Source: Phycisphaerales bacterium
GTDB taxonomy: Bacteria > Planctomycetota > Phycisphaerae > Phycisphaerales > UBA1924
Assembly (NCBI GenBank): GCA_947459215.1
Contig: CANHCQ010000001.1
Coordinates: 248,001-312,000, forward strand
Direction of reading: 5' to 3'
DNA: 64,000 nt
Shown here one piece after another: positions 1 to 64,000 of the stretch. Under the pieces are notes generated by a model. The model did no database searches, had not been told where the DNA came from, and saw only the letters and a list, made by a program, of their open reading frames with translations. Within the stretch, counting starts at the first letter, position 1, and each line of letters begins with the position of its first letter. Made by a program: the position numbers and the translations under genes.

Positions 1-163
1 CGGCGAGACCGCCGCCTACGAGTCCAAGGACGCCAAGACCGGCAAGGCCAAGAAGGAACTGCTCCGCAAGACGCTGAGCCTGACCTACCGCCTCCCCGGC
101 GACGTGATGAACCGCGTGAACGAGGCCATGCCGCTGTTCGAGCAGCGCTGGGTGATGCGGTAA
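1..163 (+). CDS. 3' end of an unidentified gene (53 codons)
   Basis: The window opens inside a reading frame that begins at base 2 and stops at TAA 161-163. The visible residues are hydrophilic and rich in Lys and Glu, ending in FEQRWVMR. No domain could be recognised and the start lies outside the window. Codon use is like that of the GC-rich neighbours. The next gene starts about 95 bases downstream. Confidence 0.6.
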   Translation, partial: GETAAYESKDAKTGKAKKELLRKTLSLTYRLPGDVMNRVNEAMPLFEQRWVMR

Positions 164-257
164 GGTACCGTGAAGTGCCACGGACCTCGACGTTGCGAGG
201 TCTTTGTCTCGGTGAGCCGTTCACAGCCCCGCTCGTGTACGATTTATCGAGGGCTTC

Positions 258-470
258 ATGCTGCCGATCAAGAAACAAATCGTGACCGACGCCAACAACC
301 AGCCCGTGGCGGTGCAGGTGTCGTACGCCGACTGGCTTGAGATCGAACGCATCCTGCGTCAACGCCAGAACGGGGCCGCGGCACCGAACGTCGCGAAGCT
401 CGCCGGTTCGATCACGCTGTCAGAAGACCCGCTGCAATACCAAGATCGCGTGCGAGGCGAGTGGCGGTGA
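258..470 (+). CDS. Small antitoxin-like protein (Phd/YefM-like?)
   Basis: The 70-residue product begins MLPIKKQIVTDANNQPVAVQ, followed by a VSYADWLEIERILRQR helix. This is the layout of small DNA-binding antitoxins in which a conserved beta strand and a DWLEIE-type helix precede a flexible acidic C-terminus (here LSEDPLQYQDRV). Family assignment is from pattern memory only. A GTG at 467 overlaps its TGA (GTGA) and opens a 30-codon frame ending at 559, the position where a toxin gene would be expected. That frame is too short for a known toxin. It could be an orphan antitoxin, a remnant, or an unrelated small protein. Confidence 0.5.
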   Translation: MLPIKKQIVTDANNQPVAVQVSYADWLEIERILRQRQNGAAAPNVAKLAGSITLSEDPLQYQDRVRGEWR

Positions 471-569
471 CGGCGCTGCGTGTTGTCCGAAACGGCAACA
501 CGTTCAGATTCTGTGAGAATCTCGAAACGCATTGGTATTCTCGGAACCTCGCGTCATGATTGACAGAAC

Positions 570-1622
570 ATGATGCAGATGCAACGCGGGCGCGGCTGGG
601 CCATCTCCACGATCATCGGGATTACGTCGCTTGGTTTGGGTGCAATACCCCATACCAAAGCAGGCACCTTTGTCCGTTCCGGGATTGAGTTTTGCGAGGT
701 ACGAGCAGAGGGCAACAGGTCGTTGACACCCGAGGAGAGTTCGATCAATGCTGGTCGCGGATCCGTGGGTTATTCGTTCGCCCTGAGCCGGACCGAAGTC
801 ACAGTCGAGCAGTTCTACGAGTTTGTCGATGCCTACGGAAGGTTTGACAACGGGTGGCCGAATCCGTTCCTTGCCACTCGTGGAATTACGATCGATCGGA
901 CACAGCCTTCGGGATATGGGCTTGATCCACCTCTTCGCCGGTTCGGTGCTGAGATGAACTGGCGAACGGCGGCGCGGTTCTGCAATTGGCTGCACAACGA
1001 CAAAGCGATGACACGCGAGGCATTCGAGTCCGGTGCCTACGACACAACGACGTTTGGTACTCGCGCCGACGGGTCGTTCAGCGACCAAGTAACCCGATCA
1101 CCCGGTGCTCGGTATTGGATTCCGAGCCTGGATGAATGGCTCAAGGGTGCTTTCTACGACCCCAATCGCTTCGGACAAGGACAGGGCGGATATTGGCAAC
1201 GGCAGGGATCCCGCAACGATTTCTTGATGTTTGGTCTGCCGGAGAATGGCGGACAGAGCGACGCAATCACTTCTGGTGACCCAACTCGAGACCCATTCGT
1301 GCCTGCGGGATCATATACTAACGTCACAAGCCCGTGGGGACTCCTCGACACTTCTGGCGGGCTTCGGGAAATGATTGAGGAAACGACGGCGGGGCAATTC
1401 GCAAGATATCATATGGGAAGTCGGCAATCCGACGGCTTGTGGTTCTTGGCAGATGACGTCAATTGGCCAGGACTACAAGGCGGTCCCACGCTTCTGACGG
1501 GGGGGCTCCGTCTCGCAACGTCGATCCCCTCTCCCGGAACCACCATCTGTCTAGCCATCTTTCCGATGGCGTCACGGAGGAAACGGCGTCTCGGGGGCCA
1601 AACTGCCTCAGAGGAGTCATGA
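570..1622 (+). CDS. Secreted formylglycine-generating-enzyme-like (SUMF1/FGE-sulfatase) protein with C-terminal sorting tail
   Basis: 350 residues with a hydrophobic N-terminal segment (roughly residues 10-27) that looks like a signal peptide. The middle shows the FGE-sulfatase pattern: a GYSFALSRTEVTVEQFYEFV block near residues 67-87, MNWRTAARFCNWLHN near 130-145, SLDEWLKGAFYDP near 185-198, and SPWGLLDTSGGLREM near 254-270. Such proteins are C-type-lectin-like folds; only some oxidise sulfatase Cys to formylglycine, and the paired active-site cysteines were not recognised here. The end (SIPSPGTTICLAIFPMASRR) resembles a degenerate PEP-CTERM signal: a Pro-rich turn, hydrophobic stretch and basic tail. 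The role is therefore probably structural or binding at the cell surface. ATG 570 is followed by a second ATG at 573. Confidence 0.75.
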   Translation: MMQMQRGRGWAISTIIGITSLGLGAIPHTKAGTFVRSGIEFCEVRAEGNRSLTPEESSINAGRGSVGYSFALSRTEVTVEQFYEFVDAYGRFDNGWPNPFLATRGITIDRTQPSGYGLDPPLRRFGAEMNWRTAARFCNWLHNDKAMTREAFESGAYDTTTFGTRADGSFSDQVTRSPGARYWIPSLDEWLKGAFYDPNRFGQGQGGYWQRQGSRNDFLMFGLPENGGQSDAITSGDPTRDPFVPAGSYTNVTSPWGLLDTSGGLREMIEETTAGQFARYHMGSRQSDGLWFLADDVNWPGLQGGPTLLTGGLRLATSIPSPGTTICLAIFPMASRRKRRLGGQTASEES

Positions 1623-1734
1623 CAACGTCCACACGGAGCAATTGAGCGGGTACACCGCTGTTGCCACCGCGTACACGAGCCAGCCCCGTGAACAGCCTTG
1701 AGCAGGGGCACCAGGAGCAGCGATCCTGCCGGAT

Positions 1735-1763
1735 TTGCCACCTTCCCGGCTCTCGCCTAGTAT
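1735..1763 (+). promoter_or_regulatory. Probable sigma70-type promoter of rpmA
   Basis: TTGCCA at 1735-1740 and TAGTAT at 1758-1763 are separated by exactly 17 bases, 57 bases before the rpmA start. The -35 box matches consensus at 5 of 6 positions and the -10 at 4 of 6. It was found by eye; no expression evidence is available. Confidence 0.5.
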
Positions 1764-1819
1764 TTCGACCCTGCCGGAGGCACCTTGCCCCCGGGTGGGA
1801 CACGACAGGAACTCTCGTC

Positions 1820-2104
1820 ATGGCACATAAAAAGGGACAGGGCTCGACCAAGAACGGGCGCGACTCCAATCCGCAGTTCCGCGGCGTCAAGCTCTACGGC
1901 GGCGAAGCGGCCAAGCCCGGCGCGATCATCGTCCGCCAGGTCGGCACGCCGTTCAAGGCCGGCTTCAACGTCCGCATGGGCAAGGACAACACCCTGTTCT
2001 CCGTCGCCGAAGGCACGGTGGTCTTCGCTGGCCGCAAGGTCCATGTGAACCCCTCCGACCCCAAGGCCCCCAAGCCCGTCTGGCTGACCGCGACCGCGAA
2101 CTGA
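1820..2104 (+). CDS. rpmA: 50S ribosomal protein L27
   Basis: The 94-residue product starts [20 protein letters not shown], the canonical bacterial L27 N-terminus whose tail reaches the peptidyl-transferase centre. The following [18 protein letters not shown] and GRKVHV segments also fit. Length is normal (85-95). ATG 1820 is chosen because it gives the conserved N-terminus; upstream in-frame codons would add a nonsense extension. A weak AGGA lies 8 bases before it. Unusually for this gene, rplU (L21) is not directly upstream; the previous gene is the FGE-like protein. It has its own promoter-like sequence and a strong terminator, so it is probably a monocistronic unit. Confidence 0.97.
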
Positions 2105-2128
2105 GTTCGTCCACACGTTCACTCTCGC

Positions 2129-2160
2129 AAGCCCCACACACGTGGGGCTTGTTTGTTTTC
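2129..2160 (+). terminator. Rho-independent terminator of rpmA
   Basis: AAGCCCCACA and its complement around CGTGGGGCTT form a near-perfect stem at 2129-2150, followed by GTTTGTTTTC. It lies 24 bases after the rpmA stop. Confidence 0.9.
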
Positions 2161-2183
2161 GGTGTGAGCCGCACCGCCGCCGC

Positions 2184-2260
2184 GGGGGCGGGGACTTCCA
2201 GGCCCCGCCGAAAAACGCGAGCGACCCCAAAGCACCAGTGGGACCGGCCTCCGGCCGGTC
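2184..2260. repeat. Two short palindromic repeats (families C and A)
   Basis: 2184-2209 is a GGGGCGGGG...CCCCGCC palindrome around ACTTCCAGG (here called family C; other copies near 4739, 4904 and 44371). 2235-2260 is CCAGTGGGACCGGCCTCCGG followed by CCGGTC (family A; other copies near 4641, 45056, 48238, 48761 and 56283). Both lie in the leader of the GH3 gene. Confidence 0.85.
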
Positions 2261-2372
2261 GGCTGAAGCCTCCGACTGCAACCTGTTCCGAACCAACGCA
2301 CCATCCAGTTTCATTCCGCTTGGAACGCTGCGCCACCGCAAGACACGCTCAGCCACGGTACCTTTCGTTCGC

Positions 2373-4637
2373 ATGAACACCGCCACCATCGTGTGCCCCC
2401 TCGTCGCGTCGGTCGTTTCGTTGTCCCTCGCCGCCGCTCCCACCCCCGACCAGCGCGCCCTCGATCTCCTCCAGCGCATGACGCTCGAAGAGAAAGTCGG
2501 TCAGCTCGTCCAGTTCTCCGATGGCATGGCGACCGGGCCCGATCGCGTGAAGGTCGATCAGGCCGCGCTCTTGCCCAAAGGTGGGATCGGCTCGCTGCTC
2601 AACGCCGTCGGCGCCCACAAGACCAACGCGCTCCAGAAAATCGCGGTCGAGCAATCCCGCCTTGGCGTCCCGCTGCTCTTCGGGCTCGACGTGATCCACG
2701 GCTATCGCACCACGTTCCCCGTGCCGCTCGGCCTTTCCGCCGCGTGGGACCCGAGCCTCATCGAGCGCACCGCCCGCGTCGCCGCCGCCGAGGCCGCCGC
2801 GGGAGGCATCCGCTGGACGTTCGCCCCGATGGTCGACATCGCCCGCGACCCGCGCTGGGGCCGCATCATGGAAGGCAGCGGCGAGGACCCGTACCTCGGC
2901 AGCGCGCTCGCCGTCGCCGCCGTCCGCGGCTATCAGGGCGGCATCGGCACCGCCAACCTCGCGCAGCCGACTTCCATCCTCGCCTGCGCGAAACACTTCG
3001 TCGCCTATGGCGGGGCCGAGGGCGGGCGCGACTACAACACCGTCGACATCTCCGAGCGCGTGCTGCGCGATGTCTACTTGCCGCCCTTCAAGGCCGCCAC
3101 CGACGCCGGCGTCGTGACGTTCATGAGCGCGTTCAACGCGCTCAACGGCGTGCCCACCTCCGCCTATCGCCACACGCTCACCGGCATCCTCCGTGACGAG
3201 TGGAAGTTTGACGGCTTCGTCGTCAGCGATTGGACCAGCATCACCGAGCTGATCCCCCACGGCATCGCCCTCGACGATCGCACTGCCGCGTTCAAGGGCT
3301 TCGCCTCCGGTGTCGACATGGACATGCAGGCGAACCTGTACGCCGCCGAACTGCCCGGGCTCGTCCGCGCCGGGAAGGTGAGCGAGCAGGCGGTTGACGC
3401 CTCGGTCCGCCGCATCCTGCGCGCCAAGTTCGAGCTTGGTCTTTTCGAGAACCCCTACGTCAACGCCGACGCCGAAGCCGCGGCGATGCTCAAGCCCGAG
3501 TACATCGCGCTCGCCCGCGAAGCCGCGGAGCAGTCGTTCGTGCTGCTCAAGAACGACGCGACCAGCGGCGGCAAACCCGTCCTGCCGCTCGCTGCCAACG
3601 CCCGCATCGCCCTCATCGGCCCGCTCGCCGACGACGCCGAGGAAATGCTCGGCGGCTGGTCCTGCCAGGGCAAGAAGGAAGACGTCGTCACGCTCCGTGC
3701 ATCGCTCGCCGAGCGTTTCGGCACCGCCTTCACCTACGCCAAGGGCACCGCCATCACTGGCGATTCCCGCGAAGGCTTCGCCGCCGCACTCGACGCCGCC
3801 AAGAACGCCGACGTCGTCATCATGGCCCTGGGCGAGTCGCGCCACATGTCCGGCGAAGCCGCGTCACGCACGCGGCTCGACCTGCCGGGCAATCAGCTCG
3901 ATCTCCTAAAGGAAGTCTCCAAGCTCGGCAAACCCGTCGTGCTCGTCGCCTTCAGCGGCCGCCCGCTCACGATTCCGTGGGAAGCCGCCAACGTCCCCGC
4001 CATCCTCATGGCGTGGTACCCCGGCCTGCAAGCCGGCCCCGCGCTCACACGCGTGCTCACCGGTGACGCCGCGCCCTCCGGAAAACTCACCGCCACCATG
4101 CCGCGAGCAGTGGGGCAGGTTCCGCTCTACTACAACCACCTCAAGACCGGTCGTCCGGTTCCGGGCCCGGACGACGAGAAGAAAGACGAGGGCTACAAGT
4201 TCCTCAGCCGCTATGTCGACGAGGACGGCTCGCCGCTGTACCCCTTCGGCCACGGCCTCACCTACACGACCTTCACCTACGCGGCTACCAAAGCGTCGAC
4301 GAAGGAGCTCAGCGTCAACGCTCTCCGCAACGGCGCCGCGATCGAAGTCGAATCCACCATCACCAACACCGGCTCTCGCAGCGGCACCGAGATCGCCCAG
4401 CTCTACATCCGCCAACGCGGCACCAGCGTCGCCCGCCCCGTGCGCGAGCTCAAGGGCTTTGAGAAGTTCACCCTCGAACCCGGCCAGAGCCGCACCGTGA
4501 AGTTCAAACTCACCGCCGCCGAGCTCGCGTTCTGGAACATCGACATGCAGCTCGCGGTCGAAGCCTGCGAGCTGACGGTCTGGGTCGCGCCGAGCAGCAT
4601 CACCGGCACGCCGACCAAGATCATGATCACCGAGTAA
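2373..4637 (+). CDS. bglX: GH3 beta-glucosidase, secreted
   Basis: 754 residues, the usual length of periplasmic BglX. A signal peptide covers about residues 1-22 (MNTATIVCPLVASVVSLSLA). The GH3 N-terminal barrel follows: GLDVIHGYRTTFPVPLGLSA, PMVDIARDPRWGRIMEGSGE, CAKHFVAYG and GFVVSDWTSI, where Asp286 of SDW is the expected catalytic nucleophile. The C-terminal alpha/beta domain carries GGWSCQGKKEDVV and AWYPGLQAG, and a fibronectin-III-like domain ends the protein (NTGSRSGTEIAQLYIRQ). It releases glucose from the non-reducing ends of beta-glucosides. ATG 2373 is chosen because it starts the signal peptide; an upstream in-frame extension would read through repeat DNA. No LacI-type operator like those of the 27-42 kb locus was seen here. 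Confidence 0.95.
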   Translation: MNTATIVCPLVASVVSLSLAAAPTPDQRALDLLQRMTLEEKVGQLVQFSDGMATGPDRVKVDQAALLPKGGIGSLLNAVGAHKTNALQKIAVEQSRLGVPLLFGLDVIHGYRTTFPVPLGLSAAWDPSLIERTARVAAAEAAAGGIRWTFAPMVDIARDPRWGRIMEGSGEDPYLGSALAVAAVRGYQGGIGTANLAQPTSILACAKHFVAYGGAEGGRDYNTVDISERVLRDVYLPPFKAATDAGVVTFMSAFNALNGVPTSAYRHTLTGILRDEWKFDGFVVSDWTSITELIPHGIALDDRTAAFKGFASGVDMDMQANLYAAELPGLVRAGKVSEQAVDASVRRILRAKFELGLFENPYVNADAEAAAMLKPEYIALAREAAEQSFVLLKNDATSGGKPVLPLAANARIALIGPLADDAEEMLGGWSCQGKKEDVVTLRASLAERFGTAFTYAKGTAITGDSREGFAAALDAAKNADVVIMALGESRHMSGEAASRTRLDLPGNQLDLLKEVSKLGKPVVLVAFSGRPLTIPWEAANVPAILMAWYPGLQAGPALTRVLTGDAAPSGKLTATMPRAVGQVPLYYNHLKTGRPVPGPDDEKKDEGYKFLSRYVDEDGSPLYPFGHGLTYTTFTYAATKASTKELSVNALRNGAAIEVESTITNTGSRSGTEIAQLYIRQRGTSVARPVRELKGFEKFTLEPGQSRTVKFKLTAAELAFWNIDMQLAVEACELTVWVAPSSITGTPTKIMITE

Positions 4638-4640
4638 AAG

Positions 4641-4926
4641 CCAGTGGGACCGGCTTTCAGCCGGTCTGAATTTCAGCGGGACCGGCTTCCAGCCGGTCAT
4701 CAAGAGCGAGTGCAGTCAACACGCGGGGGCGGGGCGCTGGGGCGGGGCCTTCCAGGTCCCGCGTATTGCGTCCCTCGTTTCCCCTTCATGGTGCCATCAG
4801 TCCGCCGTGGCTCGGCACGGCGCGACTGATGCCGTCTGCCAACCCCAGCGCCCAAACATCAGTCGCGCCGCCCAAAGCGGCGTCGGACTGATGGCACCGG
4901 AGCGGCGGGGCCTGGAAGGCCCCGCC
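4641..4926. repeat. Repeat cluster: two family A, two family C and a nested inverted repeat
   Basis: The bglX-miaA gap is almost entirely repeats. Family A copies lie at 4641-4666 and 4674-4698 and family C at 4739-4763 and 4904-4926. Between them is a 109-base element: GGTGCCATCAGTCCG (4790-4804) pairs perfectly with 4884-4898, and inside it GGCGCGACTGATG (4819-4831) pairs perfectly with 4857-4869. The element could fold as a two-level cruciform. Confidence 0.85.
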
Positions 4927-4950
4927 CCCGAATCGCGCCCACAATCCCCC

Positions 4951-5934
4951 GTGTCCGCCGCCCCAGTCACACCCCGCTTCCCCGTCATCGTCGGCCCCAC
5001 CGCCGGCGGCAAGTCCTCCCTCGCCGTCGAAGTCGCGCTCGCGGTCGCTGCACGCCAACCTTCGCTCTCCGCGTCCATCTCTGCCGAGATCCTCACCGCC
5101 GACGCCTTCCAGCTCTACCGCGGCATGGACATCGGCACCGCCAAGCCCACCCTCGCCGACCGCAAGAACATCCCGCATCACCTGATCGACGTCCGCGACC
5201 CGCGCGATCCCACTCCTTTCACCGTCCACGACTGGCTCCACGCCGCCGAAGCCGCGATCGCCGACTGCCGCGCCCGCAACAGCATCCCCATCCTCGTCGG
5301 CGGCACCCACCTCTACATCCAGAACTTCCTCACCGGCATGTTCCAGGGCCCCGGCGCCGACGAAGCCCTCCGCGCCGAGCTCCGCGCCCGCGGCCTGCTC
5401 TCCCTCCGCGAGGAACTCGAGCGCGTCGACCCCGACGCCGCCCGCCGCATTCACCCCAACGACGAACGCCGCACGATTCGCGCCCTCGAAGTCTTCCGCC
5501 TCACCGGCACGCCCATCAGCGAGCACCAAAAGCAATGGGGCGCGGAAAGCCGCACCGACTGCGTGCTCGTGATTCTCGACTGGCCCACCGAACTCATCAA
5601 CCGCCGCATCAACGCCCGCGTCAAACAGATGATGGCCGACGGCTTCCTCGAAGAAGTCCAGCGCCTCAAAGCCGATGGCGCCTTCGCCGAGAACGCGAAC
5701 CCCCAAGCCCGCGAAGCCCTCGGCTACAAGCAACTGCTCGCCCACCTCGACGGGAAATGCTCGCTCGACGACGCCGTCGAACAAATCAAGATCGACACCC
5801 GCCACTTCGCCAAAGCCCAACGCACCTGGCTCCGCCGCCTCCGCATGACGCCGGGCTGCGTCGTCATCGACGCGGCGACGACGCCGGTCGACACGTGGGC
5901 CGCGTTGGTCGCTTCTGCGTGCGGGACTGAGTAG
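4951..5934 (+). CDS. miaA: tRNA dimethylallyltransferase
   Basis: MiaA adds a dimethylallyl group to N6 of A37 in tRNAs reading UNN codons. VIVGPTAGGKSSLAVEVA is the P-loop; DAFQLYRGMDIGTAKP is the DSxQxYxxMxIGTAKP motif (Ala replacing Ser); PHHLIDV, ILVGGTHLYIQNFLTGM and EALGYKQLLAHLDG follow in family order. Length is about 327 residues from GTG 4951, normal for MiaA. In-frame ATG codons upstream (4891) sit inside the nested inverted repeat, so a start there would make repeat-encoded residues. No other tRNA-modification gene is adjacent; mnmE is at 45 kb. Confidence 0.93.
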   Translation: MSAAPVTPRFPVIVGPTAGGKSSLAVEVALAVAARQPSLSASISAEILTADAFQLYRGMDIGTAKPTLADRKNIPHHLIDVRDPRDPTPFTVHDWLHAAEAAIADCRARNSIPILVGGTHLYIQNFLTGMFQGPGADEALRAELRARGLLSLREELERVDPDAARRIHPNDERRTIRALEVFRLTGTPISEHQKQWGAESRTDCVLVILDWPTELINRRINARVKQMMADGFLEEVQRLKADGAFAENANPQAREALGYKQLLAHLDGKCSLDDAVEQIKIDTRHFAKAQRTWLRRLRMTPGCVVIDAATTPVDTWAALVASACGTE

Positions 5935-5971
5935 AAGGGCGCGGGACAGCGCCAGAACGCCATCACGCTCG

Positions 5972-7117
5972 TCACGTCTCTGCCTGCATCGACTGGTCAT
6001 CCAGCGCCAATCGATAACTGGTGCTTCTTCCCCCCGCCGTATTCCGCACCAAGATTCCCCTTTCCACCAACTCCCGGATATCCCGCAGCGCCGTGTCCGC
6101 CGAGCACTTCGCCAGCTTCGCGTACTTCGACGTGTTCAGGTGTCCCTCGAACCCGTCGAGCATGCGCTCGACCACACCCCGCTGCCGCTGGTTCAACGCG
6201 ATCGGCGCCGAATGCACCCGTTCCCAGAACCGCGCCCGGCGCAGCACCGCAGCCGACGTCTCCTCCGCCGCCGTGATCGCCCGCCCCAAGCACGCCAGAA
6301 ACCACTCCAGCCACGCTGTGATGTCCACATCGCCGCGCTGATGCGATTCCAGCCGCAGGTAGTACTCCTTGCGCTCCGCCTCGATCTGCGCCGACATGCT
6401 GTAGTAGCGGCGTGCGCTGCGGTCCGCCCGCGCCAGCCACATGTCCGCAATCGCCCGCGCGATGCGCCCGTTACCGTCCTCGAATGGATGGATCGTCACG
6501 AACCAGAAGTGCGCAAGACCCGCGCGCAGCACCGGATCAACACCATCGCCGTCGCTGTTGAACCACGCCAGAAACGCCGCCATCTCCGAATCCAGCCGCT
6601 CCGCGCCCGGCGCCTCAAAGTGCACCCGCTCGCGCCCGATCGGTCCCGACACCACCCGCATCGCCCCCGCTTCGATCGGCCTCCAGCGTCCCACCGCGAT
6701 CCGCTTCGTCCCGCTCCAACCAGTCGGGAACAACCCCGCGTGCCATCCAAACAACCGATCCGGCGTCAGCGGCTTCTCGTAGTTCTGGGTTGCATCCAGC
6801 ATCATCTCCACCACGCCGTCCACATCCCGCCCGCTCGGCGTGAGCCCCGCAACCTCCAGCCCCAGCCGCCGCGCCAGCGACGAGCGCACCTCCTCCGCTT
6901 CGAGCCGTTCGCCCTCGATCGCGGACGAGTGCACGACATCACGCGTCAGCATCACGAGGCTCGCTTCATCCCGTGCCGCCAGCCCGAAGGTCTGCATCCT
7001 CCCCACCAGCAACCCCTGCGCATGCCGCACCGCCGCGAGCGCTGAAGCGAGCGCCCGGTCATCCCACCGAAGCCGCGGCCAATCCGGTCTCTCATGCACA
7101 TACGCCATGGTCATCAC
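5972..7117 (-). CDS. Fic-domain protein with N-terminal inhibitory motif and C-terminal winged helix
   Basis: 381 residues. HPFEDGNGRIAR at 210-221 is the complete Fic AMP-transfer motif with catalytic His210. VVHSSAIEGE at 61-70 contains the [S/T]xxxE[G/N] inhibitory signature (Ser64, Glu68, Gly69) of class II Fic proteins, whose Glu blocks productive ATP binding. The last ~80 residues (NTSKYAKLAKCSADTALRDI) look like a winged helix, as in Fic proteins that also bind DNA. The likely role is AMPylation or de-AMPylation of an unknown target. A perfect 12-bp-arm palindrome just upstream suggests autoregulation. ATG 7117 is followed by another ATG, with a -10-like TACAAT (complement of 7131-7136) only a few bases upstream, so translation may be nearly leaderless. 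Confidence 0.9.
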   Translation of the reverse strand: MMTMAYVHERPDWPRLRWDDRALASALAAVRHAQGLLVGRMQTFGLAARDEASLVMLTRDVVHSSAIEGERLEAEEVRSSLARRLGLEVAGLTPSGRDVDGVVEMMLDATQNYEKPLTPDRLFGWHAGLFPTGWSGTKRIAVGRWRPIEAGAMRVVSGPIGRERVHFEAPGAERLDSEMAAFLAWFNSDGDGVDPVLRAGLAHFWFVTIHPFEDGNGRIARAIADMWLARADRSARRYYSMSAQIEAERKEYYLRLESHQRGDVDITAWLEWFLACLGRAITAAEETSAAVLRRARFWERVHSAPIALNQRQRGVVERMLDGFEGHLNTSKYAKLAKCSADTALRDIRELVERGILVRNTAGGRSTSYRLALDDQSMQAET

Positions 7118-7122
7118 CTTCC

Positions 7123-7186
7123 GTGCGGTGATTGTATCGTCTATTCACCGCACAATGTGCGGTGAATAAAGTGCGTATTCGCCGCA
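7123..7186 (-). promoter_or_regulatory. Palindromic operator upstream of the Fic gene
   Basis: TATTCACCGCAC (7142-7153) and GTGCGGTGAATA (7157-7168) form a perfect inverted repeat around AAT. Extra half-sites flank it: GTGCGGTGA at 7123-7131 and TATTCGCCGCA at 7176-7186. The array overlaps the expected promoter of the Fic gene. The winged-helix part of the Fic protein is the simplest candidate binder, which is inference. Confidence 0.75.
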
Positions 7187-7456
7187 TAGCAATCCGTTCA
7201 AAATACGAACACGTCAAATACTCGCCCGTGCCACCGCCGCCTTTTCCTTGACATGAACCCGCGCCCATCCTTATCTCAGTGTCTTTCCAGCCTGCCATTT
7301 CGTGCCCGCGGCCGCCATTTGCCGACGAATCGACCTGCTCTCCGCCCGGTTGCCCGCTACCCGAGCCCTCCCGCCGCACTCCAACCCCGGCACGCCGCTC
7401 GCTTTCCGACGCTTTGCTCCGCTGCACGCCTGCTCCCCTTCTCCCCTGCCGCAATC

Positions 7457-10339
7457 ATGGCCAAAAAACCAGCCAAGCCGACCGCCAAGCCCGCCAAAGC
7501 ACCCGCCGACGCTCCCTTCGACGCGACCGGTGACGGCACCGCTTCCGACGGCGGCGGCGCGGCCGTCGCCGAAGCCACCAAAGCCAAGGCACCAGCAAAG
7601 GCCGGCGGTGGCGGTGGCCGCGGCAAGCGCCCCGGCCGCGTCTTCAAGTCCGTCTACAAAGCCGGCAGCGCCAAGGGCAAAAACCTCGTCATCGTCGAAT
7701 CGCCGGCCAAGGCCAAGACCATCAACAAGTACCTCGGCCCCGAGTACGTCGTGCTCGCCTCGGTCGGCCACGTCCGCGATCTGCCCAGCCGCAACCCCAA
7801 GGGCATCAAGAGCCCCGTCCCCGGCGTCGATCTCGAGCACGACTTCAAGCCCACCTACGTCATCAACGAAGACCGCGCCAACGTGATGAGCGATCTCCGC
7901 CGCGCGGCGAAAGACGTCTCCGGCGGCGAAGGCCAGATCTGGTTCGCAACCGACTTGGACCGCGAGGGTGAAGCCATCGCGTGGCACCTCGCGCAGGAAC
8001 TGGGCATCTCCAGCAAGCAGGCCAAGCGCGTCATCTTCCCCGCCATCACCAAGGCCGAGATCGCCAAGGCCTTCAGCAACCCGCACCCGATCGACGAAGA
8101 CCGCGTCAACGCCCAGCAGGCCCGCCGCATCCTCGACCGCATCGTGGGTTACCAGGTCTCGCCGCTCTTGTGGAAGAAAGTCGCGCGGGGCCTCTCCGCC
8201 GGTCGCGTGCAGTCCGTCGCCGTGCGCCTCGTCGTCGAGCGCGAACGCGAGATCCGCGCCTTCATCCCCGACGAGTACTACGAAGTCCGCGCCAACTTCT
8301 CGCCCAATCTCGCCAAGGCCGCGGGCCTCGCTGCCGACTGGAAGAAACTCCTCGCCAAGCGCGACGAGAAGAACAACCCGCCCACCGTCACCGAGCAATC
8401 CCACTGGCTCGAAGAGCACGGCTGCCTCCGCGCCGAACTCATCGAAGTCGGCGGCAAGCCCATCGACATCAACGCGCCCACCACGACAGGCAAGCAAGGC
8501 GAAACCCGCCCCGCCAACGAGGCCAAGCGCCTCCTCGACCGCGTGCAGGAGATCGCCCGCCTCGCCGGCGTGAAGAACCTCGCCGTCGACACCACCGAAG
8601 ACCCCGACGGCAAGGGCCCCGCCAAGTCCGTCCGCACCATCCGCGGCGACATCGACCCCGCCACGCCCTACACCATCGAATCCATCGAGACCAAACGCGT
8701 CTCGTCGCGCGCGGCACCGCCGTTCATCACCTCGACTCTGCAGCAAGGCGCCAGCAGCCGTCTGGGCTTCGGCGCCCAGCGCACCATGCGTGCCGCTCAG
8801 CAGCTCTACGAAGGTGTGGACATCCCCGGCGAAGGCCCCGTCGGTCTCATCACCTACATGCGTACCGACAGCACCCACCTGTCCGGCGACGCCCTCAACC
8901 TCGCCCGCAACTACATCGAGAAGAACTACGGCAAGTCCTACCTCCCCGAGAAACCCAACTTCTTCTCCTCGTCCAACAAAGCCGCGCAGGAAGCCCACGA
9001 GGCCATCCGCCCGACGAACCCGGATCTCTCGCCGTCGAATCCCAAGATCCGCCGCGCCTTGAGCGACGATCAGTTCCGCCTCTACGAGCTCATCTGGCAG
9101 CGCTTCGTCGCTTGCCAGATGGTGCCCGCGCAGTGGGATTCCACGAGCGTGCGTATCTCCGGTGGAACGGACCCCAAGCAAGTCGTCACCTTCCGCGCCT
9201 CGGGCCGCGTGCTCGTCTTCGACGGCTTCTACAAAGTCACCGGCGTCCCCCGCGGCGGCGAAGAGCTCACGCTCCCCAAGATCGCCGAGAAGCAGCCCCT
9301 CGCGCCCTTCTCATCGAGCGTCCTGCAGAAGTTCACCAGCCCGCCCGCCCGCTACAGCGAAGCCTCGCTCATCAAGATGCTCGAGAGCGAGGGCATCGGC
9401 CGCCCCTCGACCTACGCCTCGATCATCAGCGTCATCCAGGACCGCAAGTACGTCGAGCAGGAGAGCCGCCGCTTCTACGCGTCGGACCTGGGCGAAGTCG
9501 TCACCGACAAGCTCATCGAAGCCTTCCCGCAGATCATGGATGTCGGCTACACCCGCGAGATGGAAGCCCTGCTCGACAAGGTCGAGGAAGACCACCTCGA
9601 CTGGATCGACATGCTCCACAAGTTCTACGGCCCGTTCCAAAAGAGCCTGAAGAACGCCGAGGAGACCCTCGTCCACGCCAAGGCCGAATCCCAGCCCTCC
9701 GACTACACCTGCCCCACCTGCAAGAAGCCCCTCGTCTACAAATTCGGAAAGAACGGCCGCTTCCTCTCCTGCTCCGACTACCCCACCTGCAACTACGCCT
9801 CGCCAGTGGATCGCAACGGCAAGCCCCGCCCCGCCGCCGAGACCGTCAACGTCGCCTGCCACAAGTGCGGCCGCGGCATGACCAAACGCGTCGGCCGCTT
9901 CGGCCCGTTCCTCGGTTGCTCCGGCTACGCCGACAAAGCCAACCCCTGCGACGGCCTGCTCAACCTCGACAAGAAGGGCAAAGTCACCGCGCCGTCACAG
10001 CCGCCGCTGGTCACCGACCTGCCCTGCCCTATCTGCGAATCCCCGTTGAACCTGCGCAACGGCGTCCGCGGCCCCTGGCTCGGCTGCTCGAGATTCCCCA
10101 AATGCCGAGGCCGCGGCAAGTGGGCGGAGCTCGACGAAACCAAACGCACCGCCCTCGAAAAGCAGATGCAAGCCCACGACAAAGCCAACCCGATCCCCAT
10201 CATCAAAACGATGGACGGCGTGGCCCTCACCGACGCCACCGGCAAGCCGCTGCAGACCGCGAAGCCGGTGGAGCAGTTGTCGGGCGACGGCGGCGGCGAG
10301 CAGACACTGGAAGCGGTGGCGGATGAGATGGGGGTGTAG
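7457..10339 (+). CDS. topA: DNA topoisomerase I (type IA)
   Basis: 960 residues. The TOPRIM domain starts with NLVIVESPAKAKTINKYLG and carries the acidic DLDREGEAIAWH motif. The catalytic tyrosine is Tyr467 in GLITYMRTDSTHLS. Three C-terminal topoisomerase zinc fingers are complete: CPTCKKP...CSDYPTC, CHKCGRGM...CSGYADKANPC and CPICESPL...CSRFPKC. It relaxes negative supercoils through a 5' phosphotyrosine link. ATG 7457 begins an unusual ~75-residue Lys/Ala/Pro/Gly-rich tail before TOPRIM, a kind of basic tail common in high-GC organisms. A further upstream in-frame extension is unlikely. The end carries a 30-residue acidic tail. Confidence 0.96.
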   Translation: MAKKPAKPTAKPAKAPADAPFDATGDGTASDGGGAAVAEATKAKAPAKAGGGGGRGKRPGRVFKSVYKAGSAKGKNLVIVESPAKAKTINKYLGPEYVVLASVGHVRDLPSRNPKGIKSPVPGVDLEHDFKPTYVINEDRANVMSDLRRAAKDVSGGEGQIWFATDLDREGEAIAWHLAQELGISSKQAKRVIFPAITKAEIAKAFSNPHPIDEDRVNAQQARRILDRIVGYQVSPLLWKKVARGLSAGRVQSVAVRLVVEREREIRAFIPDEYYEVRANFSPNLAKAAGLAADWKKLLAKRDEKNNPPTVTEQSHWLEEHGCLRAELIEVGGKPIDINAPTTTGKQGETRPANEAKRLLDRVQEIARLAGVKNLAVDTTEDPDGKGPAKSVRTIRGDIDPATPYTIESIETKRVSSRAAPPFITSTLQQGASSRLGFGAQRTMRAAQQLYEGVDIPGEGPVGLITYMRTDSTHLSGDALNLARNYIEKNYGKSYLPEKPNFFSSSNKAAQEAHEAIRPTNPDLSPSNPKIRRALSDDQFRLYELIWQRFVACQMVPAQWDSTSVRISGGTDPKQVVTFRASGRVLVFDGFYKVTGVPRGGEELTLPKIAEKQPLAPFSSSVLQKFTSPPARYSEASLIKMLESEGIGRPSTYASIISVIQDRKYVEQESRRFYASDLGEVVTDKLIEAFPQIMDVGYTREMEALLDKVEEDHLDWIDMLHKFYGPFQKSLKNAEETLVHAKAESQPSDYTCPTCKKPLVYKFGKNGRFLSCSDYPTCNYASPVDRNGKPRPAAETVNVACHKCGRGMTKRVGRFGPFLGCSGYADKANPCDGLLNLDKKGKVTAPSQPPLVTDLPCPICESPLNLRNGVRGPWLGCSRFPKCRGRGKWAELDETKRTALEKQMQAHDKANPIPIIKTMDGVALTDATGKPLQTAKPVEQLSGDGGGEQTLEAVADEMGV

Positions 10340-10362
10340 TCCAAGTTCTGTAGGAGGTCACG

Positions 10363-11439
10363 GTGGGACTCTTCAGCAAACTGATAACGGCAATAACTCG
10401 AGCCCCACAACGTCTTGGGTCAGACTCAATCGCGCAATCCGGACCGGCCGATTCAGTCTCGACAGACCCCATTGCCTTGAATCGCTACGTACAGAAGCTG
10501 CATGAGCTTGGCCAGTACTCTCGCTCGCTGCCGATTGCAACCGACGCGACGGAGCGGACTGAGCGGACGTTCGGCTCGAATAGTCGCGAGTTCGCACACA
10601 GCCTAAACAATCTCGCCACGACATACGCGCGTCTAGGCCAATATCATGCCGCAGAACGATTCTACTGCCGCGCCTTGGCGGTTCAGAGGAGCCTGCTGGG
10701 ACCAGATCATGTCGATGTCGCGGGAACACTTAGCAATCTGGCTATGGTCTACAACGACGTTGGCGATTACGAACAAGCCGAGTCTTTTCTAAAGAAAGCG
10801 CTTCACATTGACGAGAAACAACTTGGTCCGAATCACGAAAGCGTAGCTAATGATCTGAACAACCTCGCAACCGCATATCATTCACAAGGTCGGCTAGATG
10901 AAGCCGAGCGTCTCTATGCACGCGCGCTCGCCATAAACGAGCAGATATACGGACCGGATTCACACAGATTGGCAGACATGTTGAATAATCTTGGTGTTAC
11001 TCACTTAGCCAAGAGGGACCTCGCTAGTGCGGAACGATGTTGTATGCGGGCCCTAATGAATCGCGAGAAGTCTCTTGGGCCAGATCATCCTGATGTTGCA
11101 ATCAGCGCCCTAAACGTTGGCCGCTGTTACAAAGAGTCCGGACAATACGAGCTTGCCGAAAGGGCTTACAAGCGGGCCATGGGTATCTGGGAGCAATCGT
11201 TAGGCCCCGGTCACCCAAGCTTGGCCTCAGCTCTTAATAATCTTGCAGTTATTTATGCATCTAATCATCGCTACAACGATGCAGAGTCGTGCCTACTGAG
11301 AGCATTGGATATACTCTCAAAGAACTTTGGGCAACGTCATCCACAGTTTTTGATGTGCCTCGAAAGCTTGGTTAATCTTTATGAGAATAATCACTGCCAT
11401 GAGTCATTAGCATTGTTGAAGAAAAGGCTATCGGTGTAA
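10363..11439 (+). CDS. Kinesin-light-chain-type TPR protein, low GC
   Basis: 358 residues made largely of about seven 42-residue TPR units of the kinesin-light-chain type; each carries LNNLA.xYxxxGxYxxAExxxxRAL and ends with xLGPdHp. It should be a protein-interaction scaffold; the partner is unknown. There is no signal peptide. GTG 10363 is preceded by a perfect AGGAGGT at 10352-10358. Base composition is clearly lower in GC than in the flanking genes (for example TTGAATAATCTTGGTGTTAC), which suggests recent acquisition. It lies directly after topA and just before a transposase element. Confidence 0.85.
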   Translation: MGLFSKLITAITRAPQRLGSDSIAQSGPADSVSTDPIALNRYVQKLHELGQYSRSLPIATDATERTERTFGSNSREFAHSLNNLATTYARLGQYHAAERFYCRALAVQRSLLGPDHVDVAGTLSNLAMVYNDVGDYEQAESFLKKALHIDEKQLGPNHESVANDLNNLATAYHSQGRLDEAERLYARALAINEQIYGPDSHRLADMLNNLGVTHLAKRDLASAERCCMRALMNREKSLGPDHPDVAISALNVGRCYKESGQYELAERAYKRAMGIWEQSLGPGHPSLASALNNLAVIYASNHRYNDAESCLLRALDILSKNFGQRHPQFLMCLESLVNLYENNHCHESLALLKKRLSV

Positions 11440-11622
11440 ACAGGACTTTGGTCGTCATTTGAGAGTGGCCGGTGGACCGACCTCGGACCATGATGGACGG
11501 CAGGTGGCCCGACCACGCTTTCGATGTGCCACGACCACCCGCGGCTTTGAGCGGGTGATCGTGGTGGTTCCTAGACCAGCCCCCAAAGCCCGACCGTCGC
11601 CCGCACCCCTCACCGCCCGTTG
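11440..11622. other. Gap with a degenerate hairpin before the transposase element
   Basis: No gene was seen. CCACGACCACCCGC and GCGGGTGATCGTGGTGG near 11528-11568 can fold into an imperfect hairpin resembling the terminator at 13887-13919. It may terminate the TPR gene or be another repeat copy. Confidence 0.5.
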
Positions 11623-12402
11623 CACCCGTGGCTTCGAGACCATCCTGCCCACCTCCCGCCCCTCGCCCCAACGGGGCGAAGGCCTGTAGCCACGGGTGAA
11701 GCGACGCTGCCCTGAGCGTCGCGCAACCCGTGGAAGCGTGAGTCCTTTATCCTTTTCTTGCCCCGGAGGGGCAACGGAACCGCGTCCCCACAGAGAAAGG
11801 CCGCCCATGCCCGGCACCTACTCCCAACTCCTCCTCCACATCGTCTTCAGCACCAAGCACCGCGAGCCCTGGATCACCCCCAACGTCGCCGATCGCCTCT
11901 ACCCCTACATCGGCGGCATCGTCCGCGCCGAGAAGGGCGCCCTCTACGACATCGGCGGCATCGAGGACCACGTCCACCTCTACCTCCGCTGGCGCCCCGA
12001 CGCGCCCATCTCCGACCTCCTGCGCACCGTCAAGGCCCGCTCGTCCAAGTGGGTGCACGACACGTTTCCCGCGCTCGACGCGTTCGCATGGCAGGAGGGG
12101 TACAGCGTCTTCTCCGTCAGCAAGTCGCAGGAAGGCGCGGTGAAGAACTACATCGCCGGTCAGCACGAGCATCACAAGACACAGGATTTCAAGGCCGAAC
12201 TCCTCCAGATGCTTCGGCGGCACGAGATCGAGTTCGACGAGCGGTATGTGTTTGATTGATCGGGCTCACGGGTCACCCCTGTCGCCCCCGCCCTCCCTCC
12301 AGCCCACCCTCCTCTGCCCCTCCGGGGCAGGCGTGAAGGGGAGACACGCTCTCCACGGGTCGCGCTCCGCCCGGCTGACGCCGGGCTGCGCTTCACCCGT
12401 GG
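11623..12402 (+). mobile_element. RAYT/REP element: transposase flanked by mirror-image palindromes
   Basis: The left side has a hairpin 11690-11733 (CCACGGGT ... ACCCGTGG with an inner CGACGCT/AGCGTCG stem), then TTGCCCC-gga-GGGGCAA near 11759-11775. After the transposase gene the same two modules recur in reverse order: CTGCCCC-tcc-GGGGCAG near 12314-12330, then 12353-12402 (CCACGGGT ... ACCCGTGG with an inner GCCCGGC/GCCGGGC stem). A further CACCCGTGGC half lies at 11623. The layout fits a REP-associated tyrosine transposase with its own REP copies. No target duplication was identified. Confidence 0.75.
11807..12259 (+). CDS. tnpA_REP: IS200-like / REP-associated tyrosine transposase (RAYT, Y1_Tnp)
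   Basis: 150 residues from ATG 11807 (MPGTYSQLLLHIVFSTKHRE), which opens at the first conserved strand of the Y1 transposase fold. The HUH metal/nuclease motif is His-Val-His in IEDHVHLYLRWRP, and the catalytic tyrosine is probably Tyr in KNYIAGQHEHH near residues 119-127. Such HUH enzymes nick and rejoin single-stranded DNA at hairpins; RAYTs process REP palindromes. The ending RRHEIEFDERYVFD is typical of the family. An in-frame extension from 11696 would translate the left palindrome and is not used. Codon use is like the host, so the gene is probably long resident. Confidence 0.9.
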   Translation: MPGTYSQLLLHIVFSTKHREPWITPNVADRLYPYIGGIVRAEKGALYDIGGIEDHVHLYLRWRPDAPISDLLRTVKARSSKWVHDTFPALDAFAWQEGYSVFSVSKSQEGAVKNYIAGQHEHHKTQDFKAELLQMLRRHEIEFDERYVFD

Positions 12403-12949
12403 CTACATGCCGCGGCCCCGTTGGGTCCGGAGATGTTGGGGGGGGGGGAGGCCGACGGCGAAACGGCGGACCAAGGCTGTCCACTGACGAAGTGTTCATC
12501 GGAGCGGGTTGTCGTCGCCGGAAGTTTCTGCGCCCCTGAGTCGTTGCGCGGTCGTTGCGGCGAACGCCCTAAACACGACCACGGCCGCTGAGCCCGCCGC
12601 GGTTGTCGCAGCAATCCCGTTCGCACGAGCAGTCCACGTACAGGTGCGTGCTTTCCGCGCGTCTGCGTGATCGATCAGGCGATGCGGTGCCTCTTGTCCG
12701 ACGGCACGCACAGACGGGCGTGTCCGCGCTGTGACATGGGGTCATCGCCGCATGCCGCGGGTGCGACGGCGTCGCATCTTCTTGATGTCATCGGAATCGG
12801 GTATCTCCCGCGCCGCTGCACGATCCAAAGAATGCGGGCGGCGTACGCGTCGCTGGGAGCGTGTCACCCGCAGACCGTTCATGCCGGATGCAATGCCGTG
12901 TGTGGGCGAGTCGGGAACGTTTCGAACGTCTCAGCCAGGAGTCACACAT
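12403..12949. other. Gene-free stretch with an 11-G run
   Basis: No credible gene was found in these 547 bases; the open frames present lack coding signals. There is an uninterrupted run of 11 G at 12438-12448. The last 15 bases hold the ribosome site of the next gene. Confidence 0.6.
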
Positions 12950-13807
12950 ATGAAGAGCATCAACCGACAACTCGCGGTCGCGACGTTGTTCACCTGCGCT
13001 ATTGCCGGGACGGCAACGGCCGTGATCTATCACCCCGTTGACTTCTCGCAGTACCACAACGCCCGCATCCAGCAGCGCTTCGCAACGTGGAACCATGTGC
13101 CCGCAGGACACATCAAGCTTGGTGGCGTGCCGTTCTTCATTCCGCCCGGCACCAACAACGAGTGGAACCTCGGCCCTGGCGGCAACCTCAACGGCGTGAC
13201 CTCCGTGCTCGACATCAAGGTCCACGCCTTCGGAACCCGCACGGTGTACACCCTGATCAACTCCAACTGGGGCACCGCGACGGGCGGTCACATGCTCATC
13301 GAGTTCTTCGGAACCCAGGGCGGGTACGCCTCCGCGGACCTCATCGGCAATCGCGACATCCGTGACTGGAACCTGTTCCCGGCCTTCACCACGCGGATCA
13401 ACGGCACCACGACCACGCAGGTGCACACGATCCCGAATGGGATGGATGGCAACCCCGACGTGATCGACATGCAGCGCTTCGATCTGCCGGTGGAGTTCGA
13501 CTCGCAGACGCTTGATCGGATCCGCATCACCGATCGGCGGCAGGTGTTCGTGCACAGTGGCATCGTCTCGGGCATCACGGTGTTCGGCCAGAGCGATCTG
13601 GTGCTCTGCCCCGCCGACTTCAACGAGGACTACTGCGTTGACGATGCCGACTTCGTGCTCTTCTCCGACCAGTACACCGCCTGGGATTGCCACGCGGACG
13701 ACATGCCCAACGGCTGCGTCGCTGACCTCAACAAGGACGGCGTGGTTGACGACTCCGACTTCATCCTCTTCGCCGGCTGGTACGGCGTGATGGTGTGCCC
13801 TTCGTAA
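12950..13807 (+). CDS. Secreted protein with dockerin-like C-terminal EF-hand pair
   Basis: 285 residues. ATG 12950 is 8 bases after AGGAG and starts a signal peptide (MKSINRQLAVATLFTCAIAG, cleavage near ATA). The central ~195 residues (LGGVPFFIPPG, IEFFGTQGGYASADLIGNRDIRDW, TINGTTTT-like segments) look like an all-beta domain I associate with uncharacterised secreted Planctomycete proteins; no function is assigned. The end holds two calcium-loop repeats: CPADFNEDYCVDDADFVLFS and CVADLNKDGVVDDSDFILFA. These resemble type I dockerin halves, a tail shared with genes at 22013 and 26585. It is probably monocistronic. Confidence 0.8.
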   Translation: MKSINRQLAVATLFTCAIAGTATAVIYHPVDFSQYHNARIQQRFATWNHVPAGHIKLGGVPFFIPPGTNNEWNLGPGGNLNGVTSVLDIKVHAFGTRTVYTLINSNWGTATGGHMLIEFFGTQGGYASADLIGNRDIRDWNLFPAFTTRINGTTTTQVHTIPNGMDGNPDVIDMQRFDLPVEFDSQTLDRIRITDRRQVFVHSGIVSGITVFGQSDLVLCPADFNEDYCVDDADFVLFSDQYTAWDCHADDMPNGCVADLNKDGVVDDSDFILFAGWYGVMVCPS

Positions 13808-13886
13808 AGGCCCGGCGCACGAGCGTCGCCCTTGCATGAAGAGTCTGAGACGCGACGACCGTGAGCTCACACAGTGACACGTGTGA

Positions 13887-13919
13887 CGACCACCCGCTGC
13901 TTATCAGGGCGGGTGGTCG
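13887..13919 (+). terminator. Hairpin terminator after the dockerin-tailed gene
   Basis: CGACCACCCGC (13887-13897) and GCGGGTGGTCG (13909-13919) form a perfect 11-bp stem 80 bases past the stop. The T-run after it is weak. Confidence 0.65.
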
Positions 13920-14229
13920 TGTTCAGTCACGTCATCGGTTCCGATAGGGCCTTCTCGGCGGTCCTCAACCTTGGGGCGGGTTGGCATCGACCTCGTGCCA
14001 CTGACCTTGCTCTGAAGGTCAGTTCCTCCGACGCTCGCAATCCGGACCCCCACCGCGCACAACGCGGCCGTTGTGCGCACAACCCCGTCGCTGCGCCGAC
14101 AATTTCGTTTCCGCAACCCCACCAACTCCTTGAATCATCCCTGCGTTCCATGAGACACTATGGGGAGCACAAGGGAAGCAGGGGAGAAGGGGAGCAGCGG
14201 AGCAGGGGAACAGGGAAAGGGGTGCGGGC
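13920..14229. other. Gene-free stretch with two inverted repeats and a purine-rich repeat
   Basis: CTGACCTT/AAGGTCAG pairs near 14001-14022. GCGCACAACG (14055-14064) pairs perfectly with CGTTGTGCGC (14069-14078) and could be an operator for the gene at 14230. 14165-14215 is a G/A-rich tract of GGAGCAGGGGAACAGGG-type units; a similar tract lies near 36372-36402. Confidence 0.6.
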
Positions 14230-15105
14230 GTGCCGCAGGGAGAATCGCGTGACATATTCATCCCCACCGACCACGAGCGCCGTGTGCTGCTCGAGTTGGT
14301 GCAGTCGCCGCAGGAATCCCTCGAGTCGATCGCGCATGAACTCAAAATCACTCTCGCCGCCCTGACCCTCTATCTCGCCACCGACGACGCGGCATCCCTC
14401 TTCGCCCAGGCCGACCTCGCCAACGCCCGCCGCGCCCGTACCGCCGCCGCCGCCCAACTCGAGCAATGCATCGGTGCGCTCTCGCTCATGATCAGCGACT
14501 GGGTTACCGACGTCACCCACAACCTCCGTCGCGAAACCCCCAAGTCGAGGCGCGAACAAGACCGCGAACAAGAATCCACCCGCCGCGCCGCGACGCTGCT
14601 CTACCGCATCGCCAACTTCACCCCCAAAACGCTCACCGTCCCCACGCCCGCACCCACGCCCACACCCACGCCGCCCCCCGCGCCCCCTCTCCCCGCGAAG
14701 CGGGAGGTGGGGGGAGAGGTGCCCGAGTCCGCGAGGGCGGTGAGGGGCATGAACGCGCACATCGCACCAGCAACTTCCCTCTCAACAACCAACGTCCCCG
14801 CCTTGACGAACCCCACGCGCCAGCGTGGGGCCACCGACGCACCCATCGCGCCGTCGCAAGCCGCAGAGAAATCCTGTTCAGGCCTCAACACCACACCCGT
14901 CGCCTCAACGAGCCCCGAGCGTCAGCGAGTGGGTGCCTCTGCCTTCACATCCGACATCCGACATCCCACATCCGACATCCGCACCCTGTCGAGCCCCGAG
15001 CGTCAGCGAGTGGCTTCTTCCGCCGCCACCTTCGACAACCCACCTCCAACGGCCGACCTCGCCTCTCCACCCGACCGCCGCGTCCTCTCCACCGTCCCTC
15101 CCTGA
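14230..15105 (+). CDS. Hypothetical protein with helical N-terminus and repeat-derived C-terminal half
   Basis: 291 residues from GTG 14230. Residues 1-130 look like a real helical protein: IPTDHERRVLLELVQSPQES then SLESIAHELKITLAALTLYL, which could be a helix-turn-helix, followed by a long Ala/Arg-rich helix. I recognise no family. From about residue 138 the sequence is low-complexity and repeat-derived: a PTPAPTPTPTPPPAPP linker, then copies of dispersed repeats read as NPTRQRGA and twice as SPERQRV, and a SDIRHPTSDIR tract. The ancestral gene may have ended near residue 135 and been extended by repeat insertion. Confidence 0.6.
   Translation: MPQGESRDIFIPTDHERRVLLELVQSPQESLESIAHELKITLAALTLYLATDDAASLFAQADLANARRARTAAAAQLEQCIGALSLMISDWVTDVTHNLRRETPKSRREQDREQESTRRAATLLYRIANFTPKTLTVPTPAPTPTPTPPPAPPLPAKREVGGEVPESARAVRGMNAHIAPATSLSTTNVPALTNPTRQRGATDAPIAPSQAAEKSCSGLNTTPVASTSPERQRVGASAFTSDIRHPTSDIRTLSSPERQRVASSAATFDNPPPTADLASPPDRRVLSTVPP
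14685..15017. repeat. Dispersed repeats inside a coding sequence
   Basis: 14685-14755 resembles family B (CCCTCTCCCCGCGAAGCGGG onward). 14808-14833 is GAACCCCACGCGCCAGCGTG-type. 14911-14935 and 14993-15017 are near-identical GAGCCCCGAGCGTCAGCGAG copies. 14946-14983 is a tandem CATCCGACATCCGACATCC-type tract. All are translated by the gene at 14230. Confidence 0.8.
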
Positions 15106-15168
15106 CCCACACCCACTTCCGCGGCGGCGCGCGCTTCTCGATCCTCAACTTCCGCGCGCTTCAAACCC

Positions 15169-15711
15169 TCACGACTGCCTGCGCACAAACTCCAGCAGCT
15201 CGTCCGCCGATCGCTGCCCGCGCAGCGAGGCTGTCACCTCGCCGTTCACCATCCAGTACGTCATCGGAATCGCCGCACTGGGAAGCAGCTTCACCGCATC
15301 GGGCTGACGATCGACCTCGACGTGCGCCACCTGCGCCCGTCCTTCGCCGATCCACGCCACCACTCGCGGGTCGTTCAACGCATCCTTCTTGTATTGCTGG
15401 CACGGGCCGCAGCGGTCGGCGGTGGCGAAGACCAGCACCGGCTTGCCGCTCTGGCGCGCCGCGTCGAGCGCCTGCGGCAGTGGCGGCGCATCTCGCAATG
15501 CCGCGGGCAGCGGAACCACTTCCCGCGCGACGATGAAGCCCGTCTTGGGGTCGTACTCGGTGCGCACCGTCAGCCGGTCCATCCACGCCTTGGTCTGCGG
15601 CGGGATGGCCGCCGTCTCAGGCTCCGGCGTGTGCTTGGGCGTGCACCCGCCGAGCGGCAGCGCGAAGAAGCTGACAGTGACCAGCAACAGAAGGGGAACA
15701 GTCGTAGTCAT
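15169..15711 (-). CDS. Thioredoxin-fold lipoprotein
   Basis: 180 residues from ATG 15711, chosen because GGGAG lies 8 bases upstream; a TTG five codons earlier is less likely. The lipoprotein signal peptide ends in LPLGGC, so the mature protein begins with lipidated Cys and is envelope-anchored. KPVLVFATADRCGPCQQYKK is the thioredoxin active site (CGPC), followed by VAHVEVDRQPDAVKLLPSAA and the cis-proline segment IPMTYW. It probably reduces or isomerises disulfides in the periplasm, or acts in cytochrome maturation; no partner genes are adjacent. It converges on the preceding gene. Confidence 0.85.
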   Translation of the reverse strand: MTTTVPLLLLVTVSFFALPLGGCTPKHTPEPETAAIPPQTKAWMDRLTVRTEYDPKTGFIVAREVVPLPAALRDAPPLPQALDAARQSGKPVLVFATADRCGPCQQYKKDALNDPRVVAWIGEGRAQVAHVEVDRQPDAVKLLPSAAIPMTYWMVNGEVTASLRGQRSADELLEFVRRQS

Positions 15712-15805
15712 GTGATGCACTCCCAAATCAGGCCGCGGCTTGCGAAACGGTCAACACCGACTCTTGCGGATGCACACGATGCTTCATCTGCTCTGCACAC
15801 GCACA

Positions 15806-18127
15806 CTAGAAGCGAAACGTCAACCCCAGCTTCACCGTCAGCGCGCTCGACGTCGTCGTCAGCCGCCGATCGTCCTCCACATCAAACCCCTGGCTGAAAA
15901 CGACGAACAGCTCACGCCCGGGAATCGGCTCGTAGCGCACACGGCTGTTCAGTCCCGCGTTGTCGCTGTCGCTGTCCCACTGGACCACCGTGGTCCAGGT
16001 GAGCTCCGGCGAGAAGGCGACGACCGCGCGGGTCTGCAGCACGCGGACGATGAACGAGCCGCCGCCGGGTCGAGCGGGCAGGTCGATGTCGCTCTGCTCG
16101 TACACGACCGATCCGGTGAAGTGCCGCGAGGGCTTCCACGCCATCTCGATCTCATGATCGGTGCGCCGGCCGTCGTAGAAATCGCCCGCGGCGAACTCGT
16201 ACGCGGGCGTGAACTGGAGCGCATCAGATCCCTCGATGCGGCCGACGACGGTGTTGAAGCGGTAGTCGCCGGGAGGAATGAAGACCCCGTCGGTCAAGTT
16301 GAAGGCACGGTCGGGCCGGTCGCGGTTCACCAGGTACTCGACGCTGAACTGCTCTCCGGTCTGCGTCTCGACGGTGACCGAGGGAAGCTCCCACTCCTGG
16401 CTCTGGATCGTGCCGTCGAGGTTGTAGAAGAGTTCGTTATCGACCCGCACGTCGATGCGCCGGATGGCGGTGTTGGGCCGCCAGCGCCGCCGCACCGCGC
16501 TGTTCACCTCGTAGACACCGGTGCGAGACACAAAGCCCAGCGCGGGCCGGAAGTCGCGCCCGTAGCGGGCGCCGTAGAGGCTGAACAGCCAGTCGTCGTT
16601 GGGCATCGACACCCGACCGCCGACCGCGCCATCGTCCGCCTCGGTACCACGGGGCACGATCGACGTCGGCGGGCCGTCCCGCGGCGTGCGCACCGCGCCG
16701 GCGCTCGAGAACGTTCCCATCGCCCACGCGTGGGCTTCGAGCACCTTGTCGCCCAGGAACTCCGAGTTGCGGAAGTTCACATCGCCGCCCAGCAGCGTGT
16801 TCTGTCCGGTCGTCCCCGGATCGCCGTTGGTCGCGATCAGGCCCACCGTCGATTCATCGAAGACGTTCGCCGAGAGCCGCGCCACCGACAGGTTCTTGGG
16901 CCCAAGGTCGGCGTCGTCGTACATCTCGACGCTCAGCAGCCCGAAGTTCAGATTGTCCTCGCGCCCGGTTACCTTCACGCCCGCGAGGATGTCCTTCACC
17001 TGGCCACGCACCAGACCGATGCGCCGCGAGTAGAACGGCGTCGGGCTGTTGAAGATTCCGCCGAAGCCGAAGACCGACGAATCCTGCAGGAAGAACGCGC
17101 GCTTCTCCGGGAAGAAGATCGGGAAGCGCGTGAGGTTCACGCGCCGGTCGTCCACCTCGGCCTCGGCAAAGTCGGTGTTGACGGTGAGCACGCCCGTCGT
17201 CGAGGGGGTGATCTTGTAGAACAGGTCAAACCCGGGACGCAGCTCCAGCCCGCCTCGGTCGGTGTCGACACGCGCCGAAACGAAGGGCTTGAACGTGATG
17301 CCGCGGCCCTGATCAAGGCGGCGCAGATCGGTCACCGTGCCCGCCTGGTTCAGATCGGCGAGGCGGATGTTGGGCGAGGCCCCCGACCAGCGGAGGATCT
17401 CCTGCTTGCGCCGTATCGTTCGCTGCGCGTTGAATCCCCAGCGATCGATGCTCGGGTTGAGCGACATCGACGTGAGGGGGATCGAGAACTCCGCGCTCCA
17501 GCCCGCGTCGTCCACCGTCACCTTGCCGATCCACAATTCGTCCCAGTCGGTGCGGATGGAACGCGTCTGCGTCTCGATCAGGCCGTCCACCTTCGCTCCC
17601 GCGGCGGAGAGCGCGAAGTAATACCCGTTGCGCTGATCGCCGAACGGTTCGACCGCGATCTCGACGATGTCATCGCCGTTGATATCGCCTTCGCGGAGCA
17701 TCTGCCGCGCCACGATCGCCGCGGGGGTCGAGTCGAAGCAGCGCAGGGCGATGTACAAGTGCCCGGAGTCATAGAGCAGCCGCATCTCTGTCCGCTCGGT
17801 CGGCGCCGCGCCCTCCACGGGCTGCACCTGGCGGAACGTGTCGGTGGGCTCGGCGAGCGACCACGCCTCGTCGTTCAGCACGCCGTCGATCACCGGTGCT
17901 TGCTCCGCCTGCACCGCCCGCAGCGTCGGGCGCGCTCCCGACACCGGCAACGCCGCCGGCGGCCGCGTCTCGGGCTCCGGAAGCTTCTCGTTCGGAACCA
18001 CGATCGGGTTGGCTACAACCAACGACGACAGCGCGCCGCTAAGCGCGAGTGCGGAAGGGATGGGGAGCAGTGTTCTCAATGCGTCACAAGGCCAGAGTGC
18101 CCAGCGCGATGCGAGCCGCAGCGACAC
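15806..18127 (-). CDS. DUF5916 / CBM9-like outer-membrane beta-barrel protein
   Basis: 773 residues from GTG 18127 with a hydrophobic leader of about 39 residues. Residues ~65-250 match the carbohydrate-binding family 9-like domain that precedes DUF5916 (APVIDGVLNDEAWSLAEPTD, DSGHLYIALRCFD, GYYFALSAAGAKVDGLIE). The rest follows the DUF5916 pattern: PFVSARVDTDRG, LTVNTDFAEAEVDDRRVNLT, RFPIFFPEKRAFFL and a series of amphipathic strands ending LTVKLGLTFRF, an outer-membrane C-terminus with terminal Phe. The function of the family is not established; a surface receptor or porin-like role is inferred. It stands alone, divergent from the ABC ATPase. Confidence 0.85.
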   Translation of the reverse strand: MSLRLASRWALWPCDALRTLLPIPSALALSGALSSLVVANPIVVPNEKLPEPETRPPAALPVSGARPTLRAVQAEQAPVIDGVLNDEAWSLAEPTDTFRQVQPVEGAAPTERTEMRLLYDSGHLYIALRCFDSTPAAIVARQMLREGDINGDDIVEIAVEPFGDQRNGYYFALSAAGAKVDGLIETQTRSIRTDWDELWIGKVTVDDAGWSAEFSIPLTSMSLNPSIDRWGFNAQRTIRRKQEILRWSGASPNIRLADLNQAGTVTDLRRLDQGRGITFKPFVSARVDTDRGGLELRPGFDLFYKITPSTTGVLTVNTDFAEAEVDDRRVNLTRFPIFFPEKRAFFLQDSSVFGFGGIFNSPTPFYSRRIGLVRGQVKDILAGVKVTGREDNLNFGLLSVEMYDDADLGPKNLSVARLSANVFDESTVGLIATNGDPGTTGQNTLLGGDVNFRNSEFLGDKVLEAHAWAMGTFSSAGAVRTPRDGPPTSIVPRGTEADDGAVGGRVSMPNDDWLFSLYGARYGRDFRPALGFVSRTGVYEVNSAVRRRWRPNTAIRRIDVRVDNELFYNLDGTIQSQEWELPSVTVETQTGEQFSVEYLVNRDRPDRAFNLTDGVFIPPGDYRFNTVVGRIEGSDALQFTPAYEFAAGDFYDGRRTDHEIEMAWKPSRHFTGSVVYEQSDIDLPARPGGGSFIVRVLQTRAVVAFSPELTWTTVVQWDSDSDNAGLNSRVRYEPIPGRELFVVFSQGFDVEDDRRLTTTSSALTVKLGLTFRF

Positions 18128-18289
18128 GCGGCGGGGGGCAACTCAAGGCCAGCGTCCGATCCGAGTCGAGCGCCGAACACCCGACTCATTGCGGACACCG
18201 ATCGCGAGAATCGGCCGTTCGACCGAGCCGAAGCATCCCGTCCTAGGGCCGCTGTCGCGTGCCGCACGCCGCCTCCTCTACCCTTGGCG

Positions 18290-19153
18290 ATGCCGCTGTC
18301 CTGCTCCAACTGCACCTTCGCGTACACCCCTGGCCAACCGGTGATCCGCGGCGTGTCGGTGTCGCTCGCAGCCGGACGTCTGACGGCGATCATCGGCCCC
18401 AACGCCGGCGGCAAGACCACGCTCCTCCGCCTCCTCGCTGGCTTGAGAAGGCCCGACGATGGCCGTGTCCACTTCAGCGGCGGCGCTGGCACGGGCACTT
18501 CATCGGAAGAAGCGGTGGGGGACCTCTCTGACGCTCAGCGCGCCCGCCGCATTGTCTTCGTGCCGCAGCACTCGGATGTCGCCTTCGCCTTCAGCACCCG
18601 CGAGATCGTGGCGCTCGGCAATGTTCGCGGCCACGCCCAGCCGCGGGGACAGGGCGTTCGAGGCACCGGTGAATCTGCTTCCTCCGTCGACCGCGCCCTT
18701 GCCGAACTCGATCTGTCGGACCGCGCCGACACGCCTTTCGTGAACCTCAGCGCCGGCCAGCAGCAACGCGCGACCCTTGCCCGCGCCCTGGTGCAGATTG
18801 AGGCTTGGAATGCCGGGAACAACGAGCCGCGCTACCTGCTCGCCGACGAACCCGTCAGCGCGATGGACCCGCGCCACGCCGTGCGTTCACTGGCGCTGCT
18901 CCGCGCACTCGCCACCCGCGGCATCGGCGTTGCCTGCGTCCTCCACGACCTTGCGCTCGTTCTGCGATTCTGCGACGACGCCGTGCTTCTGCAACACGAC
19001 GGCACCGTCCTCGCCACCGGCCCTGCCCGAGAGACCCTCACCCCCGACCGGCTCAGCGCCCTCTACGGCATCGAGTTTGAAACCCTCCGCGACCACCATG
19101 GTGATGTTGCCGCGTTCATCCCACACGCAGCGGGTCTGATGCCCGGTTCCTAG
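18290..19153 (+). CDS. ABC transporter ATP-binding protein (FecE/HmuV-like)
   Basis: 287 residues. Walker A is GPNAGGKTT at 36-44, the signature is NLSAGQQQRATLARAL, Walker B is YLLADEPVSAMDP and the H-loop lies in GVACVLHDLALVLRF. The order and the C-terminal LYGIEFETL resemble ATPases of iron-siderophore, heme or cobalamin importers. ATG 18290 is used; a very long upstream open frame runs antisense to the DUF5916 gene and is not coding. No permease or binding protein is adjacent, so partner and substrate are unknown. Confidence 0.88.
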   Translation: MPLSCSNCTFAYTPGQPVIRGVSVSLAAGRLTAIIGPNAGGKTTLLRLLAGLRRPDDGRVHFSGGAGTGTSSEEAVGDLSDAQRARRIVFVPQHSDVAFAFSTREIVALGNVRGHAQPRGQGVRGTGESASSVDRALAELDLSDRADTPFVNLSAGQQQRATLARALVQIEAWNAGNNEPRYLLADEPVSAMDPRHAVRSLALLRALATRGIGVACVLHDLALVLRFCDDAVLLQHDGTVLATGPARETLTPDRLSALYGIEFETLRDHHGDVAAFIPHAAGLMPGS

Positions 19154-19196
19154 TGCCGCCGCTTGATGCCCGAGTCGTTGCGCGGGTTGCCCCTTT

Positions 19197-21098
19197 TCAC
19201 GACTCGGCCAAGTCTTCCTTCTTCACTTCCTCGGCGTGCTCAAAAGGTCCGGGTGCGCGAGTGAAGAGCGCCACGCCCTCGGGCAGATTTTCTGCCACCT
19301 TTGCGACGACGTCGCCGACCACCGCGCGGCTGAACGGCGTCCGCTGCGACTTGCCCATGATCAGCGTGTCGCACCCGAAGGTCACGGTGTAATCCAGAAT
19401 CTCGTTCACGATGTCATTGCTTGTCACATAGATCGGAACGAACGGCACCCCGGCTTCCTTGGCCAGGATCGCCGCCGTACCCAGCGCCGCCTGGGCATCC
19501 GGGTCGTCCTCGATCTTGGGCTGTTGACCTGGGGCCAGGTCGAGCACTCGCAGGGTGCGGACGAAGAGCACGAAGAGCGTCGCGTTGCGGCGCTTGGCGA
19601 TGTCGACGGCGTAGGCAGCCTGATCGCGGCCTCTGGCGGCGAGCATGATCCGCGGTCCGGGTCCGGGCGTGATGGGCTGCTGGCGGATCTCCTCGATCCA
19701 GCCGACCTTCGGTTCCGGCAACGGGCTGGCGGCGATGCGACGAGCGTTCAAGCGCACGACGAAGCGGGTGATGAGGACGCTGCCGACGATGAAGCCGGCG
19801 AAGATCGTGGCGTTGGGCTTGGCCACGATGATCGTCAGTTCGATCCCGGTCATCAGGATCGCCAGACCCCACAGCCCCGCCCGCTCATAGGGCCCGACTT
19901 CCAACTTCTTGTTCCAGGCGCACGAGAGCAGGTTGATCGCGATCGCGCCGACGACCCCGATGGCGTAGAGCTCGCTGAGCGCCTTGACGTCGGCCTCGAT
20001 GATCAGCAAGGCCATGGGCGCGATGCAGGCGATGACCAGGGAGATCCACGGCACGCCGGAGTAGTTGAGGCGGGTCGCCATTCTCGGCAGTTCGCCGTCT
20101 TGTGCCAGCGAGTATTGCACCGAGACCATCGCCATCACCGCGGTGTTCACCGCCGAGAGCAGCAGCAACCCGAAGATGATGCCGGTGACGATGCCGGCGA
20201 TTTTGCCGACGTCGGCGCCGAAAAGGTGCGACACGGTCTGCGTGGCGACGACCTTCATGGCGGTGTCGCGGTATTCCTTCACCTCGGCAGGGACGTTCTC
20301 CGGGGCCATCTCCTGCCGGATTTCGTAGGTGAGGTAGTCGGGTGTGGTCTGTTCGCGGAGCGCGGGCATGGCGTTGAGCGCGATGCCGAAGATGAGGTTG
20401 AGAAGCACAACTTCAACGAGCACGGGCCAGATGGTGCGTTTGGCGGTCTTGGGGACCGGGTTCTTCATGAGGCCGGTCATGTTCGCAACGGCCTCGAGCC
20501 CGGAGAGGGCGAGGACGATGCGGACCAGCGATTCCCACATGTGCCAGGGGTTCTTGTCCTCGACGGTCGCATGCCTGACTGTCTCGAGCCCGGCTTTCAG
20601 CCACGGGATACACGCCAGGGCGATCAGTGCGGAGAGGACGATGGCGAGGATCGCAACCACCAGCGCGACACGCCCGGCGTTGCGGGCGCCGAACCAATTA
20701 ATGGCCCCGATCAGGAGGATCGTCCCGACGGACAGGATCACGACGCGGGACTCGTGTACGCCGAGGTAGTGGAATGCCTCGATCGCCGAGAGCGAGGCGG
20801 TCACGATGTAGTCACAGAGCAGAAGGGTCGCACCGAGGACTGCCAGAGTCGGGCTGATCTGGCGGGCGGCGGAGTAGACGCCGCCGCCGTCAGGGAAGGA
20901 GCGGCAGACGACGGTGTACGCCCAGGCCACGCCGGCCATGATGAGCGACATGACGGACAGGTACCAGACCGAGGCGTGTCCGGTGTAGTAGAAGGCGAGG
21001 CCCAGGACGTAGAGACGGCTCGTGCCCCAGTCACCGAAGAGGAGCGGGCCGGCGTGATACCAGCTCAGGTTGCGTGGGCGGTTCTCGGCGACAAGCAT
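19197..21098 (-). CDS. APC-family permease with C-terminal universal-stress-protein domain
   Basis: 633 residues from ATG 21098; in-frame non-ATG codons upstream would add an unconserved leader. Residues ~15-440 contain a dozen hydrophobic segments with amino-acid/polyamine/organocation features (LLFGDWGTSRLYVLGLAFYY, YSAARQISPTLAVLGA, LVRIVLALSGLEAVANMTG). The last ~150 residues form a UspA-like domain (RIMLAARGRDQAAYAVDIAK, and a CDTLIMGKSQRTPFSRAVVG nucleotide-loop-like end). The substrate is unknown; the Usp domain may sense nucleotide or stress and gate transport, which is inference. No partner genes are adjacent. Confidence 0.85.
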   Translation of the reverse strand: MLVAENRPRNLSWYHAGPLLFGDWGTSRLYVLGLAFYYTGHASVWYLSVMSLIMAGVAWAYTVVCRSFPDGGGVYSAARQISPTLAVLGATLLLCDYIVTASLSAIEAFHYLGVHESRVVILSVGTILLIGAINWFGARNAGRVALVVAILAIVLSALIALACIPWLKAGLETVRHATVEDKNPWHMWESLVRIVLALSGLEAVANMTGLMKNPVPKTAKRTIWPVLVEVVLLNLIFGIALNAMPALREQTTPDYLTYEIRQEMAPENVPAEVKEYRDTAMKVVATQTVSHLFGADVGKIAGIVTGIIFGLLLLSAVNTAVMAMVSVQYSLAQDGELPRMATRLNYSGVPWISLVIACIAPMALLIIEADVKALSELYAIGVVGAIAINLLSCAWNKKLEVGPYERAGLWGLAILMTGIELTIIVAKPNATIFAGFIVGSVLITRFVVRLNARRIAASPLPEPKVGWIEEIRQQPITPGPGPRIMLAARGRDQAAYAVDIAKRRNATLFVLFVRTLRVLDLAPGQQPKIEDDPDAQAALGTAAILAKEAGVPFVPIYVTSNDIVNEILDYTVTFGCDTLIMGKSQRTPFSRAVVGDVVAKVAENLPEGVALFTRAPGPFEHAEEVKKEDLAES

Positions 21099-21228
21099 GC
21101 GCGGCTCAAAGCGGACCGAAGAGGGCGGAGGCACAGACGGCCCCGACCCGGGCAGGAAGGCACAGCGTAGCAAGAGAGCGACGGTGCTGGGAAGGGCGTG
21201 AGGTTGGTGATCCGTTCGGCGTTCGAGG

Positions 21229-21897
21229 CTAGCGCAGCATGGCGGCGAGGGCGTCGATCATCTTGCCGACGCCGGTGAAGACGCCGTGCGGACCGGTGTC
21301 GCACATGTAGGCGGGCGTGGTGAGGATGCGGTTGGCCTCGTCGACGTATGTCTCGGTGACGGCCTTGGTGATGGGCGTGGCACCCATGGCGGCGGCGGCG
21401 TTGGCGGCGTCGCCGGGGCCGCCGAGGGTGATCGAGCAGCCGGGGCCACCCGCGGCGGTGCCGAGCACCTTGGCGGCGAGGACCGGAGCGATGCAGACCA
21501 GTGAGATGGGCTTCTTGTGTTCGTAGAAGGCGCGGATCACTCCGGCGACATCGGGGCGCACGGTGCAGTTGGCACCTTGCGTGGCGAAGGTGCAAAGGTT
21601 CTTGGCGGCGCCGAACCCGCCGGGGAAGGCGACGGCGGCGTGGGCGTTGACGTCGAGCTGCGACAGGGGCTTGATGTCGCCGCGGGCGATGCGGGCGGCT
21701 TCGACCAGCATGTTGCGGGACTCGGCGACGGGCTTGCCGCTGAGGTGGTCGACGACCTCGGTCTGGGGCGCGTCGGGCGCGAAGCATTGGTACTTGAGGC
21801 CGACGCGATCGAGATGGATGAGAATCGAGACGGACTCGTGGATCTCAGAACCATCGGAGCGGCCGCAGCCGCAGAGAACGACAGCAACGGGTTTCAT
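21229..21897 (-). CDS. elbB: ElbB-type glyoxalase-like protein (DJ-1/PfpI superfamily)
   Basis: 222 residues, the normal length of ElbB. It begins MKPVAVVLCGCGRSDGSEIH, and carries AAVAFPGGFGAAKNLCTFAT and KPISLVCIAPVLAAKVLG, where the Cys sits in the nucleophile elbow. The protein family (formerly tied to isoprenoid biosynthesis) is a DJ-1-like putative glyoxalase III. ATG 21897 is the only start that gives the conserved N-terminus. A perfect 12-bp hairpin separates it from the upstream gene. Confidence 0.92.
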   Translation of the reverse strand: MKPVAVVLCGCGRSDGSEIHESVSILIHLDRVGLKYQCFAPDAPQTEVVDHLSGKPVAESRNMLVEAARIARGDIKPLSQLDVNAHAAVAFPGGFGAAKNLCTFATQGANCTVRPDVAGVIRAFYEHKKPISLVCIAPVLAAKVLGTAAGGPGCSITLGGPGDAANAAAAMGATPITKAVTETYVDEANRILTTPAYMCDTGPHGVFTGVGKMIDALAAMLR

Positions 21898-21925
21898 TCA
21901 ACCATTGTACGGGAGACAACGAAAT

Positions 21926-21958
21926 CACGTCCCCGGGGGAGAGAATCCCGGGGACGTG
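21926..21958 (-). terminator. Strong hairpin between the UnbV-domain gene and elbB
   Basis: CACGTCCCCGGG (21926-21937) pairs perfectly with CCCGGGGACGTG (21947-21958). On the minus strand ATTTCGTTG follows, a weak T-rich tail. It probably ends the gene at 22013. Confidence 0.65.
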
Positions 21959-22012
21959 CGGTACGCAGACGGATGCAGGATTGAGGCCGGTCGTGTGGTG
22001 CGTCGAACGCAC

Positions 22013-23770
22013 TCACGGACAGAGCAGCGCGTTGTAGGCGGCGGCGAAGCGAATGAAGTCCTTGTCGGTGACCAGACCGTCGGAATCAAGATCGGCGGGA
22101 CAATCGGCGGCCTGTTCTGGATCGGAGCAGAGCAGCAGGTCGTACGCGCCGGCGAAGAGCACGAAGTCCTCGTCGTTGACCTGGCGGTCGCCGTTGAAGT
22201 CGGCGAGGCAGATTGCGTTGGGGGTCAGGCTCAGGATGGCATCGGCGGCGAAGGGTCCATCGAACACCTGGGTGCGGGACGCAATCGAGCCTCGGCGAGG
22301 CCACAGGACCTCGATGCGATCGACGCTTGCTGAGGCGCCCAAGCCGAAGGATGCACGGGGATCTTCGGTGGCGGCGTAGCTCGATCCGATCGTGACCTGA
22401 CGCACCTGGGTCACGCCGCTGCTGGTGAGGCGGACGACGGCGCCGACGGCGCTGGAGTTCACGCCGCTGGGCGCGTCGCCTCGGAGCAGGACCTTGGACC
22501 AGTGGCCGGCTCCGGGGAGCGAGCCGGACTGGTTGTGGTAGACGCTGACGAACTGGCCGACGTTGACCGCGACGATGTCGTCGAAGCCGTTGTTGTCAAA
22601 GTCGATGACGGCGGAGAACTGTGTGGGGCGTGCGATGATGTTGAGGGCCGCGCGGGCGTCGGTCCAGGTGATCTGACCATTGACGTTGGGGCCGTTGTTC
22701 TTCTGGATGAGGTCGATGTTGGAACGCCCGGCGGACCCGGCCTGGTAGTTGTCGAGATGGGTGTCGTTGTCGGCGTCGAGCCAACTGGTGCCCCAGCCGA
22801 AGAAGGTGGTGAAGGGGAACGAGCGTTCGAAGACGCCGTTGTTGTTGCGGTAGTACGTGCCAACCGCGGCGTCGGTGATGGAAAGGTCGAAGCGCCCGTC
22901 GCGGTCGTAGTCGCCGAAGGCGATGCCCATGGGTGCGGGGCCGACGAAGGTGAAGCCCGAGGCGGTGGTGGCGTTGATGAAGCGGCGTCCGCCGTTGCCG
23001 TCGGAGACATTCTTGATCGTGAGCGGGATGGTGTTGTTGAAGGGAATGATGCCGTCTACCCAGCCGTCGCCGTCGTAATCGGTCCAGCCGTGGGCGTAGG
23101 TGAGGGCGCCGAAGGTGGTGAGTGGGAGCAGGTCGCTGCGGTTGGTGAACGTGCCGTTGCCGTTGTTGCGGAGCAGCACGACGGCCTTGTTGGGCGCGGC
23201 CCCGACGTTGACGACGAGCAAGTCGGCCCAGCCGTCGTGGTCGAAGTCGATGCTGGAGGCGGAGAGCGGGTTGGAGTCGTCGAGGCGGATGCCCGCAGCG
23301 ATGCTCACGTTGGTGAACGTGCCGTTGGCGTTGTTGCGGTAGAGCAGGCCGCTGGTGTCGTTGGCATCGTGACCGACCTGGTAGATGTCGTCCCAGCCGT
23401 CGTTGTTGTAGTCAAAGACGACAACGCCGGCGAGGCCGCGGCTGGTGCCGTCGGCGTCGTTGACGCCGGTGGCAGCCGACACATCCTGGAACGTGCGTCC
23501 GCCGGGGACGGTGGTGCTGGCGACGTTGCGGAACAGCCGGTGGGGCAGGCCGATGTCGTTGGCGATGAAGAGGTCGTAGAAGCCATCGCGGTCGTAATCG
23601 ATGACACCGAAGGAGCCGCGGATGTTGCCCAAGGTGATCTGCCCGGCGGCGGCGCGATCGGCGAACTGGATGCCGCCGACGGAGACCTGAGCCGAGGCGG
23701 TGACTGCGAAGCCGGCGAGGGCGGCGAGAGCGATCACGGGACGGAGCGATAGCGATGAACCGATGTTCAC
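22013..23770 (-). CDS. Secreted FG-GAP/VCBS propeller with ASPIC/UnbV domain and dockerin-like tail (CRTAC1-like)
   Basis: 585 residues from GTG 23770. A signal peptide (to about TASAQ) is followed by six to seven FG-GAP-type repeats with calcium-binding DxDxDG loops (DYDRDGFYDLFIAND, DYNNDGWDDIYQVG, DFDHDGWADLLVVN, DYDRDGRFDLSITD), which suggest a beta-propeller. An ASPIC/UnbV module follows (SAVGAVVRLTSSGVTQVRQV, RIEVLWPRRG). The C-terminus carries two EF-hand-like loops, CLADFNGDRQVNDEDFVLFA and CPADLDSDGLVTDKDFIRFA. It is extracellular; the ligand is unknown. Confidence 0.88.
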   Translation of the reverse strand: MNIGSSLSLRPVIALAALAGFAVTASAQVSVGGIQFADRAAAGQITLGNIRGSFGVIDYDRDGFYDLFIANDIGLPHRLFRNVASTTVPGGRTFQDVSAATGVNDADGTSRGLAGVVVFDYNNDGWDDIYQVGHDANDTSGLLYRNNANGTFTNVSIAAGIRLDDSNPLSASSIDFDHDGWADLLVVNVGAAPNKAVVLLRNNGNGTFTNRSDLLPLTTFGALTYAHGWTDYDGDGWVDGIIPFNNTIPLTIKNVSDGNGGRRFINATTASGFTFVGPAPMGIAFGDYDRDGRFDLSITDAAVGTYYRNNNGVFERSFPFTTFFGWGTSWLDADNDTHLDNYQAGSAGRSNIDLIQKNNGPNVNGQITWTDARAALNIIARPTQFSAVIDFDNNGFDDIVAVNVGQFVSVYHNQSGSLPGAGHWSKVLLRGDAPSGVNSSAVGAVVRLTSSGVTQVRQVTIGSSYAATEDPRASFGLGASASVDRIEVLWPRRGSIASRTQVFDGPFAADAILSLTPNAICLADFNGDRQVNDEDFVLFAGAYDLLLCSDPEQAADCPADLDSDGLVTDKDFIRFAAAYNALLCP

Positions 23771-23911
23771 TGGTCATCTCACAGTCTGGAGGATGGTGCT
23801 GCCCCGCGGCGACCGGCCAGACCCGGGCGGGGACGCAGTTGAGATGCCGCGGCGGAGAGGCTGTGTCGTCCCGGAATGTCAGCGCGCGCGGGAGGTGTTG
23901 AGACGGCGCCG

Positions 23912-25027
23912 TCACGGCGTGCGGGCGCGATGGACGCGGGCGGCGCGGATCAGGTCTCGCACGGTCGGGATCGGCACGCCGGCTCGAGCATTGGCGGCGC
24001 CGATCTCGAATGCGAGAGACCACTGGGCCGCCAGCGTGCGGAGGCCTCGGAGCAAACTCCACGACGGGTCGTAGATGTTGGTTGATTCCGACAGCACGCC
24101 GTTGAGTTCGACGATGCGGAAGTCGTCGCCATTTGCGAAGGCTTCGGGATTCGCGTAGCGGAGATCGAAGCGGCCGAAGAAGAAGCCGGTGTAGGACTTG
24201 GCGATCTCGTCGATGCGACGTTCAAGCGCTGGGGTGATGAGGGCGCGGCCGTCGAGGAACATCGTGCCGCGGCAGTGGTTGCCGGCGATACTGAGCAGCA
24301 CGCGCTCGCCCGGGGCGGGAACGCGATCGGCGGCGGCACCGAGTTGGCGCAGGAGTGTCGCGGCCTGGAGTGAGAGGCGCTCGTTGTGCCAGATCAGCGT
24401 CCGGAGCGACGAGCGACCGTCGCCGCTCACGTGGGGCTGCCGCTTGTCGGTGATCGAGAAGATGAAGCCGCGTGCGTCCCCCGGGTGCCGGACGTAGAAG
24501 ATGCCGGCCTCATAGGGGCCGGGGTGGTACGGCTGGACGAGCACGCGGGAACGGACGCGGGTGAAGTAGGCGGCGGCCTCGGTGGGGCTGCCGACAAGGG
24601 CGACATCGGTACCGCGCTCGCCGACGTCGGGCTTCAGGACAAGCGGGAAGTGCCAGCCGCGGCCCTGAACGGCGCGATCGAGGGCGGCGCGGCGTGCATC
24701 GGCCAAGCCGGGTTCGACGGATTCGGTCGGCAGCGTCCAATCGTCGGGAAGCTGCTTGAGGATGTCGAACTTGGATTCGCCCACGAAGCCGCCGAGGGGC
24801 ATGCCGGGATTGGCGGCGGCGAACACGCTCAGGCTGCGGTGCCGCAGGGCGAGACGCACGAATCGCGGCAGCAGAAGGGTGTAGATGATCCACGCGGGCC
24901 AGAACTCCCAGCGCGACCATCGACGCAGGGCGATGCGGATGCGAAAGGTCAGCGACGGGAGCTCCGTTCGCGCAGGAGCGGACCCCGGGAGCGTGCGGCG
25001 ACTGAGATAAATCGGGAGCGTCGTCAC
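23912..25027 (-). CDS. ATP-grasp family protein with N-terminal membrane segment
   Basis: 371 residues from GTG 25027, which overlaps the stop of the NRDE gene (GTGA). An N-terminal hydrophobic stretch (FWPAWIIYTLLLPRFVRLAL, ~residues 43-62) precedes FAAANPGMPLGGFVGESKFD, a segment I associate with a family often annotated as D-Ala-D-Ala-ligase-like. The ATP-grasp core shows FPLVLKPDVGERGTDVAL (a glycine-rich ATP loop), VLVQPYHPGPYEAGIFYV and a metal-binding end, FGRFDLRYA...RIVELNGVLSEST. It should catalyse ATP-dependent carboxylate-amine (or thiol) ligation, near the membrane; the substrate is unknown. Confidence 0.72.
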   Translation of the reverse strand: MTTLPIYLSRRTLPGSAPARTELPSLTFRIRIALRRWSRWEFWPAWIIYTLLLPRFVRLALRHRSLSVFAAANPGMPLGGFVGESKFDILKQLPDDWTLPTESVEPGLADARRAALDRAVQGRGWHFPLVLKPDVGERGTDVALVGSPTEAAAYFTRVRSRVLVQPYHPGPYEAGIFYVRHPGDARGFIFSITDKRQPHVSGDGRSSLRTLIWHNERLSLQAATLLRQLGAAADRVPAPGERVLLSIAGNHCRGTMFLDGRALITPALERRIDEIAKSYTGFFFGRFDLRYANPEAFANGDDFRIVELNGVLSESTNIYDPSWSLLRGLRTLAAQWSLAFEIGAANARAGVPIPTVRDLIRAARVHRARTP

Positions 25028-25830
25028 GTGGTCAGACTCGGGGCGAAGCGTGCGAGCGGCGAGGCGACGCGAGGCCAGCGAGACACCTCGGCCTGCGCGT
25101 CGGAGCCCGCCATCGGCGCCGTCGGGCCGACTTCCTGCAGCGCTCGGTATGTCAACGCGATCGAATCGCGGAATACTTCCACGACCGTGCGGCTGACGGT
25201 GCGGGCATCGGCCCGCGACATCTCGACGCTAATGTGCCGGCGATCGGGCCAAGCGTGGCGATGGAAAGCGTCCTGACGGTCGGTGATGGCGGAGACGCCT
25301 CTGACAACCAGGGCGCTAAAGAGATCACGCCGCGGCTGCTCGACGATGTGATCACCCAGGCCCGACGAGGTCGCGAGGAACGGGCCATCGAAGCGGCGCA
25401 GTGCCTGCACGGTCACGCGCTCGCCGTCGCCGAGCACGACGCTGAGGCGATCGCGCTCGATCGCGACGAGGCGAAAGGGCGGAAACTCGCGGGCGTCGAG
25501 TTCACTCGCGGCGGCCACGGCGGCCGTGACGCTCTCGCACGCGAGCAGCGCCGGCACGATCTCGCCGCGGCTGCGGAGGCCGGCACGTTTGTTGAACTTC
25601 GCCAGCGGGTTGCAGTTGATCACGGCGAGCACGAGGCCGGCCGTGTTGACGCCGATCCATGTGCCGCGGGAGGAGGGATCGACGGGGTAGATCGCGTCGA
25701 AGCTTCCAACGCGGCAGACGCGAGGCGGGAGGGCCTCGGCCCGGGTGCGCTGCTCGTCGCGGTTGACCACGACACGAAAGAGCGGCGGCTCGACGCCGGA
25801 CTCGATCTGGACCGCGGTCAGTGTGCACAT
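25024..25830 (-). CDS. NRDE/TANGO2-family protein (Ntn-hydrolase-like)
   Basis: 268 residues. The start ATG 25830 is chosen because the next codon is TGC, giving Met-Cys, and NRDE/TANGO2 proteins carry Cys2 as a predicted N-terminal nucleophile; GTG 25836 would bury it. The name motif is intact in FRVVVNRDEQRTRAEALPPR, and GTWIGVNTAGLVLAVINCNP matches the family. Eukaryotic TANGO2 is linked to heme or lipid handling; bacterial roles are not established. It overlaps the DinB gene by 13 bases and the ATP-grasp gene by 4. Confidence 0.88.
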   Translation of the reverse strand: MCTLTAVQIESGVEPPLFRVVVNRDEQRTRAEALPPRVCRVGSFDAIYPVDPSSRGTWIGVNTAGLVLAVINCNPLAKFNKRAGLRSRGEIVPALLACESVTAAVAAASELDAREFPPFRLVAIERDRLSVVLGDGERVTVQALRRFDGPFLATSSGLGDHIVEQPRRDLFSALVVRGVSAITDRQDAFHRHAWPDRRHISVEMSRADARTVSRTVVEVFRDSIALTYRALQEVGPTAPMAGSDAQAEVSRWPRVASPLARFAPSLTT

Positions 25831-26438
25831 CGGCACGCTCCGTGGGTGGTGCAGTCGGCGTCGTGGTGCGCGGCCTGGGAATCGTGGTGGGCCAGGGTGG
25901 ACGGGGCGTAGCCAAAGGCGGTCGGCAGGGCGACGCCCATGTTCACCGCCATGCCCTTGATCGTGGCGTTGTGGTGGATGGTGTGCGAGAGGACGAAAGC
26001 CAGTTCACGCCCGAGCGTGGACTCCAGTTCCATCGACGAGCCGTCACGGGTGGGCATGACCACGACGCGCAGCGCGGTCGCGGCGCTCTGCTGTGCAGCG
26101 TCCTTGGCAAGTTGGCGCAGGCGCCGGATCTCGTCGCGGGCGGCGAGCGGATCGGTCTCGATCGTGGTGCCGCGCACGCGGTGGTCGTAATCGATCACGC
26201 CGGAAGCAAGGCCGTCGAGCAGGGACCGGGCGTGGTCAAGACAGTGGCGCACGTGCCCGCCGACGGTGCCCTTGAAGAAGGCATCGTCGGCGCGGCGGGT
26301 GTACTGCTCGGTCGAGAGCTGCGCGACAACGCCGGCGAATTCCCGCAGGAGGGCGACGACCGGCTGGGCGACCGGGGCGGCGGACCCCGCCGGGGCATTG
26401 GACCGCAGATCTTCTCGACGCGACGCAAGGGTGGTCAT
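25818..26438 (-). CDS. DinB-superfamily metal-dependent protein
   Basis: 206 residues from ATG 26438, with CGGAG 6-7 bases upstream; an ATG six codons earlier is possible. A four-helix DinB/YfiT fold is suggested by VRHCLDHARSLLDGL (first His/Asp), a middle acidic helix, and ELAFVLSHTIHHNATIKGMA, which carries the family His pair that binds the metal. Members include thiol-dependent S-transferases using mycothiol or bacillithiol. The end is an odd His/Asp/Cys-rich tail (AHHDSQAAHHDADCTTHGAC), possibly extra metal binding, lying over the NRDE start. It is the first gene of a three-gene overlapping operon. Confidence 0.75.
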   Translation of the reverse strand: MTTLASRREDLRSNAPAGSAAPVAQPVVALLREFAGVVAQLSTEQYTRRADDAFFKGTVGGHVRHCLDHARSLLDGLASGVIDYDHRVRGTTIETDPLAARDEIRRLRQLAKDAAQQSAATALRVVVMPTRDGSSMELESTLGRELAFVLSHTIHHNATIKGMAVNMGVALPTAFGYAPSTLAHHDSQAAHHDADCTTHGACRCAH

Positions 26439-26530
26439 GGACGACTCCGGGGACATTCCGCAGGGATGCCCTCCTTGCGATGCCGGATCGATTCGGATGT
26501 GGCAGTCGTGAATGTTGCGTGCGGAGCAAA

Positions 26531-26557
26531 TGAAAAAGCCCGGTGAACCCGGGCTTT
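26531..26557 (-). terminator. Rho-independent terminator of the dockerin-tailed gene
   Basis: On the minus strand AAAGCCCGG...CCGGGCTTT is followed by TTCATTTG, giving a T-run at the stem base. It lies 30 bases after the stop at 26585. Confidence 0.85.
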
Positions 26558-26584
26558 CGTGGGGCACCGTGTTGTTCTCACGGG

Positions 26585-27472
26585 TTACGGGCAGAGCAGG
26601 TCGTTGTATGCCGTGGCGAAGAGCACGAAGTCGGCGTCGTCGGTGAGCGAGTCGCCGTCGAGGTCGCAGCGGAAGTCGACGAGCTCGTTGTACGAGCCGG
26701 CGAAATCGACGAAGTCCGAGTCGTCGACGAAGGCGTCGCCGTTGAAGTCGGCGGGGCAGCTTGGGTCCTGGCTGATTTCGATGTCATCGATGAACATCTG
26801 GCCGACGCCGACGCCGCCGGCGTTCTCGCCGCCGAAGCGGCCGATGGTGACCTTGGCACGGGCCGGATAGGGGGGCAGGCCGTAGGGCGGCGTGCCGTTG
26901 TTGACGAAGCAGCCGGTGCCGCAGCCGGTGGTAGCGAGGTCCCAGACGGTCTGCTTGATGTCCTTCTTGTTCCAGACGATCTCGGCCTTCTGCCACTGGC
27001 CGTTGGTGTCGCCGAAGAGGATGAACTGCTCGAAGGTGGCGTAGTCCTGATTGAACTGCTTCACGTTGAGCTTGAGGTTGCCGTAGCCGCCGGTGACGGC
27101 CTGATTCGCGGGCGTGAGGTACCAGACGCTGAGGCGGAGGTTGCCGCCGTACCACTTCCAGGACGGGTCATAGAACGGACGCGAGGGGATGTAGATGTTG
27201 ATGGTGTCGGTGGTGACGCCGAGGTACTGGCCGACGTTCGGGGGCGGCAGGTGCATCGAGCGCGTGCCGGTGCGGGCGACGGGGGCGGGGAAGCCGCCGT
27301 CACCGAGCGACCGCACTTCCGCGGGCGAGAGGACGTTGTAACCGAGCAAGCCGCCGAAGATGAAGTCATCGTCTTCGAAGGAGCCGTTGGTGATGGGGAG
27401 CGGGGTTTGCGCCAAGGCCTGGCCGCAAAGCGCGGCGAGGATTCCGAACGCGGCAAGTTGGTTGCACTTCAT
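26585..27472 (-). CDS. Secreted dockerin-tailed protein, LacI-type operator upstream
   Basis: 295 residues. ATG 27472 has AAGGAG upstream and starts a signal peptide (MKCNQLAAFGILAALCGQAL, cleavage near AQA). Residues ~22-235 form a likely carbohydrate-binding-like beta domain (ITNGSFEDDDF, LRLSVWYLTPANQAVTG, FIDDIEISQDPS), the pattern of PEP-CTERM/CBM-like secreted proteins. The tail has two calcium-loop repeats, CPADFNGDAFVDDSDFVDFA and CDLDGDSLTDDADFVLFATA. Its promoter carries the TGAAACCGTTTACA operator shared with the carbohydrate locus, so it is probably expressed with it. Enzymatic activity is not evident. Confidence 0.8.
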   Translation of the reverse strand: MKCNQLAAFGILAALCGQALAQTPLPITNGSFEDDDFIFGGLLGYNVLSPAEVRSLGDGGFPAPVARTGTRSMHLPPPNVGQYLGVTTDTINIYIPSRPFYDPSWKWYGGNLRLSVWYLTPANQAVTGGYGNLKLNVKQFNQDYATFEQFILFGDTNGQWQKAEIVWNKKDIKQTVWDLATTGCGTGCFVNNGTPPYGLPPYPARAKVTIGRFGGENAGGVGVGQMFIDDIEISQDPSCPADFNGDAFVDDSDFVDFAGSYNELVDFRCDLDGDSLTDDADFVLFATAYNDLLCP

Positions 27473-27585
27473 ACTCGACTCCTTCTGACGCGGCGTGGCC
27501 GCGGCAACGTGATGCGGTCTCGCGGGGTTCGACGACGGCGTGGGTGCTGTCATCGACCCGCTCGGGGCGGCCCAGAACCGCTCCA

Positions 27586-27638
27586 ATGAAACCGTTTACA
27601 TTCTCGCGGATCCGGGGCCGGTTTGCAAGTCCAAAGTG
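27586..27638 (-). promoter_or_regulatory. LacI-type operator and promoter of the dockerin-tailed gene
   Basis: ATGAAACCGTTTACAT at 27586-27601 is the operator. On the minus strand TTGCAA (27623-27628) and GAGAAT (27600-27605) are spaced 17 bases, so the operator would cover the start point. GCAAGTCCAAAGTG at 27625-27638 recurs exactly at 37521-37534. Confidence 0.75.
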
Positions 27639-27818
27639 AGAAAACCGAGCCTTGGGAGTGTGACACAAACTCAGGTGGTGTGCCAGCTTACGGAAATCAG
27701 GAAAGAACCCTTGCGCGGATTTCGGGTTCTCGGACGCGGGTTCCGCCCCGGCGCGAGGCAGAGCGGGGGGTTCGGACGCCCAGGTGGCCCTCGGACCGGC
27801 TTATCCCGAGACGCAGCC

Positions 27819-28706
27819 TTACCCCTTGATGCCGGTGGTCGCCACGCTCTTCACCAGCGCGCCCTGCGCCAGGAGGAAGACGACCAGCACTGGGGCGATG
27901 ACCAACGTGCTGGCGGACATGAGCAGGTTCCACGGCGTCTGGCCGGCCTTGCTCTGATAGAGCTGCAGGCCCAAGGCGAGCGTGAACTGGTCCTGATGGT
28001 TGAGGAAGATGAGCGGGCCGAGGAAGTCGTTCCACACGAAGACGAAGTGGAAGAGCGCGACGACGGCGAGCGCGGGCTTGCTGAGCGGGACGATGATCCG
28101 CCAGAAGATGCCCCAGCTCGAGCAGCCGTCGATGCGGGCGGCCTCGTCGAGTTCCTTGGGGATGCCCATGAAGAACTGGCGGAGCATGAAGACGTTGAAC
28201 GCGTTGGCGAAGAACGCGGGGACCCACAGGGGCTTCAGCGAGCCGATCCAGCCGATCTCGGAGAAGAGCAGGAACATCGGGCCCATAACGACCGGAAACG
28301 GGATCATCATGGTGGCGAGGACGAACGCGAACAACGCCTTCTTGCCGCGCCATTCCAAGCGGGCGAAGCCGAACGCGACGATCGCGCTCGAGAGCGTCAT
28401 GCCGATGACCGAGAGCGAGGCGATGATGAGCGTGTTGCGGAGGTAGAGCGGGAAGCGGACCGTCGGATCGTTCCAGACGTCGCTGTAGTTCTTCACCGCG
28501 TTCGTCACCGCGGCCGAGGGCGGCGTGGGCAAGAGCGAGAAGGTGGAACGCGAGGCTTCTCCGGCGGTCTTCAGGCTGGTCGCAAACATCCACACCAGCG
28601 GCATCAGGAACGTGATCGCGATCACGATCAGCGTGCCATAGACCAGCACCCGCGAGACAAGCCCGCGGCGCACACCGACCACCGTGCTGGAACCTTCCCG
28701 TGCCAA
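27819..28706 (-). CDS. Carbohydrate ABC transporter permease (MalG-type)
   Basis: 295 residues with six hydrophobic segments. The N-terminal SRVLVYGTLIVIAITFLMPL and the EAA loop EAARIDGCSSWGIFWRIIVP, which docks the ATPase, identify a CUT1-family MalG-like permease. It should form the membrane channel with the permease at 28770 and the binding protein at 29884. It is last in the run; no ATPase gene is present, so a shared MsmX/MalK-like ATPase encoded elsewhere is inferred. In the gap before it lie five tandem heptamers. Confidence 0.93.
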   Translation of the reverse strand: MAREGSSTVVGVRRGLVSRVLVYGTLIVIAITFLMPLVWMFATSLKTAGEASRSTFSLLPTPPSAAVTNAVKNYSDVWNDPTVRFPLYLRNTLIIASLSVIGMTLSSAIVAFGFARLEWRGKKALFAFVLATMMIPFPVVMGPMFLLFSEIGWIGSLKPLWVPAFFANAFNVFMLRQFFMGIPKELDEAARIDGCSSWGIFWRIIVPLSKPALAVVALFHFVFVWNDFLGPLIFLNHQDQFTLALGLQLYQSKAGQTPWNLLMSASTLVIAPVLVVFLLAQGALVKSVATTGIKG

Positions 28707-28729
28707 AGTGCCGTCTCTCCTGCCTTTCC

Positions 28730-28764
28730 TAGTGCCTAGTGCCCAGTGCCCAGTGCCTAGTGCC
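28730..28764. repeat. Tandem 7-bp repeat, five units
   Basis: TAGTGCC, TAGTGCC, CAGTGCC, CAGTGCC, TAGTGCC in direct succession between the two permease genes. Units differ only in the first base. Confidence 0.9.
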
Positions 28765-28769
28765 TTCCT

Positions 28770-29675
28770 CTACGCCCTGTAATGCACCAGCTTCTTGCTC
28801 GCCGCGAACATGATCGCCGTCAGCCCCAGCGTGATGAGCAACTGCAGCCACGCCTGCGCGCTGGCGTAGCCCATCTGGTTGTAGCGGAACGCGTTGTCGT
28901 ACATGCTGCTGGTGAAGAAGTACATCGCTCGCGGGTCGTTGCCCGGCGTGGCAGCGCTCAGCACGTAGGGGATCGCGAAGACCTGCAGCGAGCCGATCAT
29001 GAGCGTGATGATGTTGAAGAGAATCACGGGCGAGATCATCGGCAGCGTGATGTTGAAGAAGCGGCGGACGGGGCCCATGCCGTCGAGGGCGCCGGCTTCG
29101 AGCAGTTCATCGGGCACTTCCTTGAGTGCCGCGAGATAGACGACGACCATCTGCCCGATGCTCCAGAGCGAGATCATCAGGATCGAGGGCATGGCCCAGT
29201 TGGCGTTCTGCAGCCAGTTGGGGCCTTCGATCCCGGCCCAGCCGAAGGCGGCGTGAATGGCCTGATTGATGAGCCCGTACTCGCCGTTGAGCATCCACAG
29301 CCAGATCATCGCGCTGCCGGCCATCGGCACCAGCGTGGGGATGAACACCGCGGCCTGGAAGAAGCCTCCCGCTTTGACCTTCTCGTTGAGCAGCGCGGCG
29401 ATCACGAGCGCCATGGCGGTGGCAATCGGGATAAACAGGATCGCGTACCACGCGGTGCGCAGGATCGCGGCGTGGAAGACCTCGTCGCTCAACATCCGCT
29501 TCCAATTGCCCATGCCGATCCAGACCGGGCTTTCGAGCAGCGGGTAGTCGGTGAAGGAGTAGTACAGGCTCATCCCCATCGGGATGGCGAGGAAGGCGAG
29601 GAAGCCGATCACCCACGGGCTGACCCAGAGCCAGCCGAGGAGGTCCTTCTTGAGTTGGGCCCGGGAGTGGCTCAT
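28770..29675 (-). CDS. Carbohydrate ABC transporter permease (MalF-type)
   Basis: 301 residues from ATG 29675 (MSHSRAQLKKDLLGWLWVSP); a longer frame would run into a dispersed repeat. Six membrane segments include VIGFLAFLAIPMGMSLYYSF near the N-terminus, and the EAA loop is LLEAGALDGMGPVRRFFNIT. YSFTDYPLLESPVWIGMGNW is typical of MalF/UgpA sugar permeases. It pairs with the MalG-like permease 63 bases downstream. The likely cargo is a beta-gluco-oligosaccharide, inferred from the surrounding GH94 and GH144-like genes. Confidence 0.93.
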   Translation of the reverse strand: MSHSRAQLKKDLLGWLWVSPWVIGFLAFLAIPMGMSLYYSFTDYPLLESPVWIGMGNWKRMLSDEVFHAAILRTAWYAILFIPIATAMALVIAALLNEKVKAGGFFQAAVFIPTLVPMAGSAMIWLWMLNGEYGLINQAIHAAFGWAGIEGPNWLQNANWAMPSILMISLWSIGQMVVVYLAALKEVPDELLEAGALDGMGPVRRFFNITLPMISPVILFNIITLMIGSLQVFAIPYVLSAATPGNDPRAMYFFTSSMYDNAFRYNQMGYASAQAWLQLLITLGLTAIMFAASKKLVHYRA

Positions 29676-29699
29676 GCGTACTCCCCGCTTCCATCGCGC

Positions 29700-29859
29700 C
29701 TCCCCGCCCCGCGCAGCGGGGAGGGGTGGCCGAGGCTTGGCGAGGCCGGGGAGGGGCTTTGCGTGTCCGATCGCCAGCGTGCGCACGGACGCCCATTCCC
29801 CTCACCTGACTCGTCGCAGGCGACGAGTCGTCCTCTCCCCGCAAGCGGGGAGAGGAGGC
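29700..29859. repeat. Family B composite palindrome, copy 1
   Basis: About 160 bases between the binding protein and permease genes. One end is CCCCGCCCCGCGCAGCGGGG plus GAGGCCGGGGAGGGG; the other is CCCCTCACCTGACTCGTCGC then CTCTCCCCGCAAGCGGGGAG. Each end has its own hairpin. Similar copies lie at 44395-44552 and 61561-61717. Confidence 0.85.
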
Positions 29860-29883
29860 GCGGCGTGCGTGTGTTGGTCGTTC

Positions 29884-31284
29884 TCACGCGCCACCTCCGG
29901 TCGGAGGCGTTGCCGTGCGGATGCTGCGCCCGCGCAGGTTGCGTTGCTCCTCGGCCCGATCCAGATAACTCTGCGTCCGCGCCTGCACGGTCGCGAGCAT
30001 CTCTTTCGCGGGCTTGTCGATCGACCACATGCGCTGGGCCATGCCGTCGAGCTCGTCTTTGAACTGCGTCCACGCCTGGGTGCGCGGGTAGCGGAAGCCC
30101 TGCGTGCTCTGGGCGACGGCGTCGAAGACGCGCACGCCGGTGTTGGGGTGCTCGTTCAGAAACTTCTCGCTGCTGACCGCGAGCGTGGAACTCTTGTAGT
30201 GCGCGAGGCTGAGCGCCTCGACATGCTCCTGCCGCTGCGTGAAGGCGATGAACTCCATCGCTTCCTTCGGGTGCTTGCAGCCCTTGGGGATGACCAGCAC
30301 ATCGCCCTCGACGAGGCCGACGGGGTTGCGTGGGTCCACCAGCGAGGGGATCACCGGTGCGGGCATCACGCCGTAGTCGATCAGCGGCTTGCCGTTGGCG
30401 TCCTTGGGGCCGTGGGCGTTGATCACGTTGGCGAGCCACGGACCTTGAATGACCATCGACAAACGCCCGGTCAGAAACGCGTTCAGCGGCGAGTCGTAGT
30501 TGCCAAATCCCGCGCGGAACTTCTTGGTCGCGTCCACGCCGAGTTCTTTCGAGTACGACTGCATCCAGTCGTACGCCGCGACGGCTTCGGGGGCGCCGAT
30601 GATGGAGCGGTCGTTGGCGGCGTCGTAGACCCCGCCGCCGAACTGGAAGACCCAGATCCACGACCACCAGCCGGGCTCGATGTGCATGAAGCCGGCCCGC
30701 GTCAGCGAGCCGTCGGCGTCGCGCTTCACCAGCTTGCGGTGAGCCGCGTCAAACTCTTCGATCGTCCGCGGCGGCTTCTCGGGGTCGAGGCCGACCTCGC
30801 GGAAGTGGGCCTTGTTGTAGTACACCGCGAGCGTGCCGCCGGTGTTCATCGTGGCCCATTGCCGCGTCTTCCCCTTGCTGTCGCGGTGGGTCATCAGCTC
30901 GCGGAAGCCGGTGGCGTAGCGATCGACTCGGACTTCGCCCTTGGTATCGAGCTCGTCGAGCGGGATGAGCGAGTCGCTCTCAGCGAACACCGGCACCAGA
31001 TATGCCCAGAGGCCGACGACATCGGGCGGATCACCCGCTGCGATGGTGATGAGCGTTTTTTGGTCGATGCCCGACGTGGTCAGGTAGCGGACGACGATGC
31101 GGTCTTGGCTCTGGTTGAAGGCCTCGACGATCTTCTTCATCGCCGCGGCCTCGTGGCCGGTCCACTTCTCCCAGTAATCGAGGACGATCCGCCCGCGTGC
31201 GTCTTCCTTGGCGCCGCGGGGGCCGAAGGCGGCGAAGCCGACGCCGCCGAGGACCATGGCGGCGAGGGCGCTGCGCCTGGTCAT
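29884..31284 (-). CDS. Sugar ABC transporter substrate-binding protein
   Basis: 466 residues from ATG 31284. MTRRSALAAMVLGGVGFAAF looks like a Tat-type signal (RR then hydrophobic), with no lipobox Cys. The body is a CUT1 solute-binding protein (family 1): RIVLDYWEKWTGHEAAAMKK, QKTLITIAAGDPPDVVGLWA, TGGTLAVYYNKAHFREVGLD and GRLSMVIQGPWLANVI. Several Trp/Tyr residues (PGWWSWIWVFQFGG) could stack on sugar rings. The C-terminus ends in a proline/glycine-rich tail. It follows the prepilin-like genes by 140 bases including a hairpin, so expression of the transporter may differ from that of the upstream genes. Confidence 0.92.
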   Translation of the reverse strand: MTRRSALAAMVLGGVGFAAFGPRGAKEDARGRIVLDYWEKWTGHEAAAMKKIVEAFNQSQDRIVVRYLTTSGIDQKTLITIAAGDPPDVVGLWAYLVPVFAESDSLIPLDELDTKGEVRVDRYATGFRELMTHRDSKGKTRQWATMNTGGTLAVYYNKAHFREVGLDPEKPPRTIEEFDAAHRKLVKRDADGSLTRAGFMHIEPGWWSWIWVFQFGGGVYDAANDRSIIGAPEAVAAYDWMQSYSKELGVDATKKFRAGFGNYDSPLNAFLTGRLSMVIQGPWLANVINAHGPKDANGKPLIDYGVMPAPVIPSLVDPRNPVGLVEGDVLVIPKGCKHPKEAMEFIAFTQRQEHVEALSLAHYKSSTLAVSSEKFLNEHPNTGVRVFDAVAQSTQGFRYPRTQAWTQFKDELDGMAQRMWSIDKPAKEMLATVQARTQSYLDRAEEQRNLRGRSIRTATPPTGGGA

Positions 31285-31367
31285 GGTCGAGAACGTAGAT
31301 GGCGATTCGCCGTCGTGCACGCAGAGAGACTAGCAGAGCCGGGGGGCGGTGTCATGCGAAAACGTGC

Positions 31368-31397
31368 GCCGAGCCGCGGGCTGGAGGCCGCGGCTCG
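31368..31397 (-). terminator. Hairpin between the prepilin-like and binding-protein genes
   Basis: CCGAGCCGCGG (31368-31378) pairs perfectly with CCGCGGCTCGG (31387-31397); on the minus strand CGCACGTTTTCGC follows. It may be a partial terminator or an mRNA-stabilising end within the operon. Confidence 0.6.
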
Positions 31398-31424
31398 GAA
31401 GGGGGCGGACGAATCTCTCGCTCG

Positions 31425-32213
31425 TCAGTTCGCCAAACTCGGGTACGCGTGCCCCCAGCCGATGAAGTGCCGGTCGTAGCCGGAGGAGCCGTAGCGATCG
31501 GGCTTCCAGTTGTAGGTTTCGCGTGGGACGTTGCGGACGCTGTTGTCGCCGAAGAGGAAGTTGTTGCCCCCGTCGCGCCCGGTTTCGATGGGGGGCTTGG
31601 CTTTGGACGGGTTGTGCCGCGGGCGTTCGTCGTAGCAGTCGGTGGCCCAGGTCATGGCGTCGAGGTGGCGGATCTCGATGATGCGGCGGCCAGCGACGCC
31701 GCTGCTGCCCTTGATGGTGTTGCCGTTGCGGTCCAGCGACACGCCGCTGTCGTTGAACCAGTAGAAACTCATCTACTGCAGTTCGGGCGTGCGATCGGTG
31801 GGTGTCGGCACGGGCCAGGTGAAGTAGCGGCGGGCCTTTTGCAGGCCGAGGGACACGGACAGCTCACGGATATCGGAGTTGGTGCCGCGGGCGCTGGGGC
31901 AGACGAAGGAGCTGTTGCCGGAGTTGTTGAGGAACTGCTGCAGCGGCGGGATCACATTGAACTGGTAGAAGTTTCCGGCGTTGGAGGGCCAGATGGAGTC
32001 GGGCGACTTCTGGAGGTCGAACCAGCGGGGCACTTTCTGGTTGTCGAGGTAACCCTGCGTGGCGATGCCGATCTGGCGAAGGTTGCTCTGGCATATGACG
32101 CTGCGGGCGGTTTGGCGAGCACCGACGAGCGACGGCAGGGCGAGGCCGATGAGCAGGGCGATGATCGCGATGACGATGAGGAGCTCGATCAGTGTGAAGG
32201 CACGAGGACTCAT
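31425..32213 (-). pseudogene. Prepilin-like gene interrupted by one in-frame TAG
   Basis: The first part (32213 to 31776) begins [20 protein letters not shown], a prepilin N-terminal methylation site (FTLIE). It ends at TAG 31775-31773. The next codon in the same frame is ATG 31772, and 114 further codons continue to 31425. The whole 263-codon unit aligns along its length with the intact prepilin-like gene at 32676: [13 protein letters not shown] against [20 protein letters not shown] against YYFNDS, and GGNNFLFGDNSV against [12 protein letters not shown]. The second half contains the LFGDxSV segment that corresponds to the H-X9-DG region of such proteins. A nonsense mutation is the simplest reading; readthrough, reinitiation at the adjacent ATG or an assembly error are alternatives. 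Confidence 0.8.
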
Positions 32214-32254
32214 CGGTGGTCAAGTCCGAACGAGGTCGCAGGACGCTTACGGGC

Positions 32255-32653
32255 TCAGGGCTTCTTTTCAGTCCCCGCCGCACCAGCTCCGAACGGTGAT
32301 TGAGTCTTGGCCCATTCGCGCTCAGCGTTGAGTCGCTGGATCGCCTCGGTCCACTCTCTCGTGGCAACGAGAACGCCTGTCAACTTGCCGGTCTTCGGGT
32401 TCGGCAATCCCTCGTCGGGCTTGATGATTCTTCCCAGCTGGCGAATCTTCTCTTCGAACTCGCCCCGGGTCATCGACTCTTCGTCCCCGGTATCGGAGTA
32501 TCGGATGGTGACACGTTCGCTCAAGCGAGCGAGGTCGTACGTGTCCTTGGCGGTGAGGCTTCGAATGAAGACCCACAATCCGAGGAGAATAGCGATCGCC
32601 GCAACGATCCAGCCGGCGGTGCCGCTCGACAAGAACTCTCGAAGCTTTCCCAT
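32255..32653 (-). CDS. Small single-pass membrane protein between two prepilin-like genes
   Basis: 132 residues from ATG 32653 with GGAG 8 bases upstream. A single hydrophobic helix (GWIVAAIAILLGLWVFIRSL, ~residues 14-33) is followed by a soluble domain: TYDLARLSERVTIRYSDTGD, then EESMTRGEFEEKIRQLGRII. I recognise no family. Its position, 22 bases after one prepilin-like gene and 41 before the other, suggests a joint role in the envelope. Confidence 0.7.
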   Translation of the reverse strand: MGKLREFLSSGTAGWIVAAIAILLGLWVFIRSLTAKDTYDLARLSERVTIRYSDTGDEESMTRGEFEEKIRQLGRIIKPDEGLPNPKTGKLTGVLVATREWTEAIQRLNAEREWAKTQSPFGAGAAGTEKKP

Positions 32654-32675
32654 GGCAGGTGCTCCAGGTCGCCGA

Positions 32676-33560
<885 letters not shown>

Positions 33561-33627
33561 GGCCGACGCTCCTTCCTTGCGTCCCGCGGCGTTCGGCCGC
33601 GGGGGAGATGGTGAGGACCCCACGAGC

Positions 33628-36222
33628 CTACTTCCGCTTGGCCGTCGACGTGCGGGACTTTCGACCGCTCGCCAACTTCGGCTCGCCGACGCCGCTGAGG
33701 ACTCGTTGTCCGCGGGTCGTTCCCTTTTTCTTACCTTCCGTGGCTTGCGGCGGGTTCGCGGTCCAGGTCACTTCGAGTTCGATGGCTTCGAGTCCCTTGA
33801 TGTCACGGGACCGCAGCAGGCCGCCCTGAAGTTCGATGTTCACTCCGTCGCGCACCGTCCGCACCACGGCGCGGCCGCCGGCGATGAACGCGCGGCTGTC
33901 GAACCGTACGGTGATCTTCTTGCCGCGCCACGTGCGGGTCGCCTCGACCTGCCCCAACTCGGTTGGCGGCACTGGATCGATGAGCAAACACGCCTCGCCC
34001 GCGGGGTCAAAGACCGGGCGGATGCCCAGCACCCACTCCAGGCTCACGCGGTTCAGCCACGCGGCGGAGCCGGTGTACCACGTCCAGCCGGCGCGGCCGG
34101 GCTTGTCGGAGAGCGGGCCGTCGACGTTGCCGGGGGTGACGTAGGGCTCGGCGAAGTAGGAATCGGCGTCCTGGCCGCGGGTCGCGGGGGCGATGCTCTT
34201 CCAGATGCGGGCGACGGATTCGTGATCGCGGCGCTTGGCGGCGGCGGCGAGGGCCCACGTTGCGGCGTGCATGTACACGCCGCCGTTCTCGCGTGAGCCG
34301 GGGCTGTAGCGGGTGATGTAGCCGATGGTGGGATCGGGGATGGTGTACGCCGGCGCGAGCAAGAGCGGGCCGTAGGGGCTGAGCAGGTGCTTCTTCACGC
34401 TCTCCCATGCGCTCGAGGCACGCTCGGCGGGTGCAACATCCGCCAAGATGCTCCAAGTCTGAGCATTCAGGTGGATCTTCCCTTCAGCGCTCTTCACGCT
34501 GCCGATCCACTCGCCGCTGTCCTTGGTGCCGTACTTGTACCAGTCGCCGTCCCAGGCGTGGGCGTTGATGGCCTTGAGGTAGCGCTCGCGCTTGGAGCGG
34601 TACCGCTTGGCGGTGGCCTTGTCTTTGGCCCGCTCGAGCACGTGGGCGAAGTTCTCGAGGACGTGGCAGAGGAACATCGCGAGCCAGACCGACTCGCCCT
34701 TTTCATCGATGCCCATCGCCGACAAGCCGTCGTTCCAGTCGCAGCTGCCGATGTGGGGCAGGCCGCGGCGGCTGGTGCGCTTGAAGGCGCGAGCGATCGC
34801 ACGCTTGCAGTGATCCAGCAGCGTGGTCTTCCACGGGCTGTCCACGAACGGGCACTGGACCTTCAGGATGGAATCGTCGCCGGTCTCGCGGATGTAGTTC
34901 GCGACGAGGAACGGCAGCCAGAGGTAATCGTCGCTGCAGGCGGTGTGGTTGCCGAAGTCGGCGAGCGCGTGCCACCAGTGGTAGACCGAGCCGTCGGCGA
35001 ACATCCGCTCGGCGTGGAGCAGGATCTGCTTGCGGGTGCCCGGGGGATCCAGCGGCAGCCAGACCTGGCTGTCCTGAAGCTGATCGCGGAAGCCGAAGGC
35101 GCCGGACTGCTGGTAGTAGCCGGTGCGGCCCCAGAGGCGGCCCGCGATCGCCTGGTAGGGCAGCCAGTGGTTGTTGAGAATGTCGAAGTCGGCCCGCTCG
35201 CTCTTGATCGAGGTGGGGGCGAGCGTCTTCTTCCAGAACGCGTGGGCGCGATCCACCGCGCCCCACGCGTGGGCCGCGTCGGCGTAGCGATCGATGTTGG
35301 CGAGGCACTTCTTGCGATCGTCGCCGATGGTGACGATGAAGTGGAGCTTCACGCTCGCGCCGGGCTCGATGGTGAGGTCGCCGCCGAGGGCCGCGGACGC
35401 GTCGCCGAAGCGGCCGAAGCCGGCCTGACGAAGTGCGGCACTGTCGCGCTCGGTGAGAGCGCGGGGCGAGGCGGTGGTGCCGTACTTGCCGAGGAAGGCC
35501 TGCTTGTCGGCGATGGCGATGGGGCGTTCAAAGTTCACGCCCGCGACGCTGTGCGCGGCGACGTAGGGCCAGGGCTTGTTCCAGTGCTCGCGCTCGCTCT
35601 TGGGACGGATGTCCCACATGTTCTTGGTGGCGATGATGGCGCGGCGGGTGGCGGATTCATCGAAGCCGATGTCGAAGAAGAGGCGGTGGAATTCACGCTT
35701 CACGTCCGGGGCGACGCCGCAGGTCCACTCGAAGTAGGAGCTGATGCGGAGATGGCGGGCCTTGCGGGACGTGTTGGTGAGCTCGACGCACCAGACCTCG
35801 ACGTGATCGACGGGATCGACGGCGATGGTCCACGAGGCCTTGATGCCGCTGCGCTGGGTGGCGAAGGTGGTGCTGCCCAGGGCGTGGGTGCAGGCGTATT
35901 CGTCGTAGCGGCGCTGGCAGGGGGCGGGGGCGAGGGACCAGACGTCGGGGGTATCAAGGGGGGCGTCGAGGTCGGCGACGTAGAGGAACTTGCCGTAGCA
36001 GTCGCGGACGAGGTCCATCTCCCAGCGGGTGAGGACGTTGTGCTGGGCGTCGTCGAACCAGGAGAACCCGCCGCCGTTCTGGCTGATGATGGTGCCGTAG
36101 CGACCGTTACAGAGGACGTTACACCAGGGCATGGGCGTGTCGTGGTTCGTGATGACGAACGCCGAGCCGGAGGGGTGCGGGGTGGGGGAGTTGTCAAAGC
36201 GGCCGAAGCGGCTGGGAAGCAT
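33628..36222 (-). CDS. GH94 glycoside phosphorylase
   Basis: 864 residues from ATG 36222 ([20 protein letters not shown]). The GH94 pattern is clear: [20 protein letters not shown] near the start, the beta-sandwich domain, and the helical barrel with [20 protein letters not shown], where Asp of FRDQLQD fits the general acid. [40 protein letters not shown] and [13 protein letters not shown] also match. The reaction is phosphorolysis of a beta-glucosyl disaccharide or oligosaccharide to glucose 1-phosphate. Cellobiose-, laminaribiose- or sophorose-type specificity cannot be read from sequence. The last ~45 residues are a basic, low-complexity extension ([23 protein letters not shown]). A LacI-type operator and consensus -35 lie upstream. 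Confidence 0.92.
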
Positions 36223-36285
36223 GGTGGGTACTCGGGGCCGGTCTTGGAAAGGAGGAACGCACAAGACGCCACGGGAAAGGAGCGG

Positions 36286-36328
36286 ATGAAAGCGTTTACA
36301 TCGTGACAGAGTTGGAGCGTTCTGTCAA
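36286..36328 (-). promoter_or_regulatory. LacI-type operator and promoter of the GH94-led gene run
   Basis: The operator ATGAAAGCGTTTACAT is at 36286-36301. On the minus strand a perfect TTGACA (complement of 36323-36328) and CACGAT (complement of 36300-36305) are 17 bases apart, so the operator overlaps the -10/start region as expected for repression. Confidence 0.8.
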
Positions 36329-36371
36329 GGTCTGGTCAGAGTTTTCCACAGAGATCGTGGGAGAAGGGGGG

Positions 36372-36402
36372 GCAGGGGGGCACGGGAGCAGGGGAGCAGC
36401 GA
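36372..36402. repeat. G-rich GGAGCAGGGGAGCAG tract
   Basis: GGCAGGGGGGCACGGGAGCA followed by GGGGAGCAG. It resembles the tract near 14165-14215. It lies between convergent-free minus-strand genes and has no evident function. Confidence 0.6.
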
Positions 36403-36446
36403 TCTACGTCATAAATCTCGTGTCGCAGGCGTGTATCGGCGCAGGC

Positions 36447-36502
36447 CAAAAAGCACCGCGGATCGCGACGGCTCGGGGACTCCGAGTCGAGGCGATCCGC
36501 GG
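36447..36502 (-). terminator. Terminator of the PEP-CTERM gene
   Basis: CCGCGGATCGC (36456-36466) pairs with GCGATCCGCGG (36492-36502) with a second inner stem. On the minus strand TGCTTTTTGGCC follows the stem. It lies about 60 bases after the stop at 36561. Confidence 0.85.
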
Positions 36503-36560
36503 GCGGGAGATGCACGCCTCGGTCACAAGGGCCGGGACGTGTCACGGGGCAGTGGGAGCA

Positions 36561-37388
36561 TCAGGCGCGACGACGACGGGCCGCGACCAGGCCGCCGAGC
36601 GCGAGGGCCGCGAGGCTGCTGGAGGTCGGGACGACGTTGATATCGAAGTACTCGATGTCGTTGGTGGTGCCACCGGCGACGAGGGGGTTCCGGGTGTGCT
36701 GCCAGCGGAAGCCGACCCAGGAACCGTTGTTGAAGCCGTTGGCGTCAGGGCCGCCGGCGTCGAAGGTGTTGAAGATGGTGGTCATGAAGCCGGTGGTGAG
36801 GTTCTTGTACTGCACGGCGTAGGCGGCGAGAGCGCCGGTGACGCCGGGGGCGTAGTACGTGTAGCTCATCTCGAGGGTGTCGCCCTTGCTGAGACGGCCG
36901 GTGCCGTTGTTGGCTTCGCCGATGAGGCTGAAGCGCTGGTTGGCGCCACCAACGAAGACGGTGCCGTTGCCGATGACGAAGATGCCGCCTTCATCGATCC
37001 AGCCGCCGCCGCGGTCGTTGCCGAAGAACAGGCCGCCTTCGGGCTGCTGGGGCCAGAGCTGGCCGGAGCCGTCCTGGTCGACGTTGGAGTTCAGACGCAT
37101 CTTGTACGAGATCTTGAAGGACTCGCTGTTCTGGAGCGAGAGGCGGGTGGCGCCGCCGTCGCCGCTGAGCATGGCGAAGTGGCGGTTGGCGAACCGCTGC
37201 TGGCCGGGGCCCATGTCCTCGACGATGCGGACCGAGGAGGTGCCGTTGATCGTCGGGGTGATGGTGGAGCCGGGGTAGTCGTTGAAGTTGCGATACTCCA
37301 TTTTGAAGCCGTTGAAGCTGTTGATGGAGGCGCTGGCGGCGGCGGCGAAGCCGACGACGGCAAGCATGATGGAAACCCGTTGCAACAT
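36561..37388 (-). CDS. Secreted PEP-CTERM-like protein in the carbohydrate regulon
   Basis: 275 residues. ATG 37388 has AGAGGAG 8 bases upstream and starts a signal peptide (MLQRVSIMLAVVGFAAAASA). The body is a probable beta-sandwich (FKMEYRNFNDYPGSTITPTI, GGLFFGNDRGGGWIDEGGIF, VGFRWQHTRNP). The end VVPTSSSLAALALGGLVAAR followed by RRRA is a PEP-CTERM-like sorting signal, so the protein is likely processed and displayed at the surface. Its promoter has the LacI-type operator at 37482. A glycan-binding role is inferred from regulation only. Confidence 0.82.
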   Translation of the reverse strand: MLQRVSIMLAVVGFAAAASASINSFNGFKMEYRNFNDYPGSTITPTINGTSSVRIVEDMGPGQQRFANRHFAMLSGDGGATRLSLQNSESFKISYKMRLNSNVDQDGSGQLWPQQPEGGLFFGNDRGGGWIDEGGIFVIGNGTVFVGGANQRFSLIGEANNGTGRLSKGDTLEMSYTYYAPGVTGALAAYAVQYKNLTTGFMTTIFNTFDAGGPDANGFNNGSWVGFRWQHTRNPLVAGGTTNDIEYFDINVVPTSSSLAALALGGLVAARRRRA

Positions 37389-37481
37389 GATCAAATCTCC
37401 TCTCGTGAGATGTCTTTTGCTCAGGCCTCGCGAGCACTGTGAACTTGCGCACACGCCGCGCCCGCACGAAGTCGCGAACCC

Positions 37482-37534
37482 TGAAACCGTTTTCATACTA
37501 ACGTCATTCCCCTTCCTGACGCAAGTCCAAAGTG
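37482..37534 (-). promoter_or_regulatory. LacI-type operator and shared upstream element
   Basis: The operator TGAAACCGTTTTCA is at 37482-37495; a -10-like TAGTAT (complement of 37495-37500) adjoins it. GCAAGTCCAAAGTG at 37521-37534 is identical to 27625-27638, at nearly the same distance from the operator. Confidence 0.75.
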
Positions 37535-37747
37535 CGCGGAAATCGTGTTCGATCCAAGATTTCTGTCAATCTCGCGCCGAAAGCCGCACCTTCTTTGGCT
37601 TTTGCGGGTTTCGGGCGGTAAAAGGGGACATTATCGGACAATCCGGGTGTCTTTGGGTCCTGCCCCGGGGTAGCTCGCAGCACCGCCGCGAGCAAGCGGT
37701 ACACCGGTGCGGTCGGGTTTGGGCGACGACATCGGACCGGAGGCGTC

Positions 37748-38566
37748 ATGATCACGGGTCGTGAGGACGGGCTGCGGCTTTGCTGCGGCGGGTTCATTGT
37801 GTCAGATTCGAAGCACCGGCACGGAACGCGACTGGCTCCGCACCGACACCCCTTCGCGTGCGTCCATTTCGCGATTGCGGGGTGCTACGAGGAGATAGTG
37901 GACGGAAGCCCCGTGCGACTCCGACCCGGTGAGACGCTCGTCAAGCGGGCGGGTGTCGAGCACAGCAACGACTTCGGCACCGCTGGTGCCCGGACCCTGC
38001 GCGTCGAGATTCACCGGGACATCGGCGATCTTGACCGCACGTTGCGTGCGTCGCGGCGGGTCGCAGTGACGCGTGATACGCCGGAGCTTCGTGCCCTGGC
38101 GGCCCGGCTGCGGGGGCGTCTGGGCGAGACGCGGCGGACGCGCGAGCTCGCCGCGGAAGGGCTGTGCCTCCAGCTCGTTGCGGCGCTGCTCGAGGAACCA
38201 GCCCCGGAGCCGAACGATGTGGACGACTTGTCGCGACGGGCGCTGGACCTGCTCGGTCGCACGTTTCGATCGAAGGGTGCGCTCGCCGCGGTCGCAGCCA
38301 CGCTGGGGGTGGATGCTTCGCGGCTCGGGCGGCTTGTCCGTCGCGTGACAGGCCGGACCCTTGGTGAGCATCAGCGCGAGCTTCGGGTGCGATGGGTCGC
38401 CGAGCGCCTCAAGGAAAGTCGCCAGTCCGTCGGCTCGCTGAGCCTGGCCGCGGGCTTTGCGGACCAAAGTCATTGTGTGCGGGTGTTTCGCCGCGTGACG
38501 GGATTGACCCCGTCGGCGTATCGGGATGCTGCAGTCCAAGGCGTCCAAGGTGGGAAACCGTTCTAG
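37748..38566 (+). CDS. AraC-family transcriptional regulator
   Basis: 272 residues from ATG 37748. The N-terminus is a cupin-like sensor (HRHPFACVHFAIAGCYEEIV, RLRPGETLVKRAGVEHSNDF), whose His pairs suggest a small-ligand pocket. The C-terminal ~100 residues carry the two helix-turn-helix units of the AraC family (LAAVAATLGVDASRLGRLVR; GSLSLAAGFADQSHCVRVFR RVTG). It is divergent from the PEP-CTERM gene and may control that gene or the locus. Its ligand is unknown. Confidence 0.88.
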   Translation: MITGREDGLRLCCGGFIVSDSKHRHGTRLAPHRHPFACVHFAIAGCYEEIVDGSPVRLRPGETLVKRAGVEHSNDFGTAGARTLRVEIHRDIGDLDRTLRASRRVAVTRDTPELRALAARLRGRLGETRRTRELAAEGLCLQLVAALLEEPAPEPNDVDDLSRRALDLLGRTFRSKGALAAVAATLGVDASRLGRLVRRVTGRTLGEHQRELRVRWVAERLKESRQSVGSLSLAAGFADQSHCVRVFRRVTGLTPSAYRDAAVQGVQGGKPF

Positions 38567-38655
38567 AAGGTGGGCTGGGTGGGTGCGATGCTCTGGCGTT
38601 GGACTGGCGCCCGGCGTCGGGTGCCAGAGTGCGATGGCCGCATCTGGAGCATGCC

Positions 38656-39468
38656 ATGAAGAATCTGGGACTTGCGCCTTTCGCGAAGTGGGTGTTCTTG
38701 TTCACGCTGGGAGTCGCGATCGGGGCCGGCGTTCGGCGCGCGGTTGCGACCGGCACGCCGGAGACTCGGGTTGACGATGCGTCTCGGGTTGTTCTGGATC
38801 GCTGAATCGAAGCGATGGGGGGTGTGAAGCGCTTGGCCGCGATCACGTCCCGCGAGGCGGAGGGTGCCATCGAGATCGCCGCCGCGGGCATCCGCGGGGT
38901 GGTGCGGGTCCGGCAGAGCGCGGAAGGAAAGCTCGTGTCGCGCAGCGAACTCGGTGCGGCGGGCACGCTGGTTCGCGGGACCGACGGCGTTCACGCCTGG
39001 GAGATCACGCCGGGCGCGGCCCCGAAGCTGTTCGAAGGAGCCGAGCGCACGGAACGCGTCGAGCGTGCGAAGCGGCTTTTCATCGTGCCCTTGGGCCAAT
39101 CACCGGACATCGTTTCGATCGTCCACGCCGGGATTGAACGGATCGAGGGAGAGGAGTTCGAGCGTCTCGAAGTCACGTCGGTTGGTGGCGGCGTGCGCTC
39201 TTGGTTGTTCTCGAAGGCGTCCGGGCACCTGGTTCACGAGGATTCGATGGAAACCGGGCCGGCGGGGAAGATGCGCGTTCGTCTGACGCACACGCAGTTC
39301 AAGACGGTGGACGGCGTGACGTCGCCGATGGACGCGGTGCAGGACGCGGGAGGCATGAAGGTCGTCTTCACGACCGACCCGGATGCGCTCAAGTACAATG
39401 GCGTTCTCGACGCCGCGGTGTTCGTGCCGCCGCCGGAGATTCAGAAGCTGATCGATGCGGCCAAGTGA
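38656..39468 (+). pseudogene. LolA-like secreted protein gene interrupted by one in-frame TGA
   Basis: ATG 38656 has GGAGC 6 bases upstream and starts a hydrophobic leader (FAKWVFLFTLGVAIGAGVRR). The frame runs 49 codons to TGA 38803-38805. The same frame continues directly with Ile-Glu-Ala-Met-Gly-Gly, and 217 more codons follow from ATG 38815 to 39468. Joined, VVLDR-stop-IEAMGGVKRL matches the common LDRYIEAxGG opening of secreted LolA-like or outer-membrane-lipoprotein-sorting-like proteins; the body (EGEEFERLEVTSVGGGVRSW, DGVTSPMDAVQDAGGMKVVF) fits that fold. TGG to TGA is the simplest change. An alternative is two separate proteins, with the second lacking a signal peptide. Confidence 0.7.
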
Positions 39469-39472
39469 TCGA

Positions 39473-41053
39473 TCAGTTGCGGCGTTTGAGCTGGAGGCGG
39501 TCAAGCCCTGCCTGCACGAACGGATGCGCGTGGAACCACTTCCACACGTCGCCGGTGCGGGCGTTCTCGATGGCGAGCAGGAGCGGGCCCTGATCGATGG
39601 CGAGATATTCGTCGGTGGCCCAGGGCTTGGCGTCGGGGCCTTTGAGGTTGAACGCGTCGAGGAAGCCGTAGCCGCCGCCTTCGGAGGCGGGCTTGCGCGG
39701 ATCGCGCCAGGCGAGCGGCTTGCCCTGCGCATTGGTGAGGGACTGGTAATAGCGCATGGCGCGGACGGCGGCGTCGGGCTGGAAGAGGATGGCGCAGCCG
39801 GCGCCGTAGGGTGCGATCGTGCCGTCGCCCCACTCGTCGGGAGCGCGGAACTTGGAGTAATCGACGTCGCGCTTCCAGTTGGCGATGGGCAGATCGTCGG
39901 GGAAGACGCCGGCGACGAGGTAGCCCTTGGGATAGTCGGAGGCGGTAAGGCCCCAGGCGTTCACGCCGAGCGTGGGGATCTGCTTGGGATTCTCGATCGC
40001 CTTGAGGCGATGGAGAATGGTCATGCGGCGGCTGTTTTCCCACCAATCGACGGGGGAGCGGGCGGCGACGCCGAGGGCTGCGGGGTTGTCCGGCCCGAGG
40101 GCGGCGTAGTTCAGCCAGAGGTGACTGAAGGTGTTCACGAAGAGCGCGCCGGAGTAGGGGAACCAGACAACCGGGCCAGTGCTCGGGTCGAGATCGCTGG
40201 GCAGCGTGCTCGCGTCACCCTTGAAGGTGTACTGACCGAGTTGGCGGCGAAGCTTGAAGTAGAGCGCTGCGTCGACGCGGTGCTCGGGCTTGGGCGCGCA
40301 GACGGCGAGGAAGGTCGTCAGGCGGTGCTCGCAGCCGGAGTCCATCCAGTAGTAGGGCAGGACGGAGCCATCGCCGGCGGGGTTCTTCTTGTCCTTTGGC
40401 TTCCAGCCCAGGGAGATGAAGCCGCGTTCGTGGGATTTGCCCTCGGGGCCGCCGAGGAAGAAGGTCCAGTTGGCGTCGGTGAAGAGTCGGTCGCCGATGG
40501 TTTGGATTTCGCCGCCGAAGTAGGAGGAAGCGGTGAGGATGCCGGCGAAGAGGAGTGCGGAATCGATGGTGGAGACGACGTGTTCGAGGTTGGTGTCGGG
40601 GTGAATGCCGCCGGTGTTGCCGTCGAGATAGTGCTGGAAGAGTCCGGCCTTGCGGATGGTCGGATCGCGCTCGAGGGTGCGGAGCATGAGCAGGACGCGC
40701 TGTGTGGCTTGTTCGCGGGTGACCCAGCCGCGCTCGATGGCGATGGGGATGCCGGAGAGGAAGAAGCCGACGCCGGCGACGCTGATGGTGTTCTTGCTGG
40801 CGCGATCGGGCGGCATGCCGGTGGATGGGCTGGCGGTCTGCCAGAGAAACATGAAGGCGCCGTAGGAAACTTCTTCGAGGAAGGCGTCGTCGTTCTTGTT
40901 GAACTGAAAGGGCGGGCGCGCGATGGTGGTGGGGGCTTCGACGCGGATGGACTCCGCTGTGACAGGCTTGTCAGCGGCGCGGGAGCCGGAGGGAGCGGCG
41001 GCGCAGGCGGCGATGGAACCGGCGAGCAGGAGGAGCGCGGCGTGGGGGAGCAT
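39473..41053 (-). CDS. GH144-like (PF10091 glucoamylase-family) lipoprotein
   Basis: 526 residues from ATG 41053. The lipoprotein signal peptide ends IAAC, so the enzyme should be membrane-anchored and face outward. Motifs of the PF10091 family are clear: FLEEVSYGAFMFLWQTASPS, NTISVAGVGFFLSGIPIAIE, VSTIDSALLFAGILTASSYF, GFISLGWKPKDKKNPAGDGS, ESGG-type YGFLDAFNL and WATDEYLAIDQGPLLLAIEN. Characterised members include endo-beta-1,2-glucanases (GH144), though specificity varies. It probably makes oligosaccharides for the ABC transporter. It is divergent from the LacI gene with the operator at 41084 between them. Confidence 0.85.
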   Translation of the reverse strand: MLPHAALLLLAGSIAACAAAPSGSRAADKPVTAESIRVEAPTTIARPPFQFNKNDDAFLEEVSYGAFMFLWQTASPSTGMPPDRASKNTISVAGVGFFLSGIPIAIERGWVTREQATQRVLLMLRTLERDPTIRKAGLFQHYLDGNTGGIHPDTNLEHVVSTIDSALLFAGILTASSYFGGEIQTIGDRLFTDANWTFFLGGPEGKSHERGFISLGWKPKDKKNPAGDGSVLPYYWMDSGCEHRLTTFLAVCAPKPEHRVDAALYFKLRRQLGQYTFKGDASTLPSDLDPSTGPVVWFPYSGALFVNTFSHLWLNYAALGPDNPAALGVAARSPVDWWENSRRMTILHRLKAIENPKQIPTLGVNAWGLTASDYPKGYLVAGVFPDDLPIANWKRDVDYSKFRAPDEWGDGTIAPYGAGCAILFQPDAAVRAMRYYQSLTNAQGKPLAWRDPRKPASEGGGYGFLDAFNLKGPDAKPWATDEYLAIDQGPLLLAIENARTGDVWKWFHAHPFVQAGLDRLQLKRRN

Positions 41054-41083
41054 GAGGAGAGGATACGACAAAACCGCGCAGCA

Positions 41084-41097
41084 TGAAAGCGTTTTCA
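41084..41097. promoter_or_regulatory. LacI-type operator between the GH144-like and lacI-type genes
   Basis: TGAAAGCGTTTTCA. It is shared by two divergent genes, so the regulator probably controls both the enzyme and itself. Confidence 0.8.
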
Positions 41098-41145
41098 GGA
41101 GTTATTGGCACGGTTTTGGGTCGGACTGATTACCGAAGTGCTTCG

Positions 41146-41159
41146 CGAAAAGGCTTTCA
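41146..41159. promoter_or_regulatory. Weaker second LacI-type site
   Basis: On the minus strand TGAAAGCCTTTTCG matches the operator consensus at 12 of 14 positions. It lies 62 bases from the main site and 24 before the regulator start, so the two sites could support looping. Confidence 0.45.
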
Positions 41160-41182
41160 GGGGTTACCATGAGGTCGTGGCA

Positions 41183-42238
41183 ATGCGGGCCCGAATCAAT
41201 GGGAAAGCTGGCGGACGCCCGGGAGGAATGTCCCGGGGCGGAGCGTCGATTCAGGACGTGGCCCGGGAGGCCAAGGTTTCCATTGCCACGGTGAGCCGTG
41301 TTGTGAACCAGCCGACGCTGGTCACCGAGGAAACGGCGTCGCGGGTGCGCGAGGCGATCAAGAAACTCGGGTACGTGCCCAATGCCTACGCCCAGGGCCT
41401 GAGCGGGCGGGGCGGCAAGGTGCTGGGCATTGTGCTGCCGGACATCTTCGGCGAGTTCTACTCGGAGCTCCTGCGTGGTGCCGACGGCGAGGCGCGGCGG
41501 CTTGGGTACCACCTGCTGGTGAGTTCGGACGCGCACGACCACGGGCATCCGACGCGGAACGAGAATCTGGCGTTCGGGCTGATCGATGGCTTGGCGCTGA
41601 TGATGACCGAGCCGAACGTGGAGTTGTGGCGCGAGACACTGGACGCGGCGTTGCCGACGGTGGTGCTGGATGCGGAAGTGAACGAGCCGGGTGTGGACAG
41701 TGTGTCGGTGGACAACACCGAGGGGACGCGGGAGGCGACGGAACACTTGCTCTCCACGACGGCGCCGGATCGGTGCTTCTTCGTCGGCGGGCCGAAAGAG
41801 AACTTTGATACCAAGGCGCGTGCGGAGGTGTTCTGCGCGACGCTGGCGGCGGCGGGGCGGCCCTGCACCGAGCCGCAGGTGAGCTGCGGGGAGTACTCGG
41901 TGGATTGGGGGCGTGCGTGGGGGCGGGAGCGGCAGCGAGGCGCGGGGCTGAAGGGCTGCGCGGTGCTGGCGGCCAACGACGAGATCGCCTTGGGCGTGAT
42001 GCAGGCGGCCCAAGAGGCGGGCGTGCGGGTGCCGGAGGATCTGAAGATCGTGGGGTTCGACGACACGCGGCTGGCGACGCTGGTGCGTCCGAGCCTGTCC
42101 ACGGTGCGGGTGCCGCTGCAGGAAGTGGGGGCGGCGGCGGTGCGGCTGCTGGTGGAGCGGGTGACGGACAGCGAGAAGCCGGCGACGCGGATGAAGGTGG
42201 GGACGAAGCTGGTGGTGCGAGAGAGCAGCCGGGCCTGA
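41183..42238 (+). CDS. LacI-family transcriptional regulator of the carbohydrate locus
   Basis: 351 residues from ATG 41183, chosen for GAGGT 8 bases upstream; ATG 41228 starts closer to the HTH but its ribosome site is too near. The HTH is ASIQDVAREAKVSIATVSRV at 21-40, followed by a hinge helix (YVPNAYAQGLSGRGG) and a periplasmic-binding-protein-like sensor (LGIVLPDIFGEFYSELLRGA, VLAANDEIALGVMQAAQEAG, VGFDDTRLATLVRPSLSTVR). The ligand is probably a gluco-oligosaccharide. The TGAAASCGTTTWCA sites around the locus are its likely operators because they are LacI/CcpA-type palindromes and flank this gene. Confidence 0.92.
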   Translation: MRARINGKAGGRPGGMSRGGASIQDVAREAKVSIATVSRVVNQPTLVTEETASRVREAIKKLGYVPNAYAQGLSGRGGKVLGIVLPDIFGEFYSELLRGADGEARRLGYHLLVSSDAHDHGHPTRNENLAFGLIDGLALMMTEPNVELWRETLDAALPTVVLDAEVNEPGVDSVSVDNTEGTREATEHLLSTTAPDRCFFVGGPKENFDTKARAEVFCATLAAAGRPCTEPQVSCGEYSVDWGRAWGRERQRGAGLKGCAVLAANDEIALGVMQAAQEAGVRVPEDLKIVGFDDTRLATLVRPSLSTVRVPLQEVGAAAVRLLVERVTDSEKPATRMKVGTKLVVRESSRA

Positions 42239-42297
42239 GGGCTTGTGCGGTGTTTCTCGCCTCCGACGCGGGCGCGGCCCGATACCTTTGCGTGCTG

Positions 42298-42819
42298 ATG
42301 TCGGCGGATATGTCCAGATCCAAGGCGGCTCCGGCCCGGGCGTTGATCGACCCGGGGTGGCTGTTCGTCATTGCCGGGGTGGTGTTGCTTCTGGCGACGG
42401 TTTTGATTCCGGCGGCGGAGCAGGTGCGGCGTGCGAACTGGCAGCGGGATCGGGCGTTGATCGTCGAGCGGCATCGGCAGGAGCGGCTGACGCGGTATCG
42501 CGAGTTTGTGTCGGCGCTGGAGCGGGGCGAGCGGTCGCTGGTGCTGGCGCTGGCGGCGAGCCAGTTGAACCAGGTGCCGTCGGATCGCGTGCCGATCGGG
42601 GTAGGCAAGAAGTCGGGGTACACGGACATCAACGCCGGCAGCGCGAGCATTTTTCCGAACCTTGAGCCGGACCCGATCGACCTGCCGGAGTTCCGGCACT
42701 TTGACAGCACGCTGAGCCGGATGGTGACGGACGACAAGACCCGGCCGTGGATCATCGTCGTCGGTGCGGTGCTGATGTTTGTGGGCGTATTGCCGGCGAG
42801 CCGCTCGAAGCAGGCGTGA
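42298..42819 (+). CDS. Two-pass membrane protein of unknown function
   Basis: 173 residues from ATG 42298. A hydrophobic helix near residues 20-40 (GWLFVIAGVVLLLATVLIPA) leads into a long charged helix (EQVRRANWQRDRALIVERHR) that may be a coiled coil, as in septum-formation-initiator-like proteins. A second membrane helix lies near the C-terminus (WIIVVGAVLMFVGVLPASRS). No family is assigned. It lies between the LacI gene and the response regulator on the same strand. Confidence 0.7.
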   Translation: MSADMSRSKAAPARALIDPGWLFVIAGVVLLLATVLIPAAEQVRRANWQRDRALIVERHRQERLTRYREFVSALERGERSLVLALAASQLNQVPSDRVPIGVGKKSGYTDINAGSASIFPNLEPDPIDLPEFRHFDSTLSRMVTDDKTRPWIIVVGAVLMFVGVLPASRSKQA

Positions 42820-42857
42820 TGACGGCGGCGGCCCGGGGACGTTCCATAAACTAGGGG

Positions 42858-44360
42858 ATGCCGGAAACTCGCGACGAACGAATCGCCGCACAGGTCCTGA
42901 TCATCGAGGACGAGCCTGATCATGCGGAAGTGATGGCCGATGCCTTGCGCAAGCCGGGGCACGTCTGCACCATCGTGCACGCGGTGGACGCCGCCATGGG
43001 CGAACTGAAGGGCGGCGCGTTCGATGTGATCGTGACCGATCTGCGGATGCCGGCGTCGGGCGGGAAGCACGGCGTGGCGACCGACGGGGCGGACGCGGGG
43101 CTGAAGGTGCTGGAGGCGGCGCGGCAGCTGCAGCCGGCGGCCGAGGTGATCATGGTGACGGCGCACGGCGACGTGCCGACGGCACGGGCGGCGTTCAAGC
43201 TCGGGGCGTACGACTTCATTCAGAAGCCCTTGGACCTTGAGGTGTTCCGCAACCTCGTGAACCGTGCCGCCGAGACGGTGCTGCTGCGGCACCAGAATGA
43301 TCAGTTGAAGGCGCAGGCCGACACGGCGGGCTTTGAGAACTTCATCGCCACCAGCGAGCCGATGCGGCGGGTGCTGCGGACGATCCGCACGGTGGCGCCA
43401 AGCAACATCCCGGTGCTGATCACCGGCGAGAGCGGCACGGGGAAGGAACTCATTGCGCTGGCGGTGCACAAACTGAGCAAGCGGGCGGGGCAGCCGAACG
43501 AACGTGCTTCTTCGGGGGGCCAGAATTCGGGCGGGCGGTATGTCGCCTTCAACTGCGCCGGGCAGGCCGAGAGTTTGCTCGAGGATCAGCTTTTCGGCCA
43601 CGTAAAGGGCGCGTTCACCGGGGCGGACAAGGATCGGGCGGGCGTCTTCGAGTTTGCCGACGGCGGCACGGTGTTCCTCGATGAGATCGGCGACATGCCG
43701 ATGTCGATGCAGGCCAAGCTGCTCCGCGTGCTGGAGAGCGGCGAGGTGGTGCGTCTTGGCAGCAACGACGCGAAGCACGTCGATGTGCGGTTCGTGAGCG
43801 CGACGAACAAGGACCTGCGCGAGATGGTGAAGGCGGGGGCCTTCCGCGAGGACCTCTTCTTCCGCATCAATGGGTCGCACGTGCACCTGCCCTCGCTTCG
43901 CGAGCGGCGCGAGGACATCCCGCCACTGGTGCGGTTCTTTGTCGAGCGGTTCATGGATCAGTTGGCGCCGTCGCGGCAGATCCCGCGGGTGACCGACGCC
44001 GCGATGATGCGGCTCACCAGTTACAACTGGCCCGGCAACGTGCGGCAACTCCTGAACGTTGTGCAGAACATGGTCGTCACCGCGCTGGGCGAAGATCTGG
44101 CGCCGGCGAGCGAGTTCGCGCTCGACGTGCGGCACATCCCCGACGAGGTCCGAAGCGTCGATGCCGAGAACGAGGGCGAGCACACACCCAGCGGTCCCGC
44201 GCTCGGCTCGCTCGCGGGCACCAGCCTCGAAGCAATCGAAAAGCGTGCCATTCGCGAGACGCTGCGGCTTACCGCGGGCAACCGCGAGCACGCCGCGAAG
44301 CTGCTCGGCATCGGCGAGCGGACGCTGTACCGGAAGCTCAAGGAATACGGCCTGCGCTAA
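42858..44360 (+). CDS. NtrC-type sigma-54-dependent response regulator
   Basis: 500 residues. The receiver domain starts [20 protein letters not shown]; the phosphoacceptor is the Asp in [12 protein letters not shown] and the conserved Lys in DFIQKPL. The AAA+ domain has Walker A GESGTGKE, the sigma-54-contacting GAFTGA loop in [15 protein letters not shown], Walker [13 protein letters not shown] and the arginine finger region [11 protein letters not shown] Fis-type HTH ends the protein ([20 protein letters not shown]). An unusual ~15-residue insert ([17 protein letters not shown]) follows the phosphoacceptor. No histidine kinase is adjacent, so partner and targets are unknown. Confidence 0.95.
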
Positions 44361-44370
44361 CCAACGGGAG

Positions 44371-44552
44371 CGGGGCCTTCCAGGCCCCGCGTGTCCCCGC
44401 CCCGCGAAGCGGGGAGGCGTGGTCGAGCGCAGCGAGACCGGGGAGGGGCGAAGGGCGTTCGAATGTTGCAGCGTCTACGCACCCGCAATCCCCTCACCTG
44501 ACTCGACGCGTTGCGTCCAGTCGTCCTTTCCCCGCAGGCGGGGAGAGGAGGG
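44371..44552. repeat. Family C palindrome followed by family B copy 2
   Basis: 44371-44391 is GCGGGGCCTTCCAGGCCCCG plus C. 44395-44552 is the composite repeat (compare 29700-29859): CCCCGCCCCGCGAAGCGGGG at one end and TTTCCCCGCAGGCGGGGAGA at the other. Confidence 0.85.
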
Positions 44553-44611
44553 CGTGAACGCCGCACGGCTTGGCCCCGATCGGCCAAGCCGCGGCACCGG
44601 CGCGGTGCCTG

Positions 44612-44920
44612 CTAGCGCTTCCCCCTTCGCGAGACCCGGCGAGCCACGTTTTGTTTCACGGCGTTGATGGCGCGGGCGATCGCTTCGTAGAAATCTCCGG
44701 CGCGTTTCTCGATGGTCAGCGGGCCGGCGCCTGCGATGTTCGCGGTGACGCGGCAGAGTTTGTCCACGCCGCCGCGGGGGCCGTTCTCGTCGGTGATGCG
44801 GATCTCGACGCGTGGGATGCGGTCTCCGAAGCGGCCGAGCGCGGCGCTGAGGCGATGGTGAACGAAGTCCCGCATCGCGTTCGTGGTCTTGATCGAGCCG
44901 TCGACGAGCGTGATGACCAT
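44612..44920 (-). CDS. hpf: Ribosome hibernation-promoting factor (HPF/RaiA family, short form)
   Basis: 102 residues from ATG 44920 with GGAGAA 7 bases upstream. The fold signature is VEIRITDENGPRGGVDKLCR followed by a basic helix, EAIARAINAVKQNVARRVSR, as in the short HPF/YfiA family that binds the 30S decoding region and blocks translation in slow growth. It lacks the dimerisation domain of long HPF. It is divergent from mnmE across a cluster of family A repeats. Confidence 0.88.
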   Translation of the reverse strand: MVITLVDGSIKTTNAMRDFVHHRLSAALGRFGDRIPRVEIRITDENGPRGGVDKLCRVTANIAGAGPLTIEKRAGDFYEAIARAINAVKQNVARRVSRRGKR

Positions 44921-45055
44921 GTCGAGTTCTCCGATGAGGCCGCGGGTATCGCGGCCTCGATGGGTTCTACGAATGGGGTTCGCACCCGTTCGCGATCGGC
45001 GCAGAAAACCGGACGGACTTGGGGGTCCGAAATGCAAGTTGCGCCGTGGCAAGCA

Positions 45056-45203
45056 CCAGTGGGACCGGCCTCTGGCCGGTCAACGCGTCTCTGCGGAATG
45101 GGCAGACCGGCCGGAGGCCGGTTCCACTGCTGGATGGAGATGACCGGCCGGAGGCCGGTCCCACTGGTGTGTGGGGTGGACCGGCCGGAGGCCGGTCCTA
45201 CTG
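45056..45203. repeat. Four family A palindromes in a divergent promoter region
   Basis: Copies at 45056-45081, 45105-45129, 45142-45166 and 45179-45203; the first is opposite in orientation to the other three. They lie between hpf (minus) and mnmE (plus), so they cannot be terminators for either gene. Confidence 0.9.
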
Positions 45204-45225
45204 GTGTTAGCCGTAGACTCGCGGC

Positions 45226-46599
45226 GTGCCCGGGACTGAAGCCATTCTCGCTGCCGCCACGCCGCCGGGGTTTTCGGCGCGGGCATTGGTGCGGCTGAGC
45301 GGGCCGGGTGTGTTCGAGCTGCTGTGCAAGTGGACCGATGCAAGCGAGCGCCGGTTGCCGAGTTCTCCGAGCCGCGGCGTCTTTGTTGTCGCGGGCCGCA
45401 TTGCCGGATTGTCGTTGCCGCTGCTCATCGCCGTGTTTCCCGGCCCGCGCTCGTTTACGGGGGAGGATGTGGCGGAGTTGCTGCTGCCGGGCAACCCGCA
45501 CCTGGTGCAGCGTGTCATCGATGAGTTGCTGGCGTACGCGGCGGCGTCGGGTGTTTCGATGCGGCGTGCGAATCCGGGCGAGTTCTCGGCGCGGGCGTAT
45601 CTGAACGACCGGATGTCGCTGGAGCAAGCAGAAGGTGTGGCGGCGCTCATCGCAGCCGAGAGTGCGGACGAGATGGACGCGGCCCAGCGGCTGCTGCGCG
45701 GCGAGCGCGGCGGGCAGTATCGGGCCCTCGCTGAGGAAGCGGCGACGCTGCTCGCGCTGGTTGAAGCGGGGATCGACTTCACCGATCAGGAAGACGTGGT
45801 TGCGATCGCGCCGGGCGAGCTGCGGCGGCGGCTTGCCGCGCTGGTGCACGAGATCGGGTCGATCGTCGGGGCGGCGGCGGGAGAAGAAGCGGACCAGGCA
45901 CTGCCGCGGGTCGTGCTGGCGGGCCGGCCGAACGCGGGCAAGAGCACGCTGTTCAATGTGCTGCTGGGACGGCCTCGCGCGGTGGTGTCGGCGCTTGCGG
46001 GTACGACGCGGGATGTGCTCGAAGAAGAACTCACGCTCGGCGAGTCGCGGGTGCTGCTGTGCGACTGCGCGGGGATCGAGGAGGCGGCGGCGTGCGGCCT
46101 GGTGGCGGAGGCGATGCAAGAGCGGACCCGCGACGCGATCGAGCACGCCGATGTGGTGTTGTGGTGCGACCCCAGCGGGCGGTTCGACGCGGCGGACTTG
46201 CCGCCGACGCGGGCGCGATTGATACGTGTGCAGACCAAGGCCGACATGGTGCACATTCGCACGAACGCACGCGGGGAAGCGATTGCGGTTTCGGCGATCG
46301 AGGTCTCGGCGCTCGACGGATTCAACCTCGCGACGCTGCGGCGAGCGATCGACGATCAGGCGTGGGGCAGCGGGCGAACGACACGGACGCTGCCAGCCCG
46401 TCACCGACGGGCGCTGGCGTCGGCGGCGAGCGGGCTGCAGCGTGCCAGCGACGCCTCGGCGGGGGAGCGGCTGCGCGACCCGGAGGTCGTGGCCAGTCAG
46501 CTGCGCGGGGCGTTGGACGCCCTAGGGGAACTGACAGGGCGTCTGACTCCCGACGATGTGCTGGGGCGGGTGTTCGCGACGTTCTGCGTGGGAAAGTGA
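45226..46599 (+). CDS. mnmE: tRNA uridine-5-carboxymethylaminomethyl modification GTPase
   Basis: 457 residues from GTG 45226. MnmE with MnmG modifies U34 of tRNAs. The N-terminal folate-binding region has FTGEDVAELLLPGNPHLVQR and RRANPGEFSARAYLNDRMSL. The GTPase domain has G1 GRPNAGKST, G2 AGTTRDV, and G4-like TKAD. G3 reads DCAG instead of the usual DTAG. The C-terminus VFATFCVGK keeps the functional Cys of the FC(I/V)GK motif. mnmG is not nearby. Confidence 0.93.
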   Translation: MPGTEAILAAATPPGFSARALVRLSGPGVFELLCKWTDASERRLPSSPSRGVFVVAGRIAGLSLPLLIAVFPGPRSFTGEDVAELLLPGNPHLVQRVIDELLAYAAASGVSMRRANPGEFSARAYLNDRMSLEQAEGVAALIAAESADEMDAAQRLLRGERGGQYRALAEEAATLLALVEAGIDFTDQEDVVAIAPGELRRRLAALVHEIGSIVGAAAGEEADQALPRVVLAGRPNAGKSTLFNVLLGRPRAVVSALAGTTRDVLEEELTLGESRVLLCDCAGIEEAAACGLVAEAMQERTRDAIEHADVVLWCDPSGRFDAADLPPTRARLIRVQTKADMVHIRTNARGEAIAVSAIEVSALDGFNLATLRRAIDDQAWGSGRTTRTLPARHRRALASAASGLQRASDASAGERLRDPEVVASQLRGALDALGELTGRLTPDDVLGRVFATFCVGK

Positions 46600-46816
46600 T
46601 GGGAGCCGGCGGCTTGGAACGCGTGTGCATGCCCCCAAAGGCGGCGGGCACACGCCGGGGGCCGAGGCGCAAGTTTGCTCGCACCAACTTGCGCGAACTC
46701 ATTTCCTGCGCGGGCGAGGGCCGATACAGTTGTGCACCGGTCGAGCCGTAAGGCCGGTGGGAAGTCGTCTGGAAAGTCTGGTGGAAACCGGACTTGGAGC
46801 GAGCCGGAGGGCACGA

Positions 46817-47176
46817 ATGAGCGAACGCGTGAATCAAGACGGCATCCGCGAGCAGACTCCGCCCGACGTCGCCGTCGGTACGGTGGTCGCCGAGCCCAAA
46901 CCCGCAACGAAACCGGCGCCGACTCGCGGCCCGGTGGATCAATTGCCGCCCTTCCGGGTGCTGTTGCACAACGACGATGTGAACACGATCGACCACGTCG
47001 TGGACTCGATCGTGGAGTTGACGCCGCTGGATCACGGGCGCGCGGTGGAAGTGACGCTGGAGGCGCAGCAGTCGGGCGCGGCGTTGGTGCTGGTGACGCA
47101 CCAGGAGCGGGCCGAGCTGTACCGCGACCAGTTCGTCAGCAAGAGCCTGACGGTGTCGATCGAACCGGTGGAGTGA
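46817..47176 (+). CDS. clpS: ATP-dependent Clp protease adaptor ClpS
   Basis: 119 residues from ATG 46817 with GGAGG 7 bases upstream. PPFRVLLHNDDVNTIDHVVD is the ClpS core that binds N-degron substrates, with AVEVTLEAQQSGAALVLVTH and AELYRDQFVSKSLTVSIEP following. It delivers N-end-rule proteins to ClpAP/ClpCP. An N-terminal tail of ~45 residues precedes the core, as is common. It starts 217 bases after mnmE. Confidence 0.92.
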   Translation: MSERVNQDGIREQTPPDVAVGTVVAEPKPATKPAPTRGPVDQLPPFRVLLHNDDVNTIDHVVDSIVELTPLDHGRAVEVTLEAQQSGAALVLVTHQERAELYRDQFVSKSLTVSIEPVE

Positions 47177-47644
47177 TTGGGTGTATGGACCGCCCTCCGA
47201 GCCGCGGGCTTCAGCCCGCGCGGCGGCGGTGTGGTCGCGCGCCGACGGCCCGGTAACAGCCCGCACGCGCCATTCCCGAAACGCGGATCGCTACGGCGTG
47301 GAATCTGGGACCTTGTCGGACTGTCGGACGCCGCGTCCGGGAAAGCCGGCCCTGCATTTCGCGGCGCGATGATGCCACCGGGTTGCTGCGATTTTGCGAG
47401 AGTTTCCGGTGTGTGCCGCGGCTCAGGCGGGAAGGCCGTTGCTGCAGGTGCGCCCGCGCGTTCATGTCGTGATTCGAGGCACGCAGATGCCAGCGATCGG
47501 CGAGAGGCGTCGATGACAGGTGGCGGCCCGGTTCGTCGGGCACTAGACACGGCGTCGTGCGATCTGCACGTGGAGCGTCGTGTCGTCTCTCCTCGTGCGC
47601 AGCTCGTGTCCAACGCGAGCGCACGGCGTGTGGGAGGGACTGGC
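47177..47644. other. Gap after clpS; hairpin only
   Basis: No independent gene was seen in 468 bases. GCGGGCT-tc-AGCCCGC at 47204-47219 is a short hairpin that might end clpS but has no T-run. The frame of the next gene is open through the whole gap, and an in-frame ATG at 47513-47515 region is a less likely start. Confidence 0.5.
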
Positions 47645-48124
47645 ATGGTGCTCCGACTTGGCGATCTACTGGTACAGCACGGCGTGCTCACGCGTGAGCA
47701 GGTTGAGGACATTCTCGTCGAGCAGCAGGCGGTTGGCCGCCCGTTCGGCGAGCTGGCGGAGCGGCTGTTCGGCGTCCCGCCGCAGGCGGTGGAACGTGCG
47801 TGGGCCGAGCAGTACGCGATGCTCACGGGCGAGTTTGATCTGGGCGAGGCCCGGTTCGACCCGGAGGCGATCGCGCTGATCAGTGCGCGGCAGGCGTGGC
47901 AGTTCCGGGTGCTGCCCGTCCGGTTCACGGGCGAGGAACTCACGGTCTGCACGGTGAAGGACCAGTTGGCGCGAGCGCTGCGCTTCGTGGGCTGGAAGAT
48001 CGAGCAGCCGTGCCACTTCGTGTTGGCCGAGCCGCAGCAGTTCGCGGCGACGCTGACGCGGCACTACCCGCTGGCGGGGATGACGCCGGGGATGGTGACG
48101 GGGAGGCAGTTGGGGGCGGCTTAA
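47645..48124 (+). CDS. Stand-alone MshEN/GspE N-terminal domain protein
   Basis: 159 residues from ATG 47645 with GGGAGGGA about 6 bases upstream. RLGDLLVQHGVLTREQVEDI followed by LVEQQ and GRPFGELAERLFGVPPQAVE matches the repeated RLGxxL..xG..xxxQLxxxLxxQ pattern of the MshEN domain, found at the N-terminus of type II secretion and pilus ATPases and able to bind c-di-GMP in some. The later half (DPEAIALISARQAWQFRVLP) fits the second part of the same domain. There is no ATPase domain, so it may be a c-di-GMP sensor or adaptor; a diguanylate cyclase is encoded at 53.5 kb. Confidence 0.75.
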   Translation: MVLRLGDLLVQHGVLTREQVEDILVEQQAVGRPFGELAERLFGVPPQAVERAWAEQYAMLTGEFDLGEARFDPEAIALISARQAWQFRVLPVRFTGEELTVCTVKDQLARALRFVGWKIEQPCHFVLAEPQQFAATLTRHYPLAGMTPGMVTGRQLGAA

Positions 48125-48159
48125 GGGAGAGGGCCAAAGGGCCACAAAACTAAATTGAC

Positions 48160-48200
48160 AAGCACGGTGCGAGAGGCCGGCACCGTGCTTTGTCTTTTTT
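48160..48200 (+). terminator. Rho-independent terminator after the MshEN gene
   Basis: AAGCACGGTGC pairs with GCACCGTGCTT (48180-48190), followed by TGTCTTTTTT. Confidence 0.92.
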
Positions 48201-48237
48201 GGGGTGTGATCTGCGGTCCCGCGACCGCAGCGCGAAG

Positions 48238-48262
48238 ACCGGCCGGAGGCCGGTCCCACTGG
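48238..48262. repeat. Family A palindrome upstream of rimO
   Basis: GACCGGCCGGAGGCCGGTCC followed by CACTGG. Downstream, 48270-48340 is a C/T-rich tract with CTCTCCGCGTTCTCTCTC-like units, also repeat-like. Confidence 0.85.
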
Positions 48263-48357
48263 TCCCGCGAAACCCATGGATTCTCTCTGCGCCCCTCCGC
48301 AATCTCCGCCTCTCCGCGTTCTCTCTCACGACGCCGCGGCTCAACCAATAATCCCCC

Positions 48358-50121
48358 GTGCCAAAGACCACGCGGAAAAAGAACGACACGATCGAGTCCG
48401 TCTCGCTCGTGAGCCTGGGCTGTCCCAAGAACCTTGTCGACAGCGAGAAGATGCTCGGCCTGCTCGCCGAGAGCGGCCTTGCGCCCGTCTCCTACGACCC
48501 CTCCAACGAGAACTCCGCCTTTGAGGGCGCTGACGCCGTCGTCATCAACACGTGCGGCTTCCTTGAGGCGTCGAAGGACGAATCGCTGCAGGTGATCAAG
48601 GACGCGATCCGCGAGAAGGAAGCGGGCCATGTGAAGCGCGTCGTCGTTGCCGGCTGCCTCGTGCAGCGCCACCGGGCCAAGATGCTCGAGTGGGCCCCCG
48701 GCATCGACGCGATGGTGGGGGTGTTCGATCGCGACAAGATCGTCGAGGCCGTCGTTGGTACCAGTGGGACCGGCCTCCCGGCCGGTCGGCGAAAAGCCAA
48801 ATCGCTCGAAGAAGCCTCCGACAAGCCCAAGTACTGGATCGCTGCCAATGCGCTGGTCGCAGCCAAAGAGCGCGACATGAAGGTCACCGGCCTGACCGTC
48901 CAGGGCAAGGACGGCAAGGGCATCGGCTACTTCGAGGACGACTCGGCCCGCCTCCGCCTCACGCCGCGGCACTACTCGTACCTCCGCATCAGCGAGGGCT
49001 GCAACCAGAACTGCGCGTTCTGCACCATCCCCAGCATCCGTGGCAAGATGCGCAGCAAGCCCGGGGATCGCATCTGCTCCGAGGCCCGCGAACTCATCAA
49101 CGACGGCGCGTTCGAGATCCTGCTCATCGGGCAGGACACGACGAGCTACGGCGATGACATCGGGGCGGGGCTGAAGCCAAATAGCAAAGAGGCAAATGGC
49201 AAATCGCAAATGAAGAAAGCCGGCAAGGGTTCGGCCGACTTCTCCGACTACGGCGGGCTTCCCGCGCTCCTGCAATCGCTCTCCGACACCATCGACGACG
49301 CCAACCACGGGCAGGGCTGGCTGCGGCTCATGTACGCCTATCCCACGAACTTCAGCGATCCCATCATCGAGGCGTTCGGCGCACTCGTGGCCAAAGGACG
49401 GTTGGTGCCGTATCTCGATATCCCGCTGCAGCACGCCTCGGATCGCGTGCTCGAACTGATGCGTCGCAACGTCACTCGCAAGCAGCAGGGTGATGTGATC
49501 AAGAAGCTCCGCAAGGCGGTGGGGAACGGGCACTCCAGCTTCCCGGCGGGCATGTGCGTCCGCACCACGTTCATCAGCGGCTTCCCGGGCGAGACCGAGG
49601 CGGACCACAAGCAGCTCTTGGAGTTCATCGAGGAGATGGACTTCGAGGCCGTGGGCGTGTTCGAGTACAGCCACGAGGAGGGCACGGTCGCGGGCACGAT
49701 GGAAGAGAACCCCAAGCTCGCCGTGCCGCCCGAGGTGAAGGAGCGGCGTCGCAACGAGGTGATGGAGCTGCAGCAGAAGCTGGCCTTCAAGAAGGCGGCG
49801 GCGATGGCGGCGAAGTTCAACGAGAAGGACCCGCTGGGCTCCCTGAAGAAGGGTGCGGTGCAGCTTGATGTGCTGATCGACGCGGGCCTGCGGACCAGCG
49901 GCAAGAAGACCAGCGGCGTGTCGGACGGCGGGCGGCTGTATGTGGGCCGCACGTACTTCCAGGCCCCGCAGATCGACGCGGTGACGTACGTCCAAAGCCG
50001 CGAAAAACTGGCCCCGGGCGAGGTTGTCCGCTGCGTGGTGGTGGGGAGCGACGGCTACGACCTGGTGGCGCGGCCGGTGAGCGAGCTGGAGAAGAAGGTG
50101 GGGCTCAGCATCCTCCGCTAG
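48358..50121 (+). CDS. rimO: Ribosomal protein S12 methylthiotransferase, with repeat-derived inserts
   Basis: 587 residues from GTG 48358; RimO is usually ~430-450. It adds a methylthio group to Asp88 of S12. The N-terminal MTTase domain has SLVSLGCPKNLVDSEKMLG and INTCGFL, RVVVAGCLVQR (three cluster Cys). The radical SAM site is EGCNQNCAFC (CxxxCxxC), followed by IRGKMRSKP, LLIGQDTTSYG, LDIPLQHASDRVL and the TRAM region. Two extra segments are encoded by dispersed repeats: around residues 135-145 (48761-48790) and around 274-287 (49177-49216). Both fall between conserved blocks and keep the frame, so the enzyme may still be active. Confidence 0.93.
   Translation: MPKTTRKKNDTIESVSLVSLGCPKNLVDSEKMLGLLAESGLAPVSYDPSNENSAFEGADAVVINTCGFLEASKDESLQVIKDAIREKEAGHVKRVVVAGCLVQRHRAKMLEWAPGIDAMVGVFDRDKIVEAVVGTSGTGLPAGRRKAKSLEEASDKPKYWIAANALVAAKERDMKVTGLTVQGKDGKGIGYFEDDSARLRLTPRHYSYLRISEGCNQNCAFCTIPSIRGKMRSKPGDRICSEARELINDGAFEILLIGQDTTSYGDDIGAGLKPNSKEANGKSQMKKAGKGSADFSDYGGLPALLQSLSDTIDDANHGQGWLRLMYAYPTNFSDPIIEAFGALVAKGRLVPYLDIPLQHASDRVLELMRRNVTRKQQGDVIKKLRKAVGNGHSSFPAGMCVRTTFISGFPGETEADHKQLLEFIEEMDFEAVGVFEYSHEEGTVAGTMEENPKLAVPPEVKERRRNEVMELQQKLAFKKAAAMAAKFNEKDPLGSLKKGAVQLDVLIDAGLRTSGKKTSGVSDGGRLYVGRTYFQAPQIDAVTYVQSREKLAPGEVVRCVVVGSDGYDLVARPVSELEKKVGLSILR
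48761..48790 (+). repeat. Family A palindrome inserted in frame in rimO
   Basis: CCAGTGGGACCGGCCTCCCG then GCCGGTCGGC. It equals the copy at 2235-2260 plus one extra C in the loop. It is translated as SGTGLPAGRR. Confidence 0.9.
49177..49216 (+). repeat. AAATGGCAAAT-type repeat inserted in frame in rimO
   Basis: CCAAATAGCAAAGAGGCAAA followed by TGGCAAATCGCAAATGAAG. A reverse-orientation relative lies near 61769-61812 before the PfkB gene. It is translated as NSKEANGKSQMK. Confidence 0.75.
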
Positions 50122-50292
50122 GCCGGGATGCATGAATCCTCGGTTGAATGCCGGATGTAGAGGCGGAATCGCCCGACGGTCGATATCCTCCGCACGCGAA
50201 AGCACTTTCGTGGGTGATCGCGCGGCCTTGGCGGGACTTGGGTTCCCCAGTGCCGCCGTCCTTGCGGGGGCTCGCGTGACAGGTTCGCCCCG

Positions 50293-51585
50293 ATGATCCG
50301 CCCCGGCCATGTTGTTGCTCTGTGCGCCCTCGCCCTTCTGATGATCGGCGTGGTGATGGTCAATTCGGCGAATCTGAGCGTGTCGGGCGTGGCGGGGCCG
50401 CTGTCACCGGATGGGACGCCTTTGCAGGCCTCACCCCTGACCGTGCAGGGCATCGTGATGACGAGCGCGACGTTTCACATGGCGATCGCGGTCGTGATGA
50501 TGGGGGTGTTCGCGTTCCTGCCCTTGCGGCGGTTGATGACGAGCGCGGGGGCGATCTCGCCCAACGACGGGGCGGCAGCGTGGACGGGGCTTGGCTTCGG
50601 CGTGGTGGGGTTGCTCGTCGTGCTGGCTCTGGTGTATGTGCCGGGCATCGGTCAGGCCAAGAACGGCAGCCACCGCTGGCTCGTGATTCCTGGTCTGGGC
50701 GACGGGCTTTCGGTGCAGCCTTCAGAGATCGCCAAGTGGGGCATGCTGCTGCTCATCGCGTGGTACTGTGCGGCACGGGCGAGCACGATGCGATCGTTCT
50801 TCAAGGGGTTGATTCCGGCGCTCATCGCGATCGGCGCTGTGGCGGGCTTCATCATCATCGAGGACCTGGGCACCGGCCTGCTGCTCACCATGGCGTGCTC
50901 GCTGCTGCTTGTGGCGGGCGGGGCGAGGATCTGGCACTTCCTGATGTTCGTCCCGTTGGGTCTCGCGGGCGTCGCGTACGCGATCATCAAGAGCCCGTAC
51001 CGGATCACGCGGCTGACCACCTTCCTCGATCCGTTCAAGGACCCGGAGGGAACGGGCTATCACCAGATCCAGTCGCTCATCGCGATCGCCAACGGCGGTG
51101 GCGTCGGGCGTGGGCTGGGCTTTGGTCTGCAGAGCAAGGGCTATCTGCCCGAGGATCGCACGGACTTCCTGTTCGCGATCATCTGCGAGGAATTGGGCAT
51201 TCCGGGTGCGGCGGCGGTGATCTTCCTGTTCGTCGTTCTGGTCTTCGCGGGCCTGTCGATCGCAAGGCGGGAGAAGCAGATCGCGTTGAAGCTCTTTACG
51301 CTGGGCGTGACCTTCACGATCGGTATGCAGGCGATCATCAATCTCGCGGTGGTGACCGTGGTGGCTCCGACCAAGGGCATCGCGCTGCCGCTGATTTCTG
51401 CCGGCGGCACGGGGTGGATCTTGACGTGCTGCTCGCTGGGGTTGCTGATCGCGGTGGACCGCACGCAGCGGTCCGCGGGCGCTGAAGGTGCGGGCGAGGG
51501 ACTCGGTGTGCCGCTGGTGCGGACGGCTTCGATCGAGCCCAAGACAAACAGCACGGACCTTTCCGCGGCGTCGGTGGCGGCGTGA
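50293..51585 (+). CDS. ftsW: SEDS-family peptidoglycan polymerase (FtsW-type)
   Basis: 430 residues with about ten membrane segments. HRWLVIPGLGDGLSVQPSEI is the SEDS WIxLPGxxxxQPSE signature, and GLGFGLQSKGYLPEDRTDFL and APTKGIALPLISAGGTGWIL follow; Asp/Glu in PEDRTDF region is typical of the polymerase. It makes septal glycan strands with a class B PBP. The neighbour murG, overlapping by four bases, favours FtsW over RodA. murD and murC are not adjacent; rimO is upstream instead. Confidence 0.93.
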   Translation: MIRPGHVVALCALALLMIGVVMVNSANLSVSGVAGPLSPDGTPLQASPLTVQGIVMTSATFHMAIAVVMMGVFAFLPLRRLMTSAGAISPNDGAAAWTGLGFGVVGLLVVLALVYVPGIGQAKNGSHRWLVIPGLGDGLSVQPSEIAKWGMLLLIAWYCAARASTMRSFFKGLIPALIAIGAVAGFIIIEDLGTGLLLTMACSLLLVAGGARIWHFLMFVPLGLAGVAYAIIKSPYRITRLTTFLDPFKDPEGTGYHQIQSLIAIANGGGVGRGLGFGLQSKGYLPEDRTDFLFAIICEELGIPGAAAVIFLFVVLVFAGLSIARREKQIALKLFTLGVTFTIGMQAIINLAVVTVVAPTKGIALPLISAGGTGWILTCCSLGLLIAVDRTQRSAGAEGAGEGLGVPLVRTASIEPKTNSTDLSAASVAA

Positions 51586-52721
51586 GCGAGAAGCGTCTCC
51601 AAGTGATTTTTGCCGGCGGCGGTACTGGCGGGCACCTGTACCCGGCGATCGCCATCAGCGAGCAGCTCGGTGATCGTTCCGACAGCGTGGACAGCCACTT
51701 TGTGTGCTCCACGAGGCCGCTGGATGCGAAGCTGTTAAGCGAGGAGGGTGTGGCGTTCACGCCGGTGGCGGCGCGGCCGTTTGCGCTGAGTCCGCTTCGG
51801 CTGGCGGAGTTTGTGCGGACGTGGCCGAGCGTGGTGCGAGCATGCCGCCGGGTGATCGCGTCGCTGCGCGAGCGTGGACCGGTGGTGGTGGTGGCAATGG
51901 GGGGCTTTGTGAGTGCGCCGGCGGCGTCCGCAGCGCGGAAGGCGCGCGTGCCGCTGGTGCTGGTGAATCTCGACGCGACGCCCGGCAAGGCGAATCGCTG
52001 GGTGGCGAAGCGGAGCGATCGGGTGTTCACGGCGGCCGAGCCCGAAGGCCGTGGGTACGCGACGTGGGAGCGGGTGCGGCCGATCGTTCGCTGGGCGGCG
52101 ATCGCGGATGGTGATCGGGCGTTTTGTCGGCGTGAGCTCGGGCTCGATCCCGACAAGCCGCTGCTGCTGGTGACGGGCGCGAGCCAGGGCGCAAGGTCGA
52201 TCAACGCGATGATGGTGCGGATGTTGCAGACGCAGCCGAGCCGCTTCATGGGTTGGCAGGTCATTCACCAGTGCGGACCGGCGACGCTGGGAGGCGGTGG
52301 CGAGTTCGACGAGCAAGCCATCGTCAACGCGTATGCGAAAGCCGGTGTGCCAGCGGTGGTGAAGCCGCTGTTTCGCGAGATGGGGCGCGTGTGGGGTGCG
52401 GCGGACGTGGCGATCAGCCGCTGCGGCGCGGGGAGCGTGGCCGAGGCCTGGGCGAATCGGGTGCCGAGCGTGTTTCTGCCGTACCCGTATCACAAGGACG
52501 AGCACCAGCGGAAGAATGCGATTCCGCTGGAGCGGACGGGCGGGGCGGTGATCGTGAAGGATCACTTGGACGCGGCGGGGAATGAGGCCGACGCCGGGGC
52601 GGTGCTGCTGGGGCTGATGGATGAGCCCGAGAAGCGCGACGCGATGACGCGCCGACTCCGAGAACTTGGCCCCCCGGACGGCGCGGGGGTTGTGGCCGAG
52701 GCGATTCTGCGGCTGAAGTGA
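51582..52721 (+). CDS. murG: UDP-N-acetylglucosamine:MurNAc-pentapeptide-PP-undecaprenol GlcNAc transferase
   Basis: 379 residues from GTG 51582, which overlaps the ftsW TGA. VIFAGGGTGGHLYPAIAISE is the MurG N-terminal G-loop; PVVVVAMGGFVSAPAASAAR, LLLVTGASQGARSINAMMVR, and the donor-site block AADVAISRCGAGSVAEAWAN with FLPYPYHKDEHQRKNA are diagnostic. It makes lipid II at the inner face of the membrane. This supports peptidoglycan synthesis in this organism. Confidence 0.95.
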   Translation: MSEKRLQVIFAGGGTGGHLYPAIAISEQLGDRSDSVDSHFVCSTRPLDAKLLSEEGVAFTPVAARPFALSPLRLAEFVRTWPSVVRACRRVIASLRERGPVVVVAMGGFVSAPAASAARKARVPLVLVNLDATPGKANRWVAKRSDRVFTAAEPEGRGYATWERVRPIVRWAAIADGDRAFCRRELGLDPDKPLLLVTGASQGARSINAMMVRMLQTQPSRFMGWQVIHQCGPATLGGGGEFDEQAIVNAYAKAGVPAVVKPLFREMGRVWGAADVAISRCGAGSVAEAWANRVPSVFLPYPYHKDEHQRKNAIPLERTGGAVIVKDHLDAAGNEADAGAVLLGLMDEPEKRDAMTRRLRELGPPDGAGVVAEAILRLK

Positions 52722-52832
52722 AGTCGGACGGTGCAAGTTCCGCGGCGTGCGGTACACTCTGCAGACGCTCGTGGTGACGCTGCTCGCTGTCGCGAGAAGC
52801 GGCCGAAAGCCGGGCGTTTTCGGACGGGTTCG

Positions 52833-53489
52833 ATGGAGAGAAGGGTCGAGCCGAAGCAGGCGAGTGCTGGTGCCCCGGCGCGGGCGATGGTGTGCCATGC
52901 GCCCGATGCTTCGGCACCCGCCGCATTGCTCGAAGCGTTGCAGCGTCGAGCGTTTGAGGTGGAACTCGTCGCCGGGACACATCGCGTCGTGGCCCGGGGG
53001 GTCGCCCACCGGCACGCGCCCGCGACAAGTGCGCAGAAGCTGGTCGTTGTGCTCGTCGAGCCCGGTCGGCTGGCACGTCCAGCCGAGTGCCTGGAAGCCT
53101 TGCGAATGATGCCCGGAGGCGTGGCGTGCTGGGTGTTCGATGCCCCGACGGGCGAGCTTCGTGCGGCCAGCGCGGTCGATGTCGAGTCGTGGTCCGAGAA
53201 AAAGCGGGTTCAGGCGGCTTCTGAAGGCACAGTGGCGGTCGGCCCGAACCGGGCGGCGGGAGCGGCGTACGACTTGGTGGCCCGCGCGGCTCCCTCCCTT
53301 CGGCTTACCGGAGAGTGGCCCGACGCGGCCCAAGCAAACGGGCTCGGTTCCGATGAACCCGCCCAGGACGGAACGACGCCGCCGATGTCCGGTGCGGCAG
53401 CCTCTCTGCTCACCGACGAGGAATTGGACATGCTGCTCGGCGACGATCCGGGATTGAGCGAGTCGGATCGCGGAGCGGGCGGGCAGTAA
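52833..53489 (+). CDS. Hypothetical protein next to diguanylate cyclase gene
   Basis: 218 residues from ATG 52833; ATG 52887 is also possible and neither has a good ribosome site. It contains AALLEALQRRAFEVELVAGT, VVVLVEPGRLARPAECLEAL and WVFDAPTGELRAAS, suggestive of a degenerate receiver-like alpha/beta domain, and an acidic C-terminus (LLTDEELDMLLGDDPGLSES) shaped like a short interaction motif. I recognise no family. The close spacing (29 bases) to the cyclase suggests one transcript. Confidence 0.65.
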   Translation: MERRVEPKQASAGAPARAMVCHAPDASAPAALLEALQRRAFEVELVAGTHRVVARGVAHRHAPATSAQKLVVVLVEPGRLARPAECLEALRMMPGGVACWVFDAPTGELRAASAVDVESWSEKKRVQAASEGTVAVGPNRAAGAAYDLVARAAPSLRLTGEWPDAAQANGLGSDEPAQDGTTPPMSGAAASLLTDEELDMLLGDDPGLSESDRGAGGQ

Positions 53490-53518
53490 AGGAACAAGCG
53501 CCAGGACGGCGCGGAGAG

Positions 53519-54871
53519 ATGATGGAGGCCAGTCCGGAGCAATCTCGCAGGGTGATCTTGGTCGGGCGCACCGGCTTGGATGCGAAGCTGCGCGCGGACC
53601 CGGATCTTGAGTTGCTTCGGGTACGCAACGCGATGGAGGCGATCGCCGAGCTGGGCGATCCGATCGATGAGCACTCGCCAGCCAAGGCGGTCGTGGTCTT
53701 CGGCGAGGGTGCGACCCCGGGCGTTGCGGCGCGGGGCGATGAATCAATGCCGGATGCGGTCGCGGGCCTGCGATTGGTTGATCCGACGGTTTCTGTGCTT
53801 GCGATGACGCCGCTGCCGGCGTCGGTGCTGTCGTCGCTTGACGGAGTGCTCGATCCGGCGGCGGACGGCGAGGACATCGCGGATCAGATTCGTGCGAGCG
53901 TGCCGAACGCGGGTGTGCGGGCGACGGCGCAGCCGAGCCAGCAGGCGCCGCCGCACGCCCCACAGCAGGCGTCCAAACCGGCGTCGGCGCAGCCGACCGC
54001 AGCCGCGGGTCCGGCTTCGCCTATCGCGGCCGCTGCGCCTTCGTCCGAGCGTCGCATGGTCGAGACGACCGATCCGGCGATCGCGCTGGCGACCGGGCAC
54101 GACCCCGTCGAAACGCAGCTCGAGTCGCTGCGACTGACGCTCAAGGACACGACGCTGCGGCTCGAGAACGGGCACATGCCCAACGGCGCGGCGGTGGTGT
54201 GGCAGGGCCGTGTGCTGGCGACGCTTTTAAGCGACAAGGTCACGGTCGATCAACTGGCGAGGCACGGAGAATCGCTGGCGCCGTGGCTGGCGATCCGCGA
54301 GCAGTACCGGCGGCTGCGACTGGCTGCGTATTCCGACCCGCTGACCGGGGCGTGGAACCGGCGGTACTTCGACCAGTTCCTTTCCGGCGCGATGAACGAG
54401 GCGCGGGAGCATCGGCACAATGTGACGATCCTCGTGTTCGACATCGACAACTTCAAGTCGTACAACGACCGCTTCGGGCACGAGGCGGGCGATGACATCC
54501 TGATCGAAACGGTGCGGCTGCTGCGGAGCGTGATCCGTCCGACGGACCGTGTCTGTCGCATCGGCGGCGACGAGTTCGCGGTGATCTTCCACGAGCCGCA
54601 GGGGCCGCGCGATCCGGCGAGCCGGCATCCGACGTCGATCCACGCGATCGCGGCGCGGTTCCAGTCCCAGGTGCGGAGTGCGCGGTTCGCGAAGCTCGGC
54701 AACGATGCGCCCGGAAACCTCTCGATCTCAGGCGGCCTGGCGACCTATCCGTGGGACGGCACGACGCCCGCGGAACTGCTGCGTCGGGCCGACGAACTGG
54801 CGATTGAGGGCAAGCGGCAGGGCAAGAACGTGATCATGTTTGGTCCGGGAACTCCGGGCGGACAGGGCTGA
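53519..54871 (+). CDS. Diguanylate cyclase (GGDEF) with receiver-like N-terminus
   Basis: 450 residues. Residues 10-120 look like a receiver-type domain without a clear phosphoacceptor (RRVILVGRTGLDAKLRADPD). A Pro/Ala/Gln linker (~135-185) precedes a helical segment and the GGDEF domain: DPLTGAWNRRYFDQFLSG, VFDIDNFKSYNDRFGHEAGD and the intact GGDEF at 349-353. The inhibitory I-site RPTD is at 340-343. It should make c-di-GMP with product feedback. Together with the stand-alone MshEN protein at 47.6 kb it suggests local c-di-GMP signalling, which is inference. Confidence 0.92.
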   Translation: MMEASPEQSRRVILVGRTGLDAKLRADPDLELLRVRNAMEAIAELGDPIDEHSPAKAVVVFGEGATPGVAARGDESMPDAVAGLRLVDPTVSVLAMTPLPASVLSSLDGVLDPAADGEDIADQIRASVPNAGVRATAQPSQQAPPHAPQQASKPASAQPTAAAGPASPIAAAAPSSERRMVETTDPAIALATGHDPVETQLESLRLTLKDTTLRLENGHMPNGAAVVWQGRVLATLLSDKVTVDQLARHGESLAPWLAIREQYRRLRLAAYSDPLTGAWNRRYFDQFLSGAMNEAREHRHNVTILVFDIDNFKSYNDRFGHEAGDDILIETVRLLRSVIRPTDRVCRIGGDEFAVIFHEPQGPRDPASRHPTSIHAIAARFQSQVRSARFAKLGNDAPGNLSISGGLATYPWDGTTPAELLRRADELAIEGKRQGKNVIMFGPGTPGGQG

Positions 54872-55031
54872 TCGTTCGTTGCTGCGGCGTTCTGAGTCGA
54901 AGCTTCCGTTTATCCCGTGCCGGCGTCGCGGTTCTATCGGTCCAGTCGTGACTGACGCCTCATGATGATTCCCAATGCACCGATCTCCTGTGAGCGCGTG
55001 CCGCTCTTTTGGCGCGGCACAGGAGGTCGAT

Positions 55032-56075
55032 ATGGCTCTGAAGACTGCGTGGAAGCTGATCTCGGTCGTCGGTCTGGCCGTCACGGTGCAAGCCGCCATG
55101 GCGTCGTCGCCCGCTCCCGAGCATGCGCCGGCCCCCAAGGTCGCGGCGAGCAAGCCGGCCCCGGCCGCGAAGCCTGCTTCGACGCCCGGCGCGAAGCCCG
55201 CGGGTAAGTCGGAGACCAAGACCGACGCCAAGAGCGACGGCAAGACCGATCCGAAGTCCGCGTCGAAGCCGGCCAACGACGACCACGGTCCTGCGGACGA
55301 TGCGCACGCCGACGGCCACGCCGATGAGCAAGACGTCAAGACGGAGCCTCAGGCAGCGGCCAAGCCCGCGCCCGCGTCGCACGCCGATGTCGTGAAGGCC
55401 ATGGAGCCCGACGCGGCGCTGAAGCTGCTGCAGGAAGGCAACGAGCGCTGGGTCAGCGGCAAGTTCGAGAACCCGAATACCAACAGTGAGCGTCGGACGC
55501 AGCAGGCGACGGACGGGCAGACGCCGTTCGTGACCGTGCTGACCTGCGCGGACTCGCGCCTGCCGGTGGAGCGTGTCTTTGACCGCGGCGTGGGTGAGGT
55601 GTTTGTCATTCGCGTTGCCGGCAACGTTGCCGGGCCGCACGAAGCGGGGACGATCGAGTACGGCGCGGGCCACTTGAATTCGCGTCTGCTGGTGGTGATG
55701 GGCCACTCCAAGTGTGGAGCCGTGGCTGCGGCGTGCAGCGGAGCGAAGATCGAGGGCAACGTGGGCGCGCTGGTCGAGAACATCAAGCCGGCCGTGGATC
55801 GTGCGAAGACGAACACGAACGCCGAAGGCGCCGCGCTCACGGCAGCGGCGATCAAGGAAAACGTGTGGCAGAGCGTCTTTGACCTGCTGCGCACCAGCCC
55901 CGAGCTGTGCAAAATGGTCAAGAGCGGCCATGTGAAGGTCGTCGGCGCCGTGTGCGATGTCGCGACCGGCAAGGTCGAGTGGATGGGCGAGCACCCGTGG
56001 CAGGACGCGCTGGTGCAGGCGTTCATGGGCCGCGACACCGCGACGGCGAGCGCCGAGTCAAGCGGCAGCCACTGA
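55032..56075 (+). CDS. Secreted beta-class carbonic anhydrase with long charged linker
   Basis: 347 residues from ATG 55032; AGGAGGT is at 55021-55027. A signal peptide (to about AMASS) is followed by a ~95-residue Lys/Ala/Pro/Asp/His-rich linker. The beta-CA domain begins near residue 120: VLTCADSRLPVERVFDRGVG holds the zinc Cys and the Asp-Arg dyad, VIRVAGNVAGPHEAGTIEYG, and VVMGHSKCGAVAAA holds the zinc His and Cys. It interconverts CO2 and bicarbonate in the periplasm. The linker may span or bind the peptidoglycan layer. Confidence 0.93.
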   Translation: MALKTAWKLISVVGLAVTVQAAMASSPAPEHAPAPKVAASKPAPAAKPASTPGAKPAGKSETKTDAKSDGKTDPKSASKPANDDHGPADDAHADGHADEQDVKTEPQAAAKPAPASHADVVKAMEPDAALKLLQEGNERWVSGKFENPNTNSERRTQQATDGQTPFVTVLTCADSRLPVERVFDRGVGEVFVIRVAGNVAGPHEAGTIEYGAGHLNSRLLVVMGHSKCGAVAAACSGAKIEGNVGALVENIKPAVDRAKTNTNAEGAALTAAAIKENVWQSVFDLLRTSPELCKMVKSGHVKVVGAVCDVATGKVEWMGEHPWQDALVQAFMGRDTATASAESSGSH

Positions 56076-56207
56076 GCGCAGCAGATCGAATCGCCTTCGG
56101 GGATTGGTGGTGAGACGCAGGGTCATGGACGGCCCTGAACGAACCCAAGGGGGACCGCGACGCGGACGGGTGCAGGCCCGGGCCGCGTCGCGGCGCTTTT
56201 GGCATCA

Positions 56208-56307
56208 GTGGGACCAGCCTCCGGCGGGTCTTCCCGCGGAAACGTAAAGACCGGCCGGAGCACGGTCTTGCGGCGACTTGAGGACCGGCTGGAAGCCGGT
56301 CCTACTG
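56208..56307. repeat. Three degenerate family A copies
   Basis: TCAGTGGGACCAGCCTCCGG near 56208-56235, GACCGGCCGGAGCACGGTC near 56250-56270 and GACCGGCTGGAAGCCGGTCC at 56283-56303. The last overlaps the stop codon of the decarboxylase gene. Confidence 0.8.
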
Positions 56308-57771
56308 GGCGCGGATGAACTCCCACGCGGCTCGGACGTGCTCTTCCTGGGTTGTCGCGGCGCCGATGGCCATGCGCATGGTGTAGCCAACGCCGGGGAG
56401 CACGGTGTGGGTCATGTACAGCCGCCCGCTCGCGTTGATCCGTGCGAGCAGCTCCCGCGTTGCGTCGTCGCCTGCCTTGAGGCGGAAGCAAACGAGGTTG
56501 GCGGTGCGCGGGGCGACGATCTCGAATCGGTTGTCACCGCGGACCAACTCTTCAAACAGTGCGGCGAGCCGCATGTGCTCGCGGATGTAGGCCTGCAGGC
56601 CTTCTACGCCGTAGTGGCGGATGACGAACCAGAGTTTGAGTGCCCTGAAGCGGCGTCCCAGCGGCACCTGCCAGTCGCGGAAGTCGATCGCGCCGGTGTC
56701 GGTGGCGCTGTTGCGGAGATACTCGGGCGTGATCGAGAGAGCGCCGAGAAGCGCGGCGCGGTCGCGCGTGAAGAAGCAGTCGCAGTCGAAGTTGGTGAGC
56801 AGCCACTTGTGGGGGTTGAAGCAGAAGGAGTCGGCGTGCTCGACACCCTTGGACATGGGGCGGAACTCGGGACAGATCAACGCGCTGCCGGAGTGGGCGG
56901 CATCGACATGCAGCCAGGTGCGCTCGCAGCCGGCGCGTTTCAGCGCGGCGGCGATTTCGGCAACCGGGTCGACGGCGGTTGAGGAGGTCGTGCCGATGGT
57001 GGCGCAGACGTACGCGGGGGTGCGCCCGGCGGCGAGGTCGGCGCGGAGGGCGGCTTCGAGCGCGGCGACGTCCATGGCGAAGGCACGGTCGGTGTCGATT
57101 AGCCGCAGGTGGGTGCGGTCTTCGGGAGAAGCAGCAAGCCCCGCGATCATCGCGGCCTTGATCACCGAAGAGTGTGCCTGGGTGGAGGTGTAGAGCGTGA
57201 GGTGTCCGCCGCGGCCGTCGCGCCGAGCCCGCTCGCGGGCGGCGAGGAGTGCGACGAGTGTGGCGTCGCTTGCGGTGGACTGGATCACGCCGCCGCCGAG
57301 GGGCTTGGCGCCCGACGCCAGATGCCGCGGCTCGTGTCGGAAGATGTCGGGCAAACCGAGCGCGTCGACGAGCCAATCGAGCACTCGCATTTCCAGTTCG
57401 GTGCAGGCGGGGCTGGTGAGCCAGAGCATGCCTTGGACGCCCAGACCCGCGGCGAGGAGTTCGCCGAGGATCGCAGGCCCGCTGGCGTTGGCGGGGAAGA
57501 AGCCGTAAAAGTTTGGTGATTGCCAGTTGGTGATCGAGGGCAGGATGACGCGCTCGACATCGGCGAAGATCGCGTCCCAGACTTCAACGCCGCCGGTCGC
57601 CTCCGGGGCGGCGGTCGGCAGTTGACGCAGCACATCGCCGGGTTTGCACGCGGGGAGCACGGGCATCGATTCGACGCGGGTCATGTAGTCCGCGACGGCG
57701 TCGACCATGCGGTGGCCGAGGACGCGGAACTGATCCGGGGTCATGTGGGGAACGCTGGCGCGATCGCTCAT
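56302..57771 (-). CDS. PLP-dependent aromatic-L-amino-acid-type decarboxylase (group II)
   Basis: 489 residues. The group II fold is complete: WQSPNFYGFFPANASGPAIL, LTSPACTELEMRVLDWL, YTSTQAHSSVIKAAMIAG (His stacks on PLP), LHVDAAHSGSALICPEFRPM (Asp binds the pyridine N) and SFCFNPHKWLLTNFDCDCFF with the Schiff-base Lys. C-terminal residues RLYMTHTVLPGVGYTMRMAI match the aromatic amino-acid/tyrosine decarboxylase group. It probably decarboxylates Tyr, Phe, Trp or Dopa; the substrate cannot be fixed. The TAG stop and preceding CAG lie in a family A repeat, so the end of the protein was set by it. Confidence 0.93.
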   Translation of the reverse strand: MSDRASVPHMTPDQFRVLGHRMVDAVADYMTRVESMPVLPACKPGDVLRQLPTAAPEATGGVEVWDAIFADVERVILPSITNWQSPNFYGFFPANASGPAILGELLAAGLGVQGMLWLTSPACTELEMRVLDWLVDALGLPDIFRHEPRHLASGAKPLGGGVIQSTASDATLVALLAARERARRDGRGGHLTLYTSTQAHSSVIKAAMIAGLAASPEDRTHLRLIDTDRAFAMDVAALEAALRADLAAGRTPAYVCATIGTTSSTAVDPVAEIAAALKRAGCERTWLHVDAAHSGSALICPEFRPMSKGVEHADSFCFNPHKWLLTNFDCDCFFTRDRAALLGALSITPEYLRNSATDTGAIDFRDWQVPLGRRFRALKLWFVIRHYGVEGLQAYIREHMRLAALFEELVRGDNRFEIVAPRTANLVCFRLKAGDDATRELLARINASGRLYMTHTVLPGVGYTMRMAIGAATTQEEHVRAAWEFIRAQ

Positions 57772-57825
57772 GGGCGATTGTTCGAGCGATGCGGCGTGGG
57801 CGTCGACGGGCGTCTTGCTTCTGTG

Positions 57826-58905
57826 TTACTGCGGCAGCGCCATCTCGATCGTCAGCGGCTTGCCTTCGCGTTCGATGGCGATTGATGCCTTCGGCGATTT
57901 CATCGCTGCCATGACATCCTGGGTGGTCTTGACGTCGGTGCCGTTGATGGTCTTGACGACGTCGCCTTCGAGCAGGCCGGAACCGGCGGCGATGGAGCCG
58001 TCGTTGAGGCGGACGACGACGATGCGGCCGTCTTGCTGGTCAAAGGCGACGCCGTAGCGCTGGGGCTTGGCGGGTGTGCCCTCGGGCTTGGAGACACGGA
58101 TCTTCTTATTGACGAGGTCAAAGGTGTAGGCGAAAGGCTCCATCGCGAGGAAGCCCGCGTTGGGCGAGGGCCAGATGGCGAGGAAGTCGATGCCAGTCTG
58201 GTTGGCTGAGAGACCGGCGATGGAGATGGGATCTTGCGTGCGGGCCCGGAGGATGGTCGCGCCGCTGCCGATCTTGCCCGCGGGCCAGGGTTCTTTGGTG
58301 AGTTTGAGTTTGGCGGCCATGGCGTTGGGGACGACCATGCCCATGTTGTTGCCGCTGTTGAGCGTTGCGGTCGTCTCGACGCCGCCGATGATCGCGGGGA
58401 CGGCGGGGCTGAACGCGTCGGTGTCGAGCGGGAAAGTGTGCGGGCCGTCGCTGGGCGGGGCGTCGTCGACGATGATCTTGCGGTTCACGAAGTCGACGGT
58501 GTAGACGCGGCCCTTGAAGAGCTGCCAGCCGATGGCGCCGTGGATGCGGCTGGCCTCTGGCTGCTGCTTGGCGCCGAGCGGGACGGACCAGAGATAGACC
58601 TTGTCGAAGTCAATGCCGCCGATGGAGAACTTCTCGCCGAGGACGAGCGGGATGCCCTCGCCTTCTTCGCTGACCTGGAATGTGCCGCCCGAGGGAAGGC
58701 CGATCTCGCGTGCGACCTCCTCGTCGATGCGTCCATCGCCGGGGAGCGCGGTGTCGACCAGAAAGCGGAGCGGCTTGCCGCCGATGGTGACGTCGGCGAC
58801 GAGCATGCCGTTGGGCGAGCACTGAATGACGATCGGTGCGGCGGCGGCGATCGAGGTGAGGGCGATGGGTGTGAGCAGAAGTGGCACGAGCATCTGTGAG
58901 CGCAT
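57826..58905 (-). CDS. Secreted aspartic-protease-like (retropepsin-fold) protein with PDZ domain
   Basis: 359 residues from ATG 58905 with GGGAGA upstream. A signal peptide (MRSQMLVPLLLTPIALTSIA) precedes two retropepsin-like halves. The first has FLVDTALPGDGRI where DTG is changed to DTA; the second has TATLNSGNNMGMVV, where the Asp is replaced by Asn-Ser-Gly. A PDZ domain follows (GVAFDQQDGRIVVVRLNDGS, AGSGLLEGDVVKTINGTDVK). The altered active site suggests weak or no protease activity, perhaps a binding protein. It may alternatively be active as a dimer. Confidence 0.8.
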   Translation of the reverse strand: MRSQMLVPLLLTPIALTSIAAAAPIVIQCSPNGMLVADVTIGGKPLRFLVDTALPGDGRIDEEVAREIGLPSGGTFQVSEEGEGIPLVLGEKFSIGGIDFDKVYLWSVPLGAKQQPEASRIHGAIGWQLFKGRVYTVDFVNRKIIVDDAPPSDGPHTFPLDTDAFSPAVPAIIGGVETTATLNSGNNMGMVVPNAMAAKLKLTKEPWPAGKIGSGATILRARTQDPISIAGLSANQTGIDFLAIWPSPNAGFLAMEPFAYTFDLVNKKIRVSKPEGTPAKPQRYGVAFDQQDGRIVVVRLNDGSIAAGSGLLEGDVVKTINGTDVKTTQDVMAAMKSPKASIAIEREGKPLTIEMALPQ

Positions 58906-59268
58906 CGGAATCTCCCGCGAGGTGCGTGTGGGAGCGTGGTACCGAGCGTGAGCGGATCCGTTGCGGCGGTTGGGATGTGAATGAAAATATGGAACGCAAT
59001 TCACCGTGCTGAGGCGGGCGAGTCGTGCCGCGTCCGCGGCACGCAGTCCGCGTTTGTTCGTCGCGTCCCCGGCGCTCGGCGGCGCGAAGAGAGTTGGTGG
59101 AGTGGGGGGAGGACGGTGGCTGGGGCCTGTTGAACCCCGCAGGCGGCGCGATGGATGCGGATCGGGGAGTGGCAGGAGGGTGGAGGTGCCGAGCGGCTCT
59201 GCCATCGATTTGCAATGTGGTCGTAAACCCATTCTCCACAGACGCTTCAGAAAATGGGTTGAACCCTC
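58906..59268. other. Divergent promoter gap, no gene
   Basis: No credible gene was seen between the protease-like gene and the TetR promoter. The 58950-59000 part is AT-richer (GAAAATATGGAACGC) and may hold the promoter of the minus-strand gene. Confidence 0.5.
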
Positions 59269-59327
59269 TTGACAGATCGTTCAAGGCATGATTGAATGTT
59301 CACTCAACACTTGAGCGAACACTCAAT
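59269..59327 (+). promoter_or_regulatory. Promoter and palindromic operator of the TetR gene
   Basis: TTGACA (59269-59274) and TTGAAT (59292-59297) are 17 bases apart. ATTGAATGTTCACTCAA (59291-59307) and TTGAGCGAACACTCAAT (59311-59327) are inverted repeats matching at 15 of 17 positions, overlapping the -10 and the start region. Confidence 0.82.
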
Positions 59328-59985
59328 GGCCCCCGCAGCACCACAACCCCAGGCTCCCGACACCAAGACCCGCATCCTCGATGCCGCGGCTCGCCTCTTC
59401 CACGAGCAGGGCTTCAACGCCACCGGGGTCTCGACGATCTTGCGCGAGGCGAGCGTGAACCCGGGCAGTCTCTACAACCTGTTCCCGAGCAAGGACGCGC
59501 TTTTGGGCGCGGTGCTCGAGCGCTACACCGAGTTGCTCTATCCGGTGGTGATGAAGCCGGTGGAGGACAAGACGGCGGACCCGATCGATCGGGTGTTTGC
59601 GTTGTTGCAGCAGTATCGGGATTGGTTCGCGCCGCTGGATTTTCGGCTGGGGTGTCCCATCGGCAATCTCGCGCTTGAGGTCGCGGACTCGCACCCGGAG
59701 ATCCGGCCCCTGATCCAGCAGAACTTCGACGGGTGGTCGGCGTTTGTCGAGAAGTGGCTGACCGAGGCTGGGGATCGCCTGCCGCAGCTGCTCGACCGCA
59801 AGCAGCTCGCGGCGACGGTGCTCACCGTGATGGAGGGCGGGCTGATGCAGGCCCGTTCATCGCGGAGCGCGATGGCGTACGACGCGTCGGTGGCGCAGCT
59901 GCGCACCTACTTCGATCTGCTCTTGTCGCAGGCCCAAAGTGAAGGGGGATCGGGCGAGCGTGCGTCGCGCTCGTCGGGCGTGTGA
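59326..59985 (+). CDS. TetR-family transcriptional repressor
   Basis: 219 residues from ATG 59326. This start is chosen because ATG 59296 lies in the -10 box. The HTH is TRILDAAARLFHEQGFNATG and VSTILREASVNPGSLYNLFP, typical TetR. The ligand domain (FGCPIGN-like LGCPIGNLALEVADSHPEIR) resembles the AcrR/YxaF type. It should repress its own promoter and the two same-strand genes that follow, a DUF1761 membrane protein and an SRPBCC protein. The ligand is unknown. Confidence 0.9.
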   Translation: MAPAAPQPQAPDTKTRILDAAARLFHEQGFNATGVSTILREASVNPGSLYNLFPSKDALLGAVLERYTELLYPVVMKPVEDKTADPIDRVFALLQQYRDWFAPLDFRLGCPIGNLALEVADSHPEIRPLIQQNFDGWSAFVEKWLTEAGDRLPQLLDRKQLAATVLTVMEGGLMQARSSRSAMAYDASVAQLRTYFDLLLSQAQSEGGSGERASRSSGV

Positions 59986-60015
59986 CCGTTTGTGACTTTC
60001 TTTCGGGAGGCGCTC

Positions 60016-60441
60016 ATGTTCGAGAAGATCGCGTCGATCAACTGGCTCGCCGTGCTGGCCGCGGGGTTCGCGATGTTCATGATCGGCGGCGTGTGGTACG
60101 GGGCGATCTTCTCCAACCCCTGGAAGAAGCTGCACGGACACACCGAGGAGGTCGTGAAGCAGATGCAGGCGATGCGTCCGCCCCCGGTGTTCTTCGGCAC
60201 GATGATCGCCGCGTACATTGTCGGCGCGGCAGCGATGGCGCTCTTGGTCGTCAATCTCGATCTCAGAGGGCTTGGAGCGGGCGTGTCGCTGGGGCTCGTG
60301 CTCTGGCTCTTCTGCACTGCGGCGATCGGCCTGACGGATCAGGTCACGCGACTGCGGCCGTTCGCCGCGTTCGCGCTCGACAGCGCATTTCAGATCGTCG
60401 CGTTCCCGGTCGCGGGGCTCATTCTCACTCTTTGGCGTTGA
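60016..60441 (+). CDS. DUF1761 membrane protein
   Basis: 141 residues from ATG 60016 with GGGAGG upstream. Four hydrophobic segments include NWLAVLAAGFAMFMIGGVWY and FFGTMIAAYIVGAAAMALLV; the opening W..V..A....GGxWYGxxF pattern is that of DUF1761. Its function is unknown. It starts 30 bases after the TetR stop, so it is probably under that repressor. Confidence 0.85.
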   Translation: MFEKIASINWLAVLAAGFAMFMIGGVWYGAIFSNPWKKLHGHTEEVVKQMQAMRPPPVFFGTMIAAYIVGAAAMALLVVNLDLRGLGAGVSLGLVLWLFCTAAIGLTDQVTRLRPFAAFALDSAFQIVAFPVAGLILTLWR

Positions 60442-60487
60442 ATCACCTGCTGCCGCCGCGGGCGGCCGCGATCCCCGGAGTTTGTCC

Positions 60488-61504
60488 ATGCTGCGTATCG
60501 CTGTTGCATGCTGTCTCGTTCTGCTCGCTCCGCTCGCTCACGCCGGCGAACGCATCCTCCGCAAGGAGGGCGTGATCCACGCGGGTGCTTCGGAGATCTT
60601 CAACTGCTTCCGCACCGGAGAGGGTTTGAAGAAGCTCTGGGGCGTCGCCCACGCCGACGTGGATTTCAAGGTCGGCGGCATGATCCGCACGAACTACGAC
60701 CCCGCCGGCAGAATCGGCGACGACTCAACGATCGGCAACGCGATCCTCGCCTACGAGCCCGACCGCATGCTCGCGATGCGTCCGATCGCGCCCGTCGGCG
60801 CGGAGGATTTCGTGAAGAAGATCTGCGAGACCGGCTGGAGCGTGATCCGCCTCGAGCCGCTGACGCCCACGAGCACGCGATTGAGCGTCACCATGGCCGG
60901 CTTCGGTGAGGGCGAGCTGTACGACAAGGCCTACGCGTTCTTCGAGCAGGGCAACGCATGGACGCTGATGAAGATGCAGGAGACGATGAATGACCGGACC
61001 CGCGAGGCTCGCAATGAACGGGTCGCAAAGGCGTGGAAGTCGATGCTGGGGACGTGGGAGTTCTCGCAGAAGACGGCCGACGGCGGCACGTTCCGCGGGC
61101 GGAGCGTCATCGCCTCGCTCTTTGGCGGGCGGGTGATCTTCGCTTCCGGCTTCCTCGGCAACGACAAGTCGATGGGCCAGCACAGTCATTTCACCGCCGG
61201 GGTCGATCCTCAGAGCGGCGAGTGGATGGTGTGGAACTTCGACCAGGACGGAAGCTTCACCCGTGGGCCGGTGTACTTCGACGGTGAGAGAATGGTCGTC
61301 GATTGGACGACCGCGAACGCCGCGGACGGCAAGCTGATCGATTACCGGGTTGAGTACACGTTCCACGAAGACGGAGATTACACCGTGAAGGTCCTGACCC
61401 CCGCTGAGAAGAGCGGCAGCCGCGGCACGGTCGCGGAGGTGCGGTACAAGAAGGTGGGGGATGCGGTACAGCCCGCAAGCGGGGCGGAAGGTCCCGCGAA
61501 GTGA
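60488..61504 (+). CDS. Secreted SRPBCC (START-like) protein with DUF1579-like domain
   Basis: 338 residues from ATG 60488 with GGAG upstream. A signal peptide (MLRIAVACCLVLLAPLAHAG) precedes an AHSA1/SRPBCC-type domain (VIHAGASEIFNCFRTGEGLK, DVDFKVGGMIRTNYDPAGRI, WSVIRLEPL) that forms a hydrophobic ligand cavity. The second half (SMLGTWEFSQKTADGGTFRG, GEWMVWNFDQDGSFTRGPVY) resembles DUF1579/lipocalin-like domains. It probably binds a small lipophilic molecule in the periplasm. It is the third gene of the TetR-led run, 46 bases after DUF1761. Confidence 0.8.
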   Translation: MLRIAVACCLVLLAPLAHAGERILRKEGVIHAGASEIFNCFRTGEGLKKLWGVAHADVDFKVGGMIRTNYDPAGRIGDDSTIGNAILAYEPDRMLAMRPIAPVGAEDFVKKICETGWSVIRLEPLTPTSTRLSVTMAGFGEGELYDKAYAFFEQGNAWTLMKMQETMNDRTREARNERVAKAWKSMLGTWEFSQKTADGGTFRGRSVIASLFGGRVIFASGFLGNDKSMGQHSHFTAGVDPQSGEWMVWNFDQDGSFTRGPVYFDGERMVVDWTTANAADGKLIDYRVEYTFHEDGDYTVKVLTPAEKSGSRGTVAEVRYKKVGDAVQPASGAEGPAK

Positions 61505-61560
61505 AGTGTTTTCGATAGTGCGCCTTGCGGCGTGGATCGCTTCTGAGCGACGCTGCCGCG

Positions 61561-61717
61561 CCTCCTCTCCCCGCGAGCGGGGAGAGGACCGCTTCGCCGC
61601 AGGCGAAGCAGGTGAGGGGACTGCGGATACCTCGCCGCGCTGATCTCCGGTCACGAAACACCCCTCCCCGGTCTCGCTGCGCTCGACCACCCCTACCCGC
61701 TGCGCGGGGCGGGGAGG
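61561..61717. repeat. Family B composite palindrome, copy 3 (reverse orientation)
   Basis: Starts CCTCCTCTCCCCGCGAGCGG and ends CCCGCTGCGCGGGGCGGGGA, with CAGGTGAGGGG and CCCCTCCCCGGTCTCGCTGC inside. It is the reverse complement arrangement of 29700-29859. Confidence 0.85.
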
Positions 61718-61824
61718 CGCGTGGGTGCGGTTCACGTCCGGGGCCTTCGAGACCGGCCATCCCGTGGCATTTTCTTTCCCATTTGGCCCTTTGCCATTTG
61801 CACTTTTCCCCTACCCTTCCCCCT

Positions 61825-62748
61825 ATGTCACTCATTGTCACCGGCACCATCGGCATCGACGACATCGTCACTCCCTCGGGCGCGGCCAACCAGGTTCTGG
61901 GCGGCTCGTGCATGTACTTCTCCGCGGCCGCGAGCTTCTACAGCCCGGTGCGGCTGGTCGCGGTTGTGGGTGAGGACTTCCCGCCCGCGTTCCGCGACTC
62001 GTTCAAGCAGTTCCCGCAGGTCGATCTGCAGGGTCTCGAAACCCGCAAGGGCGGCAAGACCTTCCGCTGGGGCGGCAAGTACCACGCCAACATGAACAGC
62101 CGCGACACGCTGTTCACTGAACTCGGCGTCGTCGGCGAGCATCCGGCCACGGTTCCCGCGGCGTACGGCGATTCGAGGCTGGTGTTCCTGGCCAACTCGC
62201 CCCCGGCGGTGCAGATGGGATTCATCGATCAGTTGCCGCAGCGGAAGCTGACCGTCGCCGACACGATGGACCTTTGGATCAACGTGGCAAAGGACGATCT
62301 GCTGAAGCTGCTCAAGCGCATCGACGGTCTGGTGCTGAACTACGACGAGGCGGAGCTGCTCACCGGCAAGCCCAACAGCGTGAGCGCCGGGCGTGCGATC
62401 CTGGAGCTCGGGCCGCGCTTCGTGGTGATCAAAAAGGGCGAGCACGGCTGCTTGCTTGTGCACCGTGACGGCATGTGCGCGTTGCCCGCGTACCCCACCG
62501 AGAAGATCGTCGATCCCACCGGCTGCGGCGACACGTTTGCCGGCGGCATGATGGGTGCGTTGGCGCATCAGCTACAGGACTCGAGCGCGGACGCGGGCTC
62601 CTACGCCGCGGTGCGCCGTGCGCTCGTGCACGGCACGGTCGTCGCGTCGTACACGATCGAGGCGTTCAGCCTGGATCGCCTGAAGCAGATCAAGAAGAGC
62701 GACCTCGACAAGCGGTTCGAGGAGTACGCGGGGATGGTGCGGGTCTAA
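61825..62748 (+). CDS. PfkB-family carbohydrate/nucleoside kinase
   Basis: 307 residues from ATG 61825; no clear ribosome site precedes it. IVTGTIGIDDIV opens the Rossmann-like fold, LGGSCMYFSAAASFYSPVRL is the N-terminal PfkB motif region, and DPTGCGDTFAGGMMGALAHQ is the C-terminal motif with the catalytic Asp; the usual GAGD reads GCGD. FRWGGKYHANMNSRDTLFTE is unusual and may shape the substrate site. It likely phosphorylates a sugar or nucleoside; which one is not evident. A repeat of the AAATGGCAAA type and family B lie upstream. Confidence 0.87.
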   Translation: MSLIVTGTIGIDDIVTPSGAANQVLGGSCMYFSAAASFYSPVRLVAVVGEDFPPAFRDSFKQFPQVDLQGLETRKGGKTFRWGGKYHANMNSRDTLFTELGVVGEHPATVPAAYGDSRLVFLANSPPAVQMGFIDQLPQRKLTVADTMDLWINVAKDDLLKLLKRIDGLVLNYDEAELLTGKPNSVSAGRAILELGPRFVVIKKGEHGCLLVHRDGMCALPAYPTEKIVDPTGCGDTFAGGMMGALAHQLQDSSADAGSYAAVRRALVHGTVVASYTIEAFSLDRLKQIKKSDLDKRFEEYAGMVRV

Positions 62749-63057
62749 ACCCCGTCGCATCGATCAAGTCGAAGGCCGTGGCGAGGGCGAGCTGCAACGC
62801 CAGGTGGGATTGCGCGCCCGTGCTCGTCATGTCGGCAGACATATACATGATACCGCTATCACCTCGGCATGGTGAAAATGGCGTCGATCTGGTCGCGGGC
62901 TCGGCGTCAACCGTCTGCGTTGGCGCTATACACAGTGACGTAAATATCTGTAAAAAAACGAGATAGACAGAAAGCATGGACTTTTTCTGGCGGACGGTGT
63001 GGTCTTGTCCGAAATCACGATAAGATGAGCCGCATATCTGGTGTAAGGAGCCAATGC
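62749..63057. other. AT-richer leader before the outer-membrane gene
   Basis: No gene was seen in this 309-base gap. The latter half is notably AT-richer (GTAAATATCTGTAAAAAAAC near 62939-62958). TAAGGAG at 63044-63050 is the ribosome site of the next gene. ATGTC-ggca-GACAT near 62829 is a small palindrome. Confidence 0.55.
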
Positions 63058-64000
63058 ATGAACAGCACCACCTGTTTTGCTCTGGTGCTCTGCGTCGGCG
63101 GCGTCGCGTCGCTCGCCGCTGCTGAGGAAGCCTTCAAACTCAAGGCCGTCACCACCGAGGAACCCGCCGCGGCCGCCGAATCGGCCCCGGCGGCGCCGGC
63201 GTCGGACTACGTCAAGGCTGTGTCGCCGAGGGCGAACTTCGCGATCTCGAACAAACGCTGGCACGACGACCCGGAAGTTTTCTGGAAGGGCTTCCTGACC
63301 GGTCTCCGCGGGTTCGAGCACTTCTATGAGCCCTTGGGCAATCCGCTGTACTTCGAGTCGCCGTTCAATACGAGCGGGCTGCGGTTCCTGTATCTGCACC
63401 ACGAGTTCGCGAACAAGTCGCAGCTCGGCGGCGGCGACTTGAACGTTGTTGCGGTGCAGGCCCGCCTCGCGATTACCGAGCGGCTGTCGCTGATCGCAAC
63501 GAAGGACGGGTTCAGCTGGCTGGACGCGAATGTGCTGCCGCGTGAAGAGGGCTGGAACTCGCTGGCCGCGGGCGCGAAGTATGCGTTCTATGTGGACCGC
63601 GATCTCGATCTCGTTGCGACCGGCGGTTTCCGCTGGATGACGATGTCGGGCGAGAAGAAGGTGTTGCAGGGCGGCGTGCACGAGTTGTCGCCCTTCATCT
63701 CCGCCGCCAAGGGCTGGGACAAGTTTCACCTGATCGGTAACTTCACATGGCGTGCCCCGCTCGACGGCGACGACGGCAACAGCATCATCCAGTGGGACCT
63801 GCACGCGGATTACGAGTTCTTCCCGGAGACTCTGAAGGGTTTCGCTCCCTTCGTCGAGCTGCACGGGCTGCACTATCTGGACGACGGCACCCGGACGCCA
63901 CTGACCGTTGGTGGTGCGGATTACAACAACCTGGGATCGTCGGGCGTTTCGGGCTCGACGGTGATTTGGTTCGGCGTGGGCGCTCGGTGGAAGCTGACGC
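63058..64000 (+). CDS. Outer-membrane beta-barrel protein, 3' truncated by window end
   Basis: About 314 residues are visible from ATG 63058 (TAAGGAG 7 bases upstream); no stop occurs before base 64000. A signal peptide (MNSTTCFALVLCVGGVASLA) is followed by an Ala/Glu/Pro spacer (~residues 23-50). The rest alternates aromatic/hydrophobic and polar residues in strand-like segments: AITERLSLIATKDGFSWLDA, SLAAGAKYAFYVDRDLDLVA, HLIGNFTWRAPL and STVIWFGVGARWKLT, which suggest a transmembrane barrel. It may be a porin or an OmpA-like uptake protein; no specific family is assigned. Confidence 0.75.
   Translation, partial: MNSTTCFALVLCVGGVASLAAAEEAFKLKAVTTEEPAAAAESAPAAPASDYVKAVSPRANFAISNKRWHDDPEVFWKGFLTGLRGFEHFYEPLGNPLYFESPFNTSGLRFLYLHHEFANKSQLGGGDLNVVAVQARLAITERLSLIATKDGFSWLDANVLPREEGWNSLAAGAKYAFYVDRDLDLVATGGFRWMTMSGEKKVLQGGVHELSPFISAAKGWDKFHLIGNFTWRAPLDGDDGNSIIQWDLHADYEFFPETLKGFAPFVELHGLHYLDDGTRTPLTVGGADYNNLGSSGVSGSTVIWFGVGARWKLT

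Follow-up and report, generated by a model that had tools for sequence, protein, structure and literature searches.

Palindromic repeats within coding sequence have been described before. Intragenic GTAG-tagged REPs are known, for example, from Opitutus terrae (Di Nocera et al. 2013, PMC3733652); the same study raised the possibility that such insertions are neutral when they fall in linkers or loops, and it reported that two Xanthomonas species have different REPs at about one site of recB. The Rickettsia palindromic elements (RPEs; Ogata et al. 2000, 2002) are about 150 bp long as summarised in PMC10969869, and RPE-4 and RPE-6 have been classed as CGTC repeats for which no associated transposase was found (PMC3733652). 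In vitro cleavage of REPs by RAYT-type enzymes has been published for other species, where a TnpAREP still cleaves GTGG variants (PMC8266576). An in-frame REP in rimO taken alone is of an already known kind (PMC3733652, PMC10969869).

The repeat described here resembles those of Di Nocera et al. in that its family consists of tagged palindromes, often in inverted pairs, which lie in frame in conserved enzymes and are associated with a RAYT. It differs in its Phycisphaerales host, in the gene, in the filling of one linker by unrelated REPs in at least four lineages, and in a probable cognate RAYT that itself lies in frame within rdgB. RPEs, as described in that summary, are likewise mobile palindromes found in frame in many unrelated genes with no evident loss of function; unlike them, the present element measures about 28 nt and is accompanied by a RAYT that has these repeats on both sides. 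Inverted REP pairs and a RAYT between the same REPs are shared with REPIN/RAYT systems (Bertels and Rainey 2011, PMC3116915), but whereas the REPs of that study are described as extragenic, about a tenth of the loci sampled here are in-frame coding sequence. What is new is the recurrence of REPs in at least four genus-level lineages, the presence of two REPINs in one RimO, and the location of RAYTs inside rdgB and valS.

We analysed a window of 64,000 nt (the whole stretch of DNA, whose features are collected in Table 1) from a genome of 3.66 Mb, G000, and compared it with a sister species, G001. The rimO reading frame is uninterrupted from its GTG start to its stop codon. Its product scores 387 bits against the TIGR01125 equivalog profile (cut-off 357), the domain scan finds UPF0004, Radical_SAM and TRAM_2 in that order, as in RimO, and the radical SAM CxxxCxxC cysteines C215, C219 and C222 are invariant. 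Within this gene lies the 28-base repeat ACCAGTGGGACCGGCCTCCCGGCCGGTC, with the palindromic core GACCGGCC-TCCC-GGCCGGTC. It is read in frame as T135-S-G-T-G-L-P-A-G-R144, followed by R145, and it is a single REP rather than a REPIN. The GC-rich family-A palindrome contains no stop codon in any of the six reading frames.

Table 1. Coordinates of rimO, its inserted repeat and the other family-A copies of the window
Feature	Position	Strand	Basis
rimO, ribosomal protein S12 (Asp) methylthiotransferase, 587 aa	48358..50121	+	GTG start, TIGR01125, domain order
Family-A REP, extra-C loop subtype, tag GTGG	48760..48787	+	sequence, translation, 149-copy genome family, same in G001
Palindromic core of the rimO REP	48768..48787	+	sequence
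Variable interdomain linker of RimO, about residues 132-159, between MTTase and radical-SAM domains	48751..48834	+	codon alignment, pLDDT
Family-A REP, exact	2236..2260	+	window search
Family-A REP, 3 mismatches	4642..4666	+	window search
Family-A REP, 3 mismatches	4674..4698	+	window search
Family-A REP, 1 mismatch, unit 1 of four-unit cluster	45057..45081	+	window search
Family-A REP, 1 mismatch	45105..45129	-	window search
Family-A REP, exact	45142..45166	-	window search
Family-A REP, GTAG-tagged, 1 mismatch	45179..45203	-	window search
Family-A REP, exact, shortly upstream of rimO	48237..48261	-	window search
Family-A REP, 2 mismatches	56206..56230	+	window search
Family-A REP, GTAG-tagged, 3 mismatches	56283..56307	-	window search

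These data bear out an earlier note on this DNA, which had assigned a 30-base segment of rimO to a dispersed family A, with coordinates accurate within 1 base, and had read it as SGTGLPAGRR in an otherwise intact gene. The intergenic copies that it listed are real as well, but those at 4674, 45105, 45142, 45179 and 56206 had been overlooked. Its remark that an additional C in the loop sets the rimO copy apart holds within the window but not beyond it, since three more exact copies of this form lie elsewhere in the genome: the extra-C 22-mer GGGACCGGCCTCCCGGCCGGTC occurs four times in G000, rimO included, and 11 times in G001. We considered the extra C as a mark of frame repair in rimO and rejected this, the subtype being recurrent at other genomic sites.

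The family as a whole has the properties of GTAG-superfamily REPs. At up to 3 mismatches the genome holds 149 dispersed copies of the short palindrome, compared with 0 for a reversed-pattern control. Ten copies besides that in rimO lie in the window under the same threshold, and 100 dinucleotide shuffles of it yielded none. Among 112 sampled copies, the 5' tetranucleotide tag is GTGG 80 times and GTAG 23 times, and many copies of the family form +/- pairs spaced 40-80 bp, as in REPINs. The G001 orthologue of the copy shortly upstream of rimO has decayed.

We trained a codon-usage model on the window and applied it to the stretches around the 112 sampled copies. It places 88 of them between genes, 14 at one gene edge (together 102 of 112, the family being mostly extragenic in the manner of REPs) and ten in frame between coding flanks. 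These ten represent eight genes, from roughly 70 sampled REP loci: rimO and seven further conserved genes, namely rdgB, gpmI, a RibBA-type gene, and those for L-serine dehydratase, a DinG/YoaA-type helicase, an FAD oxidoreductase and a GlcD/Fe-S protein. Since the palindrome is read in several frames (SGTGLRPV, QWDRPPAG, DRPEAGPT), tolerance of any open frame fits better than selection for one peptide.

A RAYT lies between inverted family-A REPs in G000 (C6:160723(+)/161284(-)) and at the equivalent position in G001, the arrangement of a REPtron in both genomes. The two proteins score 93.6 and 89.8 bits, respectively, against NF047646 (cut-off 80). Judged from this arrangement, the RAYT is likely the cognate transposase of family A. 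In both species it is inserted in frame within rdgB/HAM1 (L109 2-1390, G000:C6:160200-161800; L110 3-1295 in G001), so that rdgB and RAYT form one open frame of 466-468 aa. No other Ham1 gene was found in either genome, and rdgB is uninterrupted in the six other congeners. RAYTs homologous to this one are read in frame within rdgB of G021, G019 and G032 (L246, L252, L253), at the site used in G000, and within valS of G014, G023, G024 and G039 (L247, L248, L249, L251), where they share one common site across four genera of two families; the calls of rdgB in G019 and G032 and of valS in G024 were made by sequence inspection rather than by family scan. We found no report of a RAYT inside rdgB or valS in the literature searched, which was covered in part. 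HAM1 matches in G026 (C4:34391-35131) and G041 (C15:31781-32449) are split by short in-frame extra sequence; the split in G026 falls at the RAYT site and is possibly a REP insert without a RAYT. The window also contains another Y1-transposase gene (11819-12163, within 11667-12425), which lies between 37-bp inverted repeats unlike family A.

In the protein, the insert contributes about ten residues to a linker of low confidence between the MTTase and radical-SAM domains. The AlphaFold model, built with 24 aligned sequences, has a mean pLDDT of 85, and the internal segments below 50 include residues 138-144 and 148-153, which comprise the insert and the part following it, and 276-285. The known RimO structure 4jc0 aligns on both flanks of the insert but not through it. 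A second disordered loop of RimO is encoded at 49180-49230 of the window by an A-rich run of near-repeats (AAATGGCAAATCGCAAATG), an in-frame low-complexity insert of another kind than a REP.

A codon alignment of eight congeners shows the insert in G000 and G001, whose RimO proteins are 95% identical, and not in G002-G007. The stretch from the FDR to the YW motif measures 31 residues in the two carriers, compared with 26 and no repeat in the six other species, whose linker has itself diverged. Among 61 genomes, family A at up to 1 mismatch is represented by 89 copies in G000 and 79 in G001, and by at most 8 in each of the 59 others. Insert and abundant family are both confined to these two genomes and therefore coincide in phylogenetic range. 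The rimO segment is one of the copies of a dispersed repeat and was gained in this lineage, in line with the earlier suggestion that the repeat is mobile or copied.

We examined the linker in about 88 genomes of the family, in some of them over its first 80 bases, so that further cases may have been missed. Three other lineages carry a REP of their own there. The linker of G017 contains GGCACCGGTCTCCTGACCGGTGC, present in 44 copies in that genome and in none of four other genomes tested, and that of G010 contains GTGGGACAGGCCTCGCGCCTGTCC, with 36 copies in its own genome. A G010 RAYT of the same clade as that described above (C8:9737-10159) sits between REPs of the family found in G010 rimO. 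In G187 (L168, Phycisphaerales SJ456) the linker holds an entire GTAG-tagged REPIN whose core occurs 75 times in the genome, and a second complete REPIN is inserted in frame in the loop following TTSYGDDLG (L168 3250-3320). REPINs thus occupy both variable loops of this RimO, the second site matching the low-confidence residues 276-285 of our model. G175 is probably a fifth lineage; its linker contains a palindrome that is symmetric but untagged and has 8 hits in the genome, a count in which two places appear on both strands. In a RimO tree computed with the linker masked, the carriers form separate lineages with non-carriers between them, some deep nodes being weakly supported. On this comparison of sequences, REPs have entered the linker independently in at least four lineages (G000/G001, G017, G010 and G187), and the earlier statement that RimO tolerates an insert here is supported by these repeated events. 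The linker is a recurrent and seemingly harmless landing site for palindromes. Between 0.15 and 0.6 hits are expected per given gene, compared with three further secure lineages (P about 0.0005-0.03, a rough figure that takes equal odds for every gene and is indicative only).

The earlier note held that an equally long but unrelated sequence at this place in relatives would speak against the repeat. Such linkers exist in G019 and G036, with no demonstrated link to repeats, but the identity of the repeat described here stands. The length of the RimO linker also appears to change by routes other than REP insertion, because these two are equally long without such a link. As additional REP cases they are unsupported, G019 having no long palindrome and that of G036 being short. 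A Humisphaera rimO (L188) encodes a linker with a QLSVVSGPLSGV-type peptide, which resembles translated simple repeats.

We consider a RAYT-linked insertion of a REP into rimO, kept since the linker tolerates insertion, to be the best explanation (probability roughly 0.85). Family A, with its GTGG and GTAG tags, would probably have been mobilised by the RAYT, which may also have catalysed the insertion. The REP would have entered the linker in an ancestor shared by G000 and G001, once that lineage had split from the other sampled congeners, and would persist because the linker lacks structure and accommodates changes in length and because the palindrome lacks stop codons in all frames. The insert would then be near-neutral, with RimO activity presumably kept.

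True exaptation, in which the REP peptide or an mRNA hairpin is selected in RimO (for instance as a longer linker or as a pause between domains) and the recurrence is due to positive selection, is unlikely. At least four independent gains in one linker would suit it, as would the identity of REP codons 135-143 between G000 and G001. Yet 12% of all 10-codon windows of rimO are equally unchanged, so that this identity is ordinary for the gene and no extra constraint on the REP codons is detectable in the G000-G001 comparison; we rejected such constraint. A selected mRNA hairpin at the domain border was likewise rejected, since local folding of carriers overlaps that of non-carriers and no carrier-specific effect was found. 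Moreover, the inserted peptides are unlike one another in sequence, frame and length, REPs are absent from the linker of most RimOs of the family, and the second REPIN of G187, in another disordered loop, suggests simple tolerance. The earlier note had called the repeat exapted; because codon identity is unexceptional and mRNA folding does not separate carriers from non-carriers, a new function is unsupported, and 'tolerated' is the supported wording.

Somewhat less probable still is a single ancient insertion that gene conversion with the resident REP family later replaced in each lineage. This would account for the shared linker and for the head-first orientation common to G000, G017, G010 and G187, but lineages between the carriers lack any REP-like palindrome, and the inserts are unequal in length, frame and exact position, with a full REPIN in G187 and single REPs elsewhere. 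That ordinary linker codons, which are GC-rich and variable, became palindromic by accident is hardly credible and already refuted by the shuffled windows and by the recurrence of the exact extra-C 22-mer in the genome.

On RAYT-linked insertion with tolerance, rimO is a phylogenetically placed example of a conserved enzyme reshaped by selfish palindromes. RimOs with and without the insert among congeners, together with unrelated repeats that fill the linker in parallel in other genera, permit direct comparison, and one can ask by experiment whether such insertions are neutral and in which of their loops conserved proteins take new sequence. The in-frame RAYTs of rdgB and valS suggest a route by which a transposase may hide within housekeeping genes. 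A broader reading, to which we give even odds, is that the REP/RAYT systems of Phycisphaerales live inside genes, with RAYTs persisting as in-frame domains of RdgB and ValRS, both essential or housekeeping enzymes, and REPs colonising enzyme loops. If so, RAYTs would hold one fixed site per host enzyme, intein-like but without splicing, and REPs would repeatedly enter the same disordered loops in RimO and other conserved enzymes.
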